Positions 1 through 64,000 of a stretch of 64,000 nucleotides of DNA are shown here, one piece after another. This stretch comes from Desulfovibrio legallii (GTDB taxonomy: Bacteria; Desulfobacterota; Desulfovibrionia; Desulfovibrionales; Desulfovibrionaceae): the NCBI RefSeq assembly GCF_004309735.1, contig NZ_SIXC01000003.1:44303-108302 (forward strand), given 5' to 3'. Position numbers and translations under genes: made by a program. The notes beneath the pieces were generated by a model that ran no database searches, was not told the origin of the DNA, and saw only the letters and a program-made list of their open reading frames with translations. Positions within the stretch are counted from its first letter, which is position 1. Each line of letters begins with the position of its first letter.

Positions 1-246
1 CTTGGCAGGGAGTAAAATCCGTCCCGCGCATTTTTGCAGGAAGCGTCTTTTGCTCCCTGCTTGGGTTAAAAGGCCGGGGCGGACCGGGCCTGTACCAAGG
101 CGTACTATCCCCGTCCCGCCCCGTTTTTTTTCTTGGCAGGGAGCAAAATCCGTCCCGCGCATTTTGCAGGAAGCGTCTTTTGCCCCCTGCCTGGGTTAAA
201 AGGCCGGGGCGGACCGGGTCTGTACCAAGGCGTACTATTCCCGTCC
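1..246. repeat. Two tandem 115-nt direct repeats, each with an internal inverted repeat
   Basis: Bases 1-115 recur almost unchanged at 132-246, a period of 131, separated by a short C/T-rich spacer. Each unit holds a 13-bp inverted repeat, 5-17 with 48-60 in copy 1 and 136-148 with 178-190 in copy 2, closing a loop of about 30 nt. The arms carry different single substitutions in the two copies: a G-U wobble in the first and an A-C mismatch in the second. No coding frame is convincing. The array touches the window edge, so more copies may lie upstream. Confidence 0.85.
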
Positions 247-577
247 AGGCATAGAGGCGGGGCATTTCAGAGCAGATTCCCTGCTTGAGAATATGTATTC
301 TCAAAATTTACAGCACGCCCGTTCCAGCTTTTCCCCTGCACGTTATCTTTTTCGTGCCTTCCCTTGCCAGACCTCGTTGCAGCGGGTATAGTTTCTCTAT
401 GTTGTTCTTCAGTCCCTCCAGATCCTCTCTGCGGAGCCGCATCCCCTGCGGCTTTCCCGAAGAACGCTACTGGCGTTCTCTCTTGTAGCCTCGCGCGCAT
501 GTTTCGGTTTCGGCCCTGGTGCGGACCCCGTCCTTGACGGGGCTCTTTCTGTTTTCTTTCTCTGTGAGTTATATATC
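247..577. other. Gene-free leader region upstream of mdtJ with three hairpins
   Basis: No credible gene. It holds a TTGAG-N10-CTCAA palindrome (285-304) and three compact hairpins: GCCGCA/TGCGGC (436-452), AGAACGC/GCGTTCT (461-479) and CCCCGTC/GACGGGG (526-542). The last is followed by CTCTTTCT and lies 35 nt before mdtJ, so it could act as a weak terminator or attenuator in the leader. Confidence 0.6.
285..304. promoter_or_regulatory. TTGAG-N10-CTCAA palindrome, site A
   Basis: The sequence TTGAGAATATGTATTCTCAA is a 20-nt inverted repeat with 9-bp arms around a central TG. Close relatives occur at 309-328 of the 38.3 kb region (38309-38328) and at 52531-52550, all with 10 nt between TTGAG and CTCAA. 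A regulator-binding site or an RNA hairpin is possible; no regulator is identified. Confidence 0.5.
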
Positions 578-1009
578 ATGTGCGCGACAAAACCTTATCA
601 TTGGCTGTGCCTTGCGGGCGCAATTTTACTGGAGGTGGCGGGAACCACCGTTATGAAACTTTCCCAGGGCTGGCAGTTCGTCCACGCTGCAGCGCTGGGC
701 CTGGGTTGCATGTGGGGGGCCGTGGCCCTATCCTATTATTTGTTGGCCAAGGCCGTCACTGGCCTGCCTGTGGGGGTGAGTTTTGCTTTCTGGGAAGGGC
801 TGGGTCTTACCTGCATCACCCTTTGCGGCGTGCTGTTGCTGGATGAAGCCTTCACCCTGCGGCGGGCTTTGGGCTTGCTCTGCGTACTGGCGGGCGCTTT
901 GCTGGTGCACCACGGCACAGGAAACGGCGAACCTGGCGTTGCCCGTGAGCGCTTGAACGGCGCGGCTCTTGCGGATGATCTGGCGGAACCGGATGTGGGG
1001 AGTCTGTGA
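578..1009 (+). CDS. mdtJ: SMR family spermidine export subunit MdtJ
   Basis: A 143-residue small multidrug resistance protein with four predicted membrane helices. The N-terminal helix has the family glutamate (E19) in an LLEVAGT context. The middle of the protein has an FWEGLGL motif followed by LLLDEAF, which resembles E. coli MdtJ (ALWEGIG, LLFDES) more than EmrE. MdtJ and MdtI together export spermidine in E. coli. The stop overlaps the mdtI start by one base (TGATG), so the two are translationally coupled. The ribosome-binding site is weak (GTGAG). The roughly 30-residue C-terminal tail is hydrophilic. Substrate is inferred from homology only. Confidence 0.85.
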   Translation: MCATKPYHWLCLAGAILLEVAGTTVMKLSQGWQFVHAAALGLGCMWGAVALSYYLLAKAVTGLPVGVSFAFWEGLGLTCITLCGVLLLDEAFTLRRALGLLCVLAGALLVHHGTGNGEPGVARERLNGAALADDLAEPDVGSL

Positions 1010-1344
1010 TGCCGGACGCGACTTTTTTTAATTTTTCTCTGGTGCTGGTAGTGTTGGCGGCGGCGCTGGACGTGCTGGCCAACATGCTGCTGGCCCGCTC
1101 AGACGGTTTCCGCCGCCGGGGGCCGGGGCTGCTGGCCCTGATGCTGGTAGGACTGGCTTTTTATTGTCTTTCGCTGGCCGTGCGGCAGCTGGATCTTTCC
1201 GTAGCCTATGCCTTGTGGGGGGCGCTGGGCTTGCTGGGCACCTCCCTCGGCGGCTGGCTGCTGCTGCGGCAGCGGCTTGCGCCCAGCGCTTTTGCGGGTA
1301 TGGGGCTCCTGGTTTGCGGCATGGTTCTACTGCGGTTGAGTTAG
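1009..1344 (+). CDS. mdtI: SMR family spermidine export subunit MdtI
   Basis: A 111-residue four-helix SMR protein and partner of the preceding MdtJ. The segments SDGFRRR and LSVAYALWGALG match the E. coli MdtI pattern closely. One oddity is that the membrane acidic residue is aspartate (LAAALDVLAN, D21) where E. coli MdtI has glutamate. This keeps the charge but shortens the side chain at the proton/substrate site. ATG at 1009 overlaps the mdtJ stop; an in-frame GTG lies one codon upstream. A short GC-rich hairpin (1344-1365) follows the stop but lacks a clear U tract. Confidence 0.85.
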   Translation: MPDATFFNFSLVLVVLAAALDVLANMLLARSDGFRRRGPGLLALMLVGLAFYCLSLAVRQLDLSVAYALWGALGLLGTSLGGWLLLRQRLAPSAFAGMGLLVCGMVLLRLS

Positions 1345-1605
1345 GGGCGCATGTTGTTGCGCCCCGGCCGTGCGGAAGCAGGACGCTTTTCGTCATCGCC
1401 GGGAGTATACACTTTTCAAAGCGGCCTTATCTTTGTTGCCAGCGCACAGCTTTTTGCCTGTGGCGCTGCCTGCCACAGGGGCGCGGATGCCGCCTGGCGG
1501 GTAAGCGCAGGGGCACGTCCCGGCACTCGTTGGGCATATGCCTTCAAAGGCGATCTATTTTGAGAAACCGCCGGCAAACGGCGGTGCAAGATTCAGGAAT
1601 GCAGG

Positions 1606-2232
1606 ATGGAAACGCGGTTTTGGGACTATCTGGAACAATGGCGGCAGCGCTTTCCCCGGCGCAGAGAACTGAGCTGGCACGACGGCTGGCTGCAGAACGG
1701 CTACTGTGAGGACTGCTGCTACTGCTGCGGTCCGCAGGATTCTGACGAGCCCTTTCCCATGGCCCTTTTGCCGGGGCAGTTGCGGCCCGGTATGGCCGAG
1801 GATTTTTATCTGCTCAACGCGGACACGGCCTATATGGACGCCAGGGGCTGCCGGGCCTGCACGGCCCACGGCTGTCGCCTGCCCCGGCCGCAACGGCCTG
1901 TGGCCTGCGGGCTCTTCCCCCTAGTGCTCAATGCGGGCGGCATGTATGTGTACAAGACCTGCCCGGCCGCCCTGTTTACGCCGCTCAGCGAGCTGGCGGA
2001 CCTGGGACGGCAGGCGGCCCGCTGGCTGCAGGGCTTTCCGCTTAAGGATCTGGAGCATATTGCCCTGCACCTGCCAGCAACGGCGCTGGCCGAGCGTTAT
2101 ATTTCCCTGAGCCTGCCGGTGTACGCTCCGGAAGCGCCGCAAAGGGCGGACGCAGAGGCCACGGCGGGTGCGGCGGACCGGGCGCGCAAAGCCGCGTCCG
2201 AGCCGGCAAAGACGGCGCCGTGCCGCCGCTGA
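1606..2232 (+). CDS. YkgJ-type cysteine-cluster protein
   Basis: A 208-residue soluble protein with the cysteine arrangement of the YkgJ family, proposed to chelate zinc or iron. Cys34, 37, 38, 40 and 41 form a dense N-terminal cluster. More cysteines follow in GCRACTAHGC and in PVACGLFPL, the usual second half of the site. The last 40 residues are Ala/Arg-rich and probably disordered. The family has no established biochemical role. The gene stands alone, after a 260-nt gap and facing a small minus-strand zinc-ribbon gene. Confidence 0.75.
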   Translation: METRFWDYLEQWRQRFPRRRELSWHDGWLQNGYCEDCCYCCGPQDSDEPFPMALLPGQLRPGMAEDFYLLNADTAYMDARGCRACTAHGCRLPRPQRPVACGLFPLVLNAGGMYVYKTCPAALFTPLSELADLGRQAARWLQGFPLKDLEHIALHLPATALAERYISLSLPVYAPEAPQRADAEATAGAADRARKAASEPAKTAPCRR

Positions 2233-2290
2233 ACAGGCATATGTCCAGCGACGGCAGCGGGCAGCCGCAAACAGGGCAGCTGCAGAGGGG

Positions 2291-2461
2291 TCAGTCGCAG
2301 ACGCCTTCGTGTTCCGGGCCTTCTGGAACTTCACAGGCCTGCTGACGTTTGCCCGTGCCGTGGCATTCGTAGCAGGCCGTGCCGTCGCTGTTCTTGCCTG
2401 TGCCCCGGCAAGCGGGGCAGGTAGTGTAGTCGTCATTTTTTTGCGTTTTTGGGGTGCTCAT
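2291..2461 (-). CDS. Small DnaJ-type zinc-ribbon protein (56 aa)
   Basis: This short minus-strand gene encodes 56 residues with two CxxCxGxG repeats (CPACRGTG and CYECHGTG), the zinc-binding module of DnaJ and related chaperone-like proteins. A consensus ribosome-binding site, AAGGAGG, lies 7 nt before the ATG, which argues strongly that the gene is real. Residues outside the ribbon are mostly polar. It is convergent with the YkgJ-type gene and divergent from mutM. No target is known. It may be a stand-alone zinc module or redox chaperone. Confidence 0.75.
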   Translation of the reverse strand: MSTPKTQKNDDYTTCPACRGTGKNSDGTACYECHGTGKRQQACEVPEGPEHEGVCD

Positions 2462-2560
2462 AGTCGGCCTCCTTGGTTGGATGGAGCATGAATATATGGT
2501 ACGCAACCGGGAGCCGGGGCGCAACTGTGCGCTTGTGCGCCCCGGCAAAAGGAAGCGGTC

Positions 2561-3421
2561 ATGCCGGAATTGCCGGAAGTGGAAACCGTGGCCCGCACCC
2601 TGCGTCCGCAGGTGCAGGACTGCCGCCTGGGCGCGGCGCAGGTGCTGCGGTCCAGCAGCCTGCATCCTCTGAGTTTGCCCCTGGAACGGCTGGCGGGCGC
2701 GCGGGTGGCGGCGGTGGGACGTCGCGGCAAGCTGCTTTTGCTGGACCTGGACCCTTCGGCTGCTGTGGATACAGCCCTGCGCGCGGCCACAGGCCTGCGC
2801 CTGGCTATCCATTTGCGCATGACGGGCCGCGTGCGCACGGTGGAAGCCGCCTGCCCGCCAGGGCCCTACACCCGTTGTGTTTTCGCCCTGCGCACGCCGG
2901 TGGGCGAGGCGCGGCAGCTCTTTTTTGACGACGTGCGGGCCTTTGGCCTGGTGCTGGCCGCCACGCCGGATATTCTGGCCCGCTGGTCATTCTGGCGAGA
3001 TCTGGGGCCAGAGCCGCTGGACCTGAAGGCTGCGGATTTTGCGGCCCTGCTGCGGGGGCGCGGGTCTGCCCTCAAGGCTGTGCTGCTGGACCAGAAAGTC
3101 CTTGCGGGCGTGGGCAACATCTATGCGGATGAGAGCCTTTTTGCCGCCGGGCTGGACCCCCGCCGCAAGGCGGACACGTTGCGCCCGGCCCAGAGCGCCC
3201 GCCTGCTGCACTGCCTTCAAGACGTGCTGCTGCGCTCCATTGCCCAGTGCGGCAGCTCCATCCGCGATTACCGCGACGCCAACGGCGACGTGGGCGCGTT
3301 TCAGAATAGCTTTGCCGTTTATGGTCGGGGCGGGGAGGCCTGCGTGCGCTGTGGTCGCCCCCTGCAAAAGCTGCGCGTGGCCGGTCGCTCCACGGTCTGT
3401 TGCCCGCACTGCCAGCGTTGA
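2561..3421 (+). CDS. mutM: Formamidopyrimidine-DNA glycosylase (MutM/Fpg)
   Basis: A base-excision-repair enzyme that removes 8-oxoguanine and formamidopyrimidines and nicks the abasic site. All expected landmarks are present in 286 residues. The N-terminus is PELPEVE, where the proline becomes the Schiff-base nucleophile and Glu follows. GRRGKLLL carries the conserved lysine. There is a helix-two-turn-helix segment around GVGNIYADE and a C-terminal CxxC-N16-CxxC zinc finger ending at the last residues. An AGGAAG ribosome-binding site supports the start. It appears monocistronic. Confidence 0.97.
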   Translation: MPELPEVETVARTLRPQVQDCRLGAAQVLRSSSLHPLSLPLERLAGARVAAVGRRGKLLLLDLDPSAAVDTALRAATGLRLAIHLRMTGRVRTVEAACPPGPYTRCVFALRTPVGEARQLFFDDVRAFGLVLAATPDILARWSFWRDLGPEPLDLKAADFAALLRGRGSALKAVLLDQKVLAGVGNIYADESLFAAGLDPRRKADTLRPAQSARLLHCLQDVLLRSIAQCGSSIRDYRDANGDVGAFQNSFAVYGRGGEACVRCGRPLQKLRVAGRSTVCCPHCQR

Positions 3422-3489
3422 ATAGCAGACCCTGAAGCCGGGGTATGCTGAGCGTCAACAGGGGGCGTCGCCGCAGGGCGTCGTCCTGT

Positions 3490-5166
3490 CTACAGCGAAT
3501 CCATAAGGCAGAGGGCCGGGGTCAGTTCGCCCAACGTGTCGATAAGGGCCATGTTCTCGCTGTAGTCCACGGGGCAGGCCACCAGAGAAACGCCCGGTTC
3601 GTCCAGAGCCCGGTGCAGGGTGGGGCGCAGCTCCGCCGCGCTGGCCACCTGGTAGCCTTTGGCGCCAAAGCTGGCCGCATAGGTCACGAAATCCGGGTTG
3701 GCAAAGTCCACGCAGGCGTGTGAGCCTGAGGCCATGTCCATTTTCCACTTGATGAGGCCGTAGCTGTCGTCCACCCAGACCAGGATTTTGAGGGGAATAT
3801 TCTCCCGCACGGCTGTTTCCATTTCCTGCGAATTCATGAGAAAGCTGCCGTCGCCCATGACGGCCAGAACCTTGCGGTCCGGGTGGGCCAGGTGCGCGCC
3901 TATGGCTCCGGGCAGAGAAAAGCCCATGGTGGAAAGTCCGTTGGAGATCAGGCAGGTCAGCGGGGCGTAGGTGGGGTAGAGGCGAGCCATCCACATTTTG
4001 ATGGCCCCGGTGTCGGCCAGGACGATATCCTCGTCGCCCATGACGGCGCGGATATCGGCCACCAGGCGCTGGGGCTTGAGCGGGAAGGCGTCGCTTGTGC
4101 GGCCTTTGTCCAGCTCCGCCTCCACCAGCTGGCGGATGGTAGCCCCGCGCCCGGCCGAAAGCAGGGGCCCTTCACCCAGAGCCTTGGAAAGCGCCGCCAG
4201 GGCCAGGCCCACATCCGCCGTGATGTTGACCGTGGTGGCGTAGTGGGCGTCCGTGTCCGGCAAAAACGTGTTGATGTGGATGATGGTTTTGTCGCCCCCC
4301 GGATTGATGCGTTCCGGGGTGAACTCCTGCAGCTCGTAGCCCACGGAAAGGATCACGTCCGCCTGGTCAAAAGCGCAGTTTTCATAATCGTGGCGCATGA
4401 AGCCGATGACGCCCAGGGACTGCGGGCTGCGGTCGCTGATGACGCCCTTGCCCATGAAGGTGGTGGCCACGGGCGTCTGGTAGCGTTCGGCAAAGGCCGC
4501 CAGCACCGGGGCATTGCCCGTGCGGGCCACGCCGTGCCCGGCCAGGATTACGGGCTTGCGCGCAGCGCGCAACAGACGCGCGGCTTCGGCCACCGCCGAC
4601 GGCGAAGGGATGGCTTTGGCGTTTTCCGCCGTGCGCAGGGGGCGGGCCCCTTCCGGGGCCGGGGCGGCCTCCACGTCTTCGGGCAGGGCCAGGTAGGCCG
4701 CGCCGGGGCGCTCCTCCTGCGCGGTCTGAAAGGCCTTGCGCGCCATTTCCGGCAGGGATTGCGGGGTCAGCACCGTGTCCGCCCACTTGGTCACGGGGCG
4801 GAACATGCCCACCAGGTCAACAATTTGGTGGGACTCTTTGTAAATGCGTTTGAGGCCCACTTGGGCGGAAAGGGCCAGCAGCGGGCTGGAATTGGTCTGG
4901 GCGTCGGCCACGCCCTGCAAAAGATTAATGGCCCCAGGCCCCAGCGTGGCGGCGCAGACGCCCGCCTTGCCCGTGAGCCGGCCATAGATGTCGGCCATAA
5001 AGGCCGCACCCTGCTCGTGCCGGGCCAGGATGAAGCGGATGTCGCCGGAATCGGCCACGGCGCGCACAAAATGGATGTTTTCTTCGCCGGGAATGCCGAA
5101 AACGTAGCGGACGCCCTCTGCCCGCAGGCATTCCACCAGCAGTTGAGCGACGTTCTGTGCAGCCAT
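3490..5166 (-). CDS. Acetolactate synthase-like ThDP enzyme (AlsS/BudB type)
   Basis: A 558-residue thiamine-diphosphate enzyme. The catalytic glutamate lies in ILARHEQGAAFMADIYGR, and the cofactor motif starts GDGSFLMNSQE. Length and the segment KESHQIVDLVGMFRPVTKWA match catabolic acetolactate synthases (AlsS/BudB), which condense two pyruvates to acetolactate without a regulatory subunit. No ilvN-like small subunit or acetolactate decarboxylase gene is adjacent. A GGAGG site 6 nt before ATG sets the start; the open frame extends much further upstream but antisense to dgt. Other pyruvate-decarboxylating ThDP enzymes cannot be fully excluded. Confidence 0.85.
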   Translation of the reverse strand: MAAQNVAQLLVECLRAEGVRYVFGIPGEENIHFVRAVADSGDIRFILARHEQGAAFMADIYGRLTGKAGVCAATLGPGAINLLQGVADAQTNSSPLLALSAQVGLKRIYKESHQIVDLVGMFRPVTKWADTVLTPQSLPEMARKAFQTAQEERPGAAYLALPEDVEAAPAPEGARPLRTAENAKAIPSPSAVAEAARLLRAARKPVILAGHGVARTGNAPVLAAFAERYQTPVATTFMGKGVISDRSPQSLGVIGFMRHDYENCAFDQADVILSVGYELQEFTPERINPGGDKTIIHINTFLPDTDAHYATTVNITADVGLALAALSKALGEGPLLSAGRGATIRQLVEAELDKGRTSDAFPLKPQRLVADIRAVMGDEDIVLADTGAIKMWMARLYPTYAPLTCLISNGLSTMGFSLPGAIGAHLAHPDRKVLAVMGDGSFLMNSQEMETAVRENIPLKILVWVDDSYGLIKWKMDMASGSHACVDFANPDFVTYAASFGAKGYQVASAAELRPTLHRALDEPGVSLVACPVDYSENMALIDTLGELTPALCLMDSL

Positions 5167-5289
5167 GCGCGCCTCCGAAGTGATGGGATGTTTTCCTGAT
5201 AAGCTAACAGGTCCGGAAAGGAAAGAAAAGCCCGCGCCACGCTTGCGGCCCGGCGGGCTTGCCCCTATTCTGTGCGTTACGGAGGGACT

Positions 5290-6633
5290 ATGGCCGCGTA
5301 TGCCCAACAATGGAAGAAACTTCTGGCTCCATGGCGCAAAACCAGCGACGCGCGGCGTGAGGATACGCTGAACGCGGTGCGCAATCCTTTTTTGGTGGAT
5401 TACGACAGGCTGATCTTTGCCAGTTCGTTCCGGCGGCTGGCCCGCAAAACCCAGGTCCACCCCCTGGTGCGCAACGACCACATCCACAACCGTCTGACCC
5501 ATTCGTTGGAAGTGGGCTGCGTGGGCCGCTCCCTGGTCATGACGGTCGGGGCCGCCCTGCAGGAGCGCGGCGACCTGCCCGCACCCTACGGGCCGGAGCA
5601 CCTGGGGCAGATTGTCCAGGCCGCCTGCCTGGCCCACGACATCGGCAATCCGCCCTTTGGTCACGCCGGGGAGGAGGCCATCCGTGACTGGTTTTGTGAT
5701 CAGGCGGGGAAAAACGGCTGTTTTGGCCCGTTGCGTGAAGAGGAGCGGGCCGATTTTATGGCCTTTGACGGCAACGCGCAGGGCTTTCGCGTCGTCAACG
5801 CGCTGGAGAACAACAAGGACCGCGGCGGTCTGCGTCTGACCTTTCCGGTCGTCGCCAGTCTGGTTAAATATCCGCGGTCCGCCCGTGAGGCCCTGGACCG
5901 CCACAGTCGCAAATTCAATTTTTACACGGCGGAGAGGGAGCTTTTCGCCGAGATTTTTCAGACCCTGGGGCTGGGGGACGGCCCCTGGCAACGGCATCCG
6001 CTCTCTTACCTGCTGGAGGCGGCGGACGACATCTGCTACCGCATTATCGACATGGAGGACGCGCGAGAACTGCGCATCATCGGTTACGCTGACCTCTTCG
6101 CGGTCATGAAGCCGCTGCTGGTGCCGGGCGGGGCGGACCGTCTGGAGCGTATGGATTCAGACCGGCGGCGCTCCGGCATGCTGCGCACCCTGGCTATGGG
6201 AACCATTATTCCTTCCGTGGCCCGGACTTTTATGGAGCGCTATGAAGACATTATGCACGGCGCGCTGGAAGGCGATCTGCTGCGCCACGCGCAGCCCCAG
6301 GTGCGCGACTTTATGGACGCCGCCAAAGAGATATTTAACGGCAAGATCATGAACGACCCCCAGAAAACCGCACTGGAAATAGGCACCTATACCCTGTACC
6401 GACGGCTGCTGGACGTATTTATTCCGGCCTGCTGCAATTCGTGCGGCAACGTGCCCATGAGCTATCGCGAAACCCGCGCCCTGACCCTTATGGGGGCCAA
6501 CGCGCCGGGCGTGGACGACAACCTGTATACCGCCTGCCTGCGGGTGGTGGATTTTGTTTCAGGCATGACCGACGACTACGCCACCTTTGTTTCCCGTCAG
6601 TTTTCCGGCACTGCCGGCGGCAGGGACCACTGA
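5290..6633 (+). CDS. dgt: Deoxyguanosinetriphosphate triphosphohydrolase-like HD protein
   Basis: A 447-residue HD-domain phosphohydrolase of the dGTPase family, which splits dGTP or other dNTPs to nucleoside and tripolyphosphate. The metal-binding residues are seen in NRLTHSLEVG and in CLAHDIGNPPFGHAGE. The N-terminal FASSFRRLARKTQVHPL segment is also characteristic. A GGAGG ribosome-binding site places the start at MAAYAQQ. The gene is divergent from the acetolactate-synthase-like gene across about 120 nt. It probably acts in dNTP pool control; nucleotide specificity cannot be read from sequence. Confidence 0.9.
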   Translation: MAAYAQQWKKLLAPWRKTSDARREDTLNAVRNPFLVDYDRLIFASSFRRLARKTQVHPLVRNDHIHNRLTHSLEVGCVGRSLVMTVGAALQERGDLPAPYGPEHLGQIVQAACLAHDIGNPPFGHAGEEAIRDWFCDQAGKNGCFGPLREEERADFMAFDGNAQGFRVVNALENNKDRGGLRLTFPVVASLVKYPRSAREALDRHSRKFNFYTAERELFAEIFQTLGLGDGPWQRHPLSYLLEAADDICYRIIDMEDARELRIIGYADLFAVMKPLLVPGGADRLERMDSDRRRSGMLRTLAMGTIIPSVARTFMERYEDIMHGALEGDLLRHAQPQVRDFMDAAKEIFNGKIMNDPQKTALEIGTYTLYRRLLDVFIPACCNSCGNVPMSYRETRALTLMGANAPGVDDNLYTACLRVVDFVSGMTDDYATFVSRQFSGTAGGRDH

Positions 6634-6660
6634 CGGGCCAACGGGGGACAGACCTTTGCC

Positions 6661-7239
6661 CTACAGGGCAATGCAGGGCCGCAGCGCCTGGGCTGCGGGC
6701 GGCAGGGCCCGCAGGGCGTCGTTCTGCCAGTCAAGGGCGTTCAGAGTCAGGTCGCGCAGGATCTCGTAACTTTCCGCCAGGGTGCGCCGGTCCGTGTCAA
6801 TGACGGCATGGGCCTCACGCGGGGTATCAAACGCGTCCGAAACGCCGGAAAGCCGGGTGACCAGCCCCTTGGCGGCGGCACTGTAGAGCCCCTTGGTGTC
6901 GCGCTGCAGCAGGGTGGTGAGGCCGCAGCGCACCCAGACTTCACGGTAGCGGGGCAGCAGCTCGCGGTTTTTGCGCCGCATGTCCGCATAGGGCGTGATG
7001 GCAGCCACAATGCAGACCCGGCCCAGGGCCTGTTCCTGCAGGGCCGCGTCGCGCAGGGCGTCGATATGACGGCGGCGATCCTCGGGAGTGAAGCCGCAAA
7101 AGCCGTGGGCGCGGCGGAATCGATCGCCGTCCAGCAGGGTCACGGTCTGCCCCTGGCCTTCCAGATAGAGCCGCAGCAGGGAGCCGAGGGTGGTTTTGCC
7201 GCTGCCGGAAAGGCCCAGCAGCCAGATGACGGGCGTCAT
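6661..7239 (-). CDS. cysC: Adenylyl-sulfate kinase (APS kinase)
   Basis: A 192-residue kinase that phosphorylates APS at the 3' position to give PAPS. The P-loop GLSGSGKTT starts at residue 9, followed by LLDGDRFRR and the KGLYSAAAKG lid region. The usual ISP motif is ITPYADMRR, so threonine replaces the conserved serine. In a sulfate reducer APS itself is the respiratory intermediate, so this enzyme probably serves sulfation or other PAPS needs. An AGAGG site precedes the ATG. A strong intrinsic terminator ends about 20 nt upstream of the start, described separately. Confidence 0.92.
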   Translation of the reverse strand: MTPVIWLLGLSGSGKTTLGSLLRLYLEGQGQTVTLLDGDRFRRAHGFCGFTPEDRRRHIDALRDAALQEQALGRVCIVAAITPYADMRRKNRELLPRYREVWVRCGLTTLLQRDTKGLYSAAAKGLVTRLSGVSDAFDTPREAHAVIDTDRRTLAESYEILRDLTLNALDWQNDALRALPPAAQALRPCIAL

Positions 7240-7256
7240 AGCAACCTCTTTATGGT

Positions 7257-7293
7257 AAAAAAACGGGAGCGGAATATCCGCTCCCGTTTTTTT
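7257..7293 (-). terminator. Strong intrinsic terminator in the cysC leader / after mltD
   Basis: A 10-bp perfect stem (CGGGAGCGGA with its complement) with a 3-nt loop is flanked by seven A and seven T residues, so it can terminate on both strands. On the minus strand it lies between the mltD stop and cysC, ending only 17 nt before the cysC start. Confidence 0.85.
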
Positions 7294-7316
7294 GCAAAAA
7301 AGTTGCCAAACATATA

Positions 7317-7347
7317 ATTATAATGATTTATTAAATAAAATTTTCAA
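7317..7347 (-). promoter_or_regulatory. Putative promoter upstream of the cysC leader terminator
   Basis: On the minus strand TTGAAA (7347-7342) and TATAAT (7322-7317) are separated by 19 nt in a very AT-rich stretch. Transcription starting near 7310 would run directly into the terminator hairpin before reaching cysC. Confidence 0.4.
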
Positions 7348-7398
7348 CAAGCTCCGTCGCCGGTAGTTTGACCAGGCTGTTGCTGCCGCAACGCCGGT

Positions 7399-9021
7399 TT
7401 ATTGGCGCACCACCAGGGTCGCGCCCGCGCGCAGGGATTTGGGGTCCACCTTGTTCCAACGCTGCAGGTCTTCCACGCTCACGTTATGGGCGCGGGCGAT
7501 TTTCCAGAGGTTGTCGTTGCTCTGCACGGTGTAGGTCTGGCGGCGGCCGCCGGTTTTGGCCGCGGCGGCACGGGGTGCGGGCGCTGGCGCGTCGCGACCC
7601 GGAATGCGCAGCTCCGCCCCGGCGTGGATGACATTGGGGTTGGCTATGCCATTGTATTCCTGCAGGTCTTTGACGCTCACGCCATAGCGGCGGGCCACGG
7701 CGTAGAGAGTTTCGTCCGCCCGCAGGGTGTGACGGGCGTCGTTGCCGCGGCTCTGTACGGTCCTTTCGTTCCGGGCTACGGCGCGGGGGGCTTTTTCTCT
7801 TTGCCTTGGGGCGGAGCGGGCGTCCAGCGCGGCCACGGCTCTGGGGGACATATCCACCGAGCGGGGCACCAGTACGGTTTCTCCGGTGCGCAGGCTGGCG
7901 TTGCCGGGGTTCAGGGCCCGCAGGCGGGCCTCAGGCACGCCGCAGCGGCGGCTGATCTTGGACCAGGAATCGGCATTGCTGCCCACGCGCACTACGGTCC
8001 AGCCCGCGTAGGGCGCGCCCTGGGGGGAGTGCAAAAAGGCCAGGGCCTCACGCTCGCGCTGGGCGGGCAGGTAGACAAAGGTGTTGCGCCCTGTATCGGA
8101 AATGGGCTGTTTGTGGTGAGGGTTGTAGGCGCGGAAGTCTTCCCAGTCCAGACGGCAGGCCGCGGCTAGGGCCATGAGGTCCGTGCCCGGACGGGCTGTG
8201 AGGCGTCGCACCTCCGGCGCGTTTTCCGGAGTCACCGGGGCAAAGCCCAGCTGGGGCAGGTTGCGCATGATCTTGGTGACGGCCAGAAAGCGCGGCACGT
8301 ATTGCTTGGTTTCTTCCCGCAGACGGGCTTTGTCGTCCAGCAGGTGGTTGCGGGCCTTGACCTCAAAAAAGTCCTTGCCGCCTGTGCCCTGTTTGGCGCG
8401 GCCCATCTTGCCCTCGCCCGCGTTGTAGGCGGCGATGGCCGTGGGCCAGTCGCCGAAGTCGCCATAGAGCTTCTGCAGGTAGTCCGCCGCCGCTTCAGTC
8501 GCCTGGTAGGGGTCCAGGCGCTCGTCCGTCCACCAGTCCTGGTTCAGGCCGTAGTTACGTCCGGTGGAGGGCATGAACTGCCAGGCCCCGGCAGCGCCGG
8601 CGGGCGATTTGGCGTCAGGGCGGTAGCCGCTTTCCACAATGGCCAGGTAGGCCAGTTCCTCCGGCATGCCGCGTGAACGAAAAACCTTGCGGGCATAGGC
8701 CAAGTAGCGCTCCGCCCTTTTGGAAAAGACGTTCATGGTGGGGCGGCCCTGGCGCAAAAAGTATTTGTACTGGCGGGCCACATCGGGCATGGCCGCTTCG
8801 GGAACGTTTTTGTCGATCTGGCCGGTGGATTTGAGGGCGGCCAGCTCTGCAGTGGAAAGGGGCGGGGAATTGTCTTCGGGCACCAGCAGCGAAGGCATGT
8901 CGCCCTTGTTGCCCGAGCTCTGCCGCGAGGCGCAGCCCCCGGCCAGCATGAGGCAGCAGCAGACAAAAAGGAACAATCCTCGAACCGTTGCCGGCCGCCG
9001 CCGGCTTCCAAGGCAGTGCAT
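7399..9021 (-). CDS. mltD: MltD-like lytic transglycosylase lipoprotein with LysM domains
   Basis: A 540-residue murein lytic transglycosylase. A lipoprotein signal ends at LMLAGGC (Cys30 as lipidation site). The SLT catalytic domain shows LAIVESGYRPDAKSPAGAAG with the catalytic Glu, then GAWQFMPSTGRNYGL and AAYNAGEGKM. The C-terminal third has two clear LysM repeats (RADETLYAVARRYGVS and SNDNLWKIARAHNVS) and a more divergent one before them. It cleaves peptidoglycan glycan strands at the outer membrane. The start at 9021 has GGAG 7 nt upstream; another ATG lies six codons earlier without a good site. Confidence 0.93.
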   Translation of the reverse strand: MHCLGSRRRPATVRGLFLFVCCCLMLAGGCASRQSSGNKGDMPSLLVPEDNSPPLSTAELAALKSTGQIDKNVPEAAMPDVARQYKYFLRQGRPTMNVFSKRAERYLAYARKVFRSRGMPEELAYLAIVESGYRPDAKSPAGAAGAWQFMPSTGRNYGLNQDWWTDERLDPYQATEAAADYLQKLYGDFGDWPTAIAAYNAGEGKMGRAKQGTGGKDFFEVKARNHLLDDKARLREETKQYVPRFLAVTKIMRNLPQLGFAPVTPENAPEVRRLTARPGTDLMALAAACRLDWEDFRAYNPHHKQPISDTGRNTFVYLPAQREREALAFLHSPQGAPYAGWTVVRVGSNADSWSKISRRCGVPEARLRALNPGNASLRTGETVLVPRSVDMSPRAVAALDARSAPRQREKAPRAVARNERTVQSRGNDARHTLRADETLYAVARRYGVSVKDLQEYNGIANPNVIHAGAELRIPGRDAPAPAPRAAAAKTGGRRQTYTVQSNDNLWKIARAHNVSVEDLQRWNKVDPKSLRAGATLVVRQ

Positions 9022-9161
9022 GACGTTCTCCGTGGGCATCGTCGGCTTGCCAGGAGCCGGGGGGATGCCGTAGACCTTCTTCTGTATGTTACGCGGCCGT
9101 AAGGCCGCCTTTCACCTTTTTTCGGCCGCCCCCGGCGGCCTGTGCCCGCGCGGAGACGTCC

Positions 9162-9983
9162 ATGTCCCATTCTGACGAAGCAGCCCCGCTGCTGCCCGGC
9201 CTCAAACCCGTGCTGGAGCTTTTGTCCAGCGATCCGCAGCGTATTGACTGCATATTCTGCAAAAAAGGCCTGCGCGGCCCCGAAGCCCAGGCAATACAGG
9301 CCCTTTGCCGGGAGCGTGGCGTGCGTTTTACCCTGGTGGAGCAGGCCGCCCTGGACCGGCTTTGCCGTCCTGGCCAGGCCGGAGCCCGCAGCGGGGGCGG
9401 GCGGCCGCCCGTGGCCCATCAGGGGGTGGTGGCCCGGCTGGCCGCCGCCGGCTTCTGTGAGCTGACTGACCTGCTGGCCGCCGTGAACAACGCTCCCTTG
9501 CCGCTCATTGTGGCCCTGGACCAGGTGCAGGACCCCGGCAATGTGGGCACCTTGTGCCGCACGCTCTATGCCCTGGGCGGGGCGGGGCTGTTGCTGCCGC
9601 GCCATAATAGCGCGTATCTGGGCCCGGCCGCCCAGCGGGCCGCCGCAGGCGCTCTGGAGCGCCTGCCCGTGGCCAAAGTGACCAACCTGGGCCACGCCCT
9701 GGACAGCGCCGAAGAAGCGGGCCTGAACATTTACGGCGCGGGCGGCGGGCCCGGAACAATGGACGCTTTTGCCGTGCCCTTGCGCCTGCCCGCCGTGCTG
9801 GTGCTGGGCAATGAGGACAAAGGCCTGCGGCCCGGCGTGCTCAAGCGCTGTGGGGCTGTGCTGCGCATTCCGCAGGCCCGGCCCTTTGATTCGCTCAATG
9901 TGGCGCAGGCCGGGGCCATCCTGCTGGGGCTTACTGCCGCGCGGCACAGTGGCTGCGACACTTTTTTGCCTGCGCAAAACTGA
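9162..9983 (+). CDS. rlmB: TrmH/SpoU family rRNA 2'-O-methyltransferase (RlmB-like)
   Basis: A 273-residue SPOUT methyltransferase. An N-terminal substrate-binding domain of about 80 residues precedes the trefoil-knot catalytic domain. Its three motifs are LDQVQDPGNVGTLCRT (motif 1, catalytic Arg), LVLGNEDKGLRPGVLKRC (motif 2) and IPQARPFDSLNVAQAGAILL (motif 3). RlmB methylates G2251 in 23S rRNA; the exact target here is inferred. It is divergent from mltD and ends at a perfect terminator (10054-10085). Confidence 0.88.
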   Translation: MSHSDEAAPLLPGLKPVLELLSSDPQRIDCIFCKKGLRGPEAQAIQALCRERGVRFTLVEQAALDRLCRPGQAGARSGGGRPPVAHQGVVARLAAAGFCELTDLLAAVNNAPLPLIVALDQVQDPGNVGTLCRTLYALGGAGLLLPRHNSAYLGPAAQRAAAGALERLPVAKVTNLGHALDSAEEAGLNIYGAGGGPGTMDAFAVPLRLPAVLVLGNEDKGLRPGVLKRCGAVLRIPQARPFDSLNVAQAGAILLGLTAARHSGCDTFLPAQN

Positions 9984-10053
9984 TATAGCAAAAAGCGCGC
10001 CAATGTGCTGTCGCTGACAGTACACAAAAAAATTGTCAACAACAATAGCTAAA

Positions 10054-10085
10054 ATGGGGAACATGCGTCATGTTCCCCATTTTTT
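10054..10085 (+). terminator. Intrinsic terminator after rlmB
   Basis: A 12-bp perfect stem ATGGGGAACATG / CATGTTCCCCAT with a CGT loop is followed immediately by TTTTT. It lies 70 nt after the rlmB stop. Confidence 0.9.
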
Positions 10086-10363
10086 GTTGGCCTTTATATT
10101 TTAAAAAAAGTCTAGAATTATTTTATGCAATTACTATAACAGTTGTATATTCTTTGCGGACGCAATGTTGGAATGTATGACCGCTGCATTGCACGGCAAT
10201 AGCACGGTATGCGCCGCTTGGGCGTATGCCGGTACATGCCTGCGGCGTGTGCGCCTTTGTACGGGGCAGTGTTTGCGGGCTGTCCGGCGCAAAAACGGCC
10301 TGGGAATACGTAAACCCAGGCCGTTTGGGGTACGGCAAGCACGCTGCCCCGGCAGCCGAGGCG
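10086..10363. other. Gene-free spacer between rlmB and the chemoreceptor gene
   Basis: I find no credible gene. It begins AT-rich (10090-10160) and becomes GC-rich with nested inverted repeats (for example GCAATG/CATTGC near 10160-10195 and CGCCGC/GCGGCG near 10210-10250). A minus-strand terminator closes it at 10291-10327. A small RNA is possible but unsupported. Confidence 0.5.
10291..10327 (-). terminator. Intrinsic terminator of the chemoreceptor gene
   Basis: On the minus strand AACGGCCTGGG pairs with CCCAGGCCGTT around a 10-nt loop and is followed by TTTTTG, 37 nt after the chemoreceptor stop. Confidence 0.85.
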
Positions 10364-12457
10364 TTAGCTGTGCTGCAGTTCGGCAATAAGGCCGCTCAGA
10401 CGCTGGGACTGCGCGGTCAGATCCCCCACAGCCGCAGTGGCGGCGCGCATGGCCTGAGCCGTCTGGGCCGAGAGTTCGTTGACGTGCACAATGGACTGGT
10501 TGATTTCTTCACTGGCGGCGGACTGCTCTTCGCTGGCCGTGGCAATGGCGCCCACCTGGTCTGCTGTTGCTTCCACATTGCCCACTATTTCTTCCAGGGC
10601 CTTGCCGGATTGCCCGGCGAAGTCCGCAGCGGTTTCCACTTCGCGCAGGGCCTTGTCCATGGCTTCCACGCTCTGGGAGGTGCTGGTCTGGATGGCGCTG
10701 ATGGCGTTGCCCACATCGTTGGTGGAGGCCATGGTCTTTTCGGCCAGCTTGCGCACCTCGTCCGCCACCACGGCAAAGCCGCGCCCGGCCTCGCCGGCGC
10801 GGGCGGCCTCAATGGCGGCGTTGAGGGCCAGCAGGTTGGTCTGGTCGGCAATGTCCGAAATGACGTTCATGATTCTGGTGATGGCCTGGGCGTGCTCGTT
10901 GAGCTGGTTCATATCCTCCTTGAGGGCCTGTGAAACGCGCTGCACCTGGTCAATGCTCTGCAGGGCCTGCTGTACGATGCGCGCGCCGCCTTCGGCATTG
11001 GAGCGCGTTTCGGAGGAAACGGACGAAGCTGCGGAGGCGTTGCGGGCTACCTCCTGCACTGTGGCGTTCATTTCGTTCATGGCAGTGGCGGCTTCGTCCA
11101 GGCGGCGGGCGGATTCGTCGGCACTGTGGTTGGATTGTTCTATCTGGGCGGCAAGCTGGTCTGAAGCCGCGCCAATGGCCCGGACCACGTTTTCCAATTG
11201 GGCGGCGGCGGCAAGCATGCCGTCCCGTTTGGCGGTTTCGGCCTGGCGGGCCGCGCCTTCAGCCCTGGTTTTGGCCTCCTGGGCTTCTGTGGCGGCCTGC
11301 TGGGCGGCGCGGTTTTTCTCCTCGCCTTCCTCCAGCAGCTTTTTGATGTTGTCCACCATATGCTCCACACCCTGGCCCAGCACGGTAAATTCGTCCCGCC
11401 GCTTGGCGGCGTCGGTCAGCAAGGCGCGTTCCTGTGCATTAAGCTCCAAACGGCCGCCGGCCACGGCTTCGGTCATGCCCGAAATGCCGCCCAGCAGGCG
11501 CGCAATGGCGCGCGAGGCCAGGATGATGATGGCCCCCACCACCAGGGCGCAGGCCAGGGCCAGGAAGATGTTGTTGCGCAGCATGGTCATGATGGGGGCG
11601 TACAGTTCCTCCCTGTCAAATTCCAGGCAGAGCACCCAGCCTTCTTCGGGCATGCGCGTGTAGTAGACGATTTTTTCTTTGCCCTGCGCATCGGTATAGC
11701 TTGCCCGGCCGTCATCTGCAGCCAGCATCTGCCGCACTACAGGATTTTTACTTTCATCGTTGCCCATGCGGCTGGCGTCGCGGTGCAGGGTGACCCGTCC
11801 TTTGAGGTCGTAGGCGTACATGCTGCCGTGTTCGCCAAAGCGCACCTTGTTGGTGGTGACCTTGGCCAGATTGAAGTTGTCCACCCCGGTCCAGATCACG
11901 CCTTTGACCTTGCCGTTGTCCGTCAGGGGCATGGCTATGACTGTGGTCACCTTGCCGGTGGTGGCGCTGACCAGACTCATGACTGTGGTTTTACCCGCGA
12001 TGCCGCGCTTATAATATTCCCGACTGGAAAAGTCCTTGCCCACGGATGCGCTGGGATTTTTTTCGCCCGTCACATGATGGGCGATGGTCAGACCGGCGGC
12101 GTCCATCACCCCGCAGAAGGCCACCTTGGAATTGCGCTCGGTAAAGGCTTTGAGAGCCGTATCCGTCCGCTGGAAGAGGGGCTGCAGCTCCTCCTGGGGC
12201 AGGCCCGTGTTGTGGGCGTCCAGAAAGGCGTTGATGCGGTTGTTTTCCGCCAGCAGGCTCAGGGTTTCCTGCAGGCCTTCAAACACGGCGTGCAGGCTGA
12301 TTTCCTGGTTGTCCAGCAGGGTAAGGACGTCCTGCCTGATCTGTTGGCGCAGAGTGTTTTCAGACATGCGGTAGCTCAGGCCGGCCACAAGCAACAGGCC
12401 GATAATGGCTGGCAGCAGGACAACAATCAGCATCTTTTGCATCAATCCCATCTTCAT
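10364..12457 (-). CDS. Methyl-accepting chemotaxis protein with dCache sensor
   Basis: A 697-residue transmembrane chemoreceptor. TM1 spans about residues 9-29, and a roughly 270-residue periplasmic region resembling a dCache double-PAS ligand domain follows (conserved stretch [19 protein letters not shown]). TM2 is near residues 298-325, then a short HAMP-like linker and a coiled-coil signalling domain. The tip, around [20 protein letters not shown], is the CheA/CheW contact region. The start uses AAGGAGG 5 nt before ATG at 12457. No che genes are nearby, so it is an orphan receptor. The ligand is unknown; dCache domains often bind amino acids or organic acids. Confidence 0.93.
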
Positions 12458-12774
12458 GCGGCCTCCTTGCGGCTGAACCTTCAAAAAATTCTCGAAGCGC
12501 AATCGCCGTCGCTCCTGCCCGGGACAAGCGCGGCAGCCGGTATGATTGCGGGGTCATGGAGACTCCGCAGCCCGTTTGCATGCGTGTCATGAATAGTATC
12601 GTCTATCCGGATGAAGCGATTAGGGATGCTTTGCAATCTGTCTGAATAACAAAAAATTTTAATTTTAAAAAAATATGAAAAATTTGTTGTTGCATTGGCG
12701 CATGCGCTTTGTTACTAAAATATAGTATGGAATTTATATAATATTTTTTAAAAAGCCGTGCGGCAAGGGACGTC
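12458..12774. other. Divergent intergenic region between chemoreceptor and hybrid kinase
   Basis: This 317-nt region contains the start-proximal sites of both divergent genes. 12640-12760 is strikingly AT-rich against the GC-rich background and includes several TATA-like stretches before the kinase ATG. I could not assign one convincing -35/-10 pair. Confidence 0.5.
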
Positions 12775-15700
12775 ATGGCCAGGACAACAGTATATATATT
12801 GGTTGGTTGCATCCTGCTGTTGTCGGTCATAAGGGCGCAGACGGCGTCCGCAGCCGTGGATTCTGCCCCTCCCCTGGTCATAGCCTGCATGACGGGCAAC
12901 GAACCGCTTTCTTTTGTTGCCAAAACCGGCGAGCCGGCTGGGCTGCTGGTGGATTTCTGGCGTTTGTGGGGCCGCAAGGTGGGGCGTGCGGTCACCTTCC
13001 GCATGGCGTCGTGGGACGCTACTGTGGCAGACCTCAGGGCGGGCCGCGCCCAGATCCATTTTGGCATGTATATCACGGGAGACCGGGCCGTCTGGGCGCA
13101 CTTCGGTCCGCCCCTGTACCCCGCCCGCACGGGAATTTTGTCCGCCGCCGGCGGCCGGGAAGCCGTCGACCCCGCTCAGCTGGGCGAGGGCGGCATTGCC
13201 GTGCTCAATGGCTCGGTGCAGGAATCCTTTTTGCGCGAGCGCTATCCGGATCTGCGCCTGTTGCCGGCCAACAACATCACGGCAATGCTTATGGCCGTGG
13301 TGCGCGGGCAGGCGCAGGGTGTGGCCGGCATGCTCCCCACGCTCTACAGCGCCATCGACGCCCTGGGCCTTACCCCACACTTTGCGCAGCGGCCCATCAT
13401 TCTTTTTACCCGCAGCCTGCACCCCGCCGTGCGCAAAGAGGATGCGGCCCTGCTGCCCTTGCTGGAGGAGGGTTTTGCCCGCATCAGCCGTGACGAACTG
13501 GTGGGGCTGGAAAACCGCTGGATACGCAACCGCGACCTGCGCGTCTGGGGCAAGATGCGGCGGGAGCTGCGCCTCAATGATGTGGAGCGGGCTTGGCTCG
13601 CCGCGCACCCTCTCTGGCGTGTGGCGCTGCACGGGCAATGGCCGCCGCTGGAATTTGCCAGTGGGGAGCAGATGCGCGGATTGAGCCTGGACGTGGTCCG
13701 CCTGCTGACCGTCGGTCTGGGGGTGGAGGCCGTGCCCGTGCCCTTGGGGCGCGGCGTCGTCGCCGCCCCCGTGGATGCCGATGTAGTCCCGTTTATGGAC
13801 GACGTGCCGGCCGGGACGCGGCCCTGGCTGTTCACCCGGTCGGTTTTGTCTTTGCCGGTGGCCGCGATCATGCGCGACAGCGACCGTCTGGTTACAGGTT
13901 TTGACGATCTGGCGGGCAAGACCCTGGCTGTCCACAACCATCTGGGGCTGGAGGCCAGGCTGCGCGAGCTCGTCCCTGATGTAAAGACGGTCCCGCTGGC
14001 GGGGGTGAACGCCGGGCTCGACGGGCTGCGGCGGGGCGATTACGATGCCGTGGTGGACCTGGCCCTGGCGGCGGATTACACCCTGCGCAACGGCGACATC
14101 AAAGGCCTGCGCCCTGTGCCCTTGCCCGGCTTGCAATATGCGGTGCGGCTGGCCGTGCGGGGCGATTGGCCGCAGCTGGTCGGCATCCTTGATAAGGCGC
14201 TGGACAGCGTGCCCCACGACGACCTGGTGGATCTGGTGGAGCATTGGGCCAACCTGCAGGTGGAGCGGACCACAGACTGGACTTTTGTCTGGCGTCTGAC
14301 GGCGCTGGGGCTGCTTTGCGGCGGCAGTCTGCTGGGCGTCACTCTGCTCTGGAACCGTCGTCTGGCGCGGGAATCGCGGGCGCGACGGCAGGCCCTGGAC
14401 GCGGCCGAAGCCAATGCCGAGGCTCTGGAGCAGCGCGAGCAGCAGTTGCGGGCCATCGTGGACCATTTGCCCAGCATGGTGATTTTGAAGGACGAAGCCG
14501 GGCGGTATCTGTTAATAAACAAAAGGGTTGAGGAATTTTTCGGTCGGTCCGCCGCTGAACTGGAGGGCAAGACCAACAGCGCTTTGCTGTCGGCGGCGAA
14601 AGCCGCTGAGGCTGCCCGGGTGGACCGGGAGGTGCTGGCCTCCGGCGGGATACGCCGGTATCAGGAGGTCATGCACAATAAGGACGGCGAAGCGCGCGAT
14701 GTAGAGGTGGTCAAGGTGCCCCTGCGCGATGAAAAAGGGCGTTTGTTCGGCCTCATTTTTACCGGCACGGACGTGACCGAGCGTCGGCGGGCCGAGCGGG
14801 AAATGCGTCGGGCCGAGGCGGAAATGGCCCAGATTTTCAACGCCTCCGGCGGCGGCATGCGCGTTATTGACCGTGATCTGCGGGTGCAGGAGGTAAACGC
14901 GGCCTACCTGCGGCTTTTTGATCATAGCCGGGACGCGGTGCCCGGCGCTCCGGGCGGCGGCCCTCTGGACGAAGACGGCGGCGTGACCGTGGCGCTTGTG
15001 CGGCGCGTGCTGCAGGGGGAAGCCCGCTCCACGGGCACGGCCTTGCGGCATGCCCGCACCGGGCGGGCCGTCTACTGCGACCTGGTGATGACGCCCCTGA
15101 TTGCGCCCGACGGCGTGCTGCGGGGCGTTATTGAAGACTGCCGCGACGTGACTGACCTGGTGCAGAGCCGCCAAGCCATGGAGCAGGCCAAGCAGGCTGC
15201 GGAGCAGGCCAACCGGGCCAAGAGCGAATTTCTCGCCAACATGAGCCACGAAATCCGTACGCCCATGAACGCCATCATGGGCCTGACCCATCTGCTGCAG
15301 CAGACCGATGTCACGCCCCGGCAGCACGAATACCTGCGGCACATTGCCGCCTCCGCCCGCGCCCTGTTGCGGATTATCAACGATATTCTGGACTTTTCCA
15401 AAATTGAAGCCGGGCGTATGGAAATGGAGCAGACGGAATTTGCGCTGGAGGAAGTGCTCGATCAGCTCATGGGGCTGGAATCGGCCAAGAGCGCGGACAA
15501 GGGTCTGGAGCTGCTGCTGCACCTGAGCCCGGACGTGCCCCGCCGGCTGGTGGGGGATCCTCTGCGTCTGGGGCAGGTGCTTATTAATCTGGTGGACAAT
15601 GCCGTCAAATTTACGGAAAAGGGCGAGGTGGCGGTGGCCGTGCAGCGCGAAAGTCAGGGGGACGGCCATGCGGTTTTGCGTTTTTCCGTGCGCGATACGG

Positions 15701-16797
15701 GCATGGGCATGACCGAGGACCAGGCGGCCATGCTGTTTCAGCCCTTTGCCCAGGCGGATACCTCCACCACCCGCCGGTTCGGGGGCACGGGGCTGGGGCT
15801 TTCCATCTGCCGGCGGATTGTGAGCCTCATGGGTGGGGAGCTTCGGGTGGAGAGCGAAGTGGGGGAGGGCAGCACGTTTTGGTTCACGGCCCACTTTGGT
15901 CTGGCGGCTGATCAGGCGCGGCCTGCCACCGTGGCCTGCCGCGACCAGGCTGGCCTGCAGGGGCTGCGGGTGCTGGTGGTGGACGATGCCGCCACCGGGC
16001 GGGAAATCCTCTGCCAGGCTCTGGAAACTGTAGGCTTCTGTTCCGGGCAGGCCGCCAGCGGCGGCGAGGCCTTGGACGAACTGGTGCGGGCCGCGCGCGC
16101 AGGCGAACCCTACCAGCTGGTGCTTATGGACTGGAAAATGCCCAGCCCGGACGGCATAGAAACGGCAGAGCTGATCCGCGCCTGCCCGGATTTGCCCCAC
16201 ACGCCCACGGTGTTCATGGTTTCCGCCTATGGGCGGGAAGAAATCATGCGTCGGGCTCAGGCTGCGGGCATACGTCACTTTTTAATCAAACCCGTAAGCC
16301 CCATGCTGCTGCTGCAGACCATCGGGGAGGTGTTTGGCTCGTCGGTCGCCGCCTCGGCCCGGCCCCTTGCCGCTGCCCCGCCCCGGGCCATGGCAGAAGG
16401 CGACAGCCTGCGGGTTTTGTTGGCCGAAGACAATGAAATCAACCAGCTGGTGGCCAAGGAACTGCTGGAGGCCGCCGGCCTGACGGTAGATATTGCCAAC
16501 AATGGCCGTGAAGCCGTGGACATGGCCCTGGAGGGCGACTACGCCGCCGTGTTCATGGATATTCATATGCCGGAGATGGACGGCATCACCGCCACCCAGT
16601 TGCTGCGGGGCACGGAGCGCTGCCGCAGCCTGCCCATCATTGCCCTGACGGCTGACGGCATGCTGGGCGACCATGAAAAAAGCCTGGCCGCCGGTATGGA
16701 CGACCACCTGCCCAAACCCATTGACCCTGAAAGTCTGATGGCGGCCGTGCGCCGCTGGGTGCGGCCCGCGGCGAGCTCCATGAGCGACACGGCCTGA
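12775..16797 (+). CDS. Hybrid sensor histidine kinase with two periplasmic solute-binding domains
   Basis: A 1340-residue membrane sensor built like BvgS/EvgS. A signal peptide (about 1-26) leads to two tandem SBP_bac_3-type Venus-flytrap domains (about 33-250 and 275-490). One TM segment lies near 502-525, followed by two PAS domains (about 555-675 and 690-800). The HisKA phosphoacceptor is H825 in ANMSHEIRTPMN. An HATPase domain comes next, then two receiver domains with phosphorylatable Asp near D1119 (LMDWKMP) and D1262 (FMDIHMP). Unlike BvgS there is no C-terminal HPt domain. No response regulator is adjacent, so the output partner is unknown. The ligand is probably a small amino-acid-like molecule. 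Confidence 0.93.
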   Translation: MARTTVYILVGCILLLSVIRAQTASAAVDSAPPLVIACMTGNEPLSFVAKTGEPAGLLVDFWRLWGRKVGRAVTFRMASWDATVADLRAGRAQIHFGMYITGDRAVWAHFGPPLYPARTGILSAAGGREAVDPAQLGEGGIAVLNGSVQESFLRERYPDLRLLPANNITAMLMAVVRGQAQGVAGMLPTLYSAIDALGLTPHFAQRPIILFTRSLHPAVRKEDAALLPLLEEGFARISRDELVGLENRWIRNRDLRVWGKMRRELRLNDVERAWLAAHPLWRVALHGQWPPLEFASGEQMRGLSLDVVRLLTVGLGVEAVPVPLGRGVVAAPVDADVVPFMDDVPAGTRPWLFTRSVLSLPVAAIMRDSDRLVTGFDDLAGKTLAVHNHLGLEARLRELVPDVKTVPLAGVNAGLDGLRRGDYDAVVDLALAADYTLRNGDIKGLRPVPLPGLQYAVRLAVRGDWPQLVGILDKALDSVPHDDLVDLVEHWANLQVERTTDWTFVWRLTALGLLCGGSLLGVTLLWNRRLARESRARRQALDAAEANAEALEQREQQLRAIVDHLPSMVILKDEAGRYLLINKRVEEFFGRSAAELEGKTNSALLSAAKAAEAARVDREVLASGGIRRYQEVMHNKDGEARDVEVVKVPLRDEKGRLFGLIFTGTDVTERRRAEREMRRAEAEMAQIFNASGGGMRVIDRDLRVQEVNAAYLRLFDHSRDAVPGAPGGGPLDEDGGVTVALVRRVLQGEARSTGTALRHARTGRAVYCDLVMTPLIAPDGVLRGVIEDCRDVTDLVQSRQAMEQAKQAAEQANRAKSEFLANMSHEIRTPMNAIMGLTHLLQQTDVTPRQHEYLRHIAASARALLRIINDILDFSKIEAGRMEMEQTEFALEEVLDQLMGLESAKSADKGLELLLHLSPDVPRRLVGDPLRLGQVLINLVDNAVKFTEKGEVAVAVQRESQGDGHAVLRFSVRDTGMGMTEDQAAMLFQPFAQADTSTTRRFGGTGLGLSICRRIVSLMGGELRVESEVGEGSTFWFTAHFGLAADQARPATVACRDQAGLQGLRVLVVDDAATGREILCQALETVGFCSGQAASGGEALDELVRAARAGEPYQLVLMDWKMPSPDGIETAELIRACPDLPHTPTVFMVSAYGREEIMRRAQAAGIRHFLIKPVSPMLLLQTIGEVFGSSVAASARPLAAAPPRAMAEGDSLRVLLAEDNEINQLVAKELLEAAGLTVDIANNGREAVDMALEGDYAAVFMDIHMPEMDGITATQLLRGTERCRSLPIIALTADGMLGDHEKSLAAGMDDHLPKPIDPESLMAAVRRWVRPAASSMSDTA

Positions 16798-16818
16798 AAT
16801 GTTTTCAGCGGATTTTTG

Positions 16819-16847
16819 TTGACAGAAACGCAGCCTGTCGGTAATCT
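16819..16847 (+). promoter_or_regulatory. trp operon promoter
   Basis: A perfect -35 TTGACA (16819-16824) and -10 TAATCT (16842-16847) are separated by exactly 17 nt. They lie 28 nt before the leader peptide start, consistent with a sigma-70 promoter driving the attenuated trp transcript. Confidence 0.75.
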
Positions 16848-16875
16848 GCCAAAAAATACGGAATAAGGGGTTTGC

Positions 16876-16962
16876 ATGTCCGGTCTTTCCCACACCATTC
16901 TTTTCAGCCTGCAGGGCTGGTGGTGGCGCAAGCAACTGCGTGGGGGAGACGTGCGGGCCTAG
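16876..16962 (+). CDS. trpL: trp operon leader peptide with three consecutive Trp codons
   Basis: A 28-codon ORF sits between the trp promoter and trpE. Codons 15-17 are three consecutive UGG tryptophan codons, in the context LQGWWWRKQ. Ribosome stalling here when charged tRNA-Trp is scarce would control folding of the downstream RNA. A segment inside its 3' end (16943-16951, GGGGAGACG) is perfectly complementary to the 5' arm of the terminator (16997-17005). That is the antiterminator pairing expected of classical attenuation. AGGGG lies 6-10 nt before the ATG. Confidence 0.9.
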   Translation: MSGLSHTILFSLQGWWWRKQLRGGDVRA

Positions 16963-17026
16963 GTTCCGGTACGTTGGTTTGGTCGTCTATGAGCGCCGTC
17001 TCCCCGTGGAGACGGCGCTTTTTGTT
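16943..17026 (+). promoter_or_regulatory. trp attenuator: antiterminator and intrinsic terminator
   Basis: The terminator is a 12-bp perfect stem, 16992-17003 with 17008-17019, loop CCGT, followed by TTTTTGTTTTT. The alternative antiterminator pairs 16943-16951 with 16997-17005 (9 bp, extendable by 3 bp after a bulged T). A short CGCA/TGCG hairpin (16927-16940) just after the Trp codons could serve as the pause/protector structure. All elements of classical trp attenuation are visible. Confidence 0.88.
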
Positions 17027-17063
17027 TTTAACCCTTTTTGCAACAACCTGAAGGAAGCCGCAA

Positions 17064-18515
17064 ATGCACAACAAGGGGAACGCGCAGCCGGAAATCACGC
17101 TGCAACAGTCCGCCCGCTGGCTGCCGGCGGACATGGATACGCCCATCAGTCTGTTTATGGGCATGGTGGGGCAGGACAACGGCATTCTGCTGGAAAGCGC
17201 CGAGGTGGACGGCCGTTGGGGCCGCTACAGCATTTTGGCCTGCGACGCCGCACTGTTCATTGCCTGCCGTGACGGCAACCTGGAACTCACCGTGCTGGAC
17301 GAGCGCCTCACAGGGCTGCAGAAGTTTGCAGGCCGCCCCTTTGTGCAGGGCCTGCGCGCGCTCATGCGGACCGTGGACATCACGCCGCCGTCCAATGTGC
17401 CCGACCTGCCGCCCATTACCCGTGCCCTTTACGGCTATCTGGGCTTCGGCATGGCCGGACTGTTCAACCCCAAGCTGGCCCGGCTTATGCCGCCGGAAGA
17501 GGCGGACTGCCAGCTTATGCTGCCCTCCACGGTCTTGGTTTTTGACCATCTCTACAACCGCCTTTGCCAGGTAAGCCTGGGCGATCACCGTGCCCTGCAG
17601 GGGGCACGGCAGCCCTTGGAGCCCGGCGAAGCGGGGCAGGGCGCCCTGTTGGACCCGCAGACCATCAGCGCCGAACCCGGCGAACAGGGCTACAAGGACT
17701 TTGTGCGCCGCATCAAGGAGATGCTCCGCCAGGGCGAGGCCATCCAGGTGGTGCCGTCGGTGCGTTTTTCCGCCCCCTTCGCGGGCGATCCCTTTGAGCT
17801 CTACCGGCGCATGCGGCGTTTTAACGCTTCGCCCTACATGTTTTATATGCGCTTTCCGGAAATCACCCTGCTGGGATCCTCGCCGGAGGTCATGGTGCGT
17901 TGCACGGCGGGGCAGCTGCAGCTTTCGCCCATTGCGGGCACGCGCAGGCGCGGGGCCGACGATCTGGAAGACGCCCGCCTGGCCGCCGAACTGCACGACG
18001 ACCCCAAGGAGCGCGCCGAGCACGTCATGCTGGTGGACCTGGGCCGCAACGACCTGGGCCGGGTGGCCCGCCCCGGCTCCGTGAACCTGGAACGCTATAT
18101 GGAAGTGGAGCGCTATTCCCACGTTATGCACCTTACCAGCCGGGTTACGGCCCGCCTGGATGAAGGGCTGGACGCCCTGGACGTACTGGCGGCCACCTTC
18201 CCCGCAGGCACGGTTTCCGGCGCGCCCAAGGTGCGGGCCATGGAAATCATCCGTCAGCTGGAAGGCCGCGCCCGCGGCCCTTACGCGGGCTGCATAGGCT
18301 GGCTGGGGCTGGATAAGGACAGCGTTAATCTGGATACGGGCATCACCATTCGCAGCATGTGGCTGCACGAGGGCAGGCTGTTCTGGCAGGCGGGCGGCGG
18401 CATCGTCCACGACTCCGACCCGGAACTGGAATGGAAGGAAGTGTGCAACAAGTCGGCTATCATGCGCCTGGCCCTGCGTGCGGAGGATGCGAATCATGTT
18501 TCTGCTCATCGATAA
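17064..18515 (+). CDS. trpE: Anthranilate synthase component I
   Basis: TrpE converts chorismate plus ammonia or glutamine to anthranilate, the first step of tryptophan synthesis. The 483-residue protein has the N-terminal LLES feedback-binding element. The chorismate-binding catalytic region follows, with SPIAGTRRRG, LVDLGRNDLGRVA and FPAGTVSGAPKVRAMEII. AAGGAAG precedes the ATG, directly downstream of the attenuator terminator. Its 3' end overlaps the trpGD start by 20 nt, so the two synthase components are coupled. Confidence 0.97.
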   Translation: MHNKGNAQPEITLQQSARWLPADMDTPISLFMGMVGQDNGILLESAEVDGRWGRYSILACDAALFIACRDGNLELTVLDERLTGLQKFAGRPFVQGLRALMRTVDITPPSNVPDLPPITRALYGYLGFGMAGLFNPKLARLMPPEEADCQLMLPSTVLVFDHLYNRLCQVSLGDHRALQGARQPLEPGEAGQGALLDPQTISAEPGEQGYKDFVRRIKEMLRQGEAIQVVPSVRFSAPFAGDPFELYRRMRRFNASPYMFYMRFPEITLLGSSPEVMVRCTAGQLQLSPIAGTRRRGADDLEDARLAAELHDDPKERAEHVMLVDLGRNDLGRVARPGSVNLERYMEVERYSHVMHLTSRVTARLDEGLDALDVLAATFPAGTVSGAPKVRAMEIIRQLEGRARGPYAGCIGWLGLDKDSVNLDTGITIRSMWLHEGRLFWQAGGGIVHDSDPELEWKEVCNKSAIMRLALRAEDANHVSAHR

Positions 18516-20094
18516 TTACGATTCTTTTACCTACAATCTGGTGCAGGCCTTTTATGCCCTGGGCCACAAGCCCGAAGTGCGCCGCAACGATGACCCGGCC
18601 CTGCTGGACCTGGCCACAAGCCCAGACCTCACCATGGTCTGCATCTCTCCCGGCCCCGGCCGCCCCGAAGATACGGGACTCTGCCCGGAATTTCTCAACC
18701 GCCTCAGTCCCCGCATCCCCGTGCTGGGCGTCTGCCTGGGCCACCAGCTGCTGGGCCTGCACGCCGGCGCGCGGGTAGAAGTGGGCCCCTGCATTATGCA
18801 TGGCAAACAGTCTGAAATCGTGCACGACGGCACGGGGCTGTTTACTGGGCTGCCCAATCCCATGCGCGTGGGGCGTTACCATTCCCTGGTGGTGCGCGCC
18901 GATGAAGATGCCGCCAACCCCCGCTTTACGGTCACGGCCCGCGCTCCCGAAGGCGAAGTCATGGCCCTGCGCTACAACGACCGTCCCTGGGTAGGCGTGC
19001 AGTTTCATCCCGAATCCGTGCTGACTCCCGAAGGCCTGCGCCTGCTGGGCAACTTTCCCCAAGCCGTTATGGGCGAGGACAAGGACGCGGGCGTGGCCGA
19101 CATGGCGGGCATTCTGGAGCGTCTGGCCCGTCGGGAAGATCTCACGGCCGAAATGGCCGCCGCCGGTTTTGCCGCCCTTATGGACGGCAAAATGAGCCCG
19201 GCCCAAGCTGGAGCCTTTCTTATGGGCCTGCGCATGAAGGGCGAAAGCCCCCTGGAACTGGCCCACGCCACCCGCGCCGCTTTGTCCCGCGCCGTAAGGG
19301 TGGACGGCATCTCCGGCACCACCATCGACGTGGTGGGTACGGGCGGGGACGGCCGCAATTCCTTCAACTGCTCCACGGCCACTTCCCTGACCCTGGCGGG
19401 CATGGGCTACAAGGTGGTCAAGCACGGCAACCGGGCCGTGTCCTCCAAGTGCGGCAGCGCCGACGCCCTGGAAGGCGTGGGCATAGCCCTGGACAAGGAG
19501 CCCGCTTCGGTGGCCGCCATGCTGCGCAAACGCAACTTCGCCTTCCTCTTTGCGCCGTTTTTTCATCCCTCCTTTGCCAATATCGGCCCGGTGCGCAAAG
19601 AAATGGGCGTGCGCACCCTGTTCAACATCCTGGGCCCCATGATCAACCCGGCCCGACCCAGTCACTTGCTCATGGGCGTGGCCCGGCCGGAGCTGGTGGA
19701 TCTGGTGGCCGAAACCCTGCTCCAGTCGCCCCTCTATCGCGCGGCTGTGGTCTGCGGTTCGGGCAATTACGACGAGGTGACGCCCATCGGCCCCGCGCAG
19801 ATGGCCCTGCTGCACGAGGGCACGGTGAACTCCATGACGCTGGACCCGCGCGAGTTTGGCATCGGCCCCTGCACGGTGGAAGACCTGGCCGTACACAGCA
19901 AGGACGAAGCCGTGGCCGTGCTCAAGGACATTCTGGCCGGTCAGGGGCCGCGTCCCATGATGGACATGGTGGTGCTCAACGTGGGTCTTGCCCTCTACCT
20001 GCTGGACGAAAAGGCGGACATGGCCCTGTGCATGGCCCGCGCCCGGGAGGCCGTGAGCAGCGGCGCGGGCAGGAAGGTGCTGGATGTTGCTTGA
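18496..20094 (+). CDS. trpGD: Fused anthranilate synthase glutamine amidotransferase and phosphoribosyltransferase
   Basis: A 532-residue fusion. Residues 1 to about 190 are a class I glutamine amidotransferase with nucleophile Cys80 in GVCLGHQLLG and the catalytic His/Glu in VQFHPES. From about residue 205 a complete TrpD follows, with its PRPP/Mg loop GTGGDGRNSFN and the conserved KHGNRAVSSKCGSADALE. It therefore supplies ammonia to TrpE and adds phosphoribose to anthranilate. The chosen start has GGAGG 10 nt upstream. Its end overlaps trpC by 11 nt. The TrpG-TrpD fusion is also known from enterobacteria. Confidence 0.96.
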   Translation: MFLLIDNYDSFTYNLVQAFYALGHKPEVRRNDDPALLDLATSPDLTMVCISPGPGRPEDTGLCPEFLNRLSPRIPVLGVCLGHQLLGLHAGARVEVGPCIMHGKQSEIVHDGTGLFTGLPNPMRVGRYHSLVVRADEDAANPRFTVTARAPEGEVMALRYNDRPWVGVQFHPESVLTPEGLRLLGNFPQAVMGEDKDAGVADMAGILERLARREDLTAEMAAAGFAALMDGKMSPAQAGAFLMGLRMKGESPLELAHATRAALSRAVRVDGISGTTIDVVGTGGDGRNSFNCSTATSLTLAGMGYKVVKHGNRAVSSKCGSADALEGVGIALDKEPASVAAMLRKRNFAFLFAPFFHPSFANIGPVRKEMGVRTLFNILGPMINPARPSHLLMGVARPELVDLVAETLLQSPLYRAAVVCGSGNYDEVTPIGPAQMALLHEGTVNSMTLDPREFGIGPCTVEDLAVHSKDEAVAVLKDILAGQGPRPMMDMVVLNVGLALYLLDEKADMALCMARAREAVSSGAGRKVLDVA

Positions 20095-20935
20095 ACGCTT
20101 CCGCGCAGCCAAGCGTGACGAGCTGGCCGCTCTACGGGCCCTGGAGGCACGGGGCGCCCTGCCCGCGCCCCTGGCGGGATCGCGTCCTTCCTTCACGGCG
20201 GCGCTGACTGCTCCAGGGCGGGAGCCGCTGGCCGTCATTGCCGAGTACAAGCGGGCCTCACCCTCGCGCGGGGTCATCTGCGAAGATCTGGAGGTGGAAG
20301 ATGTGGCCGCCGCCTACCACGCGGCCGGGGCCGCCGCCCTCTCCATCCTTACCGAGCAGGCCCACTTTCACGGCAGTCTGGACTATCTGGCGCGCGCGGC
20401 CGCTCCGGCTCTGTACACGGGGCCGCGTCCGCCCCTGCTGCGCAAGGATTTTCTTTGCGATCCCCTGCAGGTGCGGGCCACGGCGGCTACTCCGGCCGCG
20501 GCCCTTTTGCTCATTGTGCGGCTCACCCCGGACGTGGCCTTGCTGCGCGGCCTGCGGGAGCTGGCCGAAAGCTGCGGCCTGGAAGCCGTGGTGGAGGTTT
20601 TTGACGCAACGGACCTGCGCCTGGCGCGGGAGAGCGGAGCGCGGCTCATCCAGGTTAATGCCCGTGACCTGGAAACGCTCTGCGTAAATCGGCAGGTCTG
20701 TCTGGAGCTTATCCACGCCTTTCCCCCCCAGGCCGGGGAAGTCTGGATTGCCGCCAGCGGCCTGAGCCGGCCGGAGCATCTGCGCGCCGCGGCAGATGCG
20801 GGCTACACGGCGGCTTTGGTCGGTGGGGCGTTGATGGAGGGCGGTAAGCCCGGCGCGGCCCTGCGCGCCCTGCTTGCGCCCCATGTGCTCCCTGCGCCCG
20901 GCGCGTCCGGGCAGGGGGGTGAAGCATGTTTGTAA
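20084..20935 (+). CDS. trpC: Indole-3-glycerol phosphate synthase
   Basis: A 283-residue TIM-barrel enzyme that closes the indole ring from CdRP. The landmarks are IAEYKRASPSRG (catalytic Lys, substrate phosphate contacts), the SILTEQAHFHGSL loop, LLRKDFLCDP (catalytic Lys), VNARDLETL and ASGLSRPEHL. It overlaps trpGD upstream and trpF downstream by about 10 nt each. The long Pro/Gly-rich C-terminal tail ([15 protein letters not shown]) is not part of the barrel. Confidence 0.96.
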   Translation: MLLERFRAAKRDELAALRALEARGALPAPLAGSRPSFTAALTAPGREPLAVIAEYKRASPSRGVICEDLEVEDVAAAYHAAGAAALSILTEQAHFHGSLDYLARAAAPALYTGPRPPLLRKDFLCDPLQVRATAATPAAALLLIVRLTPDVALLRGLRELAESCGLEAVVEVFDATDLRLARESGARLIQVNARDLETLCVNRQVCLELIHAFPPQAGEVWIAASGLSRPEHLRAAADAGYTAALVGGALMEGGKPGAALRALLAPHVLPAPGASGQGGEACL

Positions 20936-21558
20936 AATTTTGCGGGCTTACCCGACAGGAGGACGCGGATCAGGCCGTGCGCCTGGGTGCGCGCATGGGC
21001 GGCTTCATTTTCCATCCGCGCAGTCCCAGAGGCGTGCTCCCCGCCGCAGCGGCCGCACTGGACACAGGCCCCCTCTTGCGGGTAGGCGTCTTTGTGCAGC
21101 AGGGCGCGGAAGAAATCAAAGCCGTCATGGCCGAAGCCCGGCTGGATCTGGCCCAGCTCCACGGTTGTCAGAGCGTGGAGTGCGCGCTGGCCGTGGGGCC
21201 GGAGCGGGTCATCAGGGTGCTCTGGCCGGAGCGTTACAGTCATCGAGCTTTATTGTACAATGATCTGCGTCGGCACGCAGAGGCCTGCGCCTACTATTTG
21301 CTGGACGCGGGGCTCAAGGGCGGCGGCAGCGGCCGTCGCCTGGAATGGCTGGATTTGTGTCGGCTGCGCGCGCCGCATCCCTGGCTGCTGGCCGGCGGGC
21401 TCGGTCCGGACAACGTGCGCGCGGCGCTCAACCTGTGCACGCCCGGCGGCGTGGACTTCAACTCCGGCGTGGAAGACGCGCCGGGGCGCAAGAATGCGGA
21501 CAAAATGGCGGCCGCCGTCGCTGCCGCAAACCCGAAAGGCAATGGGAACATGTCATGA
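20926..21558 (+). CDS. trpF: Phosphoribosylanthranilate isomerase
   Basis: A 210-residue TIM-barrel isomerase of the tryptophan pathway. [12 protein letters not shown] provides the catalytic cysteine near the N-terminus. LAQLHGCQS and the C-terminal [10 protein letters not shown] plus [19 protein letters not shown] form the phosphate site and closing motif. The separate TrpF gene contrasts with the TrpC-TrpF fusion of enterobacteria. The stop overlaps the trpB start (ATGA). Confidence 0.95.
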
Positions 21559-22745
21559 AAAACAGTTACTTCGGAGAGTTCGGCGGCTGCTTTGTACCCG
21601 AACTGCTCATGCCGCCGCTCATGGAAGTGGAAGCGGCCATGCGCGACATCTATCCCACAGGGGCGTTTCAGGAAGAACTGAACGACCTGCTGCACAACTA
21701 CGCCGGGCGGGCCACCCCCCTGACCCACTGCCCCACGCTCTCCGGCGAACTGGGCTTTGATCTCTGGCTCAAGCGCGAAGACCTGCTCCACACCGGCGCG
21801 CACAAGGTCAACAACACCCTGGGCCAGGCCCTGCTGGCCAAACACATGGGCAAGACCGCCCTGGTGGCCGAAACGGGCGCGGGTCAGCACGGCGTGGCCA
21901 CGGCCGCCGCTGCCGCGCGCCTGGGCATGCGCTGCACCGTCTACATGGGCGCGGAAGACGTGGAACGCCAGGCCCCCAACGTCACCCGCATGAAACTCCT
22001 GGGCGCGGAAGTCCACCCTGTGGAAAGCGGCACCCGTACCCTCAAGGATGCCATCAACGAGGCCCTGCGCGCCTGGATCACCTGCCAGAAAACCACCCAC
22101 TACTGCTTCGGCACGGCCGCCGGACCGCACCCCTTCCCCACCCTGGTGCGCATGCTGCAAAGCGTCATCGGCAAGGAAACCCGCGCGCAGATGCTGGAAA
22201 AGACCGGCCGCCTGCCCGACGCCGTGGTGGCCTGCGTGGGCGGCGGCTCCAACGCCATCGGCATGTTCCACCCTTTTCTGGAGGACCACAGCGTGCGCCT
22301 CATCGGCGTGGAAGCCGCCGGCGAAGGCGTGCCCGGCTGCTTCAACTCCGCGCCGCTCAATCTGGGGTCGCCCGGCGTGCTGCACGGGGCCTACAGCATG
22401 CTCCTGCAGAACAGCGACGGCCAGGTGGAGCCCTCCCACTCCGTTTCCGCCGGTCTGGACTATCCCGGCGTGGGGCCGGAACACTCCTGGTTGCAAAAGA
22501 CCGGCCGCGCCCACTATGCTATGGTCAAGGACGACAACGCCCTGGCCGCCTTCCAGCGCCTGTGCCGCGCCGAAGGCATTCTGCCCGCGTTGGAGTCCTC
22601 CCACGCGCTGGCCTGGGTGCTGCAGCATCCCCATGCCTTTAAGGCCGGGGATCAGGTGGTGGTCAATCTTTCCGGCCGGGGCGACAAGGACCTCGGCATC
22701 GTCACCAAGGCTCTGGGGCGGGGTACTGCCGCCAGCGAGGTATAG
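21555..22745 (+). CDS. trpB: Tryptophan synthase beta chain
   Basis: A 396-residue PLP enzyme that condenses indole with serine. The cofactor lysine is K84 in HTGAHKVNN, followed by the catalytic [12 protein letters not shown]. The PLP phosphate loop is [12 protein letters not shown]. Start is ATG at 21555, inside the trpF stop. Length and motifs match TrpB1, the form that pairs with TrpA. Confidence 0.98.
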
Positions 22746-22747
22746 CC

Positions 22748-23533
22748 ATGCATCTGCTTGAACAAAAAATCCGCGCCGCCAACGCCGAAGGTCGTCCGGC
22801 CCTGGTCCCCTTTCTCACCGCCGGTTTCCCCGACCGCAGCGCCTTTTGGCCCGCCCTTATGGAACTGGACGAAAACGGCGCGGACATCATTGAAATAGGC
22901 GTGCCCTTTTCCGACCCCGTGGCCGACGGCCCGGTGGTGGAGGAGGCCTCGCGGCGCGCCCTCAGCGACGGCGTGAGCCTGCGCGGCGTCCTTACTTCCC
23001 TGCGCGAACGCAAGGGCCTGATCAAGGCCGGGGTGGTGCTTATGGGCTATGTCAACCCCTTTCTGCAGTACGGCTACGAAAACCTGGCTCGTGATGCGGC
23101 CCGCGGCGGCGTGCACGGTTTTATCGTGCCCGACCTGCCGCATGAGGAATCCGGTCCTCTGCGTGCGGCGCTGAAAAAGGAAAATATCGCCCTCATTCCT
23201 CTGGTAGGCCCCAATACCAGTGAAGAACGCATGGCCCTCTATGCCGCCGATGGGGAAGGCTATACCTATGTCGTCTCGGTCATGGGCATTACCGGCGAAC
23301 GCAATGGCCTGGCCCCTCAGGTGGCGGAAACCCTGCGTCGTGCCCGCACGGCCTTCAATCTGCCCCTGGCCCTCGGCTTCGGCTTGCGCGAACCCGCCCA
23401 ACTCAAAGATCTGCCCGCCGATGCCCAGCCCGACGCCGTGGTTTTTGGCAGCGCCCTGCTCAAACACCTGGACGCCGGTCACAGTGCCGCCTCCTTCCTG
23501 GCGCAGTGGACAGGCCGCAAAGTTGAAGAGTAG
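22748..23533 (+). CDS. trpA: Tryptophan synthase alpha chain
   Basis: A 261-residue TIM-barrel subunit that releases indole from indole-3-glycerol phosphate and channels it to TrpB. The catalytic Glu is in DIIEIGVPFSDPVADGPV and the catalytic Asp in HGFIVPDLPHEE. The phosphate-binding loops are VSVMGITGERN and GFGLREPAQL. It starts two bases after trpB and is the last gene of the operon. A long hairpin follows the stop at 23562-23601. Confidence 0.97.
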   Translation: MHLLEQKIRAANAEGRPALVPFLTAGFPDRSAFWPALMELDENGADIIEIGVPFSDPVADGPVVEEASRRALSDGVSLRGVLTSLRERKGLIKAGVVLMGYVNPFLQYGYENLARDAARGGVHGFIVPDLPHEESGPLRAALKKENIALIPLVGPNTSEERMALYAADGEGYTYVVSVMGITGERNGLAPQVAETLRRARTAFNLPLALGFGLREPAQLKDLPADAQPDAVVFGSALLKHLDAGHSAASFLAQWTGRKVEE

Positions 23534-23561
23534 CAGAGCGTAAAGATAGTGGCTTTGTGTG

Positions 23562-23601
23562 GGGGGAAGGGAACTTTTGTGAACAAAGGTTCCCTTCCCC
23601 C
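23562..23601. terminator. Long near-perfect hairpin after trpA
   Basis: GGGGGAAGGGAAC...GTTCCCTTCCCCC forms a stem of up to 19 bp with one G-U pair and a tiny loop, 28 nt after trpA. No U tract follows directly; T-rich blocks start 25 nt later. It may stabilise the 3' end or act with Rho rather than as a classical terminator. Confidence 0.6.
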
Positions 23602-24021
23602 TACGCCTTCCATCCTTCAAAAAACTTTTCTCTTCTTTTTTCTTCGGGAATTTTTTCTTTTTAGAGCAGTTTACGAATGAAATGAGTTAATTGCTCTGCA
23701 AGGATTTTCTTGAAAATCCTTGCCACGAAATGCGAGAAGGCAGGCTTTTGCCTGCCGTAAGTGAGCATTTCAAGTGTTAAATACTCTAGAATACGCGCGG
23801 AATGGGCCCGGCTGGAGGAATGCCGTCGGCGAGAAGACGGCTTGCGCCAGCCGGTTACGGGTGGTGAAAGCGGGCTTTTGGCTATGGAGATTGCCGCGAA
23901 ACAAGCGTGAGCTTCTGCGGCCTGCCGTGGGGGGAGGAAGCTGCGCCGGGTGGGCAGGGCAGCGCGCCCCGCGCATACGGCTGCTGGGGCGGGGTGCGCA
24001 GGGGCCAGGCCCCTGGCGGGG
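23602..24021. other. Gene-free region with interspersed repeat and a two-tier hairpin
   Basis: No credible gene. It contains the 130-nt interspersed repeat (23660-23789) and, immediately after, a two-tier hairpin at 23808-23854 (CCGGCTGG/CCAGCCGG outside, GCCGTC/GACGGC inside). A short CAGGGGCC hairpin lies near 24000, just after the minus-strand carboxypeptidase stop. Confidence 0.6.
23660..23789. repeat. Interspersed structured repeat, copy 1
   Basis: This 130-nt element recurs at 54673-54801 with only a handful of differences. It opens TTTAGAGCA and closes with an inverted CTCTAG, giving imperfect terminal inverted repeats. Internally it has palindromes: AGCAGTTTAC region with GTTAATTGCT, AAGGATTTTC with GAAAATCCTT, and GGCAGG with CCTGCC. 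It has no coding capacity. Both copies are intergenic. This fits a MITE-like or REP/BIME-like element. Confidence 0.85.
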
Positions 24022-24933
24022 TTACCGCCTGCCCAGGGCTTTTTTTACGGCCTTGGGCGAGCCGGGCGCACGAAAGCCGGCCTCCACCAGGCGGCGGGCC
24101 GCGCCGTCGCGGGCGTTGCGGCTGCTGCCGCCCAGCACCACGGCCAACAGGCGGGTTTTGCCTCGCTGGGCAGTGACAATAAGGTTGTAGCCCGAGGCCA
24201 CGGTCCAGCCGGTCTTGAGGCCGTTGACGCCCGCCACCGTGCCCAGCAGGGCGTTGGTGTTGCGCATGGTGCGGCCCCGGTGAGTGAAAAAGCGCGTACG
24301 GTGAAAGACCTGGGCCGAAGGGTGGCTGCGCAAGTAGGCGCGGGTCAGGGCTGCCATGTCGCGGGCCGTGGTTTTTTGCCCGGCTGCCGGCAGACCCGTG
24401 GGGTTTTTGAAGACCGTGCGGCGCATGCCCAGGGCGCGGGTCTTGGCATTCATGGCCCGGACAAACTGGCGTTGATTGCCCCCCACGCGCAGGGCCAGGG
24501 CCGTGGCGGCGTCGTTGCCTGACGCAACGGCCGCGCCGGTCAGCAACTGGCTGACGCTCACCCGTTCGCCCGTGCGCAGATGCATGGAGGAACCGCCTAC
24601 CTTGGCTACGCCGGGACGGATGCGGATTATTTCCTGCAGGCGGAGTTTTTTGGCCTGCACGGCGTCCAGGGTCAGATACATGGTCATGACCTTGGTGAGA
24701 GAAGCCGGGGGGATGGCCGCGTCCGCATTTTTGGCAAAGAGCACCTTGCCCGTGTTCATATTGATGAGTATGGCCGAGCGCACGCCGCCCAGGGCGGCCA
24801 GCGCCGCCGGGGCCAGGACCAGTTGCAGCGCCAGCAGCAGAAGGAGCAGCGCCGGCAGACGCGGGGCCAGTTTTGTCGGGCGTTGGCGCGCGCCCGCGCC
24901 GTTATTGTGAAGAGGGCGGTGCGTATTAGCCAT
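24022..24933 (-). CDS. D-alanyl-D-alanine carboxypeptidase (S11 family)
   Basis: A 303-residue penicillin-binding protein of the DacA/S11 type that trims the terminal D-Ala of peptidoglycan pentapeptides. A hydrophobic signal segment spans about residues 27-47. The active-site motifs are SLTK (S78, K81), SGN (138-140) and KTG (240-242). It lacks the long C-terminal domain and amphipathic anchor of PBP5, so it is probably periplasmic and soluble or anchored by its N-terminus. The start overlaps the stop of the upstream AI-2E-type permease gene by 8 nt. Confidence 0.92.
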   Translation of the reverse strand: MANTHRPLHNNGAGARQRPTKLAPRLPALLLLLLALQLVLAPAALAALGGVRSAILINMNTGKVLFAKNADAAIPPASLTKVMTMYLTLDAVQAKKLRLQEIIRIRPGVAKVGGSSMHLRTGERVSVSQLLTGAAVASGNDAATALALRVGGNQRQFVRAMNAKTRALGMRRTVFKNPTGLPAAGQKTTARDMAALTRAYLRSHPSAQVFHRTRFFTHRGRTMRNTNALLGTVAGVNGLKTGWTVASGYNLIVTAQRGKTRLLAVVLGGSSRNARDGAARRLVEAGFRAPGSPKAVKKALGRR

Positions 24934-26029
24934 GCTGGTAGATGCGGTTGCCTTCTTCTACCGCCTGCATGGCAAAGGCCAGCAGCACGGGGCCGGCGAT
25001 GAGCCCCACGGGGCCAAAACTGGCCAGGCCGCAGAGAATGGCAATGATCAACACAAAAAACGGCGCGTTGATGCCCTGCCGCAAAAACAGGGGCCGCAGC
25101 ACATTGTCCACGCCGGCCACAGCCAACATGCCCCAAAGGGCCAGGCCCACGGCGGCCATGGTTTTGCCCGTAAACCAGAGCGAAAGGCAGAGCGGCAGCC
25201 AGACCAGGGCCGTGCCCACCATGGGGATGGGGGCCACCAGAGTGGCCAGCATGCCCCAGAAGGCGGGCTGCTTGACCCCGGCCACGCTGAAGCCGATGCC
25301 GCAAAGCACTCCCTGGGCCAGAGCCACCAGGACAATGCCCAGCATGATGGCGCGCAAAGCCTTGTGGATGGTGAGGGTAAAGCGCCGCAGCATGGCCTGG
25401 GGGATGCGAAAGATGCGCGCGCTGATTTTGCGGAGATGCCCGGCGTAGACCGTGAACAGAATGGTGAGGGTGACAAAAAGAAAGCTGGTCCACAGCACGC
25501 TCATGGTGCCGCCCAGCACGTCCACCCCCCTGGTCAGCAGGGTGCTGATGGCGTCGCCCAGAAAGGCGTCCACCTTCTGCAGAAATTCGTTGATGAGGCG
25601 CTCCACCCGCGGATACTCCGAAAGGCTCATGCGCCAGTCCTGCAGGGTGGCCACCCATTCCGGCGGGAGCTGAAAGTTGTTGGCCTGCAATTCTTTCAGA
25701 CGGCTGAAGCCCGCGGCGGCCTGGGGCGTGACCAGCAGGGCCAGGGTGGCGATGGGGGTGATAAGAGCGGCCAGAATCATGGCAATATAGCCGCCCAGGG
25801 GGGCTTGGCGCGTCAGGCCGCGCAGCAGCCGTTGCCGCCGGGTAAGGGGGCGGCTGCGTTCCAGGCGCTGCCGCCAGATGCGGCCTTTGCGGCACAGGTG
25901 GCGGTATTGGGGCAAGGTGAGGCAGGAAAGACAAGCCGCCATAAAAATGGTGACGGGCGTATGCCAGAGCAGCAAATACCAGGCCAGGGCGGCCAGAATA
26001 TAGAGCAGACGCGGCAGCGTCGGGTTCAT
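24926..26029 (-). CDS. AI-2E family transporter-like membrane protein
   Basis: A 367-residue permease of the AI-2E/PerM-like family with about seven to eight membrane segments. N-terminal hydrophobic pairs are followed by a long amphipathic middle region (about residues 95-170). The conserved C-terminal helices contain FSVAGVKQPAFWGMLATLVAPIPMVGTALVW and end with a GPVLLAFAMQ segment. Members export quorum signals, ions or small metabolites; the substrate cannot be assigned. It is in an operon with the downstream carboxypeptidase. The start at 26029 is preferred over an ATG twelve codons upstream. Confidence 0.85.
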   Translation of the reverse strand: MNPTLPRLLYILAALAWYLLLWHTPVTIFMAACLSCLTLPQYRHLCRKGRIWRQRLERSRPLTRRQRLLRGLTRQAPLGGYIAMILAALITPIATLALLVTPQAAAGFSRLKELQANNFQLPPEWVATLQDWRMSLSEYPRVERLINEFLQKVDAFLGDAISTLLTRGVDVLGGTMSVLWTSFLFVTLTILFTVYAGHLRKISARIFRIPQAMLRRFTLTIHKALRAIMLGIVLVALAQGVLCGIGFSVAGVKQPAFWGMLATLVAPIPMVGTALVWLPLCLSLWFTGKTMAAVGLALWGMLAVAGVDNVLRPLFLRQGINAPFFVLIIAILCGLASFGPVGLIAGPVLLAFAMQAVEEGNRIYQHG

Positions 26030-26192
26030 AAATGCGCCTTGGGTTGCAGGGGCAAGGGTTGGCATGGCGACGGATGGCGTGGCCGTGGGGCGGGCGACAC
26101 GGCCGCCGGCTGCCCCTTGAGGGAGCAGCCTAGCAAACCGGGGCGGGTTCTGCCAAGCCCTATGCTTCTTCCCGGCGCGTTTTGGAGCGCGT

Positions 26193-26234
26193 AAAAAACC
26201 CGTCCGCCTCCGGCAAAGCGGGAAAGCGGACGGG
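26193..26234 (-). terminator. Intrinsic terminator of greA
   Basis: On the minus strand CCCGTCCGC pairs with GCGGACGGG across an 18-nt loop and is followed by TTTTTT, about 90 nt after the greA stop. Confidence 0.85.
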
Positions 26235-26321
26235 AAAGAAGCGGCGGAACCCCGTTGCGTGTTGCGGGGACGGGGACGGCTGCGGCAACTGCGGCATGGG
26301 GGCCGAGGTGTGCGCGGGGTT

Positions 26322-26816
26322 TTACTTGAGTACCGCGCTGCCCTGAAAGCGGACGCCGGTTACCTCATAGGTGACGCGGCCACGCGGGATATCCACGGTA
26401 ACTTCGTCACCCTCCTCGCGGCCCAGCAGGGCCTGGCCTACGGGAGAGAGGAAGGAGATGGAGCCCTTGGCGGGATCCGCTTCGTCGGGGCCGAGAATGG
26501 TGAAGGTGCGCGCCTCGCCGCTGTCCACATCCTCCACGTCCACGGTGGCGCCAAAGACCACCCGGTCACCGGTGAGCTTGTCCAGGTCAATGACATGGTA
26601 CAGAGCCAGGCGGGATTCGATATATTTGATGCGCGCTTCGGCCATGCCCTGGCGTTCGCGCGCGGCGTCGTACCCCGCGTTTTCGCGCAGGTCGCCCTCC
26701 TCGCGGGCTTCCTTGATGGCCTGAATGATGGCCGGACGTTCGCTTTTGAGGCGGGCCAGCTCTTCTTCCAGCCTTTTGTAGCCTTGCACGGAAATAGGGA
26801 TACTCGTCATTGTCAT
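26322..26816 (-). CDS. greA: Transcription elongation factor GreA
   Basis: A 164-residue factor that stimulates cleavage of backtracked transcripts in RNA polymerase. The N-terminal coiled coil carries the acidic tip in EAREEGDLRENAGYDAARERQ. The C-terminal FKBP-like domain shows VVFGATVDVED and the closing SPVGQALLGREEGDEVTV. GAGG lies 7 nt before the ATG at 26816; a second ATG two codons later is possible. An intrinsic terminator sits directly in its leader, described separately. Confidence 0.96.
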   Translation of the reverse strand: MTMTSIPISVQGYKRLEEELARLKSERPAIIQAIKEAREEGDLRENAGYDAARERQGMAEARIKYIESRLALYHVIDLDKLTGDRVVFGATVDVEDVDSGEARTFTILGPDEADPAKGSISFLSPVGQALLGREEGDEVTVDIPRGRVTYEVTGVRFQGSAVLK

Positions 26817-26833
26817 GTCAAACCTCGCAAGCG

Positions 26834-26872
26834 CAAAAAAAGCGCCGCTGCCCAAGCAGCGGAGCGAGCGCT
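26834..26872 (-). terminator. Terminator-like hairpin in the greA leader
   Basis: On the minus strand a CCGCTGC/GCAGCGG stem, extended by AGCG/CGCT across a 6-nt bulge, is followed immediately by seven T residues. It ends 18 nt before the greA start. No minus-strand gene lies upstream, so it must act on the greA transcript itself. Confidence 0.65.
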
Positions 26873-27105
26873 AAAAAAATTTTGGTCTTTTGGGGGAAAA
26901 TCGGGACGGTCGGCAACGACCGCAGCCGCGCTCACCGGCCCGCAAACCGGGAGCGGCACCGTAACCGTTTTTTTACCCTACGCTTCAGAGGCAAAAGGGT
27001 CAAGCCCTGAGTCCGGCTTGCACTCTTGCGCGGCAACGGCACTGCGTATATGCTGAACAAACAGCCTTTCTTCGCCCCGGTGCGCATAACCCAAACTCGG
27101 CAGCC

Positions 27106-28662
27106 ATGAAAAAATACCTGCGCTATCTCGGACCCGTGCTGGTGACCGCCATTTTTCTGCTGGCCGTCTATCTGCTTTACCACAAACTTAAAAGTTACAG
27201 CATGGCCGAAATCCGCGCCAGCATCGACCAGATCTCCGCGGCGCGCATGGGGGCTTCGTTGCTGCTCATGGCGGTCAACTACATGATTCTGGTGGGCTAT
27301 GACTGGCTGGCCCTCAAGGCCATCCATAAAACCCTTCCCTTGCCGCGGGTGGCCCTGGTTTCTTTTGTGGGCCAGGCCGTGAGCTACAATTTCGGCGCGC
27401 TGCTGGGCGGCACCAGCGTGCGTTTCCGGTTTTATTCGGCCTGGGGGTTTTCGCTGGCGGAGATCGTGCGCCTGGTGCTCATGCTGGCCGTCACTTTCTG
27501 GGTGGGCGTACTGGGGCTGTGCGGCGTCATCTTTATGGTGGCCCCGCCGGTTATTCCCGGCGAGCTGCTGGCCAAAATGCCCCTGCAGGACATCCGTATT
27601 CTGGGTGTGGGGCTTACGCTCATAGCCTGTTCTTATCTGGCGCTCTGCTGCGTGGTGCGTAAACCAGTGCACATCTTCGGCAAGGAATTTGTCTTCCCCG
27701 CGCCGCGCATCGCCTTTGCTCAGGCCCTGGTGGCCTGGGTGGACATCATTGCTGCAGCCGGCTGCATGTATGTGCTGCTGCCCGGTCACATGAACATCAG
27801 TTTCCTGGATTTTCTGCCCAGTTATCTGCTGGCCCAGGTGGCTGTGGTGCTCACGCACATTCCCGGCGGCGTGGGGGTGTTTGAGCTGGTTATCCTGCAT
27901 CTGACCCACACCGCGCACGAGCAGACGGTTTTTGCGGCGGTGCTGCTGTTCCGCCTGATCTACTTCATTCTGCCTCTGCTGGCCGCCGCCTTGCTGCTGG
28001 CCGTGTACGAGGTGCGCCAGCGGCGCAACATGCTGCGCGAGGCCGGGCGCTGGCTTTCAGTGCTTTCGCACTCCATTTCGGCCTATATGGTCTTTACGGC
28101 CGGGGCCATTTTGCTGGCCTCGGCCCTGCTGCCGCCGGGGCGGCACATCCTGCATATGGTGCGGGAGCTCATCCCCTACCAGGTGGTGGCTGTGGGGCAT
28201 TTTGTCACCGCTGTGAGCGGCGGGGCGCTGCTGTTCATTTCTTACGGGCTGGAACGGCGGCAGGCCAGGGCTTTTCAACTGGCGGCGCTCTTTCTGGGGT
28301 TGGGGCTTGTGGGGTCGCTGCTCAACGGTTTTTCCTGGATCACGGCGCTGATGGTGTCCCTGGTGTTCTGCACGGTCTGCCTGGCGCGGCGGCGGTTTTA
28401 CCGGTCGTCGTTTTTTTGGGAGGAGCCCATCCCCGCCTTCTGGCTGGCCGGAGCTCTGGGGGTGCTGGGATTGGCTGCGGCCGTGGCCTGGGCGCTCTAC
28501 CACCCCTCGTTGAACAAGGCCGCACAGTGGGGTTTTGACCGGCCCCACATGGCTGCCCAGACGCTTTATGCCTTTGGCGGCGTGGCTGTCGGGTTGGTGG
28601 CTTCCTGGCTGTGGCGGGCGGCTCTGCGCCAGCGCAAGCGGCGGCGAGAGCGCAGGCGCTGA
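27106..28662 (+). CDS. Lysylphosphatidylglycerol synthase-like flippase domain protein
   Basis: A 518-residue polytopic membrane protein with about 13-14 hydrophobic segments. It matches the N-terminal flippase domain of MprF (UPF0104/LPG_synthase_TM), with features such as FGALLGGTSVRFRFY and THIPGGVGVFELVIL. The C-terminal lysyl-transferase (GNAT-like) domain of full MprF is absent. Translation ends instead in an Arg-rich tail (RQRKRRRERRR). It may flip a lipid made by another enzyme. It stands alone between greA and the selenium operon. Confidence 0.8.
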   Translation: MKKYLRYLGPVLVTAIFLLAVYLLYHKLKSYSMAEIRASIDQISAARMGASLLLMAVNYMILVGYDWLALKAIHKTLPLPRVALVSFVGQAVSYNFGALLGGTSVRFRFYSAWGFSLAEIVRLVLMLAVTFWVGVLGLCGVIFMVAPPVIPGELLAKMPLQDIRILGVGLTLIACSYLALCCVVRKPVHIFGKEFVFPAPRIAFAQALVAWVDIIAAAGCMYVLLPGHMNISFLDFLPSYLLAQVAVVLTHIPGGVGVFELVILHLTHTAHEQTVFAAVLLFRLIYFILPLLAAALLLAVYEVRQRRNMLREAGRWLSVLSHSISAYMVFTAGAILLASALLPPGRHILHMVRELIPYQVVAVGHFVTAVSGGALLFISYGLERRQARAFQLAALFLGLGLVGSLLNGFSWITALMVSLVFCTVCLARRRFYRSSFFWEEPIPAFWLAGALGVLGLAAAVAWALYHPSLNKAAQWGFDRPHMAAQTLYAFGGVAVGLVASWLWRAALRQRKRRRERRR

Positions 28663-28808
28663 AAGCACGGCGGCAGGCGTTCCCCTGCGCCTGGCAACGC
28701 TACCCCATCAGCCGCATACCCCAGAGGCACAGCACAACCTGCTCCTCATCTCTTCTGCATCCCGGCCGGGGTACGCCTTCTGCGTCCCCTGGCGGAGAAA
28801 AAAGTTTT

Positions 28809-29702
28809 TTAAAGTTTTCCTTCCTCCACAAGCAAATCTTTCTCCCTTACCAGCATCTCCGGCAGCCGCGCCAGCAGCTGGCCGATCTGGAAGCCAGGGT
28901 CCGGGGCGCAGTCCTGGGCCAGCAGCCGCGCTGCGCGTGCGGCGGCCAGGCTGGCCCGGCAGATGGGCAGCCCGCCGCAGAGAAAGGCCGTAACCAGGCC
29001 TGTGACCAGGTCGCCCGTGCCGCCGATGCATTCCATGGCCTCCACCGAGGGCGTATCCACCGTGGCCGCCAGCATGCCGTTGCAGACGATGTGGTCCGTG
29101 CGGCCCTTGACGATGAGGTTGGGCGGGCAGTTGCCGTGGGCCTGGGCGCGGCGCATCAGTGCGGGCAGGTCTTTTTCTTCCGCCAGCAGAAAACCACGCG
29201 TGTAGAAGGGGTGGGGCGCGGTTTCGTCGGCCAGAAAGGCCAGTTCGCCCAGGTCCGGGGTGAACAGGTCGTAGGCGTCGGCGTAGCCGCTCATCTTGGC
29301 CACATACATATAGCCCGCGTCGGCCGCCAGCAGGGGGCGGACGGGCAGGGCGCTGATGGCCAGCAGCAGCCGGTTGTGCCAGTCCACGTCGGGGAAGAGG
29401 TAGTGAAAGGTGAGCCCACGTGGGGCCAGGGCGGGCAAACAATCTTCAAGATGGGCATAGACGGCGCGGCTGCCCGCGCCCGATCCCGTGTCTCCGGCCA
29501 GGAGCAGGCGCGGCGGGGGAAAGTTCAGGGCGGCGCAGGCCAGCAGGGCCGTGGCCGCCAGGGCGGGGGTGCCGCGCTGCACCGGTGTGCGGAAGCCGTC
29601 GGGAAGGATCAGGAAGCCGTCCCGCACCGCCGAGGGCGCGTCCAGGCCCGCCGTGAGCAGCGGGGCCGCGGCGTCCGGCAGGGTTCCCACAATACACCAC
29701 AT
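28809..29702 (-). CDS. YjeF-C/NAD(P)HX-dehydratase-fold protein of the selenium operon
   Basis: A 297-residue ribokinase-superfamily protein. The motifs are those of ADP/ATP-dependent NAD(P)H-hydrate dehydratase: TPDLGELAFL (148-157), LIVKGRTDHIV (about 197-207) and the GGTGD anion-hole loop (227-231). The N-terminal 60 residues are unlike YjeF and there is no epimerase domain. It is last in the yedE-yedF-DUF3343 operon, 15 nt after the DUF3343 gene, with a GGAGG site. The substrate may be unrelated to NAD(P)HX. Guilt by association suggests a role in selenium handling. Confidence 0.7.
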   Translation of the reverse strand: MWCIVGTLPDAAAPLLTAGLDAPSAVRDGFLILPDGFRTPVQRGTPALAATALLACAALNFPPPRLLLAGDTGSGAGSRAVYAHLEDCLPALAPRGLTFHYLFPDVDWHNRLLLAISALPVRPLLAADAGYMYVAKMSGYADAYDLFTPDLGELAFLADETAPHPFYTRGFLLAEEKDLPALMRRAQAHGNCPPNLIVKGRTDHIVCNGMLAATVDTPSVEAMECIGGTGDLVTGLVTAFLCGGLPICRASLAAARAARLLAQDCAPDPGFQIGQLLARLPEMLVREKDLLVEEGKL

Positions 29703-29717
29703 GGTTTCCTCCGTTTT

Positions 29718-30410
29718 TCAGGCGACAGGGCGGCTGGCAGGCTGGTCCGCAGTCTGCTGGGGCGTGCCGTCCGGTTGCCGCGTCCCCGTGTGGGGCGCGG
29801 CCATGACGGTCCTGAGTTCGTCAAAGGCCTTTTGCAGGCTGTAGCAGCACAGGGTCTGCCCCAGGCTCAGGGGGGCCGGGGCAGTCTGCAGGTCGCGGCC
29901 ACAGAGCTGACTGGCCAGCCAGGGCACGTCCGGGCAGCCGCCGCCTGAGATATTGACAATACGGCCCGTGGCGCTGTCCAGAGTGATTTTCATGTTGGCC
30001 GCACGCACCATAATCCAGCGGCCATTGATGCGGCGGGTCTGAAACAGGGACACGGGTTCCAGAAGCACATCGTGGGCGCTGACCGCGCGCAGGGGCGTGA
30101 GCCCCGCTTCGTGCAGTACGGTCAGGGCGCGGGCCTGAAGCAGCAGGGGAAAGACCACCACCATGTCGCAGCCCGTACGCAGTTCCGGGGGCGGGCCCTT
30201 GACCTCCACCTTCAGCCCGGCGGCCCGCAGAAGGCGTTCGGCCCGGATGACCTCTCCGGTATGCTCAAAAACCAGCAGACCACGGTCGTCGCAGCCCTGG
30301 CGGCCGTTTCCGGCGGGAGCGGTCGCCGGCGAACGCGCGCCCAAGGACGCGCTGGGCAGGCGACCGCGCAGAAGGGAAAGCGCCTTGCGCACGGGAGAAA
30401 AAACAGACAT
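29718..30410 (-). CDS. DUF3343 Se/S-carrier-like protein
   Basis: A 230-residue protein with a central DUF3343 (putative Se/S carrier) domain. After an Ala/Pro-rich N-terminus, residues about 45-105 contain LLVFEHTGEVIRAERLLRAAG and GPPPELRTGCDMVVVF, the family signature with its conserved cysteine. The C-terminal half adds NISGGGCPDVPWLA and QTLCCYSLQKAF, which are cysteine-rich and not part of standard DUF3343. The family co-occurs with selenium utilisation genes. GGAGG lies 6 nt before the ATG at 30410. A large hairpin separates it from yedF upstream. Confidence 0.75.
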   Translation of the reverse strand: MSVFSPVRKALSLLRGRLPSASLGARSPATAPAGNGRQGCDDRGLLVFEHTGEVIRAERLLRAAGLKVEVKGPPPELRTGCDMVVVFPLLLQARALTVLHEAGLTPLRAVSAHDVLLEPVSLFQTRRINGRWIMVRAANMKITLDSATGRIVNISGGGCPDVPWLASQLCGRDLQTAPAPLSLGQTLCCYSLQKAFDELRTVMAAPHTGTRQPDGTPQQTADQPASRPVA

Positions 30411-30422
30411 GTCGGCCTCCGT

Positions 30423-30487
30423 GGCAATCCCTCCGGCGGGCCATGACGCCGATTCCGGCGGCAAAAGGCCCGCGCGGAGGGATTGCC
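30423..30487 (-). other. Very stable intercistronic hairpin in the selenium operon
   Basis: GGCAATCCCTCCG (30423-30435) pairs perfectly with 30475-30487, and the adjoining GCGGGCC (30436-30442) pairs with 30467-30473 across one bulged base. The 20-bp stem closes a loop with its own GCCG/CGGC mini-stem. It fills most of the gap between yedF and the DUF3343 gene, which suggests transcript processing or differential expression. Confidence 0.8.
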
Positions 30488-30506
30488 GGGGATAGGGGAA
30501 AGCAGA

Positions 30507-30734
30507 TCAGGCCTTATGGATTTCCAGCAAGGTCACGCCTGCCCCCTTGTCCGCGGCGTCTGCGGCGTCCACCACAAAGCCGCGGTTGCGCGCGGCGCGG
30601 CTGACGTTTTCGCGGCTGGCGTCGTTATCCACCAGCACGCTGAAGGGGCCGTCGCCGTTCCGCTTGGCGGCGGTGAGAAACAGAAGCACGGGTTGGGGGC
30701 AGGAAAGCCCGCGGGTGTCGATGACTTGCGACAT
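30507..30734 (-). CDS. yedF: YedF/TusA-like sulfurtransferase-fold protein
   Basis: A 75-residue protein of the TusA/SirA/YedF family. The invariant cysteine is in DTRGLSCPQPVL near the N-terminus, the persulfide (or selenide) carrying position of TusA proteins. The start overlaps the yedE stop (TAATG). Coupling to yedE and the DUF3343 gene points to the selenium-associated YedF branch and delivery of reduced selenium or sulfur, rather than to tRNA thiolation. This functional statement is inference. Confidence 0.85.
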   Translation of the reverse strand: MSQVIDTRGLSCPQPVLLFLTAAKRNGDGPFSVLVDNDASRENVSRAARNRGFVVDAADAADKGAGVTLLEIHKA

Positions 30735-31828
30735 TACGCACCTCGCTTGCAGTTGGCGAATCCGATGCAGAGACAGATGCCCAGGCCTGCCAGGGTGGCG
30801 GCCATGCCGTGGGGGCCTATGCCGGCAGGGCTGGAGGCCAGACCGAAGTTGTGGGCCACGGCCGTGCCCACCAGCAGGCCCAGGGCAAAGACGGCGGCGT
30901 CGTTGTCGCCTTCGCCGGCCATGAAGAGCTGTCGTCCGGGGCAGCCGCCGGCCAGGGCAAAGGCCAGCCCGGCGGTGGCCATGCCGAGGAAGTTCCAGAG
31001 ATCGTTGGGCTGGGCCACGGGTTGATTCTCAAAACCCCAGTGGAAGGATCCGAAGCCCAGGTTGAGGACCAGGGCGGCGGCCAGCATGGCCAGAAAGCCC
31101 AGGGCCAGGTGCCATTGGTTGAAGAGCAGCACGTCGCGCAAAGCGCCCATGGTGCAGAAGCGGCTGCGCTGGGCCGCAAAGCCCACGGCCAGGCCGGCGC
31201 AGAGCGAGAGGATGAAGGGCGCGTGCTGTGCGCCGGGGCCTTTGAGAGAGTAGAACAGAACGCCGCTCTGGCCCTGGCCGCTTACTTGCGGGTCGGCCAG
31301 GGCCAGGGCCGTGAGCCCCAGCATGATGGCGGGCAGAACCAGGCCGGAGATGGCGTTCTGGCTTTGGCTGCGGCCCAGGGAAAAGCCCTTGCGGAAGAAG
31401 AGCGTGCCCACGCCCACACCGACGATGAGCCCGGCCAGGCCGAACAGGGCGTGCGCGTCGCCGCCGGCCAGGCGCAGGATGACGCGCCAGGGGCAGCCCA
31501 GAAAGACCAGCGCGCCTATGCCTGCCACAGCGCCCAGCAAAAAGCGGGTGATGGGGGCGGAACCGCCGCGCGGCTTGTATTCGCCGAAAAGCAGGGCCGC
31601 ACCAAAGGCCCCCAGAACCATGCCCATGATTTCGGGCCGCAGGTACTGCACCACGGCCGCCCGGTGCAGGCCTATGGCGCCGGCGATATCGCGGTTGAAG
31701 CAGACCACGCAGATGCCCATGTTGCCAGGGTTGCCGGCCTGCTGCAGCAGCACAGCCAGCACGCCGAACAGCAGCCCTGTAACCACAATGCCTGTGGTGG
31801 TGGCAAAAATGTTGGAGCCCGTTCTCAT
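30734..31828 (-). CDS. yedE: YedE-family selenium metabolism membrane transporter
   Basis: A 364-residue integral membrane protein with about ten helices and the cysteine motifs of YedE/YeeE transporters: GICVVCFNRDIAG, FLGCPWRVILRLAGGDAHA, SRFCTMGALRDVLLF and AGGCPGRQLFMAGEGD. This long form, next to YedF, is the selenium-associated branch, thought to import a selenium compound. AAGGAGAAAG sets the start at 31828; an in-frame ATG 21 codons upstream lacks a site. It is first in a four-gene operon. Its 125-nt leader is GC-rich and highly structured. Confidence 0.88.
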   Translation of the reverse strand: MRTGSNIFATTTGIVVTGLLFGVLAVLLQQAGNPGNMGICVVCFNRDIAGAIGLHRAAVVQYLRPEIMGMVLGAFGAALLFGEYKPRGGSAPITRFLLGAVAGIGALVFLGCPWRVILRLAGGDAHALFGLAGLIVGVGVGTLFFRKGFSLGRSQSQNAISGLVLPAIMLGLTALALADPQVSGQGQSGVLFYSLKGPGAQHAPFILSLCAGLAVGFAAQRSRFCTMGALRDVLLFNQWHLALGFLAMLAAALVLNLGFGSFHWGFENQPVAQPNDLWNFLGMATAGLAFALAGGCPGRQLFMAGEGDNDAAVFALGLLVGTAVAHNFGLASSPAGIGPHGMAATLAGLGICLCIGFANCKRGA

Positions 31829-31860
31829 TGCTTTCTCCTTGGTAAGGGTTAGGCCAAGGC

Positions 31861-31916
31861 TGTCCGGCGGGCGGTTGCGTCCGGCGGACAAAAGGCGTTG
31901 CCGGCCCTTGCGGGCC
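31861..31916 (-). other. Structured leader of the yedE operon
   Basis: Two hairpins lie within 90 nt of the yedE start. One is a GNRA-type hairpin, GGCCC-GCAA-GGGCC on the minus strand (31916-31903). The other is a TGTCCG/CGGACA inverted repeat (31890-31861) that also contains a duplicated TCCGGCGG. No known riboswitch is recognised. Confidence 0.5.
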
Positions 31917-31952
31917 GCGAACGCGGACGGAGAAAACGGGTCGGGAAGGAGG

Positions 31953-32048
31953 CTAGGACAAAAAGACGGGCCCGAAACCGCATGGCCGTCCGCATACGCT
32001 CCACGACGTGAAGCCTAGGTTGCTGCGTCAGGTTTTGCGTTTGGGCAT
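31953..32048 (-). CDS. Speculative mini-ORF with in-frame UGA upstream of yedE
   Basis: An AAGGA site lies 7 nt before an ATG at 32048. The frame encodes six residues (MPKRKT), then UGA (32030-32028), then 24 more codons to UAG. If UGA is read as selenocysteine the product is 31 residues, with two cysteines in VCGRPCGFG. Directly after UGA, CGCA pairs with UGCG, enclosing a 7-bp GCUUCAC-GUC-GUGGAGC hairpin. The loop starts with G about 20 nt from UGA, which is SECIS-like. A terminator lies in the second half. Without readthrough this is a 6-residue peptide or simply pyrR 3' sequence. Evidence is positional and structural only. Confidence 0.25.
31960..31990 (-). terminator. Intrinsic terminator between pyrR and yedE
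   Basis: On the minus strand GACGGCC pairs with GG-CCGTC (one bulged base) around an 11-nt loop, followed by TTTTT. It probably ends the pyrR transcript, or acts as a leader terminator for yedE. Confidence 0.6.
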
Positions 32049-32093
32049 GTGAGGTTCCTTGCGTTGTCGAAAAGTGGCGACGAAATGTAAAAA

Positions 32094-32633
32094 TCAGTCG
32101 CCGGGGGCGATCAGGCTTACGGCGTCCTGGCCGTCACGTTCGGTCAGCAGCACGTCCACGTGTTCCTGACGGCTGGTGTTGACCGTGCGGCCTACATAGT
32201 CCGCCTGGATGGGTAGCTCACGGTGGCCGCGGTCCACCAGCACCAGCAGTTCCACGGCGCTGGGGCGGCCGTAGTCCAGGAGGGCCTCCAGGGCGGCCCG
32301 GATAGTGCGTCCGGTAAAAAGTACGTCGTCCACCAGGATGACCACGCGGCCGTCCACATCTTCGGGGATGCAGGACCGGCCGATGTGGGGCTTGCCTTCA
32401 AGGCTTGTCCAGTCGTCGCGGTAGAGATTGATGTCCAGAGTGCCCAGGGGCACGGGGCGGCCCAGGCCGTGCCCCAGAAGGGCGGCCAGGCGGCGGGCCA
32501 GGTCTGCGCCCCGGCGTTCAATGCCCACCAGCATGACCTGGTCGCAGTGGGCGTGGCGTTCCCGCACCTGCGAAGCCAGGCGGTCCAGAATGCGGGCGAT
32601 TTCCTGTTGGTCCAGCAAGGGGATGGTGGGCAT
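32094..32633 (-). CDS. pyrR: Bifunctional pyrimidine regulator / uracil phosphoribosyltransferase PyrR
   Basis: A 179-residue type I phosphoribosyltransferase. The PRPP-binding motif is VVILVDDVLFTGRTIRAAL, and the N-terminal LVGIERRGADLARRLA and the GTLDINLYRDDW segment are typical of PyrR. The protein binds pyr mRNA when charged with UMP and has weak UPRTase activity. No pyrimidine genes or pyr attenuator are adjacent, so targets lie elsewhere. GGAGG precedes the ATG. It is divergent from the HesB-like selenoprotein gene. Confidence 0.93.
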   Translation of the reverse strand: MPTIPLLDQQEIARILDRLASQVRERHAHCDQVMLVGIERRGADLARRLAALLGHGLGRPVPLGTLDINLYRDDWTSLEGKPHIGRSCIPEDVDGRVVILVDDVLFTGRTIRAALEALLDYGRPSAVELLVLVDRGHRELPIQADYVGRTVNTSRQEHVDVLLTERDGQDAVSLIAPGD

Positions 32634-32750
32634 GGTTCCTCCGGATATGCCCCCGCAGGCTACGTCATTTTCAGCCCGAAGGAAAGCCCCTGCCGGGCAA
32701 AAGGCCGCCGGGCGGCGGCAGGCGGGGGGCGGTGGCGGGCTTTTCACAGA

Positions 32751-32779
32751 TTGACAAGCCCTGCCCTTGAACTTAGTTA
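32751..32779 (+). promoter_or_regulatory. Putative promoter of the HesB-like selenoprotein gene
   Basis: TTGACA (32751-32756) and TAGTTA (32774-32779) are spaced by 17 nt and lie 28 nt before the start codon. The -35 is perfect; the -10 is weak. Confidence 0.5.
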
Positions 32780-32807
32780 CAAAGACACCAGAAACATGGA
32801 GGACGTA

Positions 32808-33125
32808 ATGATCGAACTGAGTGAAAGCGCCCGCAAGGAGCTCGACGCCTTCTTCGCGGACAAAAAAAAGGATCCCATTCGGGTCTATATGACCGCCGGC
32901 TGAGGCGGGCCGCGCTTGGCACTGGCTCTGGACGAGCCTAATGATCAGGATCAAACCGAAGAACAGGCCGGCTACACTTTTTGTGTCAATAAAACCTTGT
33001 TGGACCAGATTCAGGGCGTGAAAATCGACCTGACCTACATGGGCTTTGCTGTGGACCCCGCAGTTCCCTTCGCCTCTGACGGCGCAAGCAGCTGCGGCAG
33101 CTGCGGCGGCGGTTGCGGCAGTTAG
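32808..33125 (+). CDS. HesB-like selenoprotein (UGA codon 32 = selenocysteine)
   Basis: A 105-residue HesB/IscA-related protein read through an in-frame TGA at 32901-32903. Frame, similarity and composition continue unbroken to TAG at 33123. The residue aligns with the conserved cysteine of the neighbouring paralogue (TAG-U-GGPRLALAL here, PGGCGGPHLALAL there). A hairpin GGCTC-TGGAC-GAGCC (32924-32938) lies about 20 nt after TGA, with G at loop positions 2-3, compatible with a bacterial SECIS. A Gly/Cys tail (CGSCGGGCGS) follows. HesB-like selenoproteins are a described family; an iron-sulfur or metal role is inferred. GGAGG precedes the ATG. Confidence 0.9.
32924..32938 (+). promoter_or_regulatory. 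Candidate SECIS apical hairpin for the HesB-like selenoprotein
   Basis: Stem GGCTC/GAGCC with loop TGGAC begins 20 nt after the UGA. The guanines in the loop and the distance fit bacterial SELB-recognised elements. A lower stem AGGC (32903-32906) with GCCT (32936-32939) is an alternative pairing. Confidence 0.5.
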
Positions 33126-33236
33126 GACAAAAGGCAACCGACGCCTTGCGCGGCGCGGAAGGGTTCCACTGGCAGAGCATCGCCGGAAAAGTTTTTCGGT
33201 GGCGTATGCCTCCATTATACCCACATGGGAGGAACC

Positions 33237-33554
33237 ATGCTTGACTTGAGTGAAAGCGCCCGCAAGGAACTGGAAGCCTTTTTTGCGGACAAGGAAAAAA
33301 GCCCCATTCGCGTTTATCTCGCCCCTGGCGGCTGCGGTGGGCCGCATCTGGCTCTGGCCCTGGACGCCGCGGGCGACGAGGATCAAAGCGAAGAGCAGGG
33401 CGGCTTTACCTTCTGCATCAACAAAGACCTTCTGGCTCAGGTGGAGGGCGTCAGCATTGATCTGACCTACGCGGGCTTCACGGTGGAGCCCAAAAATCCC
33501 CTGCCCAACACGGGCGGCGGATGCAGCGGCTGCTCCGGCGGCTGCGGCGCGTAG
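33237..33554 (+). CDS. HesB-like protein, cysteine paralogue of the upstream selenoprotein
   Basis: A 105-residue HesB/IscA-related protein about 60 percent identical by eye to its upstream neighbour, and clearly a tandem duplicate (SESARKEL near the N-terminus, IDLTY.GF, Cys/Gly tail CSGCSGGCGA). At the selenocysteine position it has cysteine (GGCGGPHL). GGGAGGA lies before the ATG at 33237. The pair lets the cell keep both a Sec and a Cys version of the same small metal-binding protein. A terminator-like hairpin follows. Confidence 0.88.
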   Translation: MLDLSESARKELEAFFADKEKSPIRVYLAPGGCGGPHLALALDAAGDEDQSEEQGGFTFCINKDLLAQVEGVSIDLTYAGFTVEPKNPLPNTGGGCSGCSGGCGA

Positions 33555-33590
33555 TCGGCCCTCGATTCGGAACACCCATATACTCACGGG

Positions 33591-33611
33591 GGCGGCCTCA
33601 GGGCCGCCTTT
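33591..33611 (+). terminator. Terminator-like hairpin after the HesB-like pair
   Basis: GGCGGCC/GGCCGCC with a TCAG loop is followed by TTTGTGTG, 37 nt after the second HesB-like gene and 31 nt before mfd. Confidence 0.6.
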
Positions 33612-33641
33612 GTGTGTCCTTCCTCCAGCAAACAGGCAGCG

Positions 33642-36600
33642 ATGGAGAATCTCAGCGCACTGCTTTCGTCCGGCAACCGGCAGATATATCTGGAGCGCAG
33701 CGGTCTGGCTACCCGCTGCCGTCTGGCCTGCGCCGCTGTGGCTGCGGGCCGCAGCGCCGTGCTGGTGGCCCGCGACAGGGAAGAATACGCCGCCGCGCGC
33801 GGCCTGCTGACCCTGTTCAGTCCAGAACTTTCGCTGGCCGACCCCCCGCCGGAACGCCCGGTGTGGGAAAGCCCCTGCCTGGGGCTGCCTACGCCGCATC
33901 AGTGGCAGGACGCCGCCGCCTGGACCGCGCGCCTGCCCGTGTTCTACGCCCTGACCCAACAGCGCCCCCGCTGTCTGGTCTGCGGGGTGGAAAGCCTGCT
34001 GCTGCGCTATATGAGCGTGGGCTTTTTTGCCGCACGCAGTCTGGATCTGCAGCGGGGCGGCGAGCTCGCGCCCGAAATGGTGCTGGACCAGGCCGCCGAT
34101 TGGGGCTACGGGCGCGTGTCCATGGTCACCCGGCCCGGCGATATGGCCCGGCGCGGCGATATTCTGGATATTTTTCCCGTGGGCTACGCCCGGCCCGTGC
34201 GTCTGGAGTTTTTTGGCGACACGCTGGAGGACATGCGCCTGTTTGACGCTGAAAGCCAGCGCTCTCTGCGCGATCTGGAGTGCCTGACTCTGCTGCCCGC
34301 CAGCCCCCTGGCCCTGGACGCGGCAGGCTTGGCCGCCGCACGGGAGCGCTGCGACCGTCTGTTTGCCGAAGGCCGCATCGGCGAAAACGAATGTTATTCC
34401 TTCAAGAAGGCCCTGGATGCGGGCGGGGCCGGGCTGCTGCCCGGTTGTCTGGACCCATCCCCCAGCCTGCTGGAGGACTGGCTGCCCGACGACTGCCTCT
34501 GGCTTTTGCCCGGCGAGGCCGACAGCGCGGATCTTGTGCGCGACGGCCGCGCCACCCTCAAAGAAAAACTGGAGGCGGAAAGCGCCCCCCTGCCGCAGCC
34601 CGCGAGCCTGGCCCTGCGCAAGGCCGCGCTGCCCGCACCGTGGAACGCCCGGCAGCGTGTCTATGCCGAGCCCCTGGTCATGGGCGTGGAGGGGCGTGGG
34701 CTGGATTTTGCCGAGCGCGCGCTGCACGGCTTTACCGATCTTTTCCCTCTGCCCGGCGCGCAGGACCGCCCATGGCAGCACTTGGCCGCTGGTCTCAAGG
34801 AATGGAGCGGGCAGCGGCGCCAGGTGGTGCTGAGCTTTGCCAGTGAACGGGGCCGGAATAAATTTCTCAAGCTGGCGGCGCAGGAGGGCATTGTCCCGGC
34901 CCTGCGCTACGCGCCGGAACAGCACGGCCTGTTCGCCTTGGTGTCCCCTTTCCGCGGCGGGGCGGAACTGGGCTGGGACAACAGCCTGGTGCTGGGCGAA
35001 AACATCCTCTACCCCAAGGCCGAAAAGACCCCCCGCGTGGCCTCCCGCGCCTTTAAGGGGCTGGACAGCTTTGACGACCTGCGCCCCGGAGATTTGCTGG
35101 TGCACAAGGAATACGGCATCGGCCGTTTTGCCGGGCTGCACCACCTGGATCTCAACGCGGCGGCCAATGACTTCATCCTGGTGGAGTATTCCGGGCGGGA
35201 CAAGCTCTATGTGCCCGTAGACCGTCTTGGCCTGCTGCAGCGCTTCAAGGGGACCGAGGGCGCGGAGCCGCCCCTGGACCGCCTGGGCGGTGCGGGCTGG
35301 ACGGCCGGACGTGAAAAGGCCCGCAAGGCCATTGAAAAAATTGCCGCCGACCTGGTGGAAATGTACGCCTACCGCAAGGTGACCAAGGGCTTTCGTTATG
35401 ATCCCCCCGGCGACCTCTACCATGAGTTTGAAGCCACCTTTGGCTTTGAGGAAACGCCGGATCAGGCCCGTGCCATTCAGGAAGTGCTGGAGGATATGGA
35501 CCGGCCCCGGCCCATGGACCGGCTGGTCTGCGGCGACGTGGGCTTCGGCAAAACCGAAGTGGCCTTGCGCGCCGCCTTCCGCGCCGCCTCCGAGGGACGG
35601 CAGGTGGCCCTGCTCTGTCCCACCACGGTACTGGCCGAGCAGCACTACCAGACCTTCCGGGCGCGTCTGGCGGGCTTTCCCGTCAATGTGGGCCTGCTCA
35701 GCCGTTTTGTGCCGCGTCCCCGGCAGAAGGAGGTGCTGCGCGCCGCCGCCGCCGGACAGGTCGACATCCTCATCGGCACCCACCGCATCCTTTCCAGCGA
35801 CGTGCGGCTGCCCAACCTGACCCTGCTCATCCTGGACGAGGAGCAGCGTTTCGGCGTGCGTCACAAAGAAAAACTCAAGGCCCTCAAAAAAAACGTGGAT
35901 GTGCTCACCCTTACGGCTACGCCCATCCCACGCACCCTGCAGCTCTCCATGTCCGGCATTCGGGAGCTTTCCATCATTGAAACGGCACCTCAGGACCGCA
36001 AGCCCGTGGCTTCGGCCGTGCTGCGGCGCGACGAGGCCACCCTGCGCCAGGTGCTGGAGCGCGAAATAGCGCGCGAGGGGCAGGTCTTTTGGGTTTACAA
36101 CCGGGTGCAGGGGCTGGAGCGTGTGGCCCAGTACGTGCGCGGGCTGGTCCCCGCAGCCCGCGTGGGCATGGCCCACGGCCAGATGTCCGAAACCGAACTG
36201 GAAAACACCATGCACCAGTTCTGGCACGGCGAGCTGGACGTGCTGGTCTGCACCTCCATTGTGGAATCCGGGCTGGATTTCCCTCGCGCCAATACCTTGG
36301 TGGTGGATCAGGCCCAGATGTTCGGCCTGGGGCAGCTTTACCAGTTGCGCGGCCGCGTGGGGCGCAGCGACCGGCAGGCTTACGCCTACTTTGTGGTGCC
36401 CGACGCCGAGCGCCTTACCGCCGTGGCTGAGGAGCGCTTGCGCATTATTCTGGATATGGACTACCTGGGCGCGGGCTTTCAGGTGGCCATGGAGGACTTG
36501 CGTCTGCGCGGGGCGGGCAATATTCTGGGCGAGGTGCAGTCCGGGCACATGTGCCGGGTGGGGCTGGACCTGTATCTGGAAATGCTGGAGGAGGCCGTGG

Positions 36601-37085
36601 CGCGCCTCAAGGGCACGCCCGAAGCCCTGGTGGGCGAAACCGAGCTGACCTTGGGCCTGCCTGCGCACATCCCCGCCACATATATTGAAGACGGGCGCGA
36701 GCGTCTGCGCTGCTACAAAACCCTGACTGCAGCCGTGGGCGGCGCGGCCCGGGAAGAGGCGGCCCTGGCCATCCGCGACCGTTTCGGCCCCTTCCCCCCT
36801 GAATTGCGAAATTTCCTGGCCGTGCTGGATTTCAAACAGTTTCTGACGGAACTGCAGGTGCAGAAGGCTGATGTCTACAGCGACCATGTGCGGCTGATCT
36901 GGCCTGAAGGACAGACCGCCGCCCGGCCGGAAGGTCTGGTAGCCTTGGCCGCCCGCACACCGGGGGCGCGCCTGCTGCCCCCGGCGGGCCTGCATCTGCC
37001 GCTGCCCCCGGATGTGGACGTGCCCCGGGGGCTGGACAGCCTGCGCGCGGCTTTGACCGGCGTGCGCGCCGCCCCGGCGGCCTGA
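33642..37085 (+). CDS. mfd: Transcription-repair coupling factor Mfd
   Basis: A 1147-residue ATP-dependent translocase that removes stalled RNA polymerase and recruits UvrA. In order it has an N-terminal UvrB-like region and the CarD-like RNA-polymerase interaction domain (LRPGDLLVHKEYGIGRFAGL). Then come RecG-like helicase motifs with Walker A GDVGFGKTEVAL and box II LILDEEQRFGVRHKEKL. After these are the TATPIPRTLQLSMSGIREL segment and a C-terminal UvrA-binding TRCF domain. The start at 33642 has only a weak site; an upstream GTG at 33612 in the same frame is possible. Confidence 0.95.
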   Translation: MENLSALLSSGNRQIYLERSGLATRCRLACAAVAAGRSAVLVARDREEYAAARGLLTLFSPELSLADPPPERPVWESPCLGLPTPHQWQDAAAWTARLPVFYALTQQRPRCLVCGVESLLLRYMSVGFFAARSLDLQRGGELAPEMVLDQAADWGYGRVSMVTRPGDMARRGDILDIFPVGYARPVRLEFFGDTLEDMRLFDAESQRSLRDLECLTLLPASPLALDAAGLAAARERCDRLFAEGRIGENECYSFKKALDAGGAGLLPGCLDPSPSLLEDWLPDDCLWLLPGEADSADLVRDGRATLKEKLEAESAPLPQPASLALRKAALPAPWNARQRVYAEPLVMGVEGRGLDFAERALHGFTDLFPLPGAQDRPWQHLAAGLKEWSGQRRQVVLSFASERGRNKFLKLAAQEGIVPALRYAPEQHGLFALVSPFRGGAELGWDNSLVLGENILYPKAEKTPRVASRAFKGLDSFDDLRPGDLLVHKEYGIGRFAGLHHLDLNAAANDFILVEYSGRDKLYVPVDRLGLLQRFKGTEGAEPPLDRLGGAGWTAGREKARKAIEKIAADLVEMYAYRKVTKGFRYDPPGDLYHEFEATFGFEETPDQARAIQEVLEDMDRPRPMDRLVCGDVGFGKTEVALRAAFRAASEGRQVALLCPTTVLAEQHYQTFRARLAGFPVNVGLLSRFVPRPRQKEVLRAAAAGQVDILIGTHRILSSDVRLPNLTLLILDEEQRFGVRHKEKLKALKKNVDVLTLTATPIPRTLQLSMSGIRELSIIETAPQDRKPVASAVLRRDEATLRQVLEREIAREGQVFWVYNRVQGLERVAQYVRGLVPAARVGMAHGQMSETELENTMHQFWHGELDVLVCTSIVESGLDFPRANTLVVDQAQMFGLGQLYQLRGRVGRSDRQAYAYFVVPDAERLTAVAEERLRIILDMDYLGAGFQVAMEDLRLRGAGNILGEVQSGHMCRVGLDLYLEMLEEAVARLKGTPEALVGETELTLGLPAHIPATYIEDGRERLRCYKTLTAAVGGAAREEAALAIRDRFGPFPPELRNFLAVLDFKQFLTELQVQKADVYSDHVRLIWPEGQTAARPEGLVALAARTPGARLLPPAGLHLPLPPDVDVPRGLDSLRAALTGVRAAPAA

Positions 37086-37110
37086 CTGCCGCCAGTCTGT
37101 GGGAGGAACC

Positions 37111-38112
37111 ATGATTGCCGACCCCGCTGTGGCGCGCCGTACACGCCGTGCAGGATTCCTGCTGGCGGCGTTCTGCCTGTGTCTGGCTCTGGCCGGCTGC
37201 CTGGAGGCGCGGCTGCCCGAGGGCGTGGTGGCCACCGTCAACGGTGAGCCCATTTTTTTGCGCGGCCTGCAGGCCTTGCTGGACAGCCGTTCCGCGACCC
37301 TGGGGGTTCTGCGGCGCCCCTCGCTGGAAGACATGCGCCGCCGCTATGGCGAAGGTCTGGGCTCGCTTATCGTCTGCGCCCTGGTGCGGCAGGATCTGCA
37401 GCGTCGCCAGCTGGCTGTGAGTCCTGAAGCTCTGGAGGCGGCCATTGACGCCGTACGACGGGACTACGGCGGCAAAGAGGCCCTGGACCGTTATCTGGCC
37501 GACGAGGCTCTGGATGCGGAGCAGTGGCGGGCCCTCATGCGCGACCACCTTTCGCTGGTGCAGTTTGAAAAACTGGTGCTGGAGCCGGATATCCGGGTGG
37601 GGTTGGAAGAAATTCGGGCCTATTATCAAGCGCATGGGGCGGATTTTCAGCTGCCCTCGCTGCTGGCGGTCTGCCTGGTCAGCGCCGATGAGCGGGCGGC
37701 AGTGGAAGGCTTTTGCCGGGCCTTGCCCCGGCTGCCCGGCAGGGAAGAGGAAGGCGCGCCTTATCAGTGCCTGGAGGTCCGTTCTGAGGACCTGCCCGCG
37801 GTCTGGCGCAAGGCCGTGGCCGATCTGGCCCCGGGCCAGTGCGCTCCGCCCCGGAAGGAGGAAGGCGCCTGGCGCTCTGTGGCGCTTATGGCGCGCAAGC
37901 CTGCCGCGCGTATGGATCTGGCCGAAGCCTATCCGCTGGTTGAGCGGGAACTGCGCGAAGAAAAGCTGGACGCCGCCTTTCTCCGTTGGCTCGAAGCCGC
38001 CTTGGCCACGGCCCGCATTCGGGTAGCCCCGGATCTCAAAACGGACCTTGTGACGCCGCCTTCGGCCCGGAAAAACGGGGAAGAAGAAAGCGGCGCGGAG
38101 CAGGTGCCGTAG
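37111..38112 (+). CDS. SurA-type lipoprotein (peptidyl-prolyl isomerase-related)
   Basis: A 333-residue predicted lipoprotein. The lipobox is LALAGC (Cys about 30), after which VVATVNGEPIFLRGLQALLD matches the N-terminal SurA chaperone helix pattern. The region where a PpiC parvulin domain is expected (about residues 180-280) is divergent, so isomerase activity is doubtful. GGGAGGA precedes the ATG. It lies between mfd and a second, better conserved SurA/PpiC-like gene. A role in outer-membrane protein folding is inferred. Confidence 0.75.
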   Translation: MIADPAVARRTRRAGFLLAAFCLCLALAGCLEARLPEGVVATVNGEPIFLRGLQALLDSRSATLGVLRRPSLEDMRRRYGEGLGSLIVCALVRQDLQRRQLAVSPEALEAAIDAVRRDYGGKEALDRYLADEALDAEQWRALMRDHLSLVQFEKLVLEPDIRVGLEEIRAYYQAHGADFQLPSLLAVCLVSADERAAVEGFCRALPRLPGREEEGAPYQCLEVRSEDLPAVWRKAVADLAPGQCAPPRKEEGAWRSVALMARKPAARMDLAEAYPLVERELREEKLDAAFLRWLEAALATARIRVAPDLKTDLVTPPSARKNGEEESGAEQVP

Positions 38113-38357
38113 GGCCGCCCGTTGCATCCGGCGGCGATTTGGGCTAAAAACGGCTAGATTTGGCTGCCCCGGAAAGTTGCCGGGTGTTGCCGCCAGGGGC
38201 GCTCTTATCCTGAACGCGCTGGCAGCGGCATGAGCAGGCGCCCGCCGCAAAGGCGCAGGCGCAATTTATTTGCGTCGGCAGGCCGCCGAAGCGGGCGTGC
38301 TGTAAACTTTGAGAAGATATGTCCTCAAAGGTAATCTGCTCCAAGGGAGAATACATC
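38113..38357. other. Intergenic region before the PpiC-like gene
   Basis: No gene seen. It contains a hairpin-prone GC-rich stretch and, just before the next gene, a TAAACT -10-like box (38303-38308) followed by the TTGAG-N10-CTCAA palindrome. Confidence 0.4.
38307..38330. promoter_or_regulatory. TTGAG-N10-CTCAA palindrome, site C
   Basis: CTTTGAG and CTCAAAG flank ten bases, giving a 24-nt inverted repeat. It ends 27 nt before the GTG start of the PpiC-like gene and starts beside a -10-like TAAACT. That is a position suited to an operator or a 5'-UTR hairpin. Confidence 0.5.
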
Positions 38358-39293
38358 GTGAAAAAAACACTTGTTCTGCTGCTGGTTGCCTGGCTTGCGG
38401 TTGCGGGCGTGGCCCGGGCCGCCCAGCTCAACAAGGTGGCGGCCGTGGTCAACGGGCAGGTCATCACCATGTTTGACCTGCAGAAGAACGCACTGCCGGA
38501 CCTGGCCCGCGCCAGACTCAATCCCAATGATCCCAAACAAGCCAAGGCCGTGGATGCTGTGCTGCATAAGGTGCTGGATCTGATGATCATGGACATCCTT
38601 ATCGCGCAGGAGGCCAAGCGCCTTAAGGTCAGTGTTTCGCCGGCCGAAGTGGACAAAGAAATTGCCAAAATAATGCAGGCCAACCATCTGACAAAAGAGC
38701 AGTTCGAGCAGCAGTTGGCCCGGCAGAAAGGCAGTGTGGCCGACCTGCGCGCCAATATTGAAAAAGGTCTGCTGCGTCAGAAAATCATGGGTATGGAGGT
38801 GGGCCGCAAGGTAGTGGTCACCCCGGATGAGATTCAGGCCTATTATGAAGCCCATAAGGACACCATGTACGACCGTTCTGGTCTGCACATGGGCGTTCTG
38901 GTCTATCCGCCCAACGTCAATGCTGCATCCATAGCCACCCAGATCAAATCCGGCGCGCTTTCATTTGAAGAGGCCGCCCGCAAATATTCCATCGCGCCCA
39001 ACAAAGACAAGGGCGGCGATATGGGCCTTGTGGAATGGGAACGGCTTAATCCCGAATGGGAAGCCCGCCTGACCAAGATGAAGCCCGGCGACGTAACAGA
39101 TGTTTTCGATCTGCAGGGCCGCAAGGCCCAGGTGCATTTGTTCCGTCCCGGCGGCGGCGGGGCGCAGCTGCTTACTTTTGAACAGGCCAAACCCCAGATT
39201 GACGCTATTTTGCGCCAGCCCAAGGCTATGGAACGGTTTGAGGACTATTCCGCCCAGCTGCGCAACCGGGCCGTCATCGACATCCGGCTGTAA
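38358..39293 (+). CDS. SurA/PpiC-type periplasmic peptidyl-prolyl isomerase
   Basis: A 311-residue exported folding factor. The GTG start follows GGGAG at 8 nt and opens a signal peptide (KKTLVLLLVAWLAVAGVARA). KVAAVVNGQVITMFDLQKNAL begins the SurA N-terminal chaperone domain. The parvulin-type domain (about residues 180-280) includes GLHMGVLVYP, ALSFEEAARKYSIAPNKDKGGDMGLV and LTKMKPGDVTDVF. It would assist outer-membrane protein biogenesis. It is 84 nt upstream of the RodZ-like gene. Confidence 0.88.
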   Translation: MKKTLVLLLVAWLAVAGVARAAQLNKVAAVVNGQVITMFDLQKNALPDLARARLNPNDPKQAKAVDAVLHKVLDLMIMDILIAQEAKRLKVSVSPAEVDKEIAKIMQANHLTKEQFEQQLARQKGSVADLRANIEKGLLRQKIMGMEVGRKVVVTPDEIQAYYEAHKDTMYDRSGLHMGVLVYPPNVNAASIATQIKSGALSFEEAARKYSIAPNKDKGGDMGLVEWERLNPEWEARLTKMKPGDVTDVFDLQGRKAQVHLFRPGGGGAQLLTFEQAKPQIDAILRQPKAMERFEDYSAQLRNRAVIDIRL

Positions 39294-39377
39294 CGGGCCG
39301 GGGCCCGGCGCGGGCGGACGCGCCGGGGCCTTTTAGCCGCGCCGGGGGCGGCGCGCATCCGCATACCGAGGCATGGC

Positions 39378-40433
39378 ATGACCTTAGAGGAACTGGGCGC
39401 GGCCCTGCGCGCCGAACGCGAAAAGCGCGGCCTGAGCGTGGATGATGTGGCCGCGCATCTCAAAATCGGGGCGCGTCAGCTGCGCGCCCTGGAAGAAGGC
39501 GACACTGCGGGCCTGCCCCATCCGGCCTACGCCAAGGGCTTTATCCGTTCCTATGCCGCCTATGTCGGGCTGGCGGCCGAAGAAGTAGCCACAGCCCTCG
39601 TCGCCCTGAACAGCGATGCGGAAGCCGCACCGCCCCAGAGCGTTTACGAGCCGGAGCGCCTGCTTGCGCCTTCGCGTAACCTCAGGCCTTTTCTGGCCCT
39701 GGCGGCGGCGTTGGTGCTGCTGGCTGGTCTGGGCTGGCTGGCCTGGCGGCAGGGAGCGCTGGATTTTGTGACGTCCCAGACCCGCCGTCTGGCGCAGCCG
39801 GCTACAGAGGCCGAAGTGGTCCCCAGCCGGGAACGCGCCGTGCCCCTGTCCTCGGCCCAGTCTCCGCAGATGGTCGTAGAGCCTTCCGTGGCGGCGCCGG
39901 GCGCTTCTTCGTCCGCAGCGCCGTCCACTTCTGTGAGTCCGTCCGGAGCCCCCCGGCCTGGCGCAACAGACGTCGCTCCCGGCGGGCTTGCCGCCGGCGT
40001 TGCAGACAGCCAGTCCGTCGCTGTGCCCGGCGGGGCTTCCGGCAACGTCGGGGCCGGGGCCACTGTCCCCACGCCCGTGGGCACGCCCGGCTGGGGCGGG
40101 CAGCCCGCTGCAGCTGCAGTCCAGCCCGGCACAGCTCAGCCCGGCGCAGCGCAGCCTGGCGCAGCGCAGCCTGGCGAAGAGCAGAGCGGTCCGCATAAGG
40201 TCATCCTTACCGCGCTGGAAGAATGCTGGGTGCACTCCAATGCCGATAATACCGATACCCGCCAGTTTTCTTTACGCAAGGGTGATACCTTTGCCCTGAC
40301 CTTCAGCAAGAGTCTGGAGCTCAAGCTGGGCAACGCCGGCGGCGTGCGCCTGCGCTACGATGGTCAGGATCAGCCCCCGGCCGGGCAGAGCGGCCAGGTG
40401 CGCACCCTCAAGTTTCCCCCGGCCCAGCCATGA
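39378..40433 (+). CDS. RodZ-like helix-turn-helix membrane protein
   Basis: A 351-residue bitopic protein. Residues 1-75 form a RodZ-type HTH_25 domain (LRAEREKRGLSVDDVAAHLKI...YAKGFIRSYAAYVGL). One TM segment follows at about 97-120 (LALAAALVLLAGLGWLAW). A long Ala/Pro/Gly/Ser linker then contains four QPG(T/A)A repeats. The C-terminal DUF4115-like beta domain starts near KVILTALEECWVH. RodZ links MreB to cell-shape machinery. The stop overlaps the recO start (ATGA). Confidence 0.85.
   Translation: MTLEELGAALRAEREKRGLSVDDVAAHLKIGARQLRALEEGDTAGLPHPAYAKGFIRSYAAYVGLAAEEVATALVALNSDAEAAPPQSVYEPERLLAPSRNLRPFLALAAALVLLAGLGWLAWRQGALDFVTSQTRRLAQPATEAEVVPSRERAVPLSSAQSPQMVVEPSVAAPGASSSAAPSTSVSPSGAPRPGATDVAPGGLAAGVADSQSVAVPGGASGNVGAGATVPTPVGTPGWGGQPAAAAVQPGTAQPGAAQPGAAQPGEEQSGPHKVILTALEECWVHSNADNTDTRQFSLRKGDTFALTFSKSLELKLGNAGGVRLRYDGQDQPPAGQSGQVRTLKFPPAQP
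40122..40181 (+). repeat. Four 15-nt tandem repeats within the RodZ-like gene
   Basis: Four in-frame 15-nt units beginning cagccc/cagcct encode Gln-Pro-Gly-(Thr/Ala/Glu)-(Ala/Glu) repeats in the linker. Copy number could vary by slippage without breaking the frame. Confidence 0.85.
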
Positions 40434-41182
40434 CCGAATGGGCCGACAGCGCGCTGGTGCTGCGTATGGGGCACTTTCGCGAGGCCGACCTCTGGCTGAA
40501 GATGCTCTGCCGCGGGCACGGGCTGCTGACCCTCTTTGCCTTCGGCGGCAGCCGCAGCCGACGACGCTTCTGCGGTTGTCTGGATGTGCTCAACAGCCTG
40601 CACTGCCGGGTCAGCGCCTCGCGGCGCGGCGATTTTCTCAATCTGGAAGAGGCCGTGCTTCTGGACGGACCGCAGACCCTGCGGCAGGACTGGCGGCGCA
40701 TGGGCCTTGCGGCCAACTGTCTGCGCTTTGTGGAAGCGCTGGGCGTTACGGCCGAAGGCGCGGCCGGGGCCTATGCCCTGGTGGAGGATCTGCGCCGCAC
40801 GCTGGAAAGCGCGCCGGCCTTGCCCGGTCTGTTCCCGCTGTTTTTCCGGCTGCGCCTGGCCGGAGTCATGGGCTTTGCGCCTAATCTGGAGAGCTGCGGT
40901 CAGTGTGGCGCGCCTCTGGAGGGGGGCGGACAGTTTGTGGTGGACGAAGGGCAGATGCGCTGCCCTGTCTGCCGCGCGGCGTCCGGACCGGCGCGTTACG
41001 GCGTGGAGCTGCGCCCAGCCGGGCTTGACCTTTTGCGGCATGTGCAGCAAGAATTGCCCTCCGGTTGGCGCGTGGACGCGCTGCCCGCCGAGGACCGGCG
41101 GGCCTGCGCCAGGGCCATCGACGGTTTTGTGCAGTACCACCTGGGGCTGGCCTGGGAAGAGGGCTTTTTTCGGCGCGTCTGA
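40430..41182 (+). CDS. recO: DNA repair protein RecO
   Basis: A 250-residue RecF-pathway mediator that anneals ssDNA and helps load RecA with RecR. The N-terminal OB fold starts ALVLRMGHFREADLWLKMLCRGHGLLTLFAFGGSR-like (residues 8-42). The C-terminal zinc site is CGQCGAPL...CPVC. It overlaps the RodZ-like gene by 4 nt and precedes glyQS. recR is also in this window, at 55.8 kb. Confidence 0.9.
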   Translation: MTEWADSALVLRMGHFREADLWLKMLCRGHGLLTLFAFGGSRSRRRFCGCLDVLNSLHCRVSASRRGDFLNLEEAVLLDGPQTLRQDWRRMGLAANCLRFVEALGVTAEGAAGAYALVEDLRRTLESAPALPGLFPLFFRLRLAGVMGFAPNLESCGQCGAPLEGGGQFVVDEGQMRCPVCRAASGPARYGVELRPAGLDLLRHVQQELPSGWRVDALPAEDRRACARAIDGFVQYHLGLAWEEGFFRRV

Positions 41183-41245
41183 GGGCGCGATTCCCGTTCC
41201 CCCTGTTGCAGCGGGATCGGACCACGGCAGAACAAAGGACACGGC

Positions 41246-42124
41246 ATGTACTTTCAGGACGTCATTCTGACCCTGCAATCTTACTGGGCCCGGCAGGGCT
41301 GCGTAGTGGAACAGCCTTCGGGCGTGGAGTGCGGCGCTGGCACCTTTAATCCCAACACTTTTTTGCGGGTTATCGGTCCGGAACCCTGGAGCGTGGCCTA
41401 TGTGGAGCCTTCCCGTCGGCCCACGGACGGCCGCTACGGCGAAAATCCCAATCGTCTGCAGCGCTACTTCCAGTTTCAGGTGGTGCTCAAACCCTCGCCG
41501 GACAATGTGCAGGATCTTTACCTGGAAAGCCTCCACGCCCTGGGCATCAAGCCCGCGCAGCACGACATCCGCTTTGTGGAAGACGACTGGGAATCCCCCA
41601 CCTTGGGGGCTTGGGGCCTGGGTTGGGAAGTCTGGCTCAACGGCATGGAGGTAAGCCAGTTCACCTACTTCCAGCAAGTGGGCGGCATCGACCTCAGCCC
41701 CGTGAGCGTGGAGCTGACCTACGGCCTGGAGCGTCTTGCCATGTATCTGCAGGGCGTGGAATCGGTTTACGATCTGGCCTGGAACAAGAATGTGACCTAC
41801 GGCCATATCTACCACCAGAATGAAGTGGAGCAGTCCCGCCACAATTTCGAGGCCAGCGACGCCGCCATGCTGCTGCGGCATTTCAGCGATTTTGAAGGCC
41901 AGTGCAAAGCCATGCTGGAGCTGGGCTTGCCCCTGCCCGCCTATGACTACTGCCTGAAGTGCTCGCACACCTTCAACCTGCTGGACGCGCGCGGAGCCAT
42001 TTCCATCACTGAACGCACGGGCTACATCGGCCGGGTGCGCGCCCTGGCGGCGGGCGTGGCCCGCGCCTATGCAGCGCAGCGCGAGGAACTGGGCTATCCC
42101 ATGCTCAACAAGGATGCGAGGTAA
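41246..42124 (+). CDS. glyQ: Glycyl-tRNA synthetase alpha subunit
   Basis: A 292-residue catalytic subunit of the bacterial tetrameric glycyl-tRNA synthetase. It begins [20 protein letters not shown], typical of GlyQ, with class II aminoacylation motifs in [26 protein letters not shown] and [15 protein letters not shown]. Three bases separate it from glyS. Confidence 0.97.
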
Positions 42125-42127
42125 GCC

Positions 42128-44221
42128 GTGGCCACTTTTGTGCTTGAAATCGGCAGTGAAGAGCTGCCTTCCCGTTTTTTGGCTCCGGAAGAGGCGGAGC
42201 TTGCCGCCCGTTTTACCGCCGCCATGGATGAAGCCGGTCTGGAATACGGCGCGCTTACGGTCATGAGCACTCCGCGCCGGGCCGTGGTGCTGGTGCAGGA
42301 TCTTGCCCCGGTGCAGGCGCAGCGTGAGGAGGTTGTCACCGGCCCGCCCGCGCGCGCGGCCAGGGACAAGGACGGCAAGCCCACCAAGGCTCTGGAAGGC
42401 TTTGCCCGCAGCAACAACTGCGCCGTGGAGGACGTCTTTACCCTGCAGACCGAAAAGGGCGAATATGTGGCCGTGCGCAGGCAAAGCGGCGGGGCGCCCG
42501 CCGGAGAACTGCTGGCTGCCCTCTGCCCGGCCATTATCACGGCTTTGCCCTTTGGCAAGCGCATGCGCTGGGGGACATACAGCATGGCCTACGCCCGGCC
42601 TCTGCGTTGGGTTCTGGCCTTGCTGGACGACCAGGTGGTGCCCTTTGCCTTGGGGCCGCTGACCTCCGGGCGGGAAACCCACGGCCACCGCATCCACGGG
42701 CCCGGTCCCTTTGCCGTGGCCCACGCCAGGGATTTTTTGTCCGTGCTTGCCGGTCCCTGCGGCATCACGCTGGACCCGGCGGAGCGCCGCCGCGTCATTG
42801 TGGCGGGCGGCGAAGCCCAGGCTGCAGCAGTTCAGGGCAAGATTCTCTGGAAGGACAGCCTGCTGGACGAAGTGCAAGGCCTGACCGAGCATCCTGTGCC
42901 CCTGCTGGCGGATTTTGACCCCGCCTATCTGGAAGTGCCGCGCGAGGTGCTGCTCACCAGTATGGAGAGTCACCAGAAGAGCTTCGGCATTGAAGGCCCG
43001 GACGGAAAACTTTTGCCGTACTTTCTGACAGTGCTTAACCTCACGCCCGAAGACATGGGCTTGGTCAAGCGCGGCTGGGAACGCGTGCTGCGCGCCAGAC
43101 TGGAAGACGCCCGCTTTTTCTGGCGCGCCGACCTGCGCGAGAGCTTTGAACACTGGCTGCAAAAACTGGACGCGGTCATCTTTATCGGCGGTCTGGGGAG
43201 CATGGGCGACAAGACCAGACGGCTGGAAGAGCTGTGCCGCTGGCTGGCCGGGGCCTGCGCGCCGCAGCTGGACGCAGCGGACGCGGCCAGGGCCGGGCGG
43301 CTTTCCAAGGCTGATCTGGTCAGCGCCATGGTGGGCGAGTTCGACACCCTGCAGGGCGTCATGGGCGGCATCTACGCCGCGCGCAAGGGCGAGAGCGCCA
43401 CGGTGGCCGCCGCTCTGGGCGAGCAGTACCTGCCCGCCGGGCCAGATTCGCCCTTGCCGACCAGTCTGGCGGGGGCGCTGCTCTCGGTGGCGGACAAGGC
43501 GGATACCCTGGCTGGTTGCTTCGGTCTGGGCATGATTCCCACCGGCGCGGCAGACCCCAACGGTCTGCGGCGCTGCGCCTTGGGCATCATCCGCATTATG
43601 CTGGAATTCGGCCTCAGGCTGGACGCGCGTGAACTGTTTGCCAAGGCCCAGCAGCTGTACGGGGATCGGCAGTGGAAATTCCCGCCCCACGAGGTGCTGG
43701 ACAAGCTCATGGACTTTTTCACCGCGCGGCTGCGCAACCATTTTATGAGCCAGGGGGTGGACACGCCCCTGGTGGACGCGGCCTTGGGCGCGGGCGCAAC
43801 GGACGTGCGCGACTGTGGCGCGCGACTGGCGGCGCTGACGGCCTTCAGCCGGGAAGAGGGCTATGCGGCGGCAGTGCAGACCTTCAAGCGGGTAGCCAAT
43901 ATCCTGCGCAAGCAGGCCGCTGCCCAGGGAGAAGGCGTGCCGGACCACTGGGACCCATCCTTGTTGCGGGAAGCTCCGGAACAGGCCCTGGCCGCCACCC
44001 TGGAGACGCTGCTGCCGCGCCTGGATGCGCTGTGGGCTGCCGGTGACCACAAGGCCCTGCTGGACTGCTTGGGCGAAGTGCGCCCAGCGGTGGACGCCTT
44101 TTTTGACGGCGTCATGGTCATGGCTGAAGACGCAGATCTGCGCCGCAACCGTCTGGCCATGCTGCGGGCCTTGGGTTCCCGCTTTGCCCGGCTGGCGGAT
44201 TTTGCCGCCCTGCAGCAGTAG
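42128..44221 (+). CDS. glyS: Glycyl-tRNA synthetase beta subunit
   Basis: A 697-residue beta subunit that contacts tRNA-Gly. The N-terminus ATFVLEIGSEELPSRFL, the MESHQKSF motif and the C-terminal DALR-like anticodon-binding region (ending VMVMAEDADLRRNRLAMLRALG) match GlyS. It starts at GTG, three bases after glyQ, indicating tight coupling. Confidence 0.96.
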   Translation: MATFVLEIGSEELPSRFLAPEEAELAARFTAAMDEAGLEYGALTVMSTPRRAVVLVQDLAPVQAQREEVVTGPPARAARDKDGKPTKALEGFARSNNCAVEDVFTLQTEKGEYVAVRRQSGGAPAGELLAALCPAIITALPFGKRMRWGTYSMAYARPLRWVLALLDDQVVPFALGPLTSGRETHGHRIHGPGPFAVAHARDFLSVLAGPCGITLDPAERRRVIVAGGEAQAAAVQGKILWKDSLLDEVQGLTEHPVPLLADFDPAYLEVPREVLLTSMESHQKSFGIEGPDGKLLPYFLTVLNLTPEDMGLVKRGWERVLRARLEDARFFWRADLRESFEHWLQKLDAVIFIGGLGSMGDKTRRLEELCRWLAGACAPQLDAADAARAGRLSKADLVSAMVGEFDTLQGVMGGIYAARKGESATVAAALGEQYLPAGPDSPLPTSLAGALLSVADKADTLAGCFGLGMIPTGAADPNGLRRCALGIIRIMLEFGLRLDARELFAKAQQLYGDRQWKFPPHEVLDKLMDFFTARLRNHFMSQGVDTPLVDAALGAGATDVRDCGARLAALTAFSREEGYAAAVQTFKRVANILRKQAAAQGEGVPDHWDPSLLREAPEQALAATLETLLPRLDALWAAGDHKALLDCLGEVRPAVDAFFDGVMVMAEDADLRRNRLAMLRALGSRFARLADFAALQQ

Positions 44222-44402
44222 GCACTTGATGCGGCGTCCTTCTGACGGCTGCGCAGGCAAGCGTCTCCCAAGGGGGCTGGCCTTGCTTCTCTGCCCAGGC
44301 GGCGGCCGTCGTCCTGTTTCTCTGGAGGACGCGAGTCTTTCAGGGAGGCCGCTTCCGGGCAGTGGCAGGGCGTTGGCCGCAAGCGGCTGTGGGCGGGAGC
44401 TC

Positions 44403-44431
44403 TTGACAGGTCCTTTTTACTGTGCTAACAG
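44403..44431 (+). promoter_or_regulatory. Putative rpsT promoter
   Basis: TTGACA (44403-44408) is followed 17 nt later by TAACAG (44426-44431), with TGTG just upstream as a possible extended -10. It lies 87 nt before the rpsT start, after the glyS-rpsT gap. Confidence 0.55.
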
Positions 44432-44517
44432 CACCAATTCGCCATCGGGCGACAATAACACGCCATCATGGCTTGCCCGGCAAGCCTGAAGCATTTTAAA
44501 CTGAGCGGAGGAACACC

Positions 44518-44790
44518 GTGGCTAACCATAAGTCTGCCCTTAAACGTCACAAGCAGAGCCTGCAACGCGCCAGCCGCAACCGCGCCGCCCGTACCAGGGT
44601 GAAGAACGCCGTCAAGCAGGTGCGCGTCGCCCTGCAGGGCAACGACAAGGCCCAGGCCGGCGAGGCCCTGGTGGCCGCTACTTCTGTGCTGTCCAAGGCC
44701 GCCGGCAAGGGCGCTCTGCACTGGAAAAAGGCCGCGCGCAAGATTTCGCGTCTGGCCCGCGCCGTTAACGGCCTGGAAGCCGCCGAGTAG
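44518..44790 (+). CDS. rpsT: 30S ribosomal protein S20
   Basis: A 90-residue basic, helical protein that binds 16S r[31 protein letters not shown]-type N-terminus and the C-terminal [12 protein letters not shown] are diagnostic. It uses a GTG start with GGAGG 7 nt upstream. Unusual initiation codons are common in rpsT and are linked to autoregulation in E. coli. Confidence 0.97.
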
Positions 44791-45171
44791 CACGCTGTAA
44801 GCGCACTGCGAGGTCATCCCTGCGGGGGTGGTGTGCCGCGTGATGTGTGCTTATGCCTCCAGAGCGGCCGTCTGCGTGTGCAGCACCGGGGCAATGGAAT
44901 CTGCATTGCTCTGGCGGAAGCGGCAGGACCGGGGTCGGTGGGGTGCTGCCGCAGGACCGCTGCGGCAGTGGCCGTGCGCCAATGGGCCTGACAGGGCTAA
45001 TGCACCTCGCTTGACTGGTGTTCTGGCTTCCCTTTTGCGAACAGGGCAGGCGGGCTCCATTTGTAGCGGTTCGTTTTGATAGTTCCGGATAACAGTGCAA
45101 GATTTTAGAAAAATTTTTGGGGAAAAAACTTGACGCCGCCTGCGGCTTGGGATACTTTCCCCTTCGTTGAC
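44791..45171. other. Gene-free region between rpsT and tRNA-Arg
   Basis: This 381-nt region holds a CTGCCGCA/TGCGGCAG hairpin (44946-44968) without a U tract and, at its end, the tRNA promoter. No clear rpsT terminator is visible. Open frames here are unconvincing; the minus-strand ones cross the tRNA. Confidence 0.5.
45130..45158 (+). promoter_or_regulatory. tRNA-Arg promoter
   Basis: TTGACG (45130-45135) and TACTTT (45153-45158) are separated by 17 nt and lie 13 nt before the mature tRNA 5' end. Confidence 0.65.
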
Positions 45172-45248
45172 GCGCTCGTAGCTCAGCTGGATAGAGCAAC
45201 AGGCTACGAACCTGTAGGTCGGGAGTTCGAATCTCTCCGGGCGCACCA
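45172..45248 (+). tRNA. tRNA-Arg (anticodon ACG)
   Basis: A complete 77-nt cloverleaf. The acceptor stem GCGCTCG pairs with CGGGCGC, the D-arm GCTC..GAGC is present, and the anticodon loop CTACGAA gives ACG. The T-arm contains GTTCGAATC. The 3' CCA is encoded. A34 would be deaminated to inosine to read CGU, CGC and CGA. It has its own promoter and terminator. Confidence 0.97.
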
Positions 45249-45258
45249 CAAAACAAGC

Positions 45259-45291
45259 AAGCCCTTATGGTTATCGCCATAAGGGCTTTTT
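45259..45291 (+). terminator. Intrinsic terminator of tRNA-Arg
   Basis: AAGCCCTTATGG pairs with CCATAAGGGCTT around a 6-nt loop, followed by TTTG, 11 nt after the tRNA. Confidence 0.9.
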
Positions 45292-45325
45292 GTCTGGGCC
45301 CCCGTCTTTGAGGTAGAGCCCACAA

Positions 45326-45356
45326 AAGCCCCTGTGCTCTGAGAGCGCAGGGGCTT
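45326..45356 (-). terminator. Hairpin, possible gatA terminator
   Basis: AAGCCCCTG pairs with CAGGGGCTT, with an inner GCTC/GAGC stem. On the minus strand it is followed by TTTTG, about 180 nt after the gatA stop. The rest of 45292-45538 shows no gene. Confidence 0.55.
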
Positions 45357-45538
45357 GTTGGCTGTCAACGGGTCTACTCTGGAAAGCTGTGCGGGTTACT
45401 TCCACAGCCGCCAGCATATTTTTTTATGGTCCACCCTGTTGCCCGCGGTGTGCCTGCTTTTTTACAGCACAGCAGGAGTGGGCAGTCCTTTTTGCGCCTG
45501 CCTGATCATCCTCGCGCACCAGAGCTGCAATATCCAGC

Positions 45539-46999
45539 TCACAGCGCGGGCGTTCCCAAGGGGGGCAGGGCTTGGGTTAGGCTGTGGCCCAGAGCCAGAA
45601 GTTCGGATTCGGCAAAGGCCTTGCCGATAAGCTGTACGCCGACGGGCATGCGGCTGGCCGCGCCCAGGCCCACGGGCAGGGAAAGGCCGGGCAGGCCCGC
45701 CAGATTAAGGGAGAGGGTGTAGGCGTCCATAAGGTACATCTGCAGCGGGTCGCCGCTGTGGCTGCCCAGATTCCAGGCCGTTACCGGGGAGACCGGGGCC
45801 AGCAGCACGTCGCACTGCTCCAGGGCGGCCAGGTAGTCGTCGCGGATGCAGCGGCGCACCTGCGCGGCCTTGCGGTAGTAGGCGTCGTAGTAGCCGGAGG
45901 AAAGCACATAGGCCCCCAGCATAATGCGGCGTTTGACTTCCTGCCCGAAACCCTGGCTGCGCGAACGCACGTAGAGTTCTTCCAGATTGTTGATCGGGGC
46001 GGCGCGGCGGCCGTAGCGCACGCCGTCAAAGCGGGCCAGGTTGGAGCTGGCCTCGGCCATGGCAATGATGTAGTAGGTGGCGATGGCCGCATCCGTATGG
46101 GGCAGGCTCACGTCTACCAGGGTCGCGCCCTGGGCTTCGGCCGTGCGCAGGGCTGTTTCACAGGCGTCGCGCACTTCCGGGTCCAGGCCTTGGCCGTAGA
46201 ATTCTTTGGGCAGGCCCAGGCGCGCGCCTTTGAGAGGGCGGCTTTGCAGCGCGGCGGCATAGTCCTCGGCGGGCCGGGGGGCGCTGGTGGCGTCGCGTTG
46301 GTCGTGTCCGGCAATGACGTCCAGCACGCGGGCGCAGTCTTCCACTGTGCGGGCCAGGGGGCCGATCTGATCCAGAGAGGAACCGTAGGCGATGAGCCCG
46401 TAACGCGAAACCCGGCCGTAGGTGGGCTTGAGGCCCACGCAGCCGCAAAGGGCGGCTGGCTGACGGATGGAGCCGCCCGTGTCTGTGCCCAGAGAAGCAA
46501 AGCACTGCCCGGCACTGACCGAGGCTGCGGAACCGCCGCTGGAGCCGCCGGGCACCTTGTCCGTATTCCAGGGGTTGCGGGTGGTCTGATAGGCGGAATT
46601 TTCCGTGGAGGAGCCCATGGCAAATTCGTCCAGATTGGCCTTGCCCAGAATAACGGCCCCGGCGGCGCGCAGGCGCTCTACGGCCGCGGCGTCGTAAAAG
46701 GGGACGTAGTTTTCAAGGATGCGGGAGCCCGCCGTGGTGCGCAGACCTTTGGTGGACAGGGCGTCCTTGATGGTCATGGGCACGCCCCAGAGGGGACGCG
46801 AGGGGTCAGGCCCTTCCTTGTCCAAGGCGGTGGCCGTGGCCAGCGCGCCTTCCCGGTCCACGGTGAGCAACGCGGCCAGGCGGGGTTCGGTGGCGGCAAT
46901 GCGCTCCAGGCAGGCGGTGGCCGCCTCCACGGCGCTCAGTTCTTTGTTCTGCAGGGCCCCGGTCAGGGCGGTCAGCGTGAGAGAGCAGATGTCGGTCAT
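45539..46999 (-). CDS. gatA: Aspartyl/glutamyl-tRNA amidotransferase subunit A
   Basis: A 486-residue amidase-signature enzyme that makes Gln-tRNA and/or Asn-tRNA by transamidation. The catalytic triad is visible: Lys in [13 protein letters not shown], and the two serines in [13 protein letters not shown] and [13 protein letters not shown]. The [26 protein letters not shown] stretch is typical of GatA. GAGAA precedes the start at 46999. It follows gatC by 38 nt; gatB is not in the window. Confidence 0.96.
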
Positions 47000-47037
47000 G
47001 GTGTTCTCGGCGTGGTGCAATGTGGGGTGCGGCGCGA

Positions 47038-47331
47038 CTAAACTATGCGCGGCACGATAAAATACTCCCCGTCCGCTTCGGGGGCGTTGGCCAACACTTC
47101 TTCGCGCCGGCGGCGGCGTTCGGCCATGTCTTCCCGCAGGGGGCCCTGATGCAGGGCCGGGCTGTAGAGGGGTTCCACCGCGTTGGTGTCCACGCGGGCA
47201 AGCACGTCCATATAACCCAGAATGTCGCCCAACTGTCGGGCAAACAGCTCCTGTTCCTCTTCGCTGATCTGGAGGCGGGAAAGGGCAGCCATGTGGCGCA
47301 CGTCTTCTTTGCCGATGGTCTTGTTGCTCAT
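47038..47331 (-). CDS. gatC: Aspartyl/glutamyl-tRNA amidotransferase subunit C
   Basis: A 97-residue subunit that stabilises Gat[22 protein letters not shown] at the N-terminus and [31 protein letters not shown] at the C-terminus match GatC, whose tail wraps around GatA. AAGGA lies 10 nt before the ATG; an in-frame ATG 19 codons upstream is less likely. It is transcribed with gatA. Confidence 0.93.
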
Positions 47332-47384
47332 GCGATTTTTTCCTTGCTCCGGAAGTGTTCCACCCGTTGGGGCAGGCCCGGTGG

Positions 47385-48791
47385 TCAATGGTTGCCGGGC
47401 AGACTGAGTTTGTAGGAGGGCCGGGGCGTGGTGCTCACGGGCGCGGCCGCAGGCTGCGCCGGAGCCGCCGGATCGCCCGTCGGTCTGGCCACAGGTTCTG
47501 CCGCCGCCCCTTCGGCTGGGGCCGCCAGGGGGTTGCCCGCGGCGTCCATAGGGGGCAGCCCCTGCATGCGCAGGGCGGCTTGCTGCAGCACCTGGGCGCG
47601 GGTCTGCTGGAAGGTGTCCAGAGTTACGGGGGCCATGCCTGAACCGGTGACGCCGAAGATAAAGAGCTTCTGGTGGGCCACGCCTTTGCTGTCCCAGCTT
47701 ACGGGGGCCATGCCCCAGATCATCTGGGAGGCGCGGCGCGCCCGCGCCGTGACCTGAGCGGCTTCAGGTCGGGATTCCAGGCCCAGAGCGGCGGCAAAGC
47801 GGGCGTAGTCGTAGCCCAAGGCTGTCCAGAAATCCGTGCCTGGCGTCTGCAGGGCGCGCGGGGCCTGCAGGGCGTTCCACGCGCCGGGAAACACGGCCAG
47901 GGCGTAGCTTTCGGCATGGGGCACGGTTTTGCCCGTCAGGCTTTGCTCCCAAAGGGTCGTGCCCAGCAGCACCAGACGATCTTCGCCGTTGTACAGCAGG
48001 CTGGTGGTGAGCATTTCCATATTTTTCCACGAATCGGGCAGGAACAGGGCCTCAAAGGCGGTCTGGGGGATGGGCGTGGTGCTGCCTTCCGGCGTTTTCG
48101 CGTTGATCAACGGAGCCACGGCCGTGCTCCAGGAGGCGGCGTCCGCGGGGTTGTAAACCGCCTTCTGCAGCAGCATGTTGCGGCTGGCCAGACTTTGCTC
48201 CAGCAGCCCGGTCATGCGCATGCCGTAGGCGTCATTGGGGTAGAAGGCCCCGTAGGTGCGGATGTTCAGACCCTCGGAGGCAAAATGGATGAGGGCGTCA
48301 ACCTGGTCCTGTGGGCTGGGGAACATGCGCCAAGCCCGCGCGCCTTCATCGCCCGGCTCCAGCGTGGGCAAAAAGGTGAAGAAGGTCCGCTTTTCCAGCG
48401 CGCCGGCCTGACGGGCCTTGGCGTAGACGCCGGTCTGCAAGGGACCGCCCACTACGGCGCAGGCCGGGGGCAGGGCGGCCAGCTTCTGCAGCCAGCCGCT
48501 GTCGGCGGTATTCAGCGTTTCCAGGCGGATGGCCACACCATTGGCCGCCATTTCGTCCTTGGCCAGCTGGGCTCCGCGCGTGATTTTTCCGGCAATGGGG
48601 GCGTAGGGGCCGGATTGCGGCAGCGCCAGGACCACGCAGGGGCCGGCGGCAGGGACAGGCTTGGCCGGTTTGGCGGGCTGCGACGCGCGCTGGCCCAGGC
48701 CGAAGGGCATCTGACAGGCCGTCAGGCAGCCCAGAACCGCCAGAAGCGTCAGAAGACGGAGAATAGGGGCTGTGGCGCGGCAAAGGGACAT
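47385..48791 (-). CDS. Periplasmic-binding-protein-like lipoprotein (LpoA-like)
   Basis: A 468-residue lipoprotein with lipobox LTAC (Cys26). The body resembles a type I periplasmic binding fold: [27 protein letters not shown], then [16 protein letters not shown] and EALFLPDSW. It could be a branched-chain amino-acid-type receptor without its ABC transporter, or an LpoA-like activator of penicillin-binding proteins. The C-terminus is a Pro/Ala-rich tail. It sits 12 nt after the small lipoprotein gene and upstream of gatCA, with no permease genes nearby. That favours a structural or regulatory role. Confidence 0.7.
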
Positions 48792-48803
48792 GGGCGTATC
48801 CTG

Positions 48804-49205
48804 CTATGGGTTTGAGCGTTCCGGCTTTTGGTCTGAAACGTGTTGGTCCGGCGTCCGACGCTGTTGGTCGGGGCGGCGTGTGCTGTCCCGCCTGGTGTTT
48901 TCCTGGCGCTGCGGCCTTTCCGCCTGGTGGGGGCGCGCGTTGTGCTGTGGTTGCATGGCCGGCCGACGGTCACGGTCGCCCTTGTCCGGCGCGGGGTGCC
49001 GGCCCTGGGCCGGACGCGGGGCAGGTTGGGCTTCGGGTTTGACTTCGGGGCGCGGCGCCGGTTGCGGCCTGGCCGGAGTCGGCCTGGGGGGCGGCGTGCG
49101 CTCGTAAGTGTTGTCAGGCGGCGGGGCCGTGTGGCAGGCCCCTGTCAGAAGCAACAGGGGCAGGAGCAAGGCGGGCACGGCCATGCTGCAGCGTTTGCCG
49201 GGCAT
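48804..49205 (-). CDS. Small Pro/Arg-rich lipoprotein
   Basis: A 133-residue predicted lipoprotein: signal with LLLLTGAC, then a low-complexity tail of Pro, Arg, Gln and Ala with repeated short P-x-P runs and no recognisable domain. AAGGA lies about 8 nt before the ATG, and the next gene follows after 12 nt. That supports a real gene despite its composition. The highly basic disordered tail could bind peptidoglycan or LPS. No function can be assigned. Confidence 0.6.
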   Translation of the reverse strand: MPGKRCSMAVPALLLPLLLLTGACHTAPPPDNTYERTPPPRPTPARPQPAPRPEVKPEAQPAPRPAQGRHPAPDKGDRDRRPAMQPQHNARPHQAERPQRQENTRRDSTRRPDQQRRTPDQHVSDQKPERSNP

Positions 49206-49227
49206 ATGCAGTTCCTTTTGCGTCAGA

Positions 49228-49264
49228 GTGAAAAAAAGGTCCGGTTCCGCAGAACCAGACCTTT
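49228..49264 (-). terminator. Intrinsic terminator of dnaK
   Basis: On the minus strand AAAGGTC-GGTTC pairs with GAACC-GACCTTT (one internal mismatch), then seven T residues. It ends about 65 nt after dnaK and just before the small lipoprotein gene. Confidence 0.85.
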
Positions 49265-49297
49265 ATTTAGTACAGCGCAAGCGCGCTGGCAAGTTTG

Positions 49298-51223
49298 CTA
49301 TTTTTTCACTTCGGTGTAGTCGGCGTCCACCACGTCGTCGCCGCCGTTGCCGCCGTTGTTGCCGTCTTGATGCGCGCCGGCTTCCTGCTGGGCTCCGCCC
49401 GGCTGTCCCCCGGTCTGCTGAGCCTGCTGCTGGTAGAGCTGTTCCGCCAGCTTGTGCGAAGCCTTGGCCAGGGCGTCGGTAGCGGCCTTGATGGCCTCCG
49501 CGTCCTCACCTTCCATGATTTTGCGCAGCTCGGCGATCTTGGCTTCGATATCGCTTTTCACTGCGGCATCGGCCTTGTCGCCCAGGTCCGCAAGGGATTT
49601 CTCCGTGCCGTAGATGAGGCTGTCCGCGTGGTTACGGGCCTCGATCACTTCCTGTTTTTTCTTGTCTTCGCCGGCATGGGCTTCGGCCTCACGCACCAGG
49701 CGCTGGATGTCGTCCTCGGAAAGGCCGGAAGAAGCTGTGATCTTGATGGACTGTTCCTTGCCGGTGCCCATATCCTTGGCCGACACGTTGACGATGCCGT
49801 TGGCGTCGATATCGAAGGACACCTCAATCTGCGGCACGCCGCGCGGGGCCGGAGGAATGCCCGTAAGGTCAAAGCGGGCCAGGGTCATGTTGTCTGCGGC
49901 CATGGGGCGTTCGCCCTGCAGCACATGGATGGACACCGAGGGCTGGTTGTCCGAGGCTGTGGTGAAGACCTGGCTTTTGCGCGTGGGGATGGTGGTGTTG
50001 CGGTCGATAAGCCTGGTGAACACGCCGCCCATGGTTTCAATGCCCAGGGAAAGCGGGGTCACGTCCAGCAACAGCACGTCCTTCACGTCGCCGGTGAGGA
50101 TGCCGCCCTGAATAGCCGCACCCATGGCCACCACTTCGTCGGGGTTCACGGAGCGGTTGGGCTCCTTGCCGAAAAACTTGCCCACCACCTGCTGCACCAG
50201 AGGCATACGGGTCATGCCGCCCACCAGGATGACTTCGTCGATCTGCGCGGCAGTCATGCCCGCATCGGCCAGAGCCTTTTTGCAGGGCTCAGTGGTGCGG
50301 TCCACCAGATCGCTGACCAAGGATTCGAGCTTGGCCCGGCCAATCTTCATGAGCAGGTGCTTGGGGCCATTCTGGTCTGCGGTGATGAAGGGCAGGTTGA
50401 CTTCGGCCTCCATAGAGGTGGACAGGTCTTTTTTGGCTTTTTCCGCCGCTTCTTTCAAGCGCTGCAGGGCCATGCTGTCCTTGGTGAGGTCAATGCCGTT
50501 TTCCTTTTTGAATTCTTCCACCAGGTAATTGATGACGCGCTGGTCGAAGTCTTCGCCGCCGAGGAAGGTGTCGCCGTTGGTAGCGCGCACTTCCACAACG
50601 TTGTCGCCCACTTCCAGGATGGAAATATCAAAGGTGCCGCCGCCCAGGTCGAAGACGGCGATCTTTTCATTGGCCTTTTTGTCCGCGCCGTAGGCCAGAG
50701 AGGCCGCGGTGGGCTCGTTGATGATGCGTTTGACCTCAAGACCGGCGATGCGGCCCGCGTCCTTGGTGGCCTGACGCTGGGCGTCGTTGAAATAGGCGGG
50801 CACGGTGATGACGGCTTCGCTTACGGTTTCGCCCAGGTAGGCTTCGGCGTCGGCCTTGAGTTTGGCCAGGATCATGGCCGAGATTTCCGGGGCGCTGTAA
50901 GTGCGGGCGTCCACCTCCACGCCGGCGTCGCCGTTAGCGGCCTTGACGATGGCGTAGGGGGAGTGTTCCTTCCAGCGGTCTACCTCTGGGGTGTCGTACT
51001 TGCGTCCCATAAGCCGCTTGATAGCGAAAATAGTGCGCTTGGGGTTGGTGACGGCCTGCCGTTTGGCAATGTCGCCCACCAGGCGCTCTTTATCGGTAAA
51101 GGCAACCACGGAGGGAGTAGTGCGGCCCCCTTCGGGATTGGTGATGCATTTTGGGTCCTTCCCCTCCATGACGTACACGCAGGAGTTGGTGGTGCCCAGG
51201 TCAATGCCGATAATTTTGGACAT
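49298..51223 (-). CDS. dnaK: Chaperone DnaK (Hsp70)
   Basis: A 641-residue Hsp70. The N-terminal ATPase has [29 protein letters not shown] and [16 protein letters not shown]. The substrate-binding domain follows [18 protein letters not shown]. The C-terminal lid ends in a Gly/Gln-rich linker and a DADYTEV tail, typical of full bacterial DnaK. GAGGAGG precedes the start at 51223. grpE and dnaJ are not adjacent, so dnaK is monocistronic between two terminators or gaps. Confidence 0.97.
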
Positions 51224-51547
51224 ATCCGGATCCTCCTCAGGAAAAATCTTCGTTATCCGAACCACAAGCCCGAAAGCGGCGGTCCGGCGCTGTCCGCGCA
51301 CAGGCCCGGCGCGCACCGGGGCGCGCCAAAGAGCCAAATTTGCAGGGCGCGCGGACATGGCGGCTGGCTGCCCAGGCGCGTTCTTTAAGTAAGTCCTTCT
51401 CCGGGCGCGTCCAGAGGGCACTAAAAATTTTTTTTGCAAAAATTTTGTCAATCCCCGGTCCGGAGCCTTGACCGGCCTTGCTGAAACCAGCTAGTGCTTT
51501 TTTTAACACAATACCATGTGCAACTGCGCACAAAACAGGAGGAGATT
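51224..51547. other. Divergent region between dnaK and the split-Soret cytochrome gene
   Basis: A 324-nt region with no gene. On the minus strand TTGACA (51451-51446) lies in an A/T-rich block (51422-51451) that may be the dnaK promoter, although no good -10 is visible. No CIRCE element (TTAGCACTC-N9-GAGTGCTAA) is present. Confidence 0.45.
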
Positions 51548-52387
51548 ATGGGTATTGGCAGACGTGATTTGATTTTCGGTCTGGGCGGCCTTGCCGTGGG
51601 CGGGGCTGTGCTTGGCCTTTCCGGCGGCGCGAGCTTTGCTGCGGGGCAGACGCAGCAGGGCGGAGGCCGCTTTGCCCAGGCGGGCGGAGACCACGGGTGG
51701 AAAGCCCATAAGCTGGACCCCAAACTGTGTGCCGAGGTAGCTTATGAAGGCTACTGGCACAAGGGCTACGGCTGCGGCTACGGCACATTTTACAGCATTG
51801 TGGGCCTGCTTGGTGAAAAATATGGCGCGCCCTACAATCAGTTTCCCTTTACCATGCTTGAGGCCAACAAAGGCGGCATTTCCGACTGGGGCACCATTTG
51901 CGGCGCCTTGTATGGCGCGGCGGCCACTTTTTCCCTGTTCTGGGGCCGCAAGGAAGTGCGCCCCATGGTCAACGAGCTGTTCCGCTGGTATGAGAAGGCC
52001 AGCCTGCCCGCCTACAATCCCGGCGACAAGGCCCTGGGCTTCAAGGGCGACCTGCCCCAAAACGTGTCCGGTTCTGTGCTCTGCCACATCTCTGTTTCCA
52101 AGTGGTGTGCGCACAACAAAATTGAGGCCACCAGCAAGCAGCGCAGTGAGCGCTGCGGCCGCCTGACTGCGGACGTGGCCGCCAAGGCCGTGGAAATCTT
52201 TAATGCCAAAATAGAGATGGGTAAGGACTACAAGGGCGCCTTCCCCGTGCAGGAATCCGTGACCTATTGCGGCGAATGCCATCAGACCAAGGGCAATGAG
52301 GCCAACTGGGCCAAGGGCGTCATGGACTGCACCCCCTGCCACAGCGGCACCAAGTCCACAGCGGACAAGTTCAACAACCATCCATAG
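51548..52387 (+). CDS. Split-Soret-type dihaem cytochrome c, Tat-exported
   Basis: A 279-residue protein with a twin-arginine signal (GRRDLIFGLGGLAVGGAVLG) and two CxxCH haem c sites near its C-terminus (241-245 and 261-265). Extra cysteines in YGCGYG, GTICGA, VLCHIS and SKWCAHN could ligate an iron-sulfur cluster. This arrangement matches the split-Soret cytochrome of Desulfovibrio desulfuricans, a dimer with two haems per subunit plus an Fe-S centre. AGGAGGAGA precedes ATG 51548. Its electron partner is not known; it is monocistronic. Confidence 0.85.
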   Translation: MGIGRRDLIFGLGGLAVGGAVLGLSGGASFAAGQTQQGGGRFAQAGGDHGWKAHKLDPKLCAEVAYEGYWHKGYGCGYGTFYSIVGLLGEKYGAPYNQFPFTMLEANKGGISDWGTICGALYGAAATFSLFWGRKEVRPMVNELFRWYEKASLPAYNPGDKALGFKGDLPQNVSGSVLCHISVSKWCAHNKIEATSKQRSERCGRLTADVAAKAVEIFNAKIEMGKDYKGAFPVQESVTYCGECHQTKGNEANWAKGVMDCTPCHSGTKSTADKFNNHP

Positions 52388-52526
52388 GGCATTGCAACTT
52401 TGCAATGCCCTGGCGGTTGCATAAGCGATGCCCGTCGTAGAGGCGCAAGCGGAGCTTGGCCCGTTCCGACGAAGGAAGTTACGGGCAAAGACAGCAGCGC
52501 TAGTTACGGATGAAAACCGTGCCATA

Positions 52527-52554
52527 ACTCTTGAGCATGCATATTCTCAAGAGT
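52527..52554. promoter_or_regulatory. TTGAG-N10-CTCAA palindrome, site B
   Basis: ACTCTTGAG and CTCAAGAGT form 9-bp arms around ten bases; the core 20 nt read TTGAGAATATGCATGCTCAA on the minus strand. That differs from site A (285-304) at only two positions. Confidence 0.5.
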
Positions 52555-52649
52555 ACGGTGTCCTATAGGTCGAACACGGGCCGCAAAGACGCAGGCGCCG
52601 CGTCCCATGCGGTTATGCGCCTTTGCGGTCATGGTGATTGCTAAACCAG

Positions 52650-52690
52650 AAAGACCGCCGTCGGAGTTCTTCCGGCGGCGGTCTTTCTTT
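52650..52690. terminator. Bidirectional intrinsic terminator
   Basis: AAAGACCGCCG pairs with CGGCGGTCTTT around a 15-nt loop, with CTTTG after it on the plus strand. It serves the split-Soret transcript and possibly the convergent chemoreceptor gene. Confidence 0.8.
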
Positions 52691-52711
52691 GTATAGTTGT
52701 GAGGGGGGGGA

Positions 52712-54307
52712 TTACTCCATAGTGGCGGTGGTGGTGGCGTCTTCTTTGCGGATGTCGTCCAGAATGGTGGTGACCACGCTCACCTGTTCCGCCATGTGGG
52801 TGACCTGGCCGGCGGCCTGGTCCATGGCCTCGGCGATGTGGGCACTCAGGGCGTTGACCTCAGAGATATGGCGGTTAATCTCGTCTGAAGCGGCGGACTG
52901 CTCCGTAGCGGCGGCGGCAATGGCCGACACCCGACTGCTGGAATCACCAGCCAGGCTGGCGATGCGCTCCAGAGCGTGGCCCGATTCTTCAGCCATATGA
53001 CTCACTTCTTCAATGGAAGTCACGGTGCCGTCCACGGTGGTTGCACTGTTGCCGGTGCCTTCCTGAATGGCGGCAATGGCCGTTTCCACATCTCTGGTGG
53101 CGCTCATGGTTTTTTCGGCCAGTTTGCGCACTTCATCGGCCACCACGGCAAAGCCGCGGCCCGCCTCGCCGGCGCGGGCGGCTTCAATGGCGGCGTTCAG
53201 GGCCAGCAGGTTGGTCTGGTCTGCGATGTCGCGGATAAGGGTAAGCACGGCGCCGATGTCCTTGGCCTGCTGGTCCAGGCTGGACATTTCGTCCTTGAGG
53301 CCGGAGGACTGCCGCTGCACATCCTGCATGCTGCGGATGGTGCGGGTTACCAGGTCCGCGCCGTCGTGGGCGTGCCCCTGCACCGAGGTGGCGGCTTCGG
53401 CCGCACCCTCGGCGTTGTGGGCCACTTCCAGCACGGTGGAGTTCATTTCGTTCATGGCTGTGGCGGTTTCGGACATGCGTCCTGCGGCCACATCGGCTTT
53501 CTGGCGCACGTCGGTCAGGGCGGTATTAAGGCTGCCGGCAGCCTCCTGCAGAGTAGCGATGACGCCTTCCAGCCGGGTGACGGTGGACATGCGGCCCTGG
53601 TGCGCTGCTTCCAGAGCGCGTTTTTCCAGGGCGATGCGTTCGGTAATGTCTTCGCCTATTTCCACATGCCCCACCTGGTTGCCGTGGGCGTCGTGCAGGT
53701 AGTCCAGCATAATCTGCATGGACTTGCCGTTGGGCATATGGTTGACAACCTTCTTGACGCCGCGACGCAGCTGTTCAATGCCGCACTGGGGCGTGTTGCA
53801 GAGGTTGCCGCCCTTTTCGGAACAGTGCCGTCCCACCACGTCGTCCTGGCGGGTCTTGTCCATGCTCTTGAGGGCATAGGTGTTGCAGAAGGTCCAGGCC
53901 ATGTCGTTGTCCGTCACCGAAATAGAAAGGGGCAGGGTGTTGAGGATGCTCTCGTACCAGTGGGCCTGGCCTTCCAATTTGGCCACCATGACGCGCAGGG
54001 ATTCAGCCAGATGCCCCAGACAGTCCGAGCGGTAAACCTCCAGCGTGACGTCTTCCTGCCCTTCACTGACGGCCTTGGCAAAAAGCACGCACTGGCGGAT
54101 GGGCGCGATGCGGTTGTGGATGATCAGCGCGCCCACAAAGCCCAGCACGGCCACCATGGCAAAACCCGTACCCAGGGCCTGCCAGAAAACCTCGTCGTTG
54201 AGGGCCGTTCCCAGCGCCCACTGGACGCCGGCAAAAGTCCCCAGGCAGACGAGCAGCAGCCCGACAAGATAAACAGCGATAATTTTTGCGCAGAGGGTCA
54301 TAAGCAT
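52712..54307 (-). CDS. Methyl-accepting chemotaxis protein with cysteine-rich PAS domain
   Basis: A 531-residue chemoreceptor. Two TM helices (about 5-27 and 43-65) enclose almost no periplasmic domain. A HAMP-like region follows and then a cytoplasmic PAS domain (about 120-225). The PAS loop holds three cysteines and a histidine ([21 protein letters not shown]), a possible metal or haem c/redox site of the kind seen in Desulfovibrio receptors. The signalling tip contains [20 protein letters not shown]. It probably senses internal redox or metal state. No che genes nearby. Confidence 0.9.
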
Positions 54308-54927
54308 GATCCTTTAGATAAGGGGCCGCAGCAGGGTCTGCGGAAAATGGCCTTGCGCCCGCGAGGCCGGATGCGGACAAAGCGTCCCCCAAGGGAAGCG
54401 TCGTCCTGACGTCATAATTTACCAGAAAACAGTACATTCCGCCGTGACGCCGGAGCAGCACCGCCTAGTTCAGCGTCACGGCGGCTTTTGGGAAGCTATA
54501 GCTCCCTGCAGCGTTGCCGCCGCGCCATGACCGGGTGGCGTTGACGGTACTGCGGTCCGCGTTTTTGCCGCAGGTTATGGCTTTTTGCAAGTGGGGCTGC
54601 CGCACCGCTCCGCAAAAGGGTCAGAAATACCGTAACCGCATATGCTGATTATACGGCATGTGATAAATAAACTTTAGAGCAGTTAGCGAATGAAATGAGC
54701 TAACTGCTCTGCAAGGATTTTCTTGAAATCCTTGCCACGAAATGCGAGAAGGCAGGCTTTTGCCTGCCGTAAGCGAGCATTTCAAGTGTTAAATGCTCTA
54801 GGGCGCTTCATCCTTGAAAAGCGCTGTCAACAGTGCGTGCAGACGCCCGCCGCACGCGCAAACGCAGCCGCGGATGGGGGCATTGGCAAAATAATCGGTT
54901 CTGGATTGCGCATAAGAAAACGAAATG
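54308..54927. other. Long gene-free region with hairpin and interspersed repeat
   Basis: 620 nt without a credible gene. It holds a perfect 12-bp hairpin CCGCCGTGACGC/GCGTCACGGCGG (54439-54484) followed on the plus strand by CTTTTG, although no plus-strand gene precedes it. A TATAAT box on the minus strand (54653-54648) and the second copy of the 130-nt repeat (54673-54801) follow. Confidence 0.6.
54673..54801. repeat. Interspersed structured repeat, copy 2
   Basis: Same element as at 23660-23789, one base shorter. Here the AGAGCAGTTAGC and GCTAACTGCTCT arms pair perfectly, whereas in copy 1 several of those bases differ; this supports a folded RNA or cruciform. The GGCAGG/CCTGCC hairpin is identical in both copies. 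Confidence 0.85.
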
Positions 54928-55761
54928 TCAGCCCACCAGGGAGGAGAGTGTCAGGACCAGCCCCAGCCCGGCAATGCAGGATACCGTGGCCGCATTGCCG
55001 TTGCCCGATGCGCTGGCTTCGGGGATGACTTCTTCAGCCACCACATAGACCATGGCTCCGGCGGCGAAGCTCAGGGCCACGGGCAGCAGACCGGCCGTAA
55101 AACCGGCGGCCAGAGCTCCGGGCACTGCACCCAGTGGGGCGGTAACGCCCGAAAGCACCCCGTACAGACAGGACTTGCGCGCGCTGTAACCTTCGGCCCG
55201 CAGGGCCGTGGCCACCACCATGCCCTCGGGCACGTTCTGGAGCATAATGGACAGGGTCAGAACCAGAGCCGTGCTCAGCCCCAGGCTTTCCGCGCCGGTC
55301 TGCAGCACCGATTCGGCGGCCGCGGCCCCGTAGCCCACGCCGATGGCCAGACCTTCGGGAATGTGGTGCAAGGCCATGGCCGCCACCAGCAGCACGCTGC
55401 GCCGCCAGCTGGTGGAAATGCCCTCAGGCGTGTCCTGCAGAATGTGGATGTGCGGCAGGACGCGGTCCAGCAGCCAGAGAAAGAACGCGCCCAGGGTGAG
55501 CCCCGCCACCACAGGGGCGAAGGCCAGTCGTCCCAGATGGGCCGTGAGTTCCAGGGCCGGAGTGAGCAGGCCGAAAAAGGCCGCTCCCAGCATCATGCCG
55601 CCTGCCGCCCCCAGCAGACAGTCCATGGCCCGACGGGAAAATTCCCGGCGGGTAAAAATGAGCGCGGCCCCCAGACTGACGGAAAGCCAGGAAAGCAGCC
55701 CGGCCAGCAGCGCCTGGACCACAGGATGCTGCAGCAAGGCAGGGGAAAGGAACGCTTCCAC
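54928..55761 (-). CDS. ZIP family metal transporter
   Basis: A 277-residue eight-helix transporter of the ZIP/ZupT family. The metal path motifs are MALHHIPEGLAIG (helix IV) and LQNVPEGMVVA (helix V). The preceding cytoplasmic loop has histidines in PHIHIL. It would import zinc or another divalent metal. It lies 15 nt downstream of recR on the same strand, so it may share the dnaX-ybaB-recR transcript. Confidence 0.9.
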   Translation of the reverse strand: MEAFLSPALLQHPVVQALLAGLLSWLSVSLGAALIFTRREFSRRAMDCLLGAAGGMMLGAAFFGLLTPALELTAHLGRLAFAPVVAGLTLGAFFLWLLDRVLPHIHILQDTPEGISTSWRRSVLLVAAMALHHIPEGLAIGVGYGAAAAESVLQTGAESLGLSTALVLTLSIMLQNVPEGMVVATALRAEGYSARKSCLYGVLSGVTAPLGAVPGALAAGFTAGLLPVALSFAAGAMVYVVAEEVIPEASASGNGNAATVSCIAGLGLVLTLSSLVG

Positions 55762-55776
55762 AACAGGCCTCGCCGC

Positions 55777-56388
55777 TCAGGGCAGGTTTTGGCGGTATTG
55801 CAGCGACTGGCGTAGAGTCTCTCTGTCCATGTACTTCACTTCCGCACCCAGGGGAATGCCCTGGGCCAGCCGGGAAACCGCCACGCGGGGAAAGCGCTCC
55901 CGCACCATGCGGCCAATGAAGGTGGCCGTGTTCTCCGCCTCCAGGGTGGCCCCCAGCGCCAGAATAAGCTCGTGCACCTCGCCTTCGGCCAGGCGGCGCG
56001 TCAGGCGGTCCAGGTCCAGACTTTCAGCGCCCATGTGCTCCAGAGGGGCCAGCAGCCCTCCCAGAATCAGATATTGGCCGTGGTAAAAGCCGCCTTCGTC
56101 CAAGGTGAGCATGCTGTCCCACTCGGCCACCAGGCAGAGGGTGTCGCGGGCGCGCTCCGTGTCGGCGCAGACCGGGCAGGGGTCTGTGGCGGCCAGACCC
56201 CCGCAGCGAGAACAGAGGTGCAGGTTGTCGCGCAGGTCGTGGATGCTCCGGCCCAGGCGGCGCGTTTCCGCTTCCGGCCATTTGAGCAGGGTCATGGCCA
56301 CGCGCATGGCGGACTTGGGCCCCAGCCCCGGCAGACGCGCCAGTTGGTCCACCAGGGCCTTGAGCGGCTCGGGAATACGGGTGTGCAT
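55777..56388 (-). CDS. recR: Recombination protein RecR
   Basis: A 203-residue ring-forming clamp of the RecFOR pathway. The helix-hairpin-helix (LARLPGLGPKSAMRVAM), the C4 zinc finger (LCSRCGGLAATDPCPVC) and the Toprim domain (LCLVAEWDSMLTLDEGG... YHGQYLILGG) are all present. It is the third gene of the conserved dnaX-ybaB-recR cluster. Confidence 0.96.
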   Translation of the reverse strand: MHTRIPEPLKALVDQLARLPGLGPKSAMRVAMTLLKWPEAETRRLGRSIHDLRDNLHLCSRCGGLAATDPCPVCADTERARDTLCLVAEWDSMLTLDEGGFYHGQYLILGGLLAPLEHMGAESLDLDRLTRRLAEGEVHELILALGATLEAENTATFIGRMVRERFPRVAVSRLAQGIPLGAEVKYMDRETLRQSLQYRQNLP

Positions 56389-56394
56389 GGCTGC

Positions 56395-56706
56395 CTAGAA
56401 CATGCCGGGCAGCTTAATGCCGCCGGAAATGGAGCTCATTTCGCGCTCCATGCTCTCGCGGGCAATGCGTCCGGCCTCGTTGACCGCAGCCACGATAAGA
56501 TCCTGCAGCATTTCCACGTCGCCGCCTTCCAGGGCCTTGGGGTCGATGGTCAGCCGACGCAGCTCCTGCTTGCCGGAAACCACGGCCTTGACCATGCCGC
56601 CGCCGCTGGCGGCCTCAAAATCGTGGTCGCCCATCTCCTGCTGCAGTTTGGCAATTTTTTGCTGCATGACCTGCGCCTGGCGCAGAATGTCGTTCATGTT
56701 GCGCAT
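56395..56706 (-). CDS. YbaB/EbfC nucleoid-associated protein
   Basis: A 103-residue dimeric DNA-binding protein. MNDILRQAQVMQQKIAKLQQEM forms the N-terminal helix, and ASGGGMVKAVVSGKQELRRLTIDP the central strands. It is in the usual place between dnaX and recR. AAAGGAGAA precedes the ATG. Proposed role: nucleoid organisation or support of DNA repair. Confidence 0.92.
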   Translation of the reverse strand: MRNMNDILRQAQVMQQKIAKLQQEMGDHDFEAASGGGMVKAVVSGKQELRRLTIDPKALEGGDVEMLQDLIVAAVNEAGRIARESMEREMSSISGGIKLPGMF

Positions 56707-56744
56707 GGGGTTCTCCTTTTTCGCGCATGGGGCCATTGCCGGGT

Positions 56745-58763
56745 TCAGCGCCCGTTGGTGTCCAGGGGTTTGCAGGCCCCCACCCGGGCGTTGAGCACTT
56801 CCAGGCAATGGCGCAGTTCCGGTTTGGCACTGAATGCCGCAATAAGTTCCGCTTCGGGCCGGCGGGGCGCGGGGGCTACCACGCGGGCCTCATCGTGGGG
56901 CAGGCCGTAGGCGGCCAGGGCTTCTTCAAGACCCCGGCGGCGGCGCTCCAGCTGCTCCGCCTGACTGGCCGTGCGCGGGCGCAGTTCCAGCAGGCCTTCC
57001 CGCCAGTGCACGTCCAGCCCGCGCAGCAGGTGCAGGGGCGGCGCGCCCTCCGCATCCGTCCGGCTCTCGGCGCAGAAATCACAAAAAGCTGTCCAGTCCC
57101 GCGGGGTTACGGCGCTGTCGGCCGCGGGCGTTGCCCCTGCCTGTTGCGCCGCGTCCGGCGGCGTCGGAAGGGCAGGGCGTTCCGGTGCGGCCTGGGGGCC
57201 GTCAGCGACCGCGTCCGTCGACCTGTGGGCCGCGCCTGCGTCCGGGTCAGCGCCGTCGGCGGCCTCGCCATCCTCGGCAGGGCCGGCCGGGCTTTGCCGG
57301 GAGCGGGGGCGGGGGTTTTCTTCTCCCGCCGGGCCGGGCACAAAGCCGGGCGTGGCCTCCACGGAGGGCGTCGGCCGCAGGCCGTTGCGGTCTGTACTGC
57401 CGTACGGGCCTGCCGCGTGTCCGCCGGTCTGGGGTATGCCGCGGGGCGTATTGCCGCGTGTCGGAGCAATGGCCTCCGCTGCAGGGGGGGCCGTACCGTC
57501 CTGGTCCCCCGCCTGGCTGGCCATGGCATGGTCCCCCGCCTGGCTGGCCATGGCCTGGTCCGGAGCCTGGGGGCCCGCAGTATTTCGGTCCGCGCCGGGC
57601 TTGCCGCTGTTCTGGCCCGCCCCACCCGCGCCGGCAGGGCCGCAGGGCATGGCCCGCTCCAGGGGCAGCAGCTGCGGCAGCAAGGTCAGGTTGAGCAGCA
57701 GCAGTTCCAGGGCTGCCGCCGGTTCCGGGCTTTGCACGATGCCGCGCTGGGCGTCAAGGGTCATTTGCCATGCGGCGTGCAGGTGCGCGGGCGCAAACTT
57801 TGGGGCCAGTTCCTGCCACAGGGCGGCCTCGTCCGGCGGCAGGCGCAGGCTGGGCGCAATGGCGGCGCCGCCCTGACGCAGTAAAAACAGGTTGCGCAGA
57901 TGCCCGGCCAGCTCGCGCACAAAAAAGCCGATGTCAGCCCCTTGCTGCAGCAGGCGGGCGCAGAGCTCCGCCACGGCGGCGCAGTCCTGCCCGCGCAGGG
58001 CCGCAAAAAGTTCGGCAAAAAATTCCTGTCCGGCCAGGCCCAGCACCCGCCGGGCCGTATCCACGGTGAGGCTCTCCTCGCCCAGGGCCAGGGTCTGGTC
58101 CAGCAGCGACATGCCGTCGCGCACGCTGCCCGCCGCCCGGCGGGCAATGCAACGCACCGCGCCTTCCTCGAAAGGCACATTCTCTTTGTGCAGCACGGCC
58201 GAAAGGTGAGCGGCCAGGGCGTCTTCGCTGAGATGGCGGAAGACGAAGTGCTGGCAGCGGCTCACAATGGTGATGGGAAATTTGTGGGCCTCGGTGGTGG
58301 CAAAGATGAAGACCACGTTTTCCGGCGGCTCTTCCAGAGTTTTGAGCAGAGCGTTGAAGGCGTTGCGCGAGAGCATGTGGGCTTCGTCCACAATAAAGAT
58401 CTTGTAGCGGCCTTCCATGGGGGCGTAGCCGATGTTCTCGCGCAGGGCGCGTACATCTTCCACGCTGTTGTTGGACGCGCCGTCGATTTCGGCCACATCC
58501 ACATGCGCGCCCTGGGTGATTTTGCGGCACTGCTCGCACTGGTTGCAAGGCTCCGGAGCGGGGCCGTGCTCGCAGTTGAGCGCCTTGGCGAAGATGCGGG
58601 CAATGGTGGTTTTGCCTACGCCGCGTGTGCCGCTCAAAAGGTAGGCGGGCGCGGGGCGGCCCTCGGCGGCGGCGCGGGAAAGCACGGCCTTGACCGTGTC
58701 CTGTCCCGCCACCTGGGCAAAGGTCTGGGGACGGTAGCGTGCGGCGAGGGAAAGGTGCTTCAT
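56745..58763 (-). CDS. dnaX: DNA polymerase III subunits gamma/tau
   Basis: A 672-residue clamp-loader ATPase. Walker A is GTRGVGKTTIARIFAKALNC, followed by the zinc module CNQCEQC, the DEAH-like VDEAHMLSRNAFNALLKTLEEPP and the sensor region FIFATTEAHKFP. Domain III extends to about residue 370. A long Ala/Pro/Gly-rich linker (about 375-560) then leads to a C-terminal tau domain. The linker includes a duplicated AMASQAGD(H/Q). I see no clear slippery heptamer for gamma. Confidence 0.95.
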   Translation of the reverse strand: MKHLSLAARYRPQTFAQVAGQDTVKAVLSRAAAEGRPAPAYLLSGTRGVGKTTIARIFAKALNCEHGPAPEPCNQCEQCRKITQGAHVDVAEIDGASNNSVEDVRALRENIGYAPMEGRYKIFIVDEAHMLSRNAFNALLKTLEEPPENVVFIFATTEAHKFPITIVSRCQHFVFRHLSEDALAAHLSAVLHKENVPFEEGAVRCIARRAAGSVRDGMSLLDQTLALGEESLTVDTARRVLGLAGQEFFAELFAALRGQDCAAVAELCARLLQQGADIGFFVRELAGHLRNLFLLRQGGAAIAPSLRLPPDEAALWQELAPKFAPAHLHAAWQMTLDAQRGIVQSPEPAAALELLLLNLTLLPQLLPLERAMPCGPAGAGGAGQNSGKPGADRNTAGPQAPDQAMASQAGDHAMASQAGDQDGTAPPAAEAIAPTRGNTPRGIPQTGGHAAGPYGSTDRNGLRPTPSVEATPGFVPGPAGEENPRPRSRQSPAGPAEDGEAADGADPDAGAAHRSTDAVADGPQAAPERPALPTPPDAAQQAGATPAADSAVTPRDWTAFCDFCAESRTDAEGAPPLHLLRGLDVHWREGLLELRPRTASQAEQLERRRRGLEEALAAYGLPHDEARVVAPAPRRPEAELIAAFSAKPELRHCLEVLNARVGACKPLDTNGR
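57504..57557 (-). repeat. 27-nt tandem duplication in the dnaX linker
   Basis: Two 27-nt copies (57504-57530, 57531-57557) differ at a single base and encode AMASQAGDH/AMASQAGDQ-type repeats in the disordered linker. Confidence 0.85.
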
Positions 58764-58783
58764 GGCGCTCGTGGGGGTTGGCG

Positions 58784-58813
58784 GCCGTGCCCGGCATGGA
58801 AACCGGGCACGGC
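58784..58813 (-). other. GC-rich hairpin between ilvE and dnaX
   Basis: GCCGTGCCCGG pairs perfectly with CCGGGCACGGC around an 8-nt loop in the 75-nt gap. There is no U tract, so it may limit read-through from ilvE or stabilise an mRNA end. Confidence 0.5.
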
Positions 58814-58838
58814 TTGCGGGGCCGGGCCCCGGGCTGCG

Positions 58839-59759
58839 TTAGACGGTGAAGCGGTGCAGCCAGCTCGCGTATTTGGGGTTCTGCCCTTTGACAATCTTGA
58901 AAAATTCCTGCTGCAGATGTTTGGTCACGGGGCCGGCATGGCCTACGCCGATCTGCCGGTGGTCCAGCTCGCGGATGGGGGTTATTTCCGCCGCGGTGCC
59001 GGAGAAGAAGGCCTCGTCCGCAATGTAGAATTCGTCGCGGGTGAACTGCTGTTCTTCCACCGTATAGCCCAGATCACGAGCCAAAGCCATAATGGAATCG
59101 CGCGTGATGCCGCCCAGGATGGAGGTCCAGGGCGTGGTTTTGATGATGCCGTCGCGCACGATAAAGACGTTCTCGCCCGTGGCTTCGGAAACAAAACCGT
59201 TGGTGTCCAGCATGATGGCTTCGTCGTAGCCGTCTTCCTTGGCTTCAACCTTGGCCAGGATGGAATTGATGTAGTTGCCTGAGGCCTTGGCCTTGGACAT
59301 GGAGGTGTTCACATGGCTGCGGGCGAAGCTGCTGGTTTTGATGCGGATGCCTTTTTCCAGCGCTTCCGGCCCCAGATACGCGCCCCAGGGCCACGCGGCC
59401 ACGATGGTCTGCACGGGGTTGTTGCCGGGGTAGACGCCCATTTCGCCGTAGCCCACAAAGGAGAGCGGCCGGATATAGCCTTCCTTCAGTTTGTTGGCCT
59501 GGAGGGTTTCCACACAGGCTTTGGCCAGCTGTTCCGCGTTGTAGGGCACTTCCATGCGGAGAATCTTGGCGGAATTGAGCAGACGCTTGCAGTGGTCCTC
59601 AAGGCGGAATACGGCAGAGCTGCCGTCGGCGCACGCATAGGCGCGAATGCCCTCAAAAATGGCGCTGCCATAGTGCAGGGCGTGGGTGAGCACGTGCACC
59701 CGGGCCTGATCCGACGGAACCATTTTACCATCAAACCAAATGTACTCTGTTGTCTGCAT
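58839..59759 (-). CDS. ilvE: Branched-chain amino acid aminotransferase
   Basis: A 306-residue fold-type IV PLP transaminase for Val, Leu and Ile. The conserved stretches are VHVLTHALHYGSAIFEGIRAY, MSKAKASGNYINSILAKVEA (cofactor lysine nearby in this block), EATGENVFIVRDG and LGGITRDSIMALA. Length equals E. coli IlvE. GGAGG precedes the start at 59759. It is on its own upstream of dnaX. Confidence 0.93.
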   Translation of the reverse strand: MQTTEYIWFDGKMVPSDQARVHVLTHALHYGSAIFEGIRAYACADGSSAVFRLEDHCKRLLNSAKILRMEVPYNAEQLAKACVETLQANKLKEGYIRPLSFVGYGEMGVYPGNNPVQTIVAAWPWGAYLGPEALEKGIRIKTSSFARSHVNTSMSKAKASGNYINSILAKVEAKEDGYDEAIMLDTNGFVSEATGENVFIVRDGIIKTTPWTSILGGITRDSIMALARDLGYTVEEQQFTRDEFYIADEAFFSGTAAEITPIRELDHRQIGVGHAGPVTKHLQQEFFKIVKGQNPKYASWLHRFTV

Positions 59760-59983
59760 GGCTGTCCTCCGCATAGCCTCTGTGGTAGGGATGCGGTCAC
59801 GGCGGGTTCCGATCGCCCGTCTGACGACGCAAGAGCAAGAATCTACTGAAAAGCGCCCGGTATGGCAAGAGCCGGGGACGAGCGCGGCCTCGCGCGGCGG
59901 CCCCCATGGCACAAAAGCTCTGGCCCTGCGTGGCCCGATGGCGTATGCTCAACGCCGAACTTTTGCGAAAATGGGATAGTATT

Positions 59984-61711
59984 ATGAACACATCCTGCAT
60001 ATTGGGCATTGACGCCGGCGGCACTCACACGGACGCGGCCCTGCTGGCTGTGGGGGGCGAAAACGCGCCCCGGCTGTTGGCCGTGGCCAAAACGCGCACG
60101 CGGCACGACGATTTGCCCGCCTCGGTGCGCGCCGTGCTGGCGGAACTGGCCCGCGTCTGCGGCCCGGACGCGGCCGCCCTGTTTGCCGGAGTGCAGCGCG
60201 TCACCCTGGGGGCCACGCTGGCCGTCAACGCACTAGTACAGGACCGGGCGGACAGCGTGGGCTTGGCCCTGGCCGCCGGTCCGGGGCTCAACCCCCGGCG
60301 GTTCGCCCTGGGGAAGCACGTCTGTGTTGTGCCCGGCGGCCTGGACCACCGGGGGGTGGAAGTCAGCCCGCTTTTGACTGAAGATCTGGCCCGTGTGGCT
60401 GCCCGCTGGCGGGAGCAGGGCGTGCCTGCGGCGGCCTGCGTGGGCAAGTTTTCGCCGCGCAACCCAGCTCACGAGCTGGCTATGGCCGCAACCGTGGCCC
60501 GTACGGGCGGCATGCCCGTGACTTTGGGGCACCGGCTTTCCGGGCGGCTCAATTTTCCTCGGCGACTGGCCACGGCCTATTACAACGCCGCGGTGCAGCG
60601 CCTGCACACGGATTTTCTGGACGCCGTGGAAGGCGCCCTGGCCGAGGCCGGCATCACGGCCGCCGTGCGCCTGCTCAAGGCCGACGGCGGCGCGGTGCCT
60701 GTCGCCCTTTCGCGGCGGGAGCCCGTGCAGTCCATCCTTTCCGGCCCGGCGGCCAGCGTTATGGGCGTGCTGGCCCTTTGTCCCGGCGTGGACGCGGGCT
60801 GCTCCCTTTTGCTGGACATGGGCGGCACCACCACGGACCTGGCCCTGTTCGTGGATGGCTCTCCCGTGGTGGACCGGGACGGCATGCTCCTGCAGGGGCG
60901 GCGCACCCTGGTGCGCGCTTTGGCCACCGTTTCCATCGGCGTGGGGGGCGATTCGCGCCTCAATGTGGACGGGGGGGGCCGCACCGTGCGCGTGGGCCCG
61001 CAACGGGAGGGGCCGGCGGCGGCCTTTGGCGGCGACCGGGCCACCCTGCTGGATGCCCTCAATATCTGCAATACGGCTGCGGACGGCCCCGCTGCCGGGG
61101 CAGCGGCGGCCTCGGCAGCGGCGCTGGCCGCCCTGGCCGGGGAGAGTGGGGGCAATCCGTCGGATCTGGCCCGCCTGGCCGTGGAAAACGCGCTGGACCA
61201 GGTGGCTGCGGCCGCGCGGGAGCTGACGGAGCAGGTCAACGCCCGTCCCATCTATACCCTGGCGGCCTTGAAGCGCGTGCGCGAGGCCCGGCCCGGCGCC
61301 GTGCTGCTGGTGGGCGGCCCGGCGGCCTGCATGGGCGCACGGCTGCAGTCCCGGCTGGACCTGCCCGTGACCATTCCGCCCCATGCGGATGTAGCCAACG
61401 CTATTGGCGCGGCCCTGACCCTGCCCACGGACAGCCTGGAGCTCTATGCCGACACGGGGCGGGGCTTTTTGCGCGCGCCCGCTTTGGACCACAGTGAGCG
61501 CATCGGCAAGGGGTTCAGCCTGGAGGCAGCGCGGGAGCGGGCCTGCCGCTTGCTGCAGGAGCGCCTTGCAGATGCGGGCGTGCCCGACGCCAATGTGGAA
61601 GTGACGGAAGCGGAGCTGTTCGCCACCCTGGACGACGGCGGTTTTGGCAGCAAGGACATGCGCGTGACCTGCCAGGTGACGCCGGGCATTGCCGGCCGCC
61701 TGGCGTCGTAG
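59984..61711 (+). CDS. Hydantoinase/oxoprolinase family protein
   Basis: A 575-residue ASKHA-fold protein. The phosphate loops are GIDAGGTHTDAALL (N-terminus) and LLDMGGTTTDLALF, with GPAASVMG between them. It resembles HyuA and 5-oxoprolinase subunits but is shorter, lacking the HyuB partner in this window. Such proteins hydrolyse cyclic amides or carboxylate ketones with ATP; the substrate is unknown. The start at 59984 has a poor ribosome-binding site. The next gene, trmL, starts 27 nt later. Confidence 0.85.
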   Translation: MNTSCILGIDAGGTHTDAALLAVGGENAPRLLAVAKTRTRHDDLPASVRAVLAELARVCGPDAAALFAGVQRVTLGATLAVNALVQDRADSVGLALAAGPGLNPRRFALGKHVCVVPGGLDHRGVEVSPLLTEDLARVAARWREQGVPAAACVGKFSPRNPAHELAMAATVARTGGMPVTLGHRLSGRLNFPRRLATAYYNAAVQRLHTDFLDAVEGALAEAGITAAVRLLKADGGAVPVALSRREPVQSILSGPAASVMGVLALCPGVDAGCSLLLDMGGTTTDLALFVDGSPVVDRDGMLLQGRRTLVRALATVSIGVGGDSRLNVDGGGRTVRVGPQREGPAAAFGGDRATLLDALNICNTAADGPAAGAAAASAAALAALAGESGGNPSDLARLAVENALDQVAAAARELTEQVNARPIYTLAALKRVREARPGAVLLVGGPAACMGARLQSRLDLPVTIPPHADVANAIGAALTLPTDSLELYADTGRGFLRAPALDHSERIGKGFSLEAARERACRLLQERLADAGVPDANVEVTEAELFATLDDGGFGSKDMRVTCQVTPGIAGRLAS

Positions 61712-61738
61712 CGCCCGAATTTTATCTACGCCACGCCT

Positions 61739-62212
61739 ATGCAGATCGTTCTCTACGAGCCGGAAATTCCGCCCAATACGGGCAACGTGGCCCGCCTCTG
61801 CGCCGCCACGGGCACGCCCCTGCATCTTATCGAGCCCCTGGGCTTCAAGCTGGAGGACCGCTACCTCAAGCGCGCCGGTCTGGACTACTGGCCGCACGTG
61901 CGCCTGCGGGTCTGGCCCTCCTGGCAGGCTTTTGCGGCGGAAGGCCGCCAGGGCGGCCGTCTGGTCTTTACGTCGGCCAGGGACGCGGCCACCTGTACGC
62001 CTTTGCAGCATTTTGCCTTTGCGCCGGACGACTGCCTGGTCTTTGGGCCGGAAACGCGCGGCCTGCCCCCGGAGGTGCTGGTCCTCTCCGCGCACCGGGT
62101 GCGCATTCCCATGCGCGAAGGCGGAGTGCGCAGCCTCAACCTTGCCACCTCGGCGGGCATCGTGCTCTACGCGGCCCTGGCCCGCACGGGCCTGCTGGAG
62201 GGCTGGGGGTGA
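61739..62212 (+). CDS. trmL: tRNA (cytidine/uridine-34-2'-O)-methyltransferase TrmL
   Basis: A 157-residue minimal SPOUT methyltransferase that modifies the wobble base of tRNA-Leu. The trefoil-knot motifs are EIPPNTGNVARLCAATG, LVFGPETRGLPPEVL and IPMREGGVRSLNLATSAGIVLY. It overlaps the cobD start (GTGA). Confidence 0.94.
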   Translation: MQIVLYEPEIPPNTGNVARLCAATGTPLHLIEPLGFKLEDRYLKRAGLDYWPHVRLRVWPSWQAFAAEGRQGGRLVFTSARDAATCTPLQHFAFAPDDCLVFGPETRGLPPEVLVLSAHRVRIPMREGGVRSLNLATSAGIVLYAALARTGLLEGWG

Positions 62213-63261
62213 TTCCGTCCTTTCCCGTGCCGCCTTTTTCTGTATGGGATTGCTGGTGGCTGGCTCCTTTGGCCCTGCTGCTGGACCTCTGGCTGGGGGA
62301 TCCGGACCTGCCCTGGCGGCACCCCGTGTGCCTGCAGGGCAGCCTGCTGCACGCGCTGGAAGGTCCGGCCCGGCGTTTTATGGATACCGGGGGAATGGCG
62401 GCCGCGCCCTGGCGGGGGAGGCTGGCCGGCGGGCTGGCCCTGACCGTGCTGACGGGGCTCACGGGCCTGGCGGTATGGGGCTTGACCTCGCTGCCGCTGC
62501 TGGGCAATCTGCTGGCCCTGTATCTGGCCTGGTCGGGGCTGGCTCTTGGCAGCCTTCTGCGCACGGGGCGGGAGGTGCTGCAGCGGGTGGAAACGGCCCC
62601 GGAGCCGGAAGCCCGCGCGGCCCTCTCCCGGCTGGTAAGCCGGGAAACGGCGCGCATGGACCGGCCCCTCATGCGCAAGACCCTGGCCGACACCCTTGCG
62701 GAAAACCTTACCGACGCTTTTACTGCGCCCTTTTTCTGGCTGCTGGTGGGGGGGCCTGTGGGGCTGTGGTGCTACAAGGCCGTGAGCACCACGGATTCCA
62801 TGTGGGGGTATCTGACTGAAAAGTGGCGCTGGCTGGGCTTTGCCGGTGCGCGCGGGGACGACATGCTGGCCTTTGCGCCCGCGCGGCTGTCGGCCCTGAT
62901 CGTGCTGCTTACGGATACGCTGGCACGGGCCGGGGCGCGTTGCGGTCTGCGGCAACGGCCCTGGGACGGGCGCTGGCCGGGATGGCGACTGACGGCGCGG
63001 CAGGCGGCGGGCATGCCCAGCCCCAATTCGGGCTGGTCCATGACGGCCTGCGCCTGGCTTTGCTGGGGGCGCATGGCCGGACCTTCGGTCTATTTCGGGG
63101 CTCTGGTGGACAAGCCCTGGCTGGGGCCGCCCCTTGACGAGGCGGTTCCTTGGGATAAGGCGCGGCTGAGCGCGTTGCTGGCCTTGTTGCGGGCCTGCGC
63201 CCTGTGCGGCGGGCCGGCGCTTTGGTCGTTTTTCTGGGTATGTCGGCTGATCATAGAGTGA
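62209..63261 (+). CDS. cobD: Adenosylcobinamide-phosphate synthase (CobD/CbiB)
   Basis: A 350-residue membrane protein of cobalamin synthesis that attaches aminopropanol (phosphate) to adenosylcobyric acid. LLLDLWLGDPDLPWRHPV at the N-terminus, LVSRETARMD and ALADTLAENLTDAFTAPFFW-like (about residues 160-185), and YKAVSTTDSMWGY are diagnostic. It starts with GTG overlapping the trmL stop. No other cob/cbi genes are in view. Confidence 0.92.
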   Translation: MIPSFPVPPFSVWDCWWLAPLALLLDLWLGDPDLPWRHPVCLQGSLLHALEGPARRFMDTGGMAAAPWRGRLAGGLALTVLTGLTGLAVWGLTSLPLLGNLLALYLAWSGLALGSLLRTGREVLQRVETAPEPEARAALSRLVSRETARMDRPLMRKTLADTLAENLTDAFTAPFFWLLVGGPVGLWCYKAVSTTDSMWGYLTEKWRWLGFAGARGDDMLAFAPARLSALIVLLTDTLARAGARCGLRQRPWDGRWPGWRLTARQAAGMPSPNSGWSMTACAWLCWGRMAGPSVYFGALVDKPWLGPPLDEAVPWDKARLSALLALLRACALCGGPALWSFFWVCRLIIE

Positions 63262-63267
63262 GGGAGT

Positions 63268-64000
63268 ATGCTGCTGGCGGCTTTGTATGCCACCTGTCTG
63301 ATTGTGGGGGTGTTGGTGGGCCTGGCTGGGGTTGGGGGCATTTTGGTGCCGCCGGCTCTGATTCTTTTGAGCGGTCTGGAACCGCACGAGGCAATGGGCA
63401 CGGCTCTGGCCTCCTTTTTTCCCGTGGCCCTGGCGGGTACCTGGCTGTACGGCCGTTTGGGGCAGGTTCCCCGGCGTACGGCCCTGCCCTATATGCTGGG
63501 TGGTCTGGCTGCTTTGCCAGGGGCCCTGCTGGGCTCTTTTGTGCCGGCCGGGCCGCTGGTGGCGCTGCTGGCCTGCACTATTTTGTTTGCCGGGCTGTGC
63601 GCCCTGCGCCCGCCCCGTCCCGGCGGCGGCAGCGTCTTTTGGCAAAGCGGACGCGGCTTGTGCGCCATTGGCGCGGTCACCGGGCTTCTGGCGGGCATGA
63701 CCGGGGCCGGCGGCCCTGTGCTTTCCATCCCCTGGATGATTGTGGTGGGGGTTTCGCCCATGACGGCCGTGGGCATTTCCATGCCTTATCAGGTTGTTAC
63801 GGCCCTGTTCGGCACCTTGGGGAACATGCGTGCCGGACATGTGGATTTTTCTTTGCTGCCGTTGCTTTGTAGTCTGGAATTGCTGGGTTTTGTCGGCGGT
63901 CTGGCCTTGGCCCGGCGTACGCCCACCGGCATGCTGCGGCAGATTATCGGCGTGCTCTGCTGTGGCCTGGGGCTTTTTTTGCTGCTGCGCCAGGTTGCGG
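63268..64000 (+). CDS. TauE/SafE family permease (truncated by window end)
   Basis: The frame is open from ATG 63268 (AGGGAG upstream) to the window edge, 244 codons so far. It has repeated hydrophobic helices and the two internal-repeat motifs GLAGVGGILVPPALI and GMTGAGGPVLSIPWMI of TauE/SafE sulfite/organosulfonate exporters. It follows cobD by 6 nt. In a sulfate reducer, export of sulfite or another anion is plausible but unproven. Confidence 0.85.
   Translation, partial: MLLAALYATCLIVGVLVGLAGVGGILVPPALILLSGLEPHEAMGTALASFFPVALAGTWLYGRLGQVPRRTALPYMLGGLAALPGALLGSFVPAGPLVALLACTILFAGLCALRPPRPGGGSVFWQSGRGLCAIGAVTGLLAGMTGAGGPVLSIPWMIVVGVSPMTAVGISMPYQVVTALFGTLGNMRAGHVDFSLLPLLCSLELLGFVGGLALARRTPTGMLRQIIGVLCCGLGLFLLLRQVA

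Follow-up and report, generated by a model that had tools for sequence, protein, structure and literature searches.

The question raised by this locus of Desulfovibrio legallii is whether a TGA triplet inside a short HesB-like reading frame ends that frame or specifies selenocysteine (Sec). In the window, i.e. the whole 64,000-nucleotide stretch of DNA analysed here, the frame starts with the ATG at 32808, contains a single in-frame TGA (32901-32903) and ends with the TAG at 33123-33125. When read through, it yields a product of 105 residues (MIELSESARKELDAFFADKKKDPIRVYMTAGUGGPRLALALDEPND...CGSCGGGCGS), with the UGA at the conserved Cys position of a UxGP motif (UGGP, residues 32-35) and a Gly/Cys-rich C-terminal tail, CGSCGGGCGS. 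A tandem paralogue, 64% identical to this copy, carries Cys33 (codon TGC, 33333-33335) opposite the TGA. The initial annotation had described the TGA at 32901 with the frame open to 33125, its position opposite the conserved Cys of the paralogue, and a loop-G hairpin at 32924-32938, and all three are present exactly there. The elements of the pair are as follows.

32808..33125, + strand: HesB/IscA-like selenoprotein gene (read-through frame; NF038090, 96.4 bits; IscA fold)
32901..32903, + strand: in-frame UGA (codon 32), proposed to be read as Sec, at the position of IscA Cys35 (by alignment)
32924..32938, + strand: core of the bacterial SECIS hairpin (conservation, compensatory changes, covariance model match at 32920-32945)
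33237..33554, + strand: tandem Cys paralogue with Cys33 in place of Sec (NF038090, 101.9 bits), without the SECIS hairpin

Standard ORF calling without read-through finds nothing here except a 226-aa frame stopping at the TGA and a 69-aa fragment starting with TTG (32916-33125). The expectation that gene callers would split the gene thus holds for a naive caller, but not for a model-guided annotator, which can find the gene via NF038090. Substitutions relative to ten relatives in the genus point to a single gene: changes at codon positions 1, 2 and 3 number 42, 18 and 136 upstream of the UGA and 86, 22 and 205 downstream, and this excess at position 3 on both sides indicates that the two halves evolve as one coding frame. 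Among the TGA-interrupted frames in the window with coding-like composition, as judged by eye only, no other selenoprotein was recognised; those that were recognised turned out to be adjacent genes ending in TGA, for example at 30509 at the junction of the TusA-like and Se/S-carrier genes and at 41180 ahead of a glyQ-like start.

The same TGA recurs widely: roughly half of the genus has it, and it extends through the family and into many other families of the phylum. In the family, 264 of 288 genomes have a match to NF038090, and a large share of the matches listed contain exactly one TGA; at least one TGA copy is found in 44 of the 79 genomes of the genus; and 188 of 395 sampled genomes of the phylum match, mostly with the TGA form among the matches listed. 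At the level of individual genes, 173 fetched copies have TGA in this column, as do another 60 from other families. Such conservation among relatives contradicts the sequencing error that had been named as an alternative to a genuine UGA, and it likewise argues against a recent pseudogene.

The hairpin, 20 nt downstream of the UGA, has the 15-nt core GGCUCUGGAYGAGCC, here with a 5-bp stem (GGCUC/GAGCC) enclosing the loop UGGAC (GGCTC-TGGAC-GAGCC in the DNA, 32924-32938); in the loop consensus UGGAY, GG is invariant among Sec copies. A 23-nt piece containing it folds with -8.1 kcal/mol (z = -3.0), compared with z = +0.6 for the corresponding segment of the Cys paralogue. The minimum-energy folds of longer pieces around the UGA are unexceptional (z about 0), and it is therefore comparative evidence that carries the case for a SECIS. 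The fetched loci comprise 173 copies with TGA at the column and 176 with Cys, corresponding to 132 and 145 distinct DNA contexts; leaving out two Sec contexts with a one-codon deletion and adding the 60 from other families of the phylum gives 190 Sec contexts. The complete 5-bp stem is found in 187 of these 190 but in only 8 of the 145 Cys contexts. Codon choice tells the same story: the Ala codon is GCT in 129/130 Sec contexts against 27/136 Cys paralogues, the Leu codon CTG in 130/130 against 90/134, and the Glu codon GAG in 128/128 against 40/89. Synonymous positions at which the Cys paralogues vary freely are fixed in the hairpin. The pair thereby offers a clean demonstration of SECIS selection inside a coding sequence, its Cys copy serving as internal control.

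Where the stem does change, it changes in a compensatory manner. In other families, pair +26/+36 has switched from C-G to U-A in seven copies, pair +27/+35 from U-A to C-G and pair +24/+38 from G-C to U-A, i.e. three of the five stem pairs show compensatory changes, with nine double-change cells and 99.6% of cells paired. These pairing and double-change values were reached by 0 of 500 shuffles (which ignore kinship), and slid versions of the alignment gave at most three double-change cells; L278, a copy whose stem is broken, was excluded from this covariation alignment, yet is counted in the tally of 187 out of 190. In the nearer set, L157 also has the U-A to C-G change; this locus is labelled Betaproteobacteria, but its Sec gene adjoins pyrR, so that the label probably belongs to a misclassified Desulfovibrionaceae bin. 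Two Sec copies (L102 and L103) have lost one codon after the UGA (USPRL instead of USGPRL), which brings an intact SECIS 3 nt nearer to the UGA and makes them a natural test of SECIS spacing.

Rfam, run over the whole window, returned one tRNA and nothing else, with chance matches only in a permissive search at the site. Since Rfam thus provided no usable model for this SECIS, a covariance model was built from the other families alone, without this genus or its family. In the window it matched 32920-32945 with 31.7 bits (E 9e-9), and in the genome the same site was the best of six matches (31.7 bits, E 4e-7), the next reaching 16.3 bits; all these E-values are rough. The covariance search for which the initial annotation had called therefore places the site at the top of the genome. 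The Cys twin was not matched in either the window or the genome search.

The machinery for decoding UGA as Sec is complete in this genome (2.68 Mb, 35 contigs), as had to be established for the SelB-dependent reading originally put forward: selA (578 bits), selB (312 bits, or 336 with a C-terminal piece, against a cut-off of 242), selD (309 bits) and selC, i.e. a tRNA-Sec (78 bits) with the anticodon TCA according to ARAGORN (UCA in the RNA), are all present. Within the genus, 42 of the 57 genomes that have selB also have the TGA form, against 2 of the 22 without selB (Fisher p about 3e-7, ignoring kinship, and with a few of the counted matches being weak). Both exceptions (G092, 99% complete, and G108, 79% complete) have selA, but neither shows a selB match exceeding the family cut-off. 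This is most simply read as incomplete assembly, and in G092 an assembly gap is probably responsible. Together with the covariance match and the conserved TGA, the sel genes support SelB-dependent decoding. As a separate observation, selD itself (L018; G000, C14:23990-24937) has one in-frame TGA, a feature known from SelD selenoproteins.

How do other readings of the TGA fare against these data? That standard ORF calling breaks the frame here, next to an intact Cys twin, might suggest a decayed tandem duplicate, a pseudogene whose TGA is either a real stop or an error of sequencing. However, the same TGA persists amid diverged flanks in well over 100 genomes, substitutions downstream of it are of the coding type, the SECIS covaries, and Sec machinery is present in the genome. 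The combination of SECIS conservation, covariance match and recurrence of the TGA thus renders error, pseudogene and genuine stop very unlikely, and the decayed duplicate in particular has next to no chance of being correct. Read-through with insertion of Cys or Trp, whether by near-cognate suppression or by local recoding, would fit with Cys being tolerated at this position in the twin; yet conservation of the SECIS hairpin is confined to Sec copies, TGA copies accompany selB and a tRNA-Sec is present, which makes non-Sec read-through highly improbable. We hold it to be nearly certain that 32808-33125 encodes a HesB-like selenoprotein, with Sec incorporation at the UGA inferred from the frame, its conservation, SECIS covariation and the decoding genes. 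SelB with tRNA-Sec(UCA) would decode the UGA at 32901 under the direction of the hairpin at 32924-32938, which would then serve both as coding sequence (for LALDE) and as SECIS. With a meaningful UGA, the gene should be annotated as one selenoprotein rather than two fragments.

What kind of protein this is follows from family models and predicted structure. The HesB-like similarity noticed in the initial annotation is borne out by NCBIfam model NF038090 (IscA_HesB_Se), whose curated cut-off of 85 bits is passed, and by a predicted IscA-type fold; the Pfam Fe-S_biosyn/HesB domain scores 23.8 bits, just below its cut-off of 26.3. In a phmmer match to E. coli IscA (1r94), Sec32 is aligned on the first ligand Cys. 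An AlphaFold2 model based on 42 aligned sequences has a mean pLDDT of 86.6, with low confidence in the Cys-rich tail (residues 92-102), and its best Foldseek matches in the PDB are IscA, SufA and HI1723 (E 2e-6 to 1e-4, TM about 0.6), among which IscA 1x0g (E 2e-6, probability 1.00) indicates a HesB fold. From the IscA alignment and the fold match it follows that Sec occupies the place of the first cluster ligand of an A-type carrier: of the IscA ligands Cys35, Cys99 and Cys101, Sec corresponds to the first, and several Cys residues are available in the tail, which is gapped and of low confidence. The product is therefore predicted to adopt the A-type (IscA/HesB) carrier fold, its Sec taking the place of IscA Cys35. 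In such a protein, Sec would replace the first ligand, the Cys-rich tail would supply the others, and the likeliest biochemical role would be to bind or transfer an Fe-S cluster, iron or another soft metal at the selenolate/thiolate site. By homology, an Fe-S or metal carrier role is a guess that we consider somewhat more probable than its opposite; documentation of cluster binding by any member of the subfamily was not found in the available parts of the literature.

The Cys twin is part of a wider pattern, since a Sec gene beside a Cys twin is the arrangement throughout this family of sulfate-reducing bacteria. Of the fetched strands, 81 have the Sec gene first and 27 the Cys gene first, and others carry longer arrays; some of these loci overlap. 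In a tree of 276 rows, the Sec/Cys label requires 28 changes, at least 11 of which are forced by well-supported branches, and the window's Sec copy groups with the Sec copies of the genus and its Cys copy with the Cys copies; the underlying alignment is short (106 columns), so that fine structure is unsure. A third tandem HesB-like paralogue occurs in another genus of the same family (L039, L041-L046, L048 and L050), located some 130-175 nt downstream from the Cys copy and with E, D or A for the ligand Cys (LSFxxExGPRL); it is perhaps a non-cluster-binding member like DsrR. The Foldseek matches of the Sec copy included 2k4z, which we take to be DsrR.

The surroundings of the pair, listed below, include conserved neighbours and bring it close to genes with a likely connection to selenium.

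32094..32633, - strand: pyrR, conserved neighbour upstream of the pair (NF003549, 227.7 bits)
33612..37085, + strand: mfd, conserved downstream neighbour in the genus (TIGR00580, 931 bits)
30734..31828, - strand: yedE, putative selenium transporter (TIGR04112, 446 bits, cut-off 200)
30507-30734, - strand: TusA/SirA-like protein (part of the YedF model, below cut-off)
29718-30407, - strand: DUF3343 Se/S carrier-like protein
28809-29702, - strand: weakly YjeF-C/carbohydrate-kinase-like protein

In the genus the pair is flanked by pyrR and mfd; pyrR adjoins it across the family and in most of the fetched loci. The selenium-associated cluster on the minus strand (28809-31828) is located about 1 kb upstream, and the position of yedE near the pair is kept in several Desulfovibrio loci. 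The YedE, TusA/SirA-like and DUF3343 families have been linked to selenium metabolism (Lin et al. 2015, PMC5322559).

The adjacent Cys paralogue may be a selenium-independent version of the Sec protein, although any division of labour between the two copies is a guess from homology. As an addition to the selenoprotein reading, the pair could act as a selenium-responsive switch, in which the Sec protein works when selenium is at hand, and without selenium translation stops at the UGA and the Cys twin steps in, perhaps by way of coupled expression. This is possible, but we would not bet on it. The recurrence of adjacent pairs in both orders and the upstream Se carrier/transporter cluster (yedE, TusA-like, DUF3343) speak for it, as does a precedent from Methanococcus, where Sec isoforms give way to Cys isoforms when selenium is depleted, according to the available part of PMC11097638. 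On the other hand, the stretch between the Sec and Cys genes contains no convincing promoter or terminator, the sole promoter-like site overlapping the hairpin, and since either order occurs, one simple polar mechanism cannot fit all cases. More tentative still is the proposal of a selenium-gated pair in which an A-type carrier uses a selenolate to ligate a cluster or metal, the Cys twin substitutes under selenium shortage, and the family has repeatedly retained or re-created the arrangement, as the 28 Sec/Cys changes on the tree, 11 of them forced, would suggest. The HesB-like selenoprotein itself raises the question of what Sec does at a HesB-type ligand position and why a Cys version is kept alongside.

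Compared with known systems, the product resembles the A-type Fe-S carriers IscA, SufA and ErpA in fold, in the position of the first ligand Cys and in its Cys-rich C-terminus, but differs from them in showing only about 26% identity, in having Sec for Cys and in ending with CGSCGGGCGS where they have CGCG; it scores 24.3 with the IscA equivalog model, far below the cut-off of 150.6. It is related to the selenoprotein subfamily TIGR01911 (HesB_rel_seleno), of which it is not a member, since its 36.4 bits fall below the cut-off of 66.35. With respect to NF038090, both copies of the pair pass (96.4 and 101.9 against 85), and no difference from this group was found. In the accessible parts of the literature, HesB-like selenoproteins were reported from D. 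vulgaris and D. desulfuricans in 2006 (Zhang et al., PMC1794560), just as the initial annotation had stated for sulfate reducers, and a 2026 review gives the HesB-like motif as UxGP and mentions annotated members in RefSeq (PMC13188914); an adjacent Sec/Cys pair, or a synonymous-site test against Cys twins, is not described in those parts of the two papers. As far as these sources go, the gene shares with the HesB-like selenoprotein family the HesB domain, the UxGP motif, the existence of Sec and Cys forms and a downstream SECIS, and nothing fundamental sets it apart. It is a member of an already described selenoprotein family and not a new kind of object.
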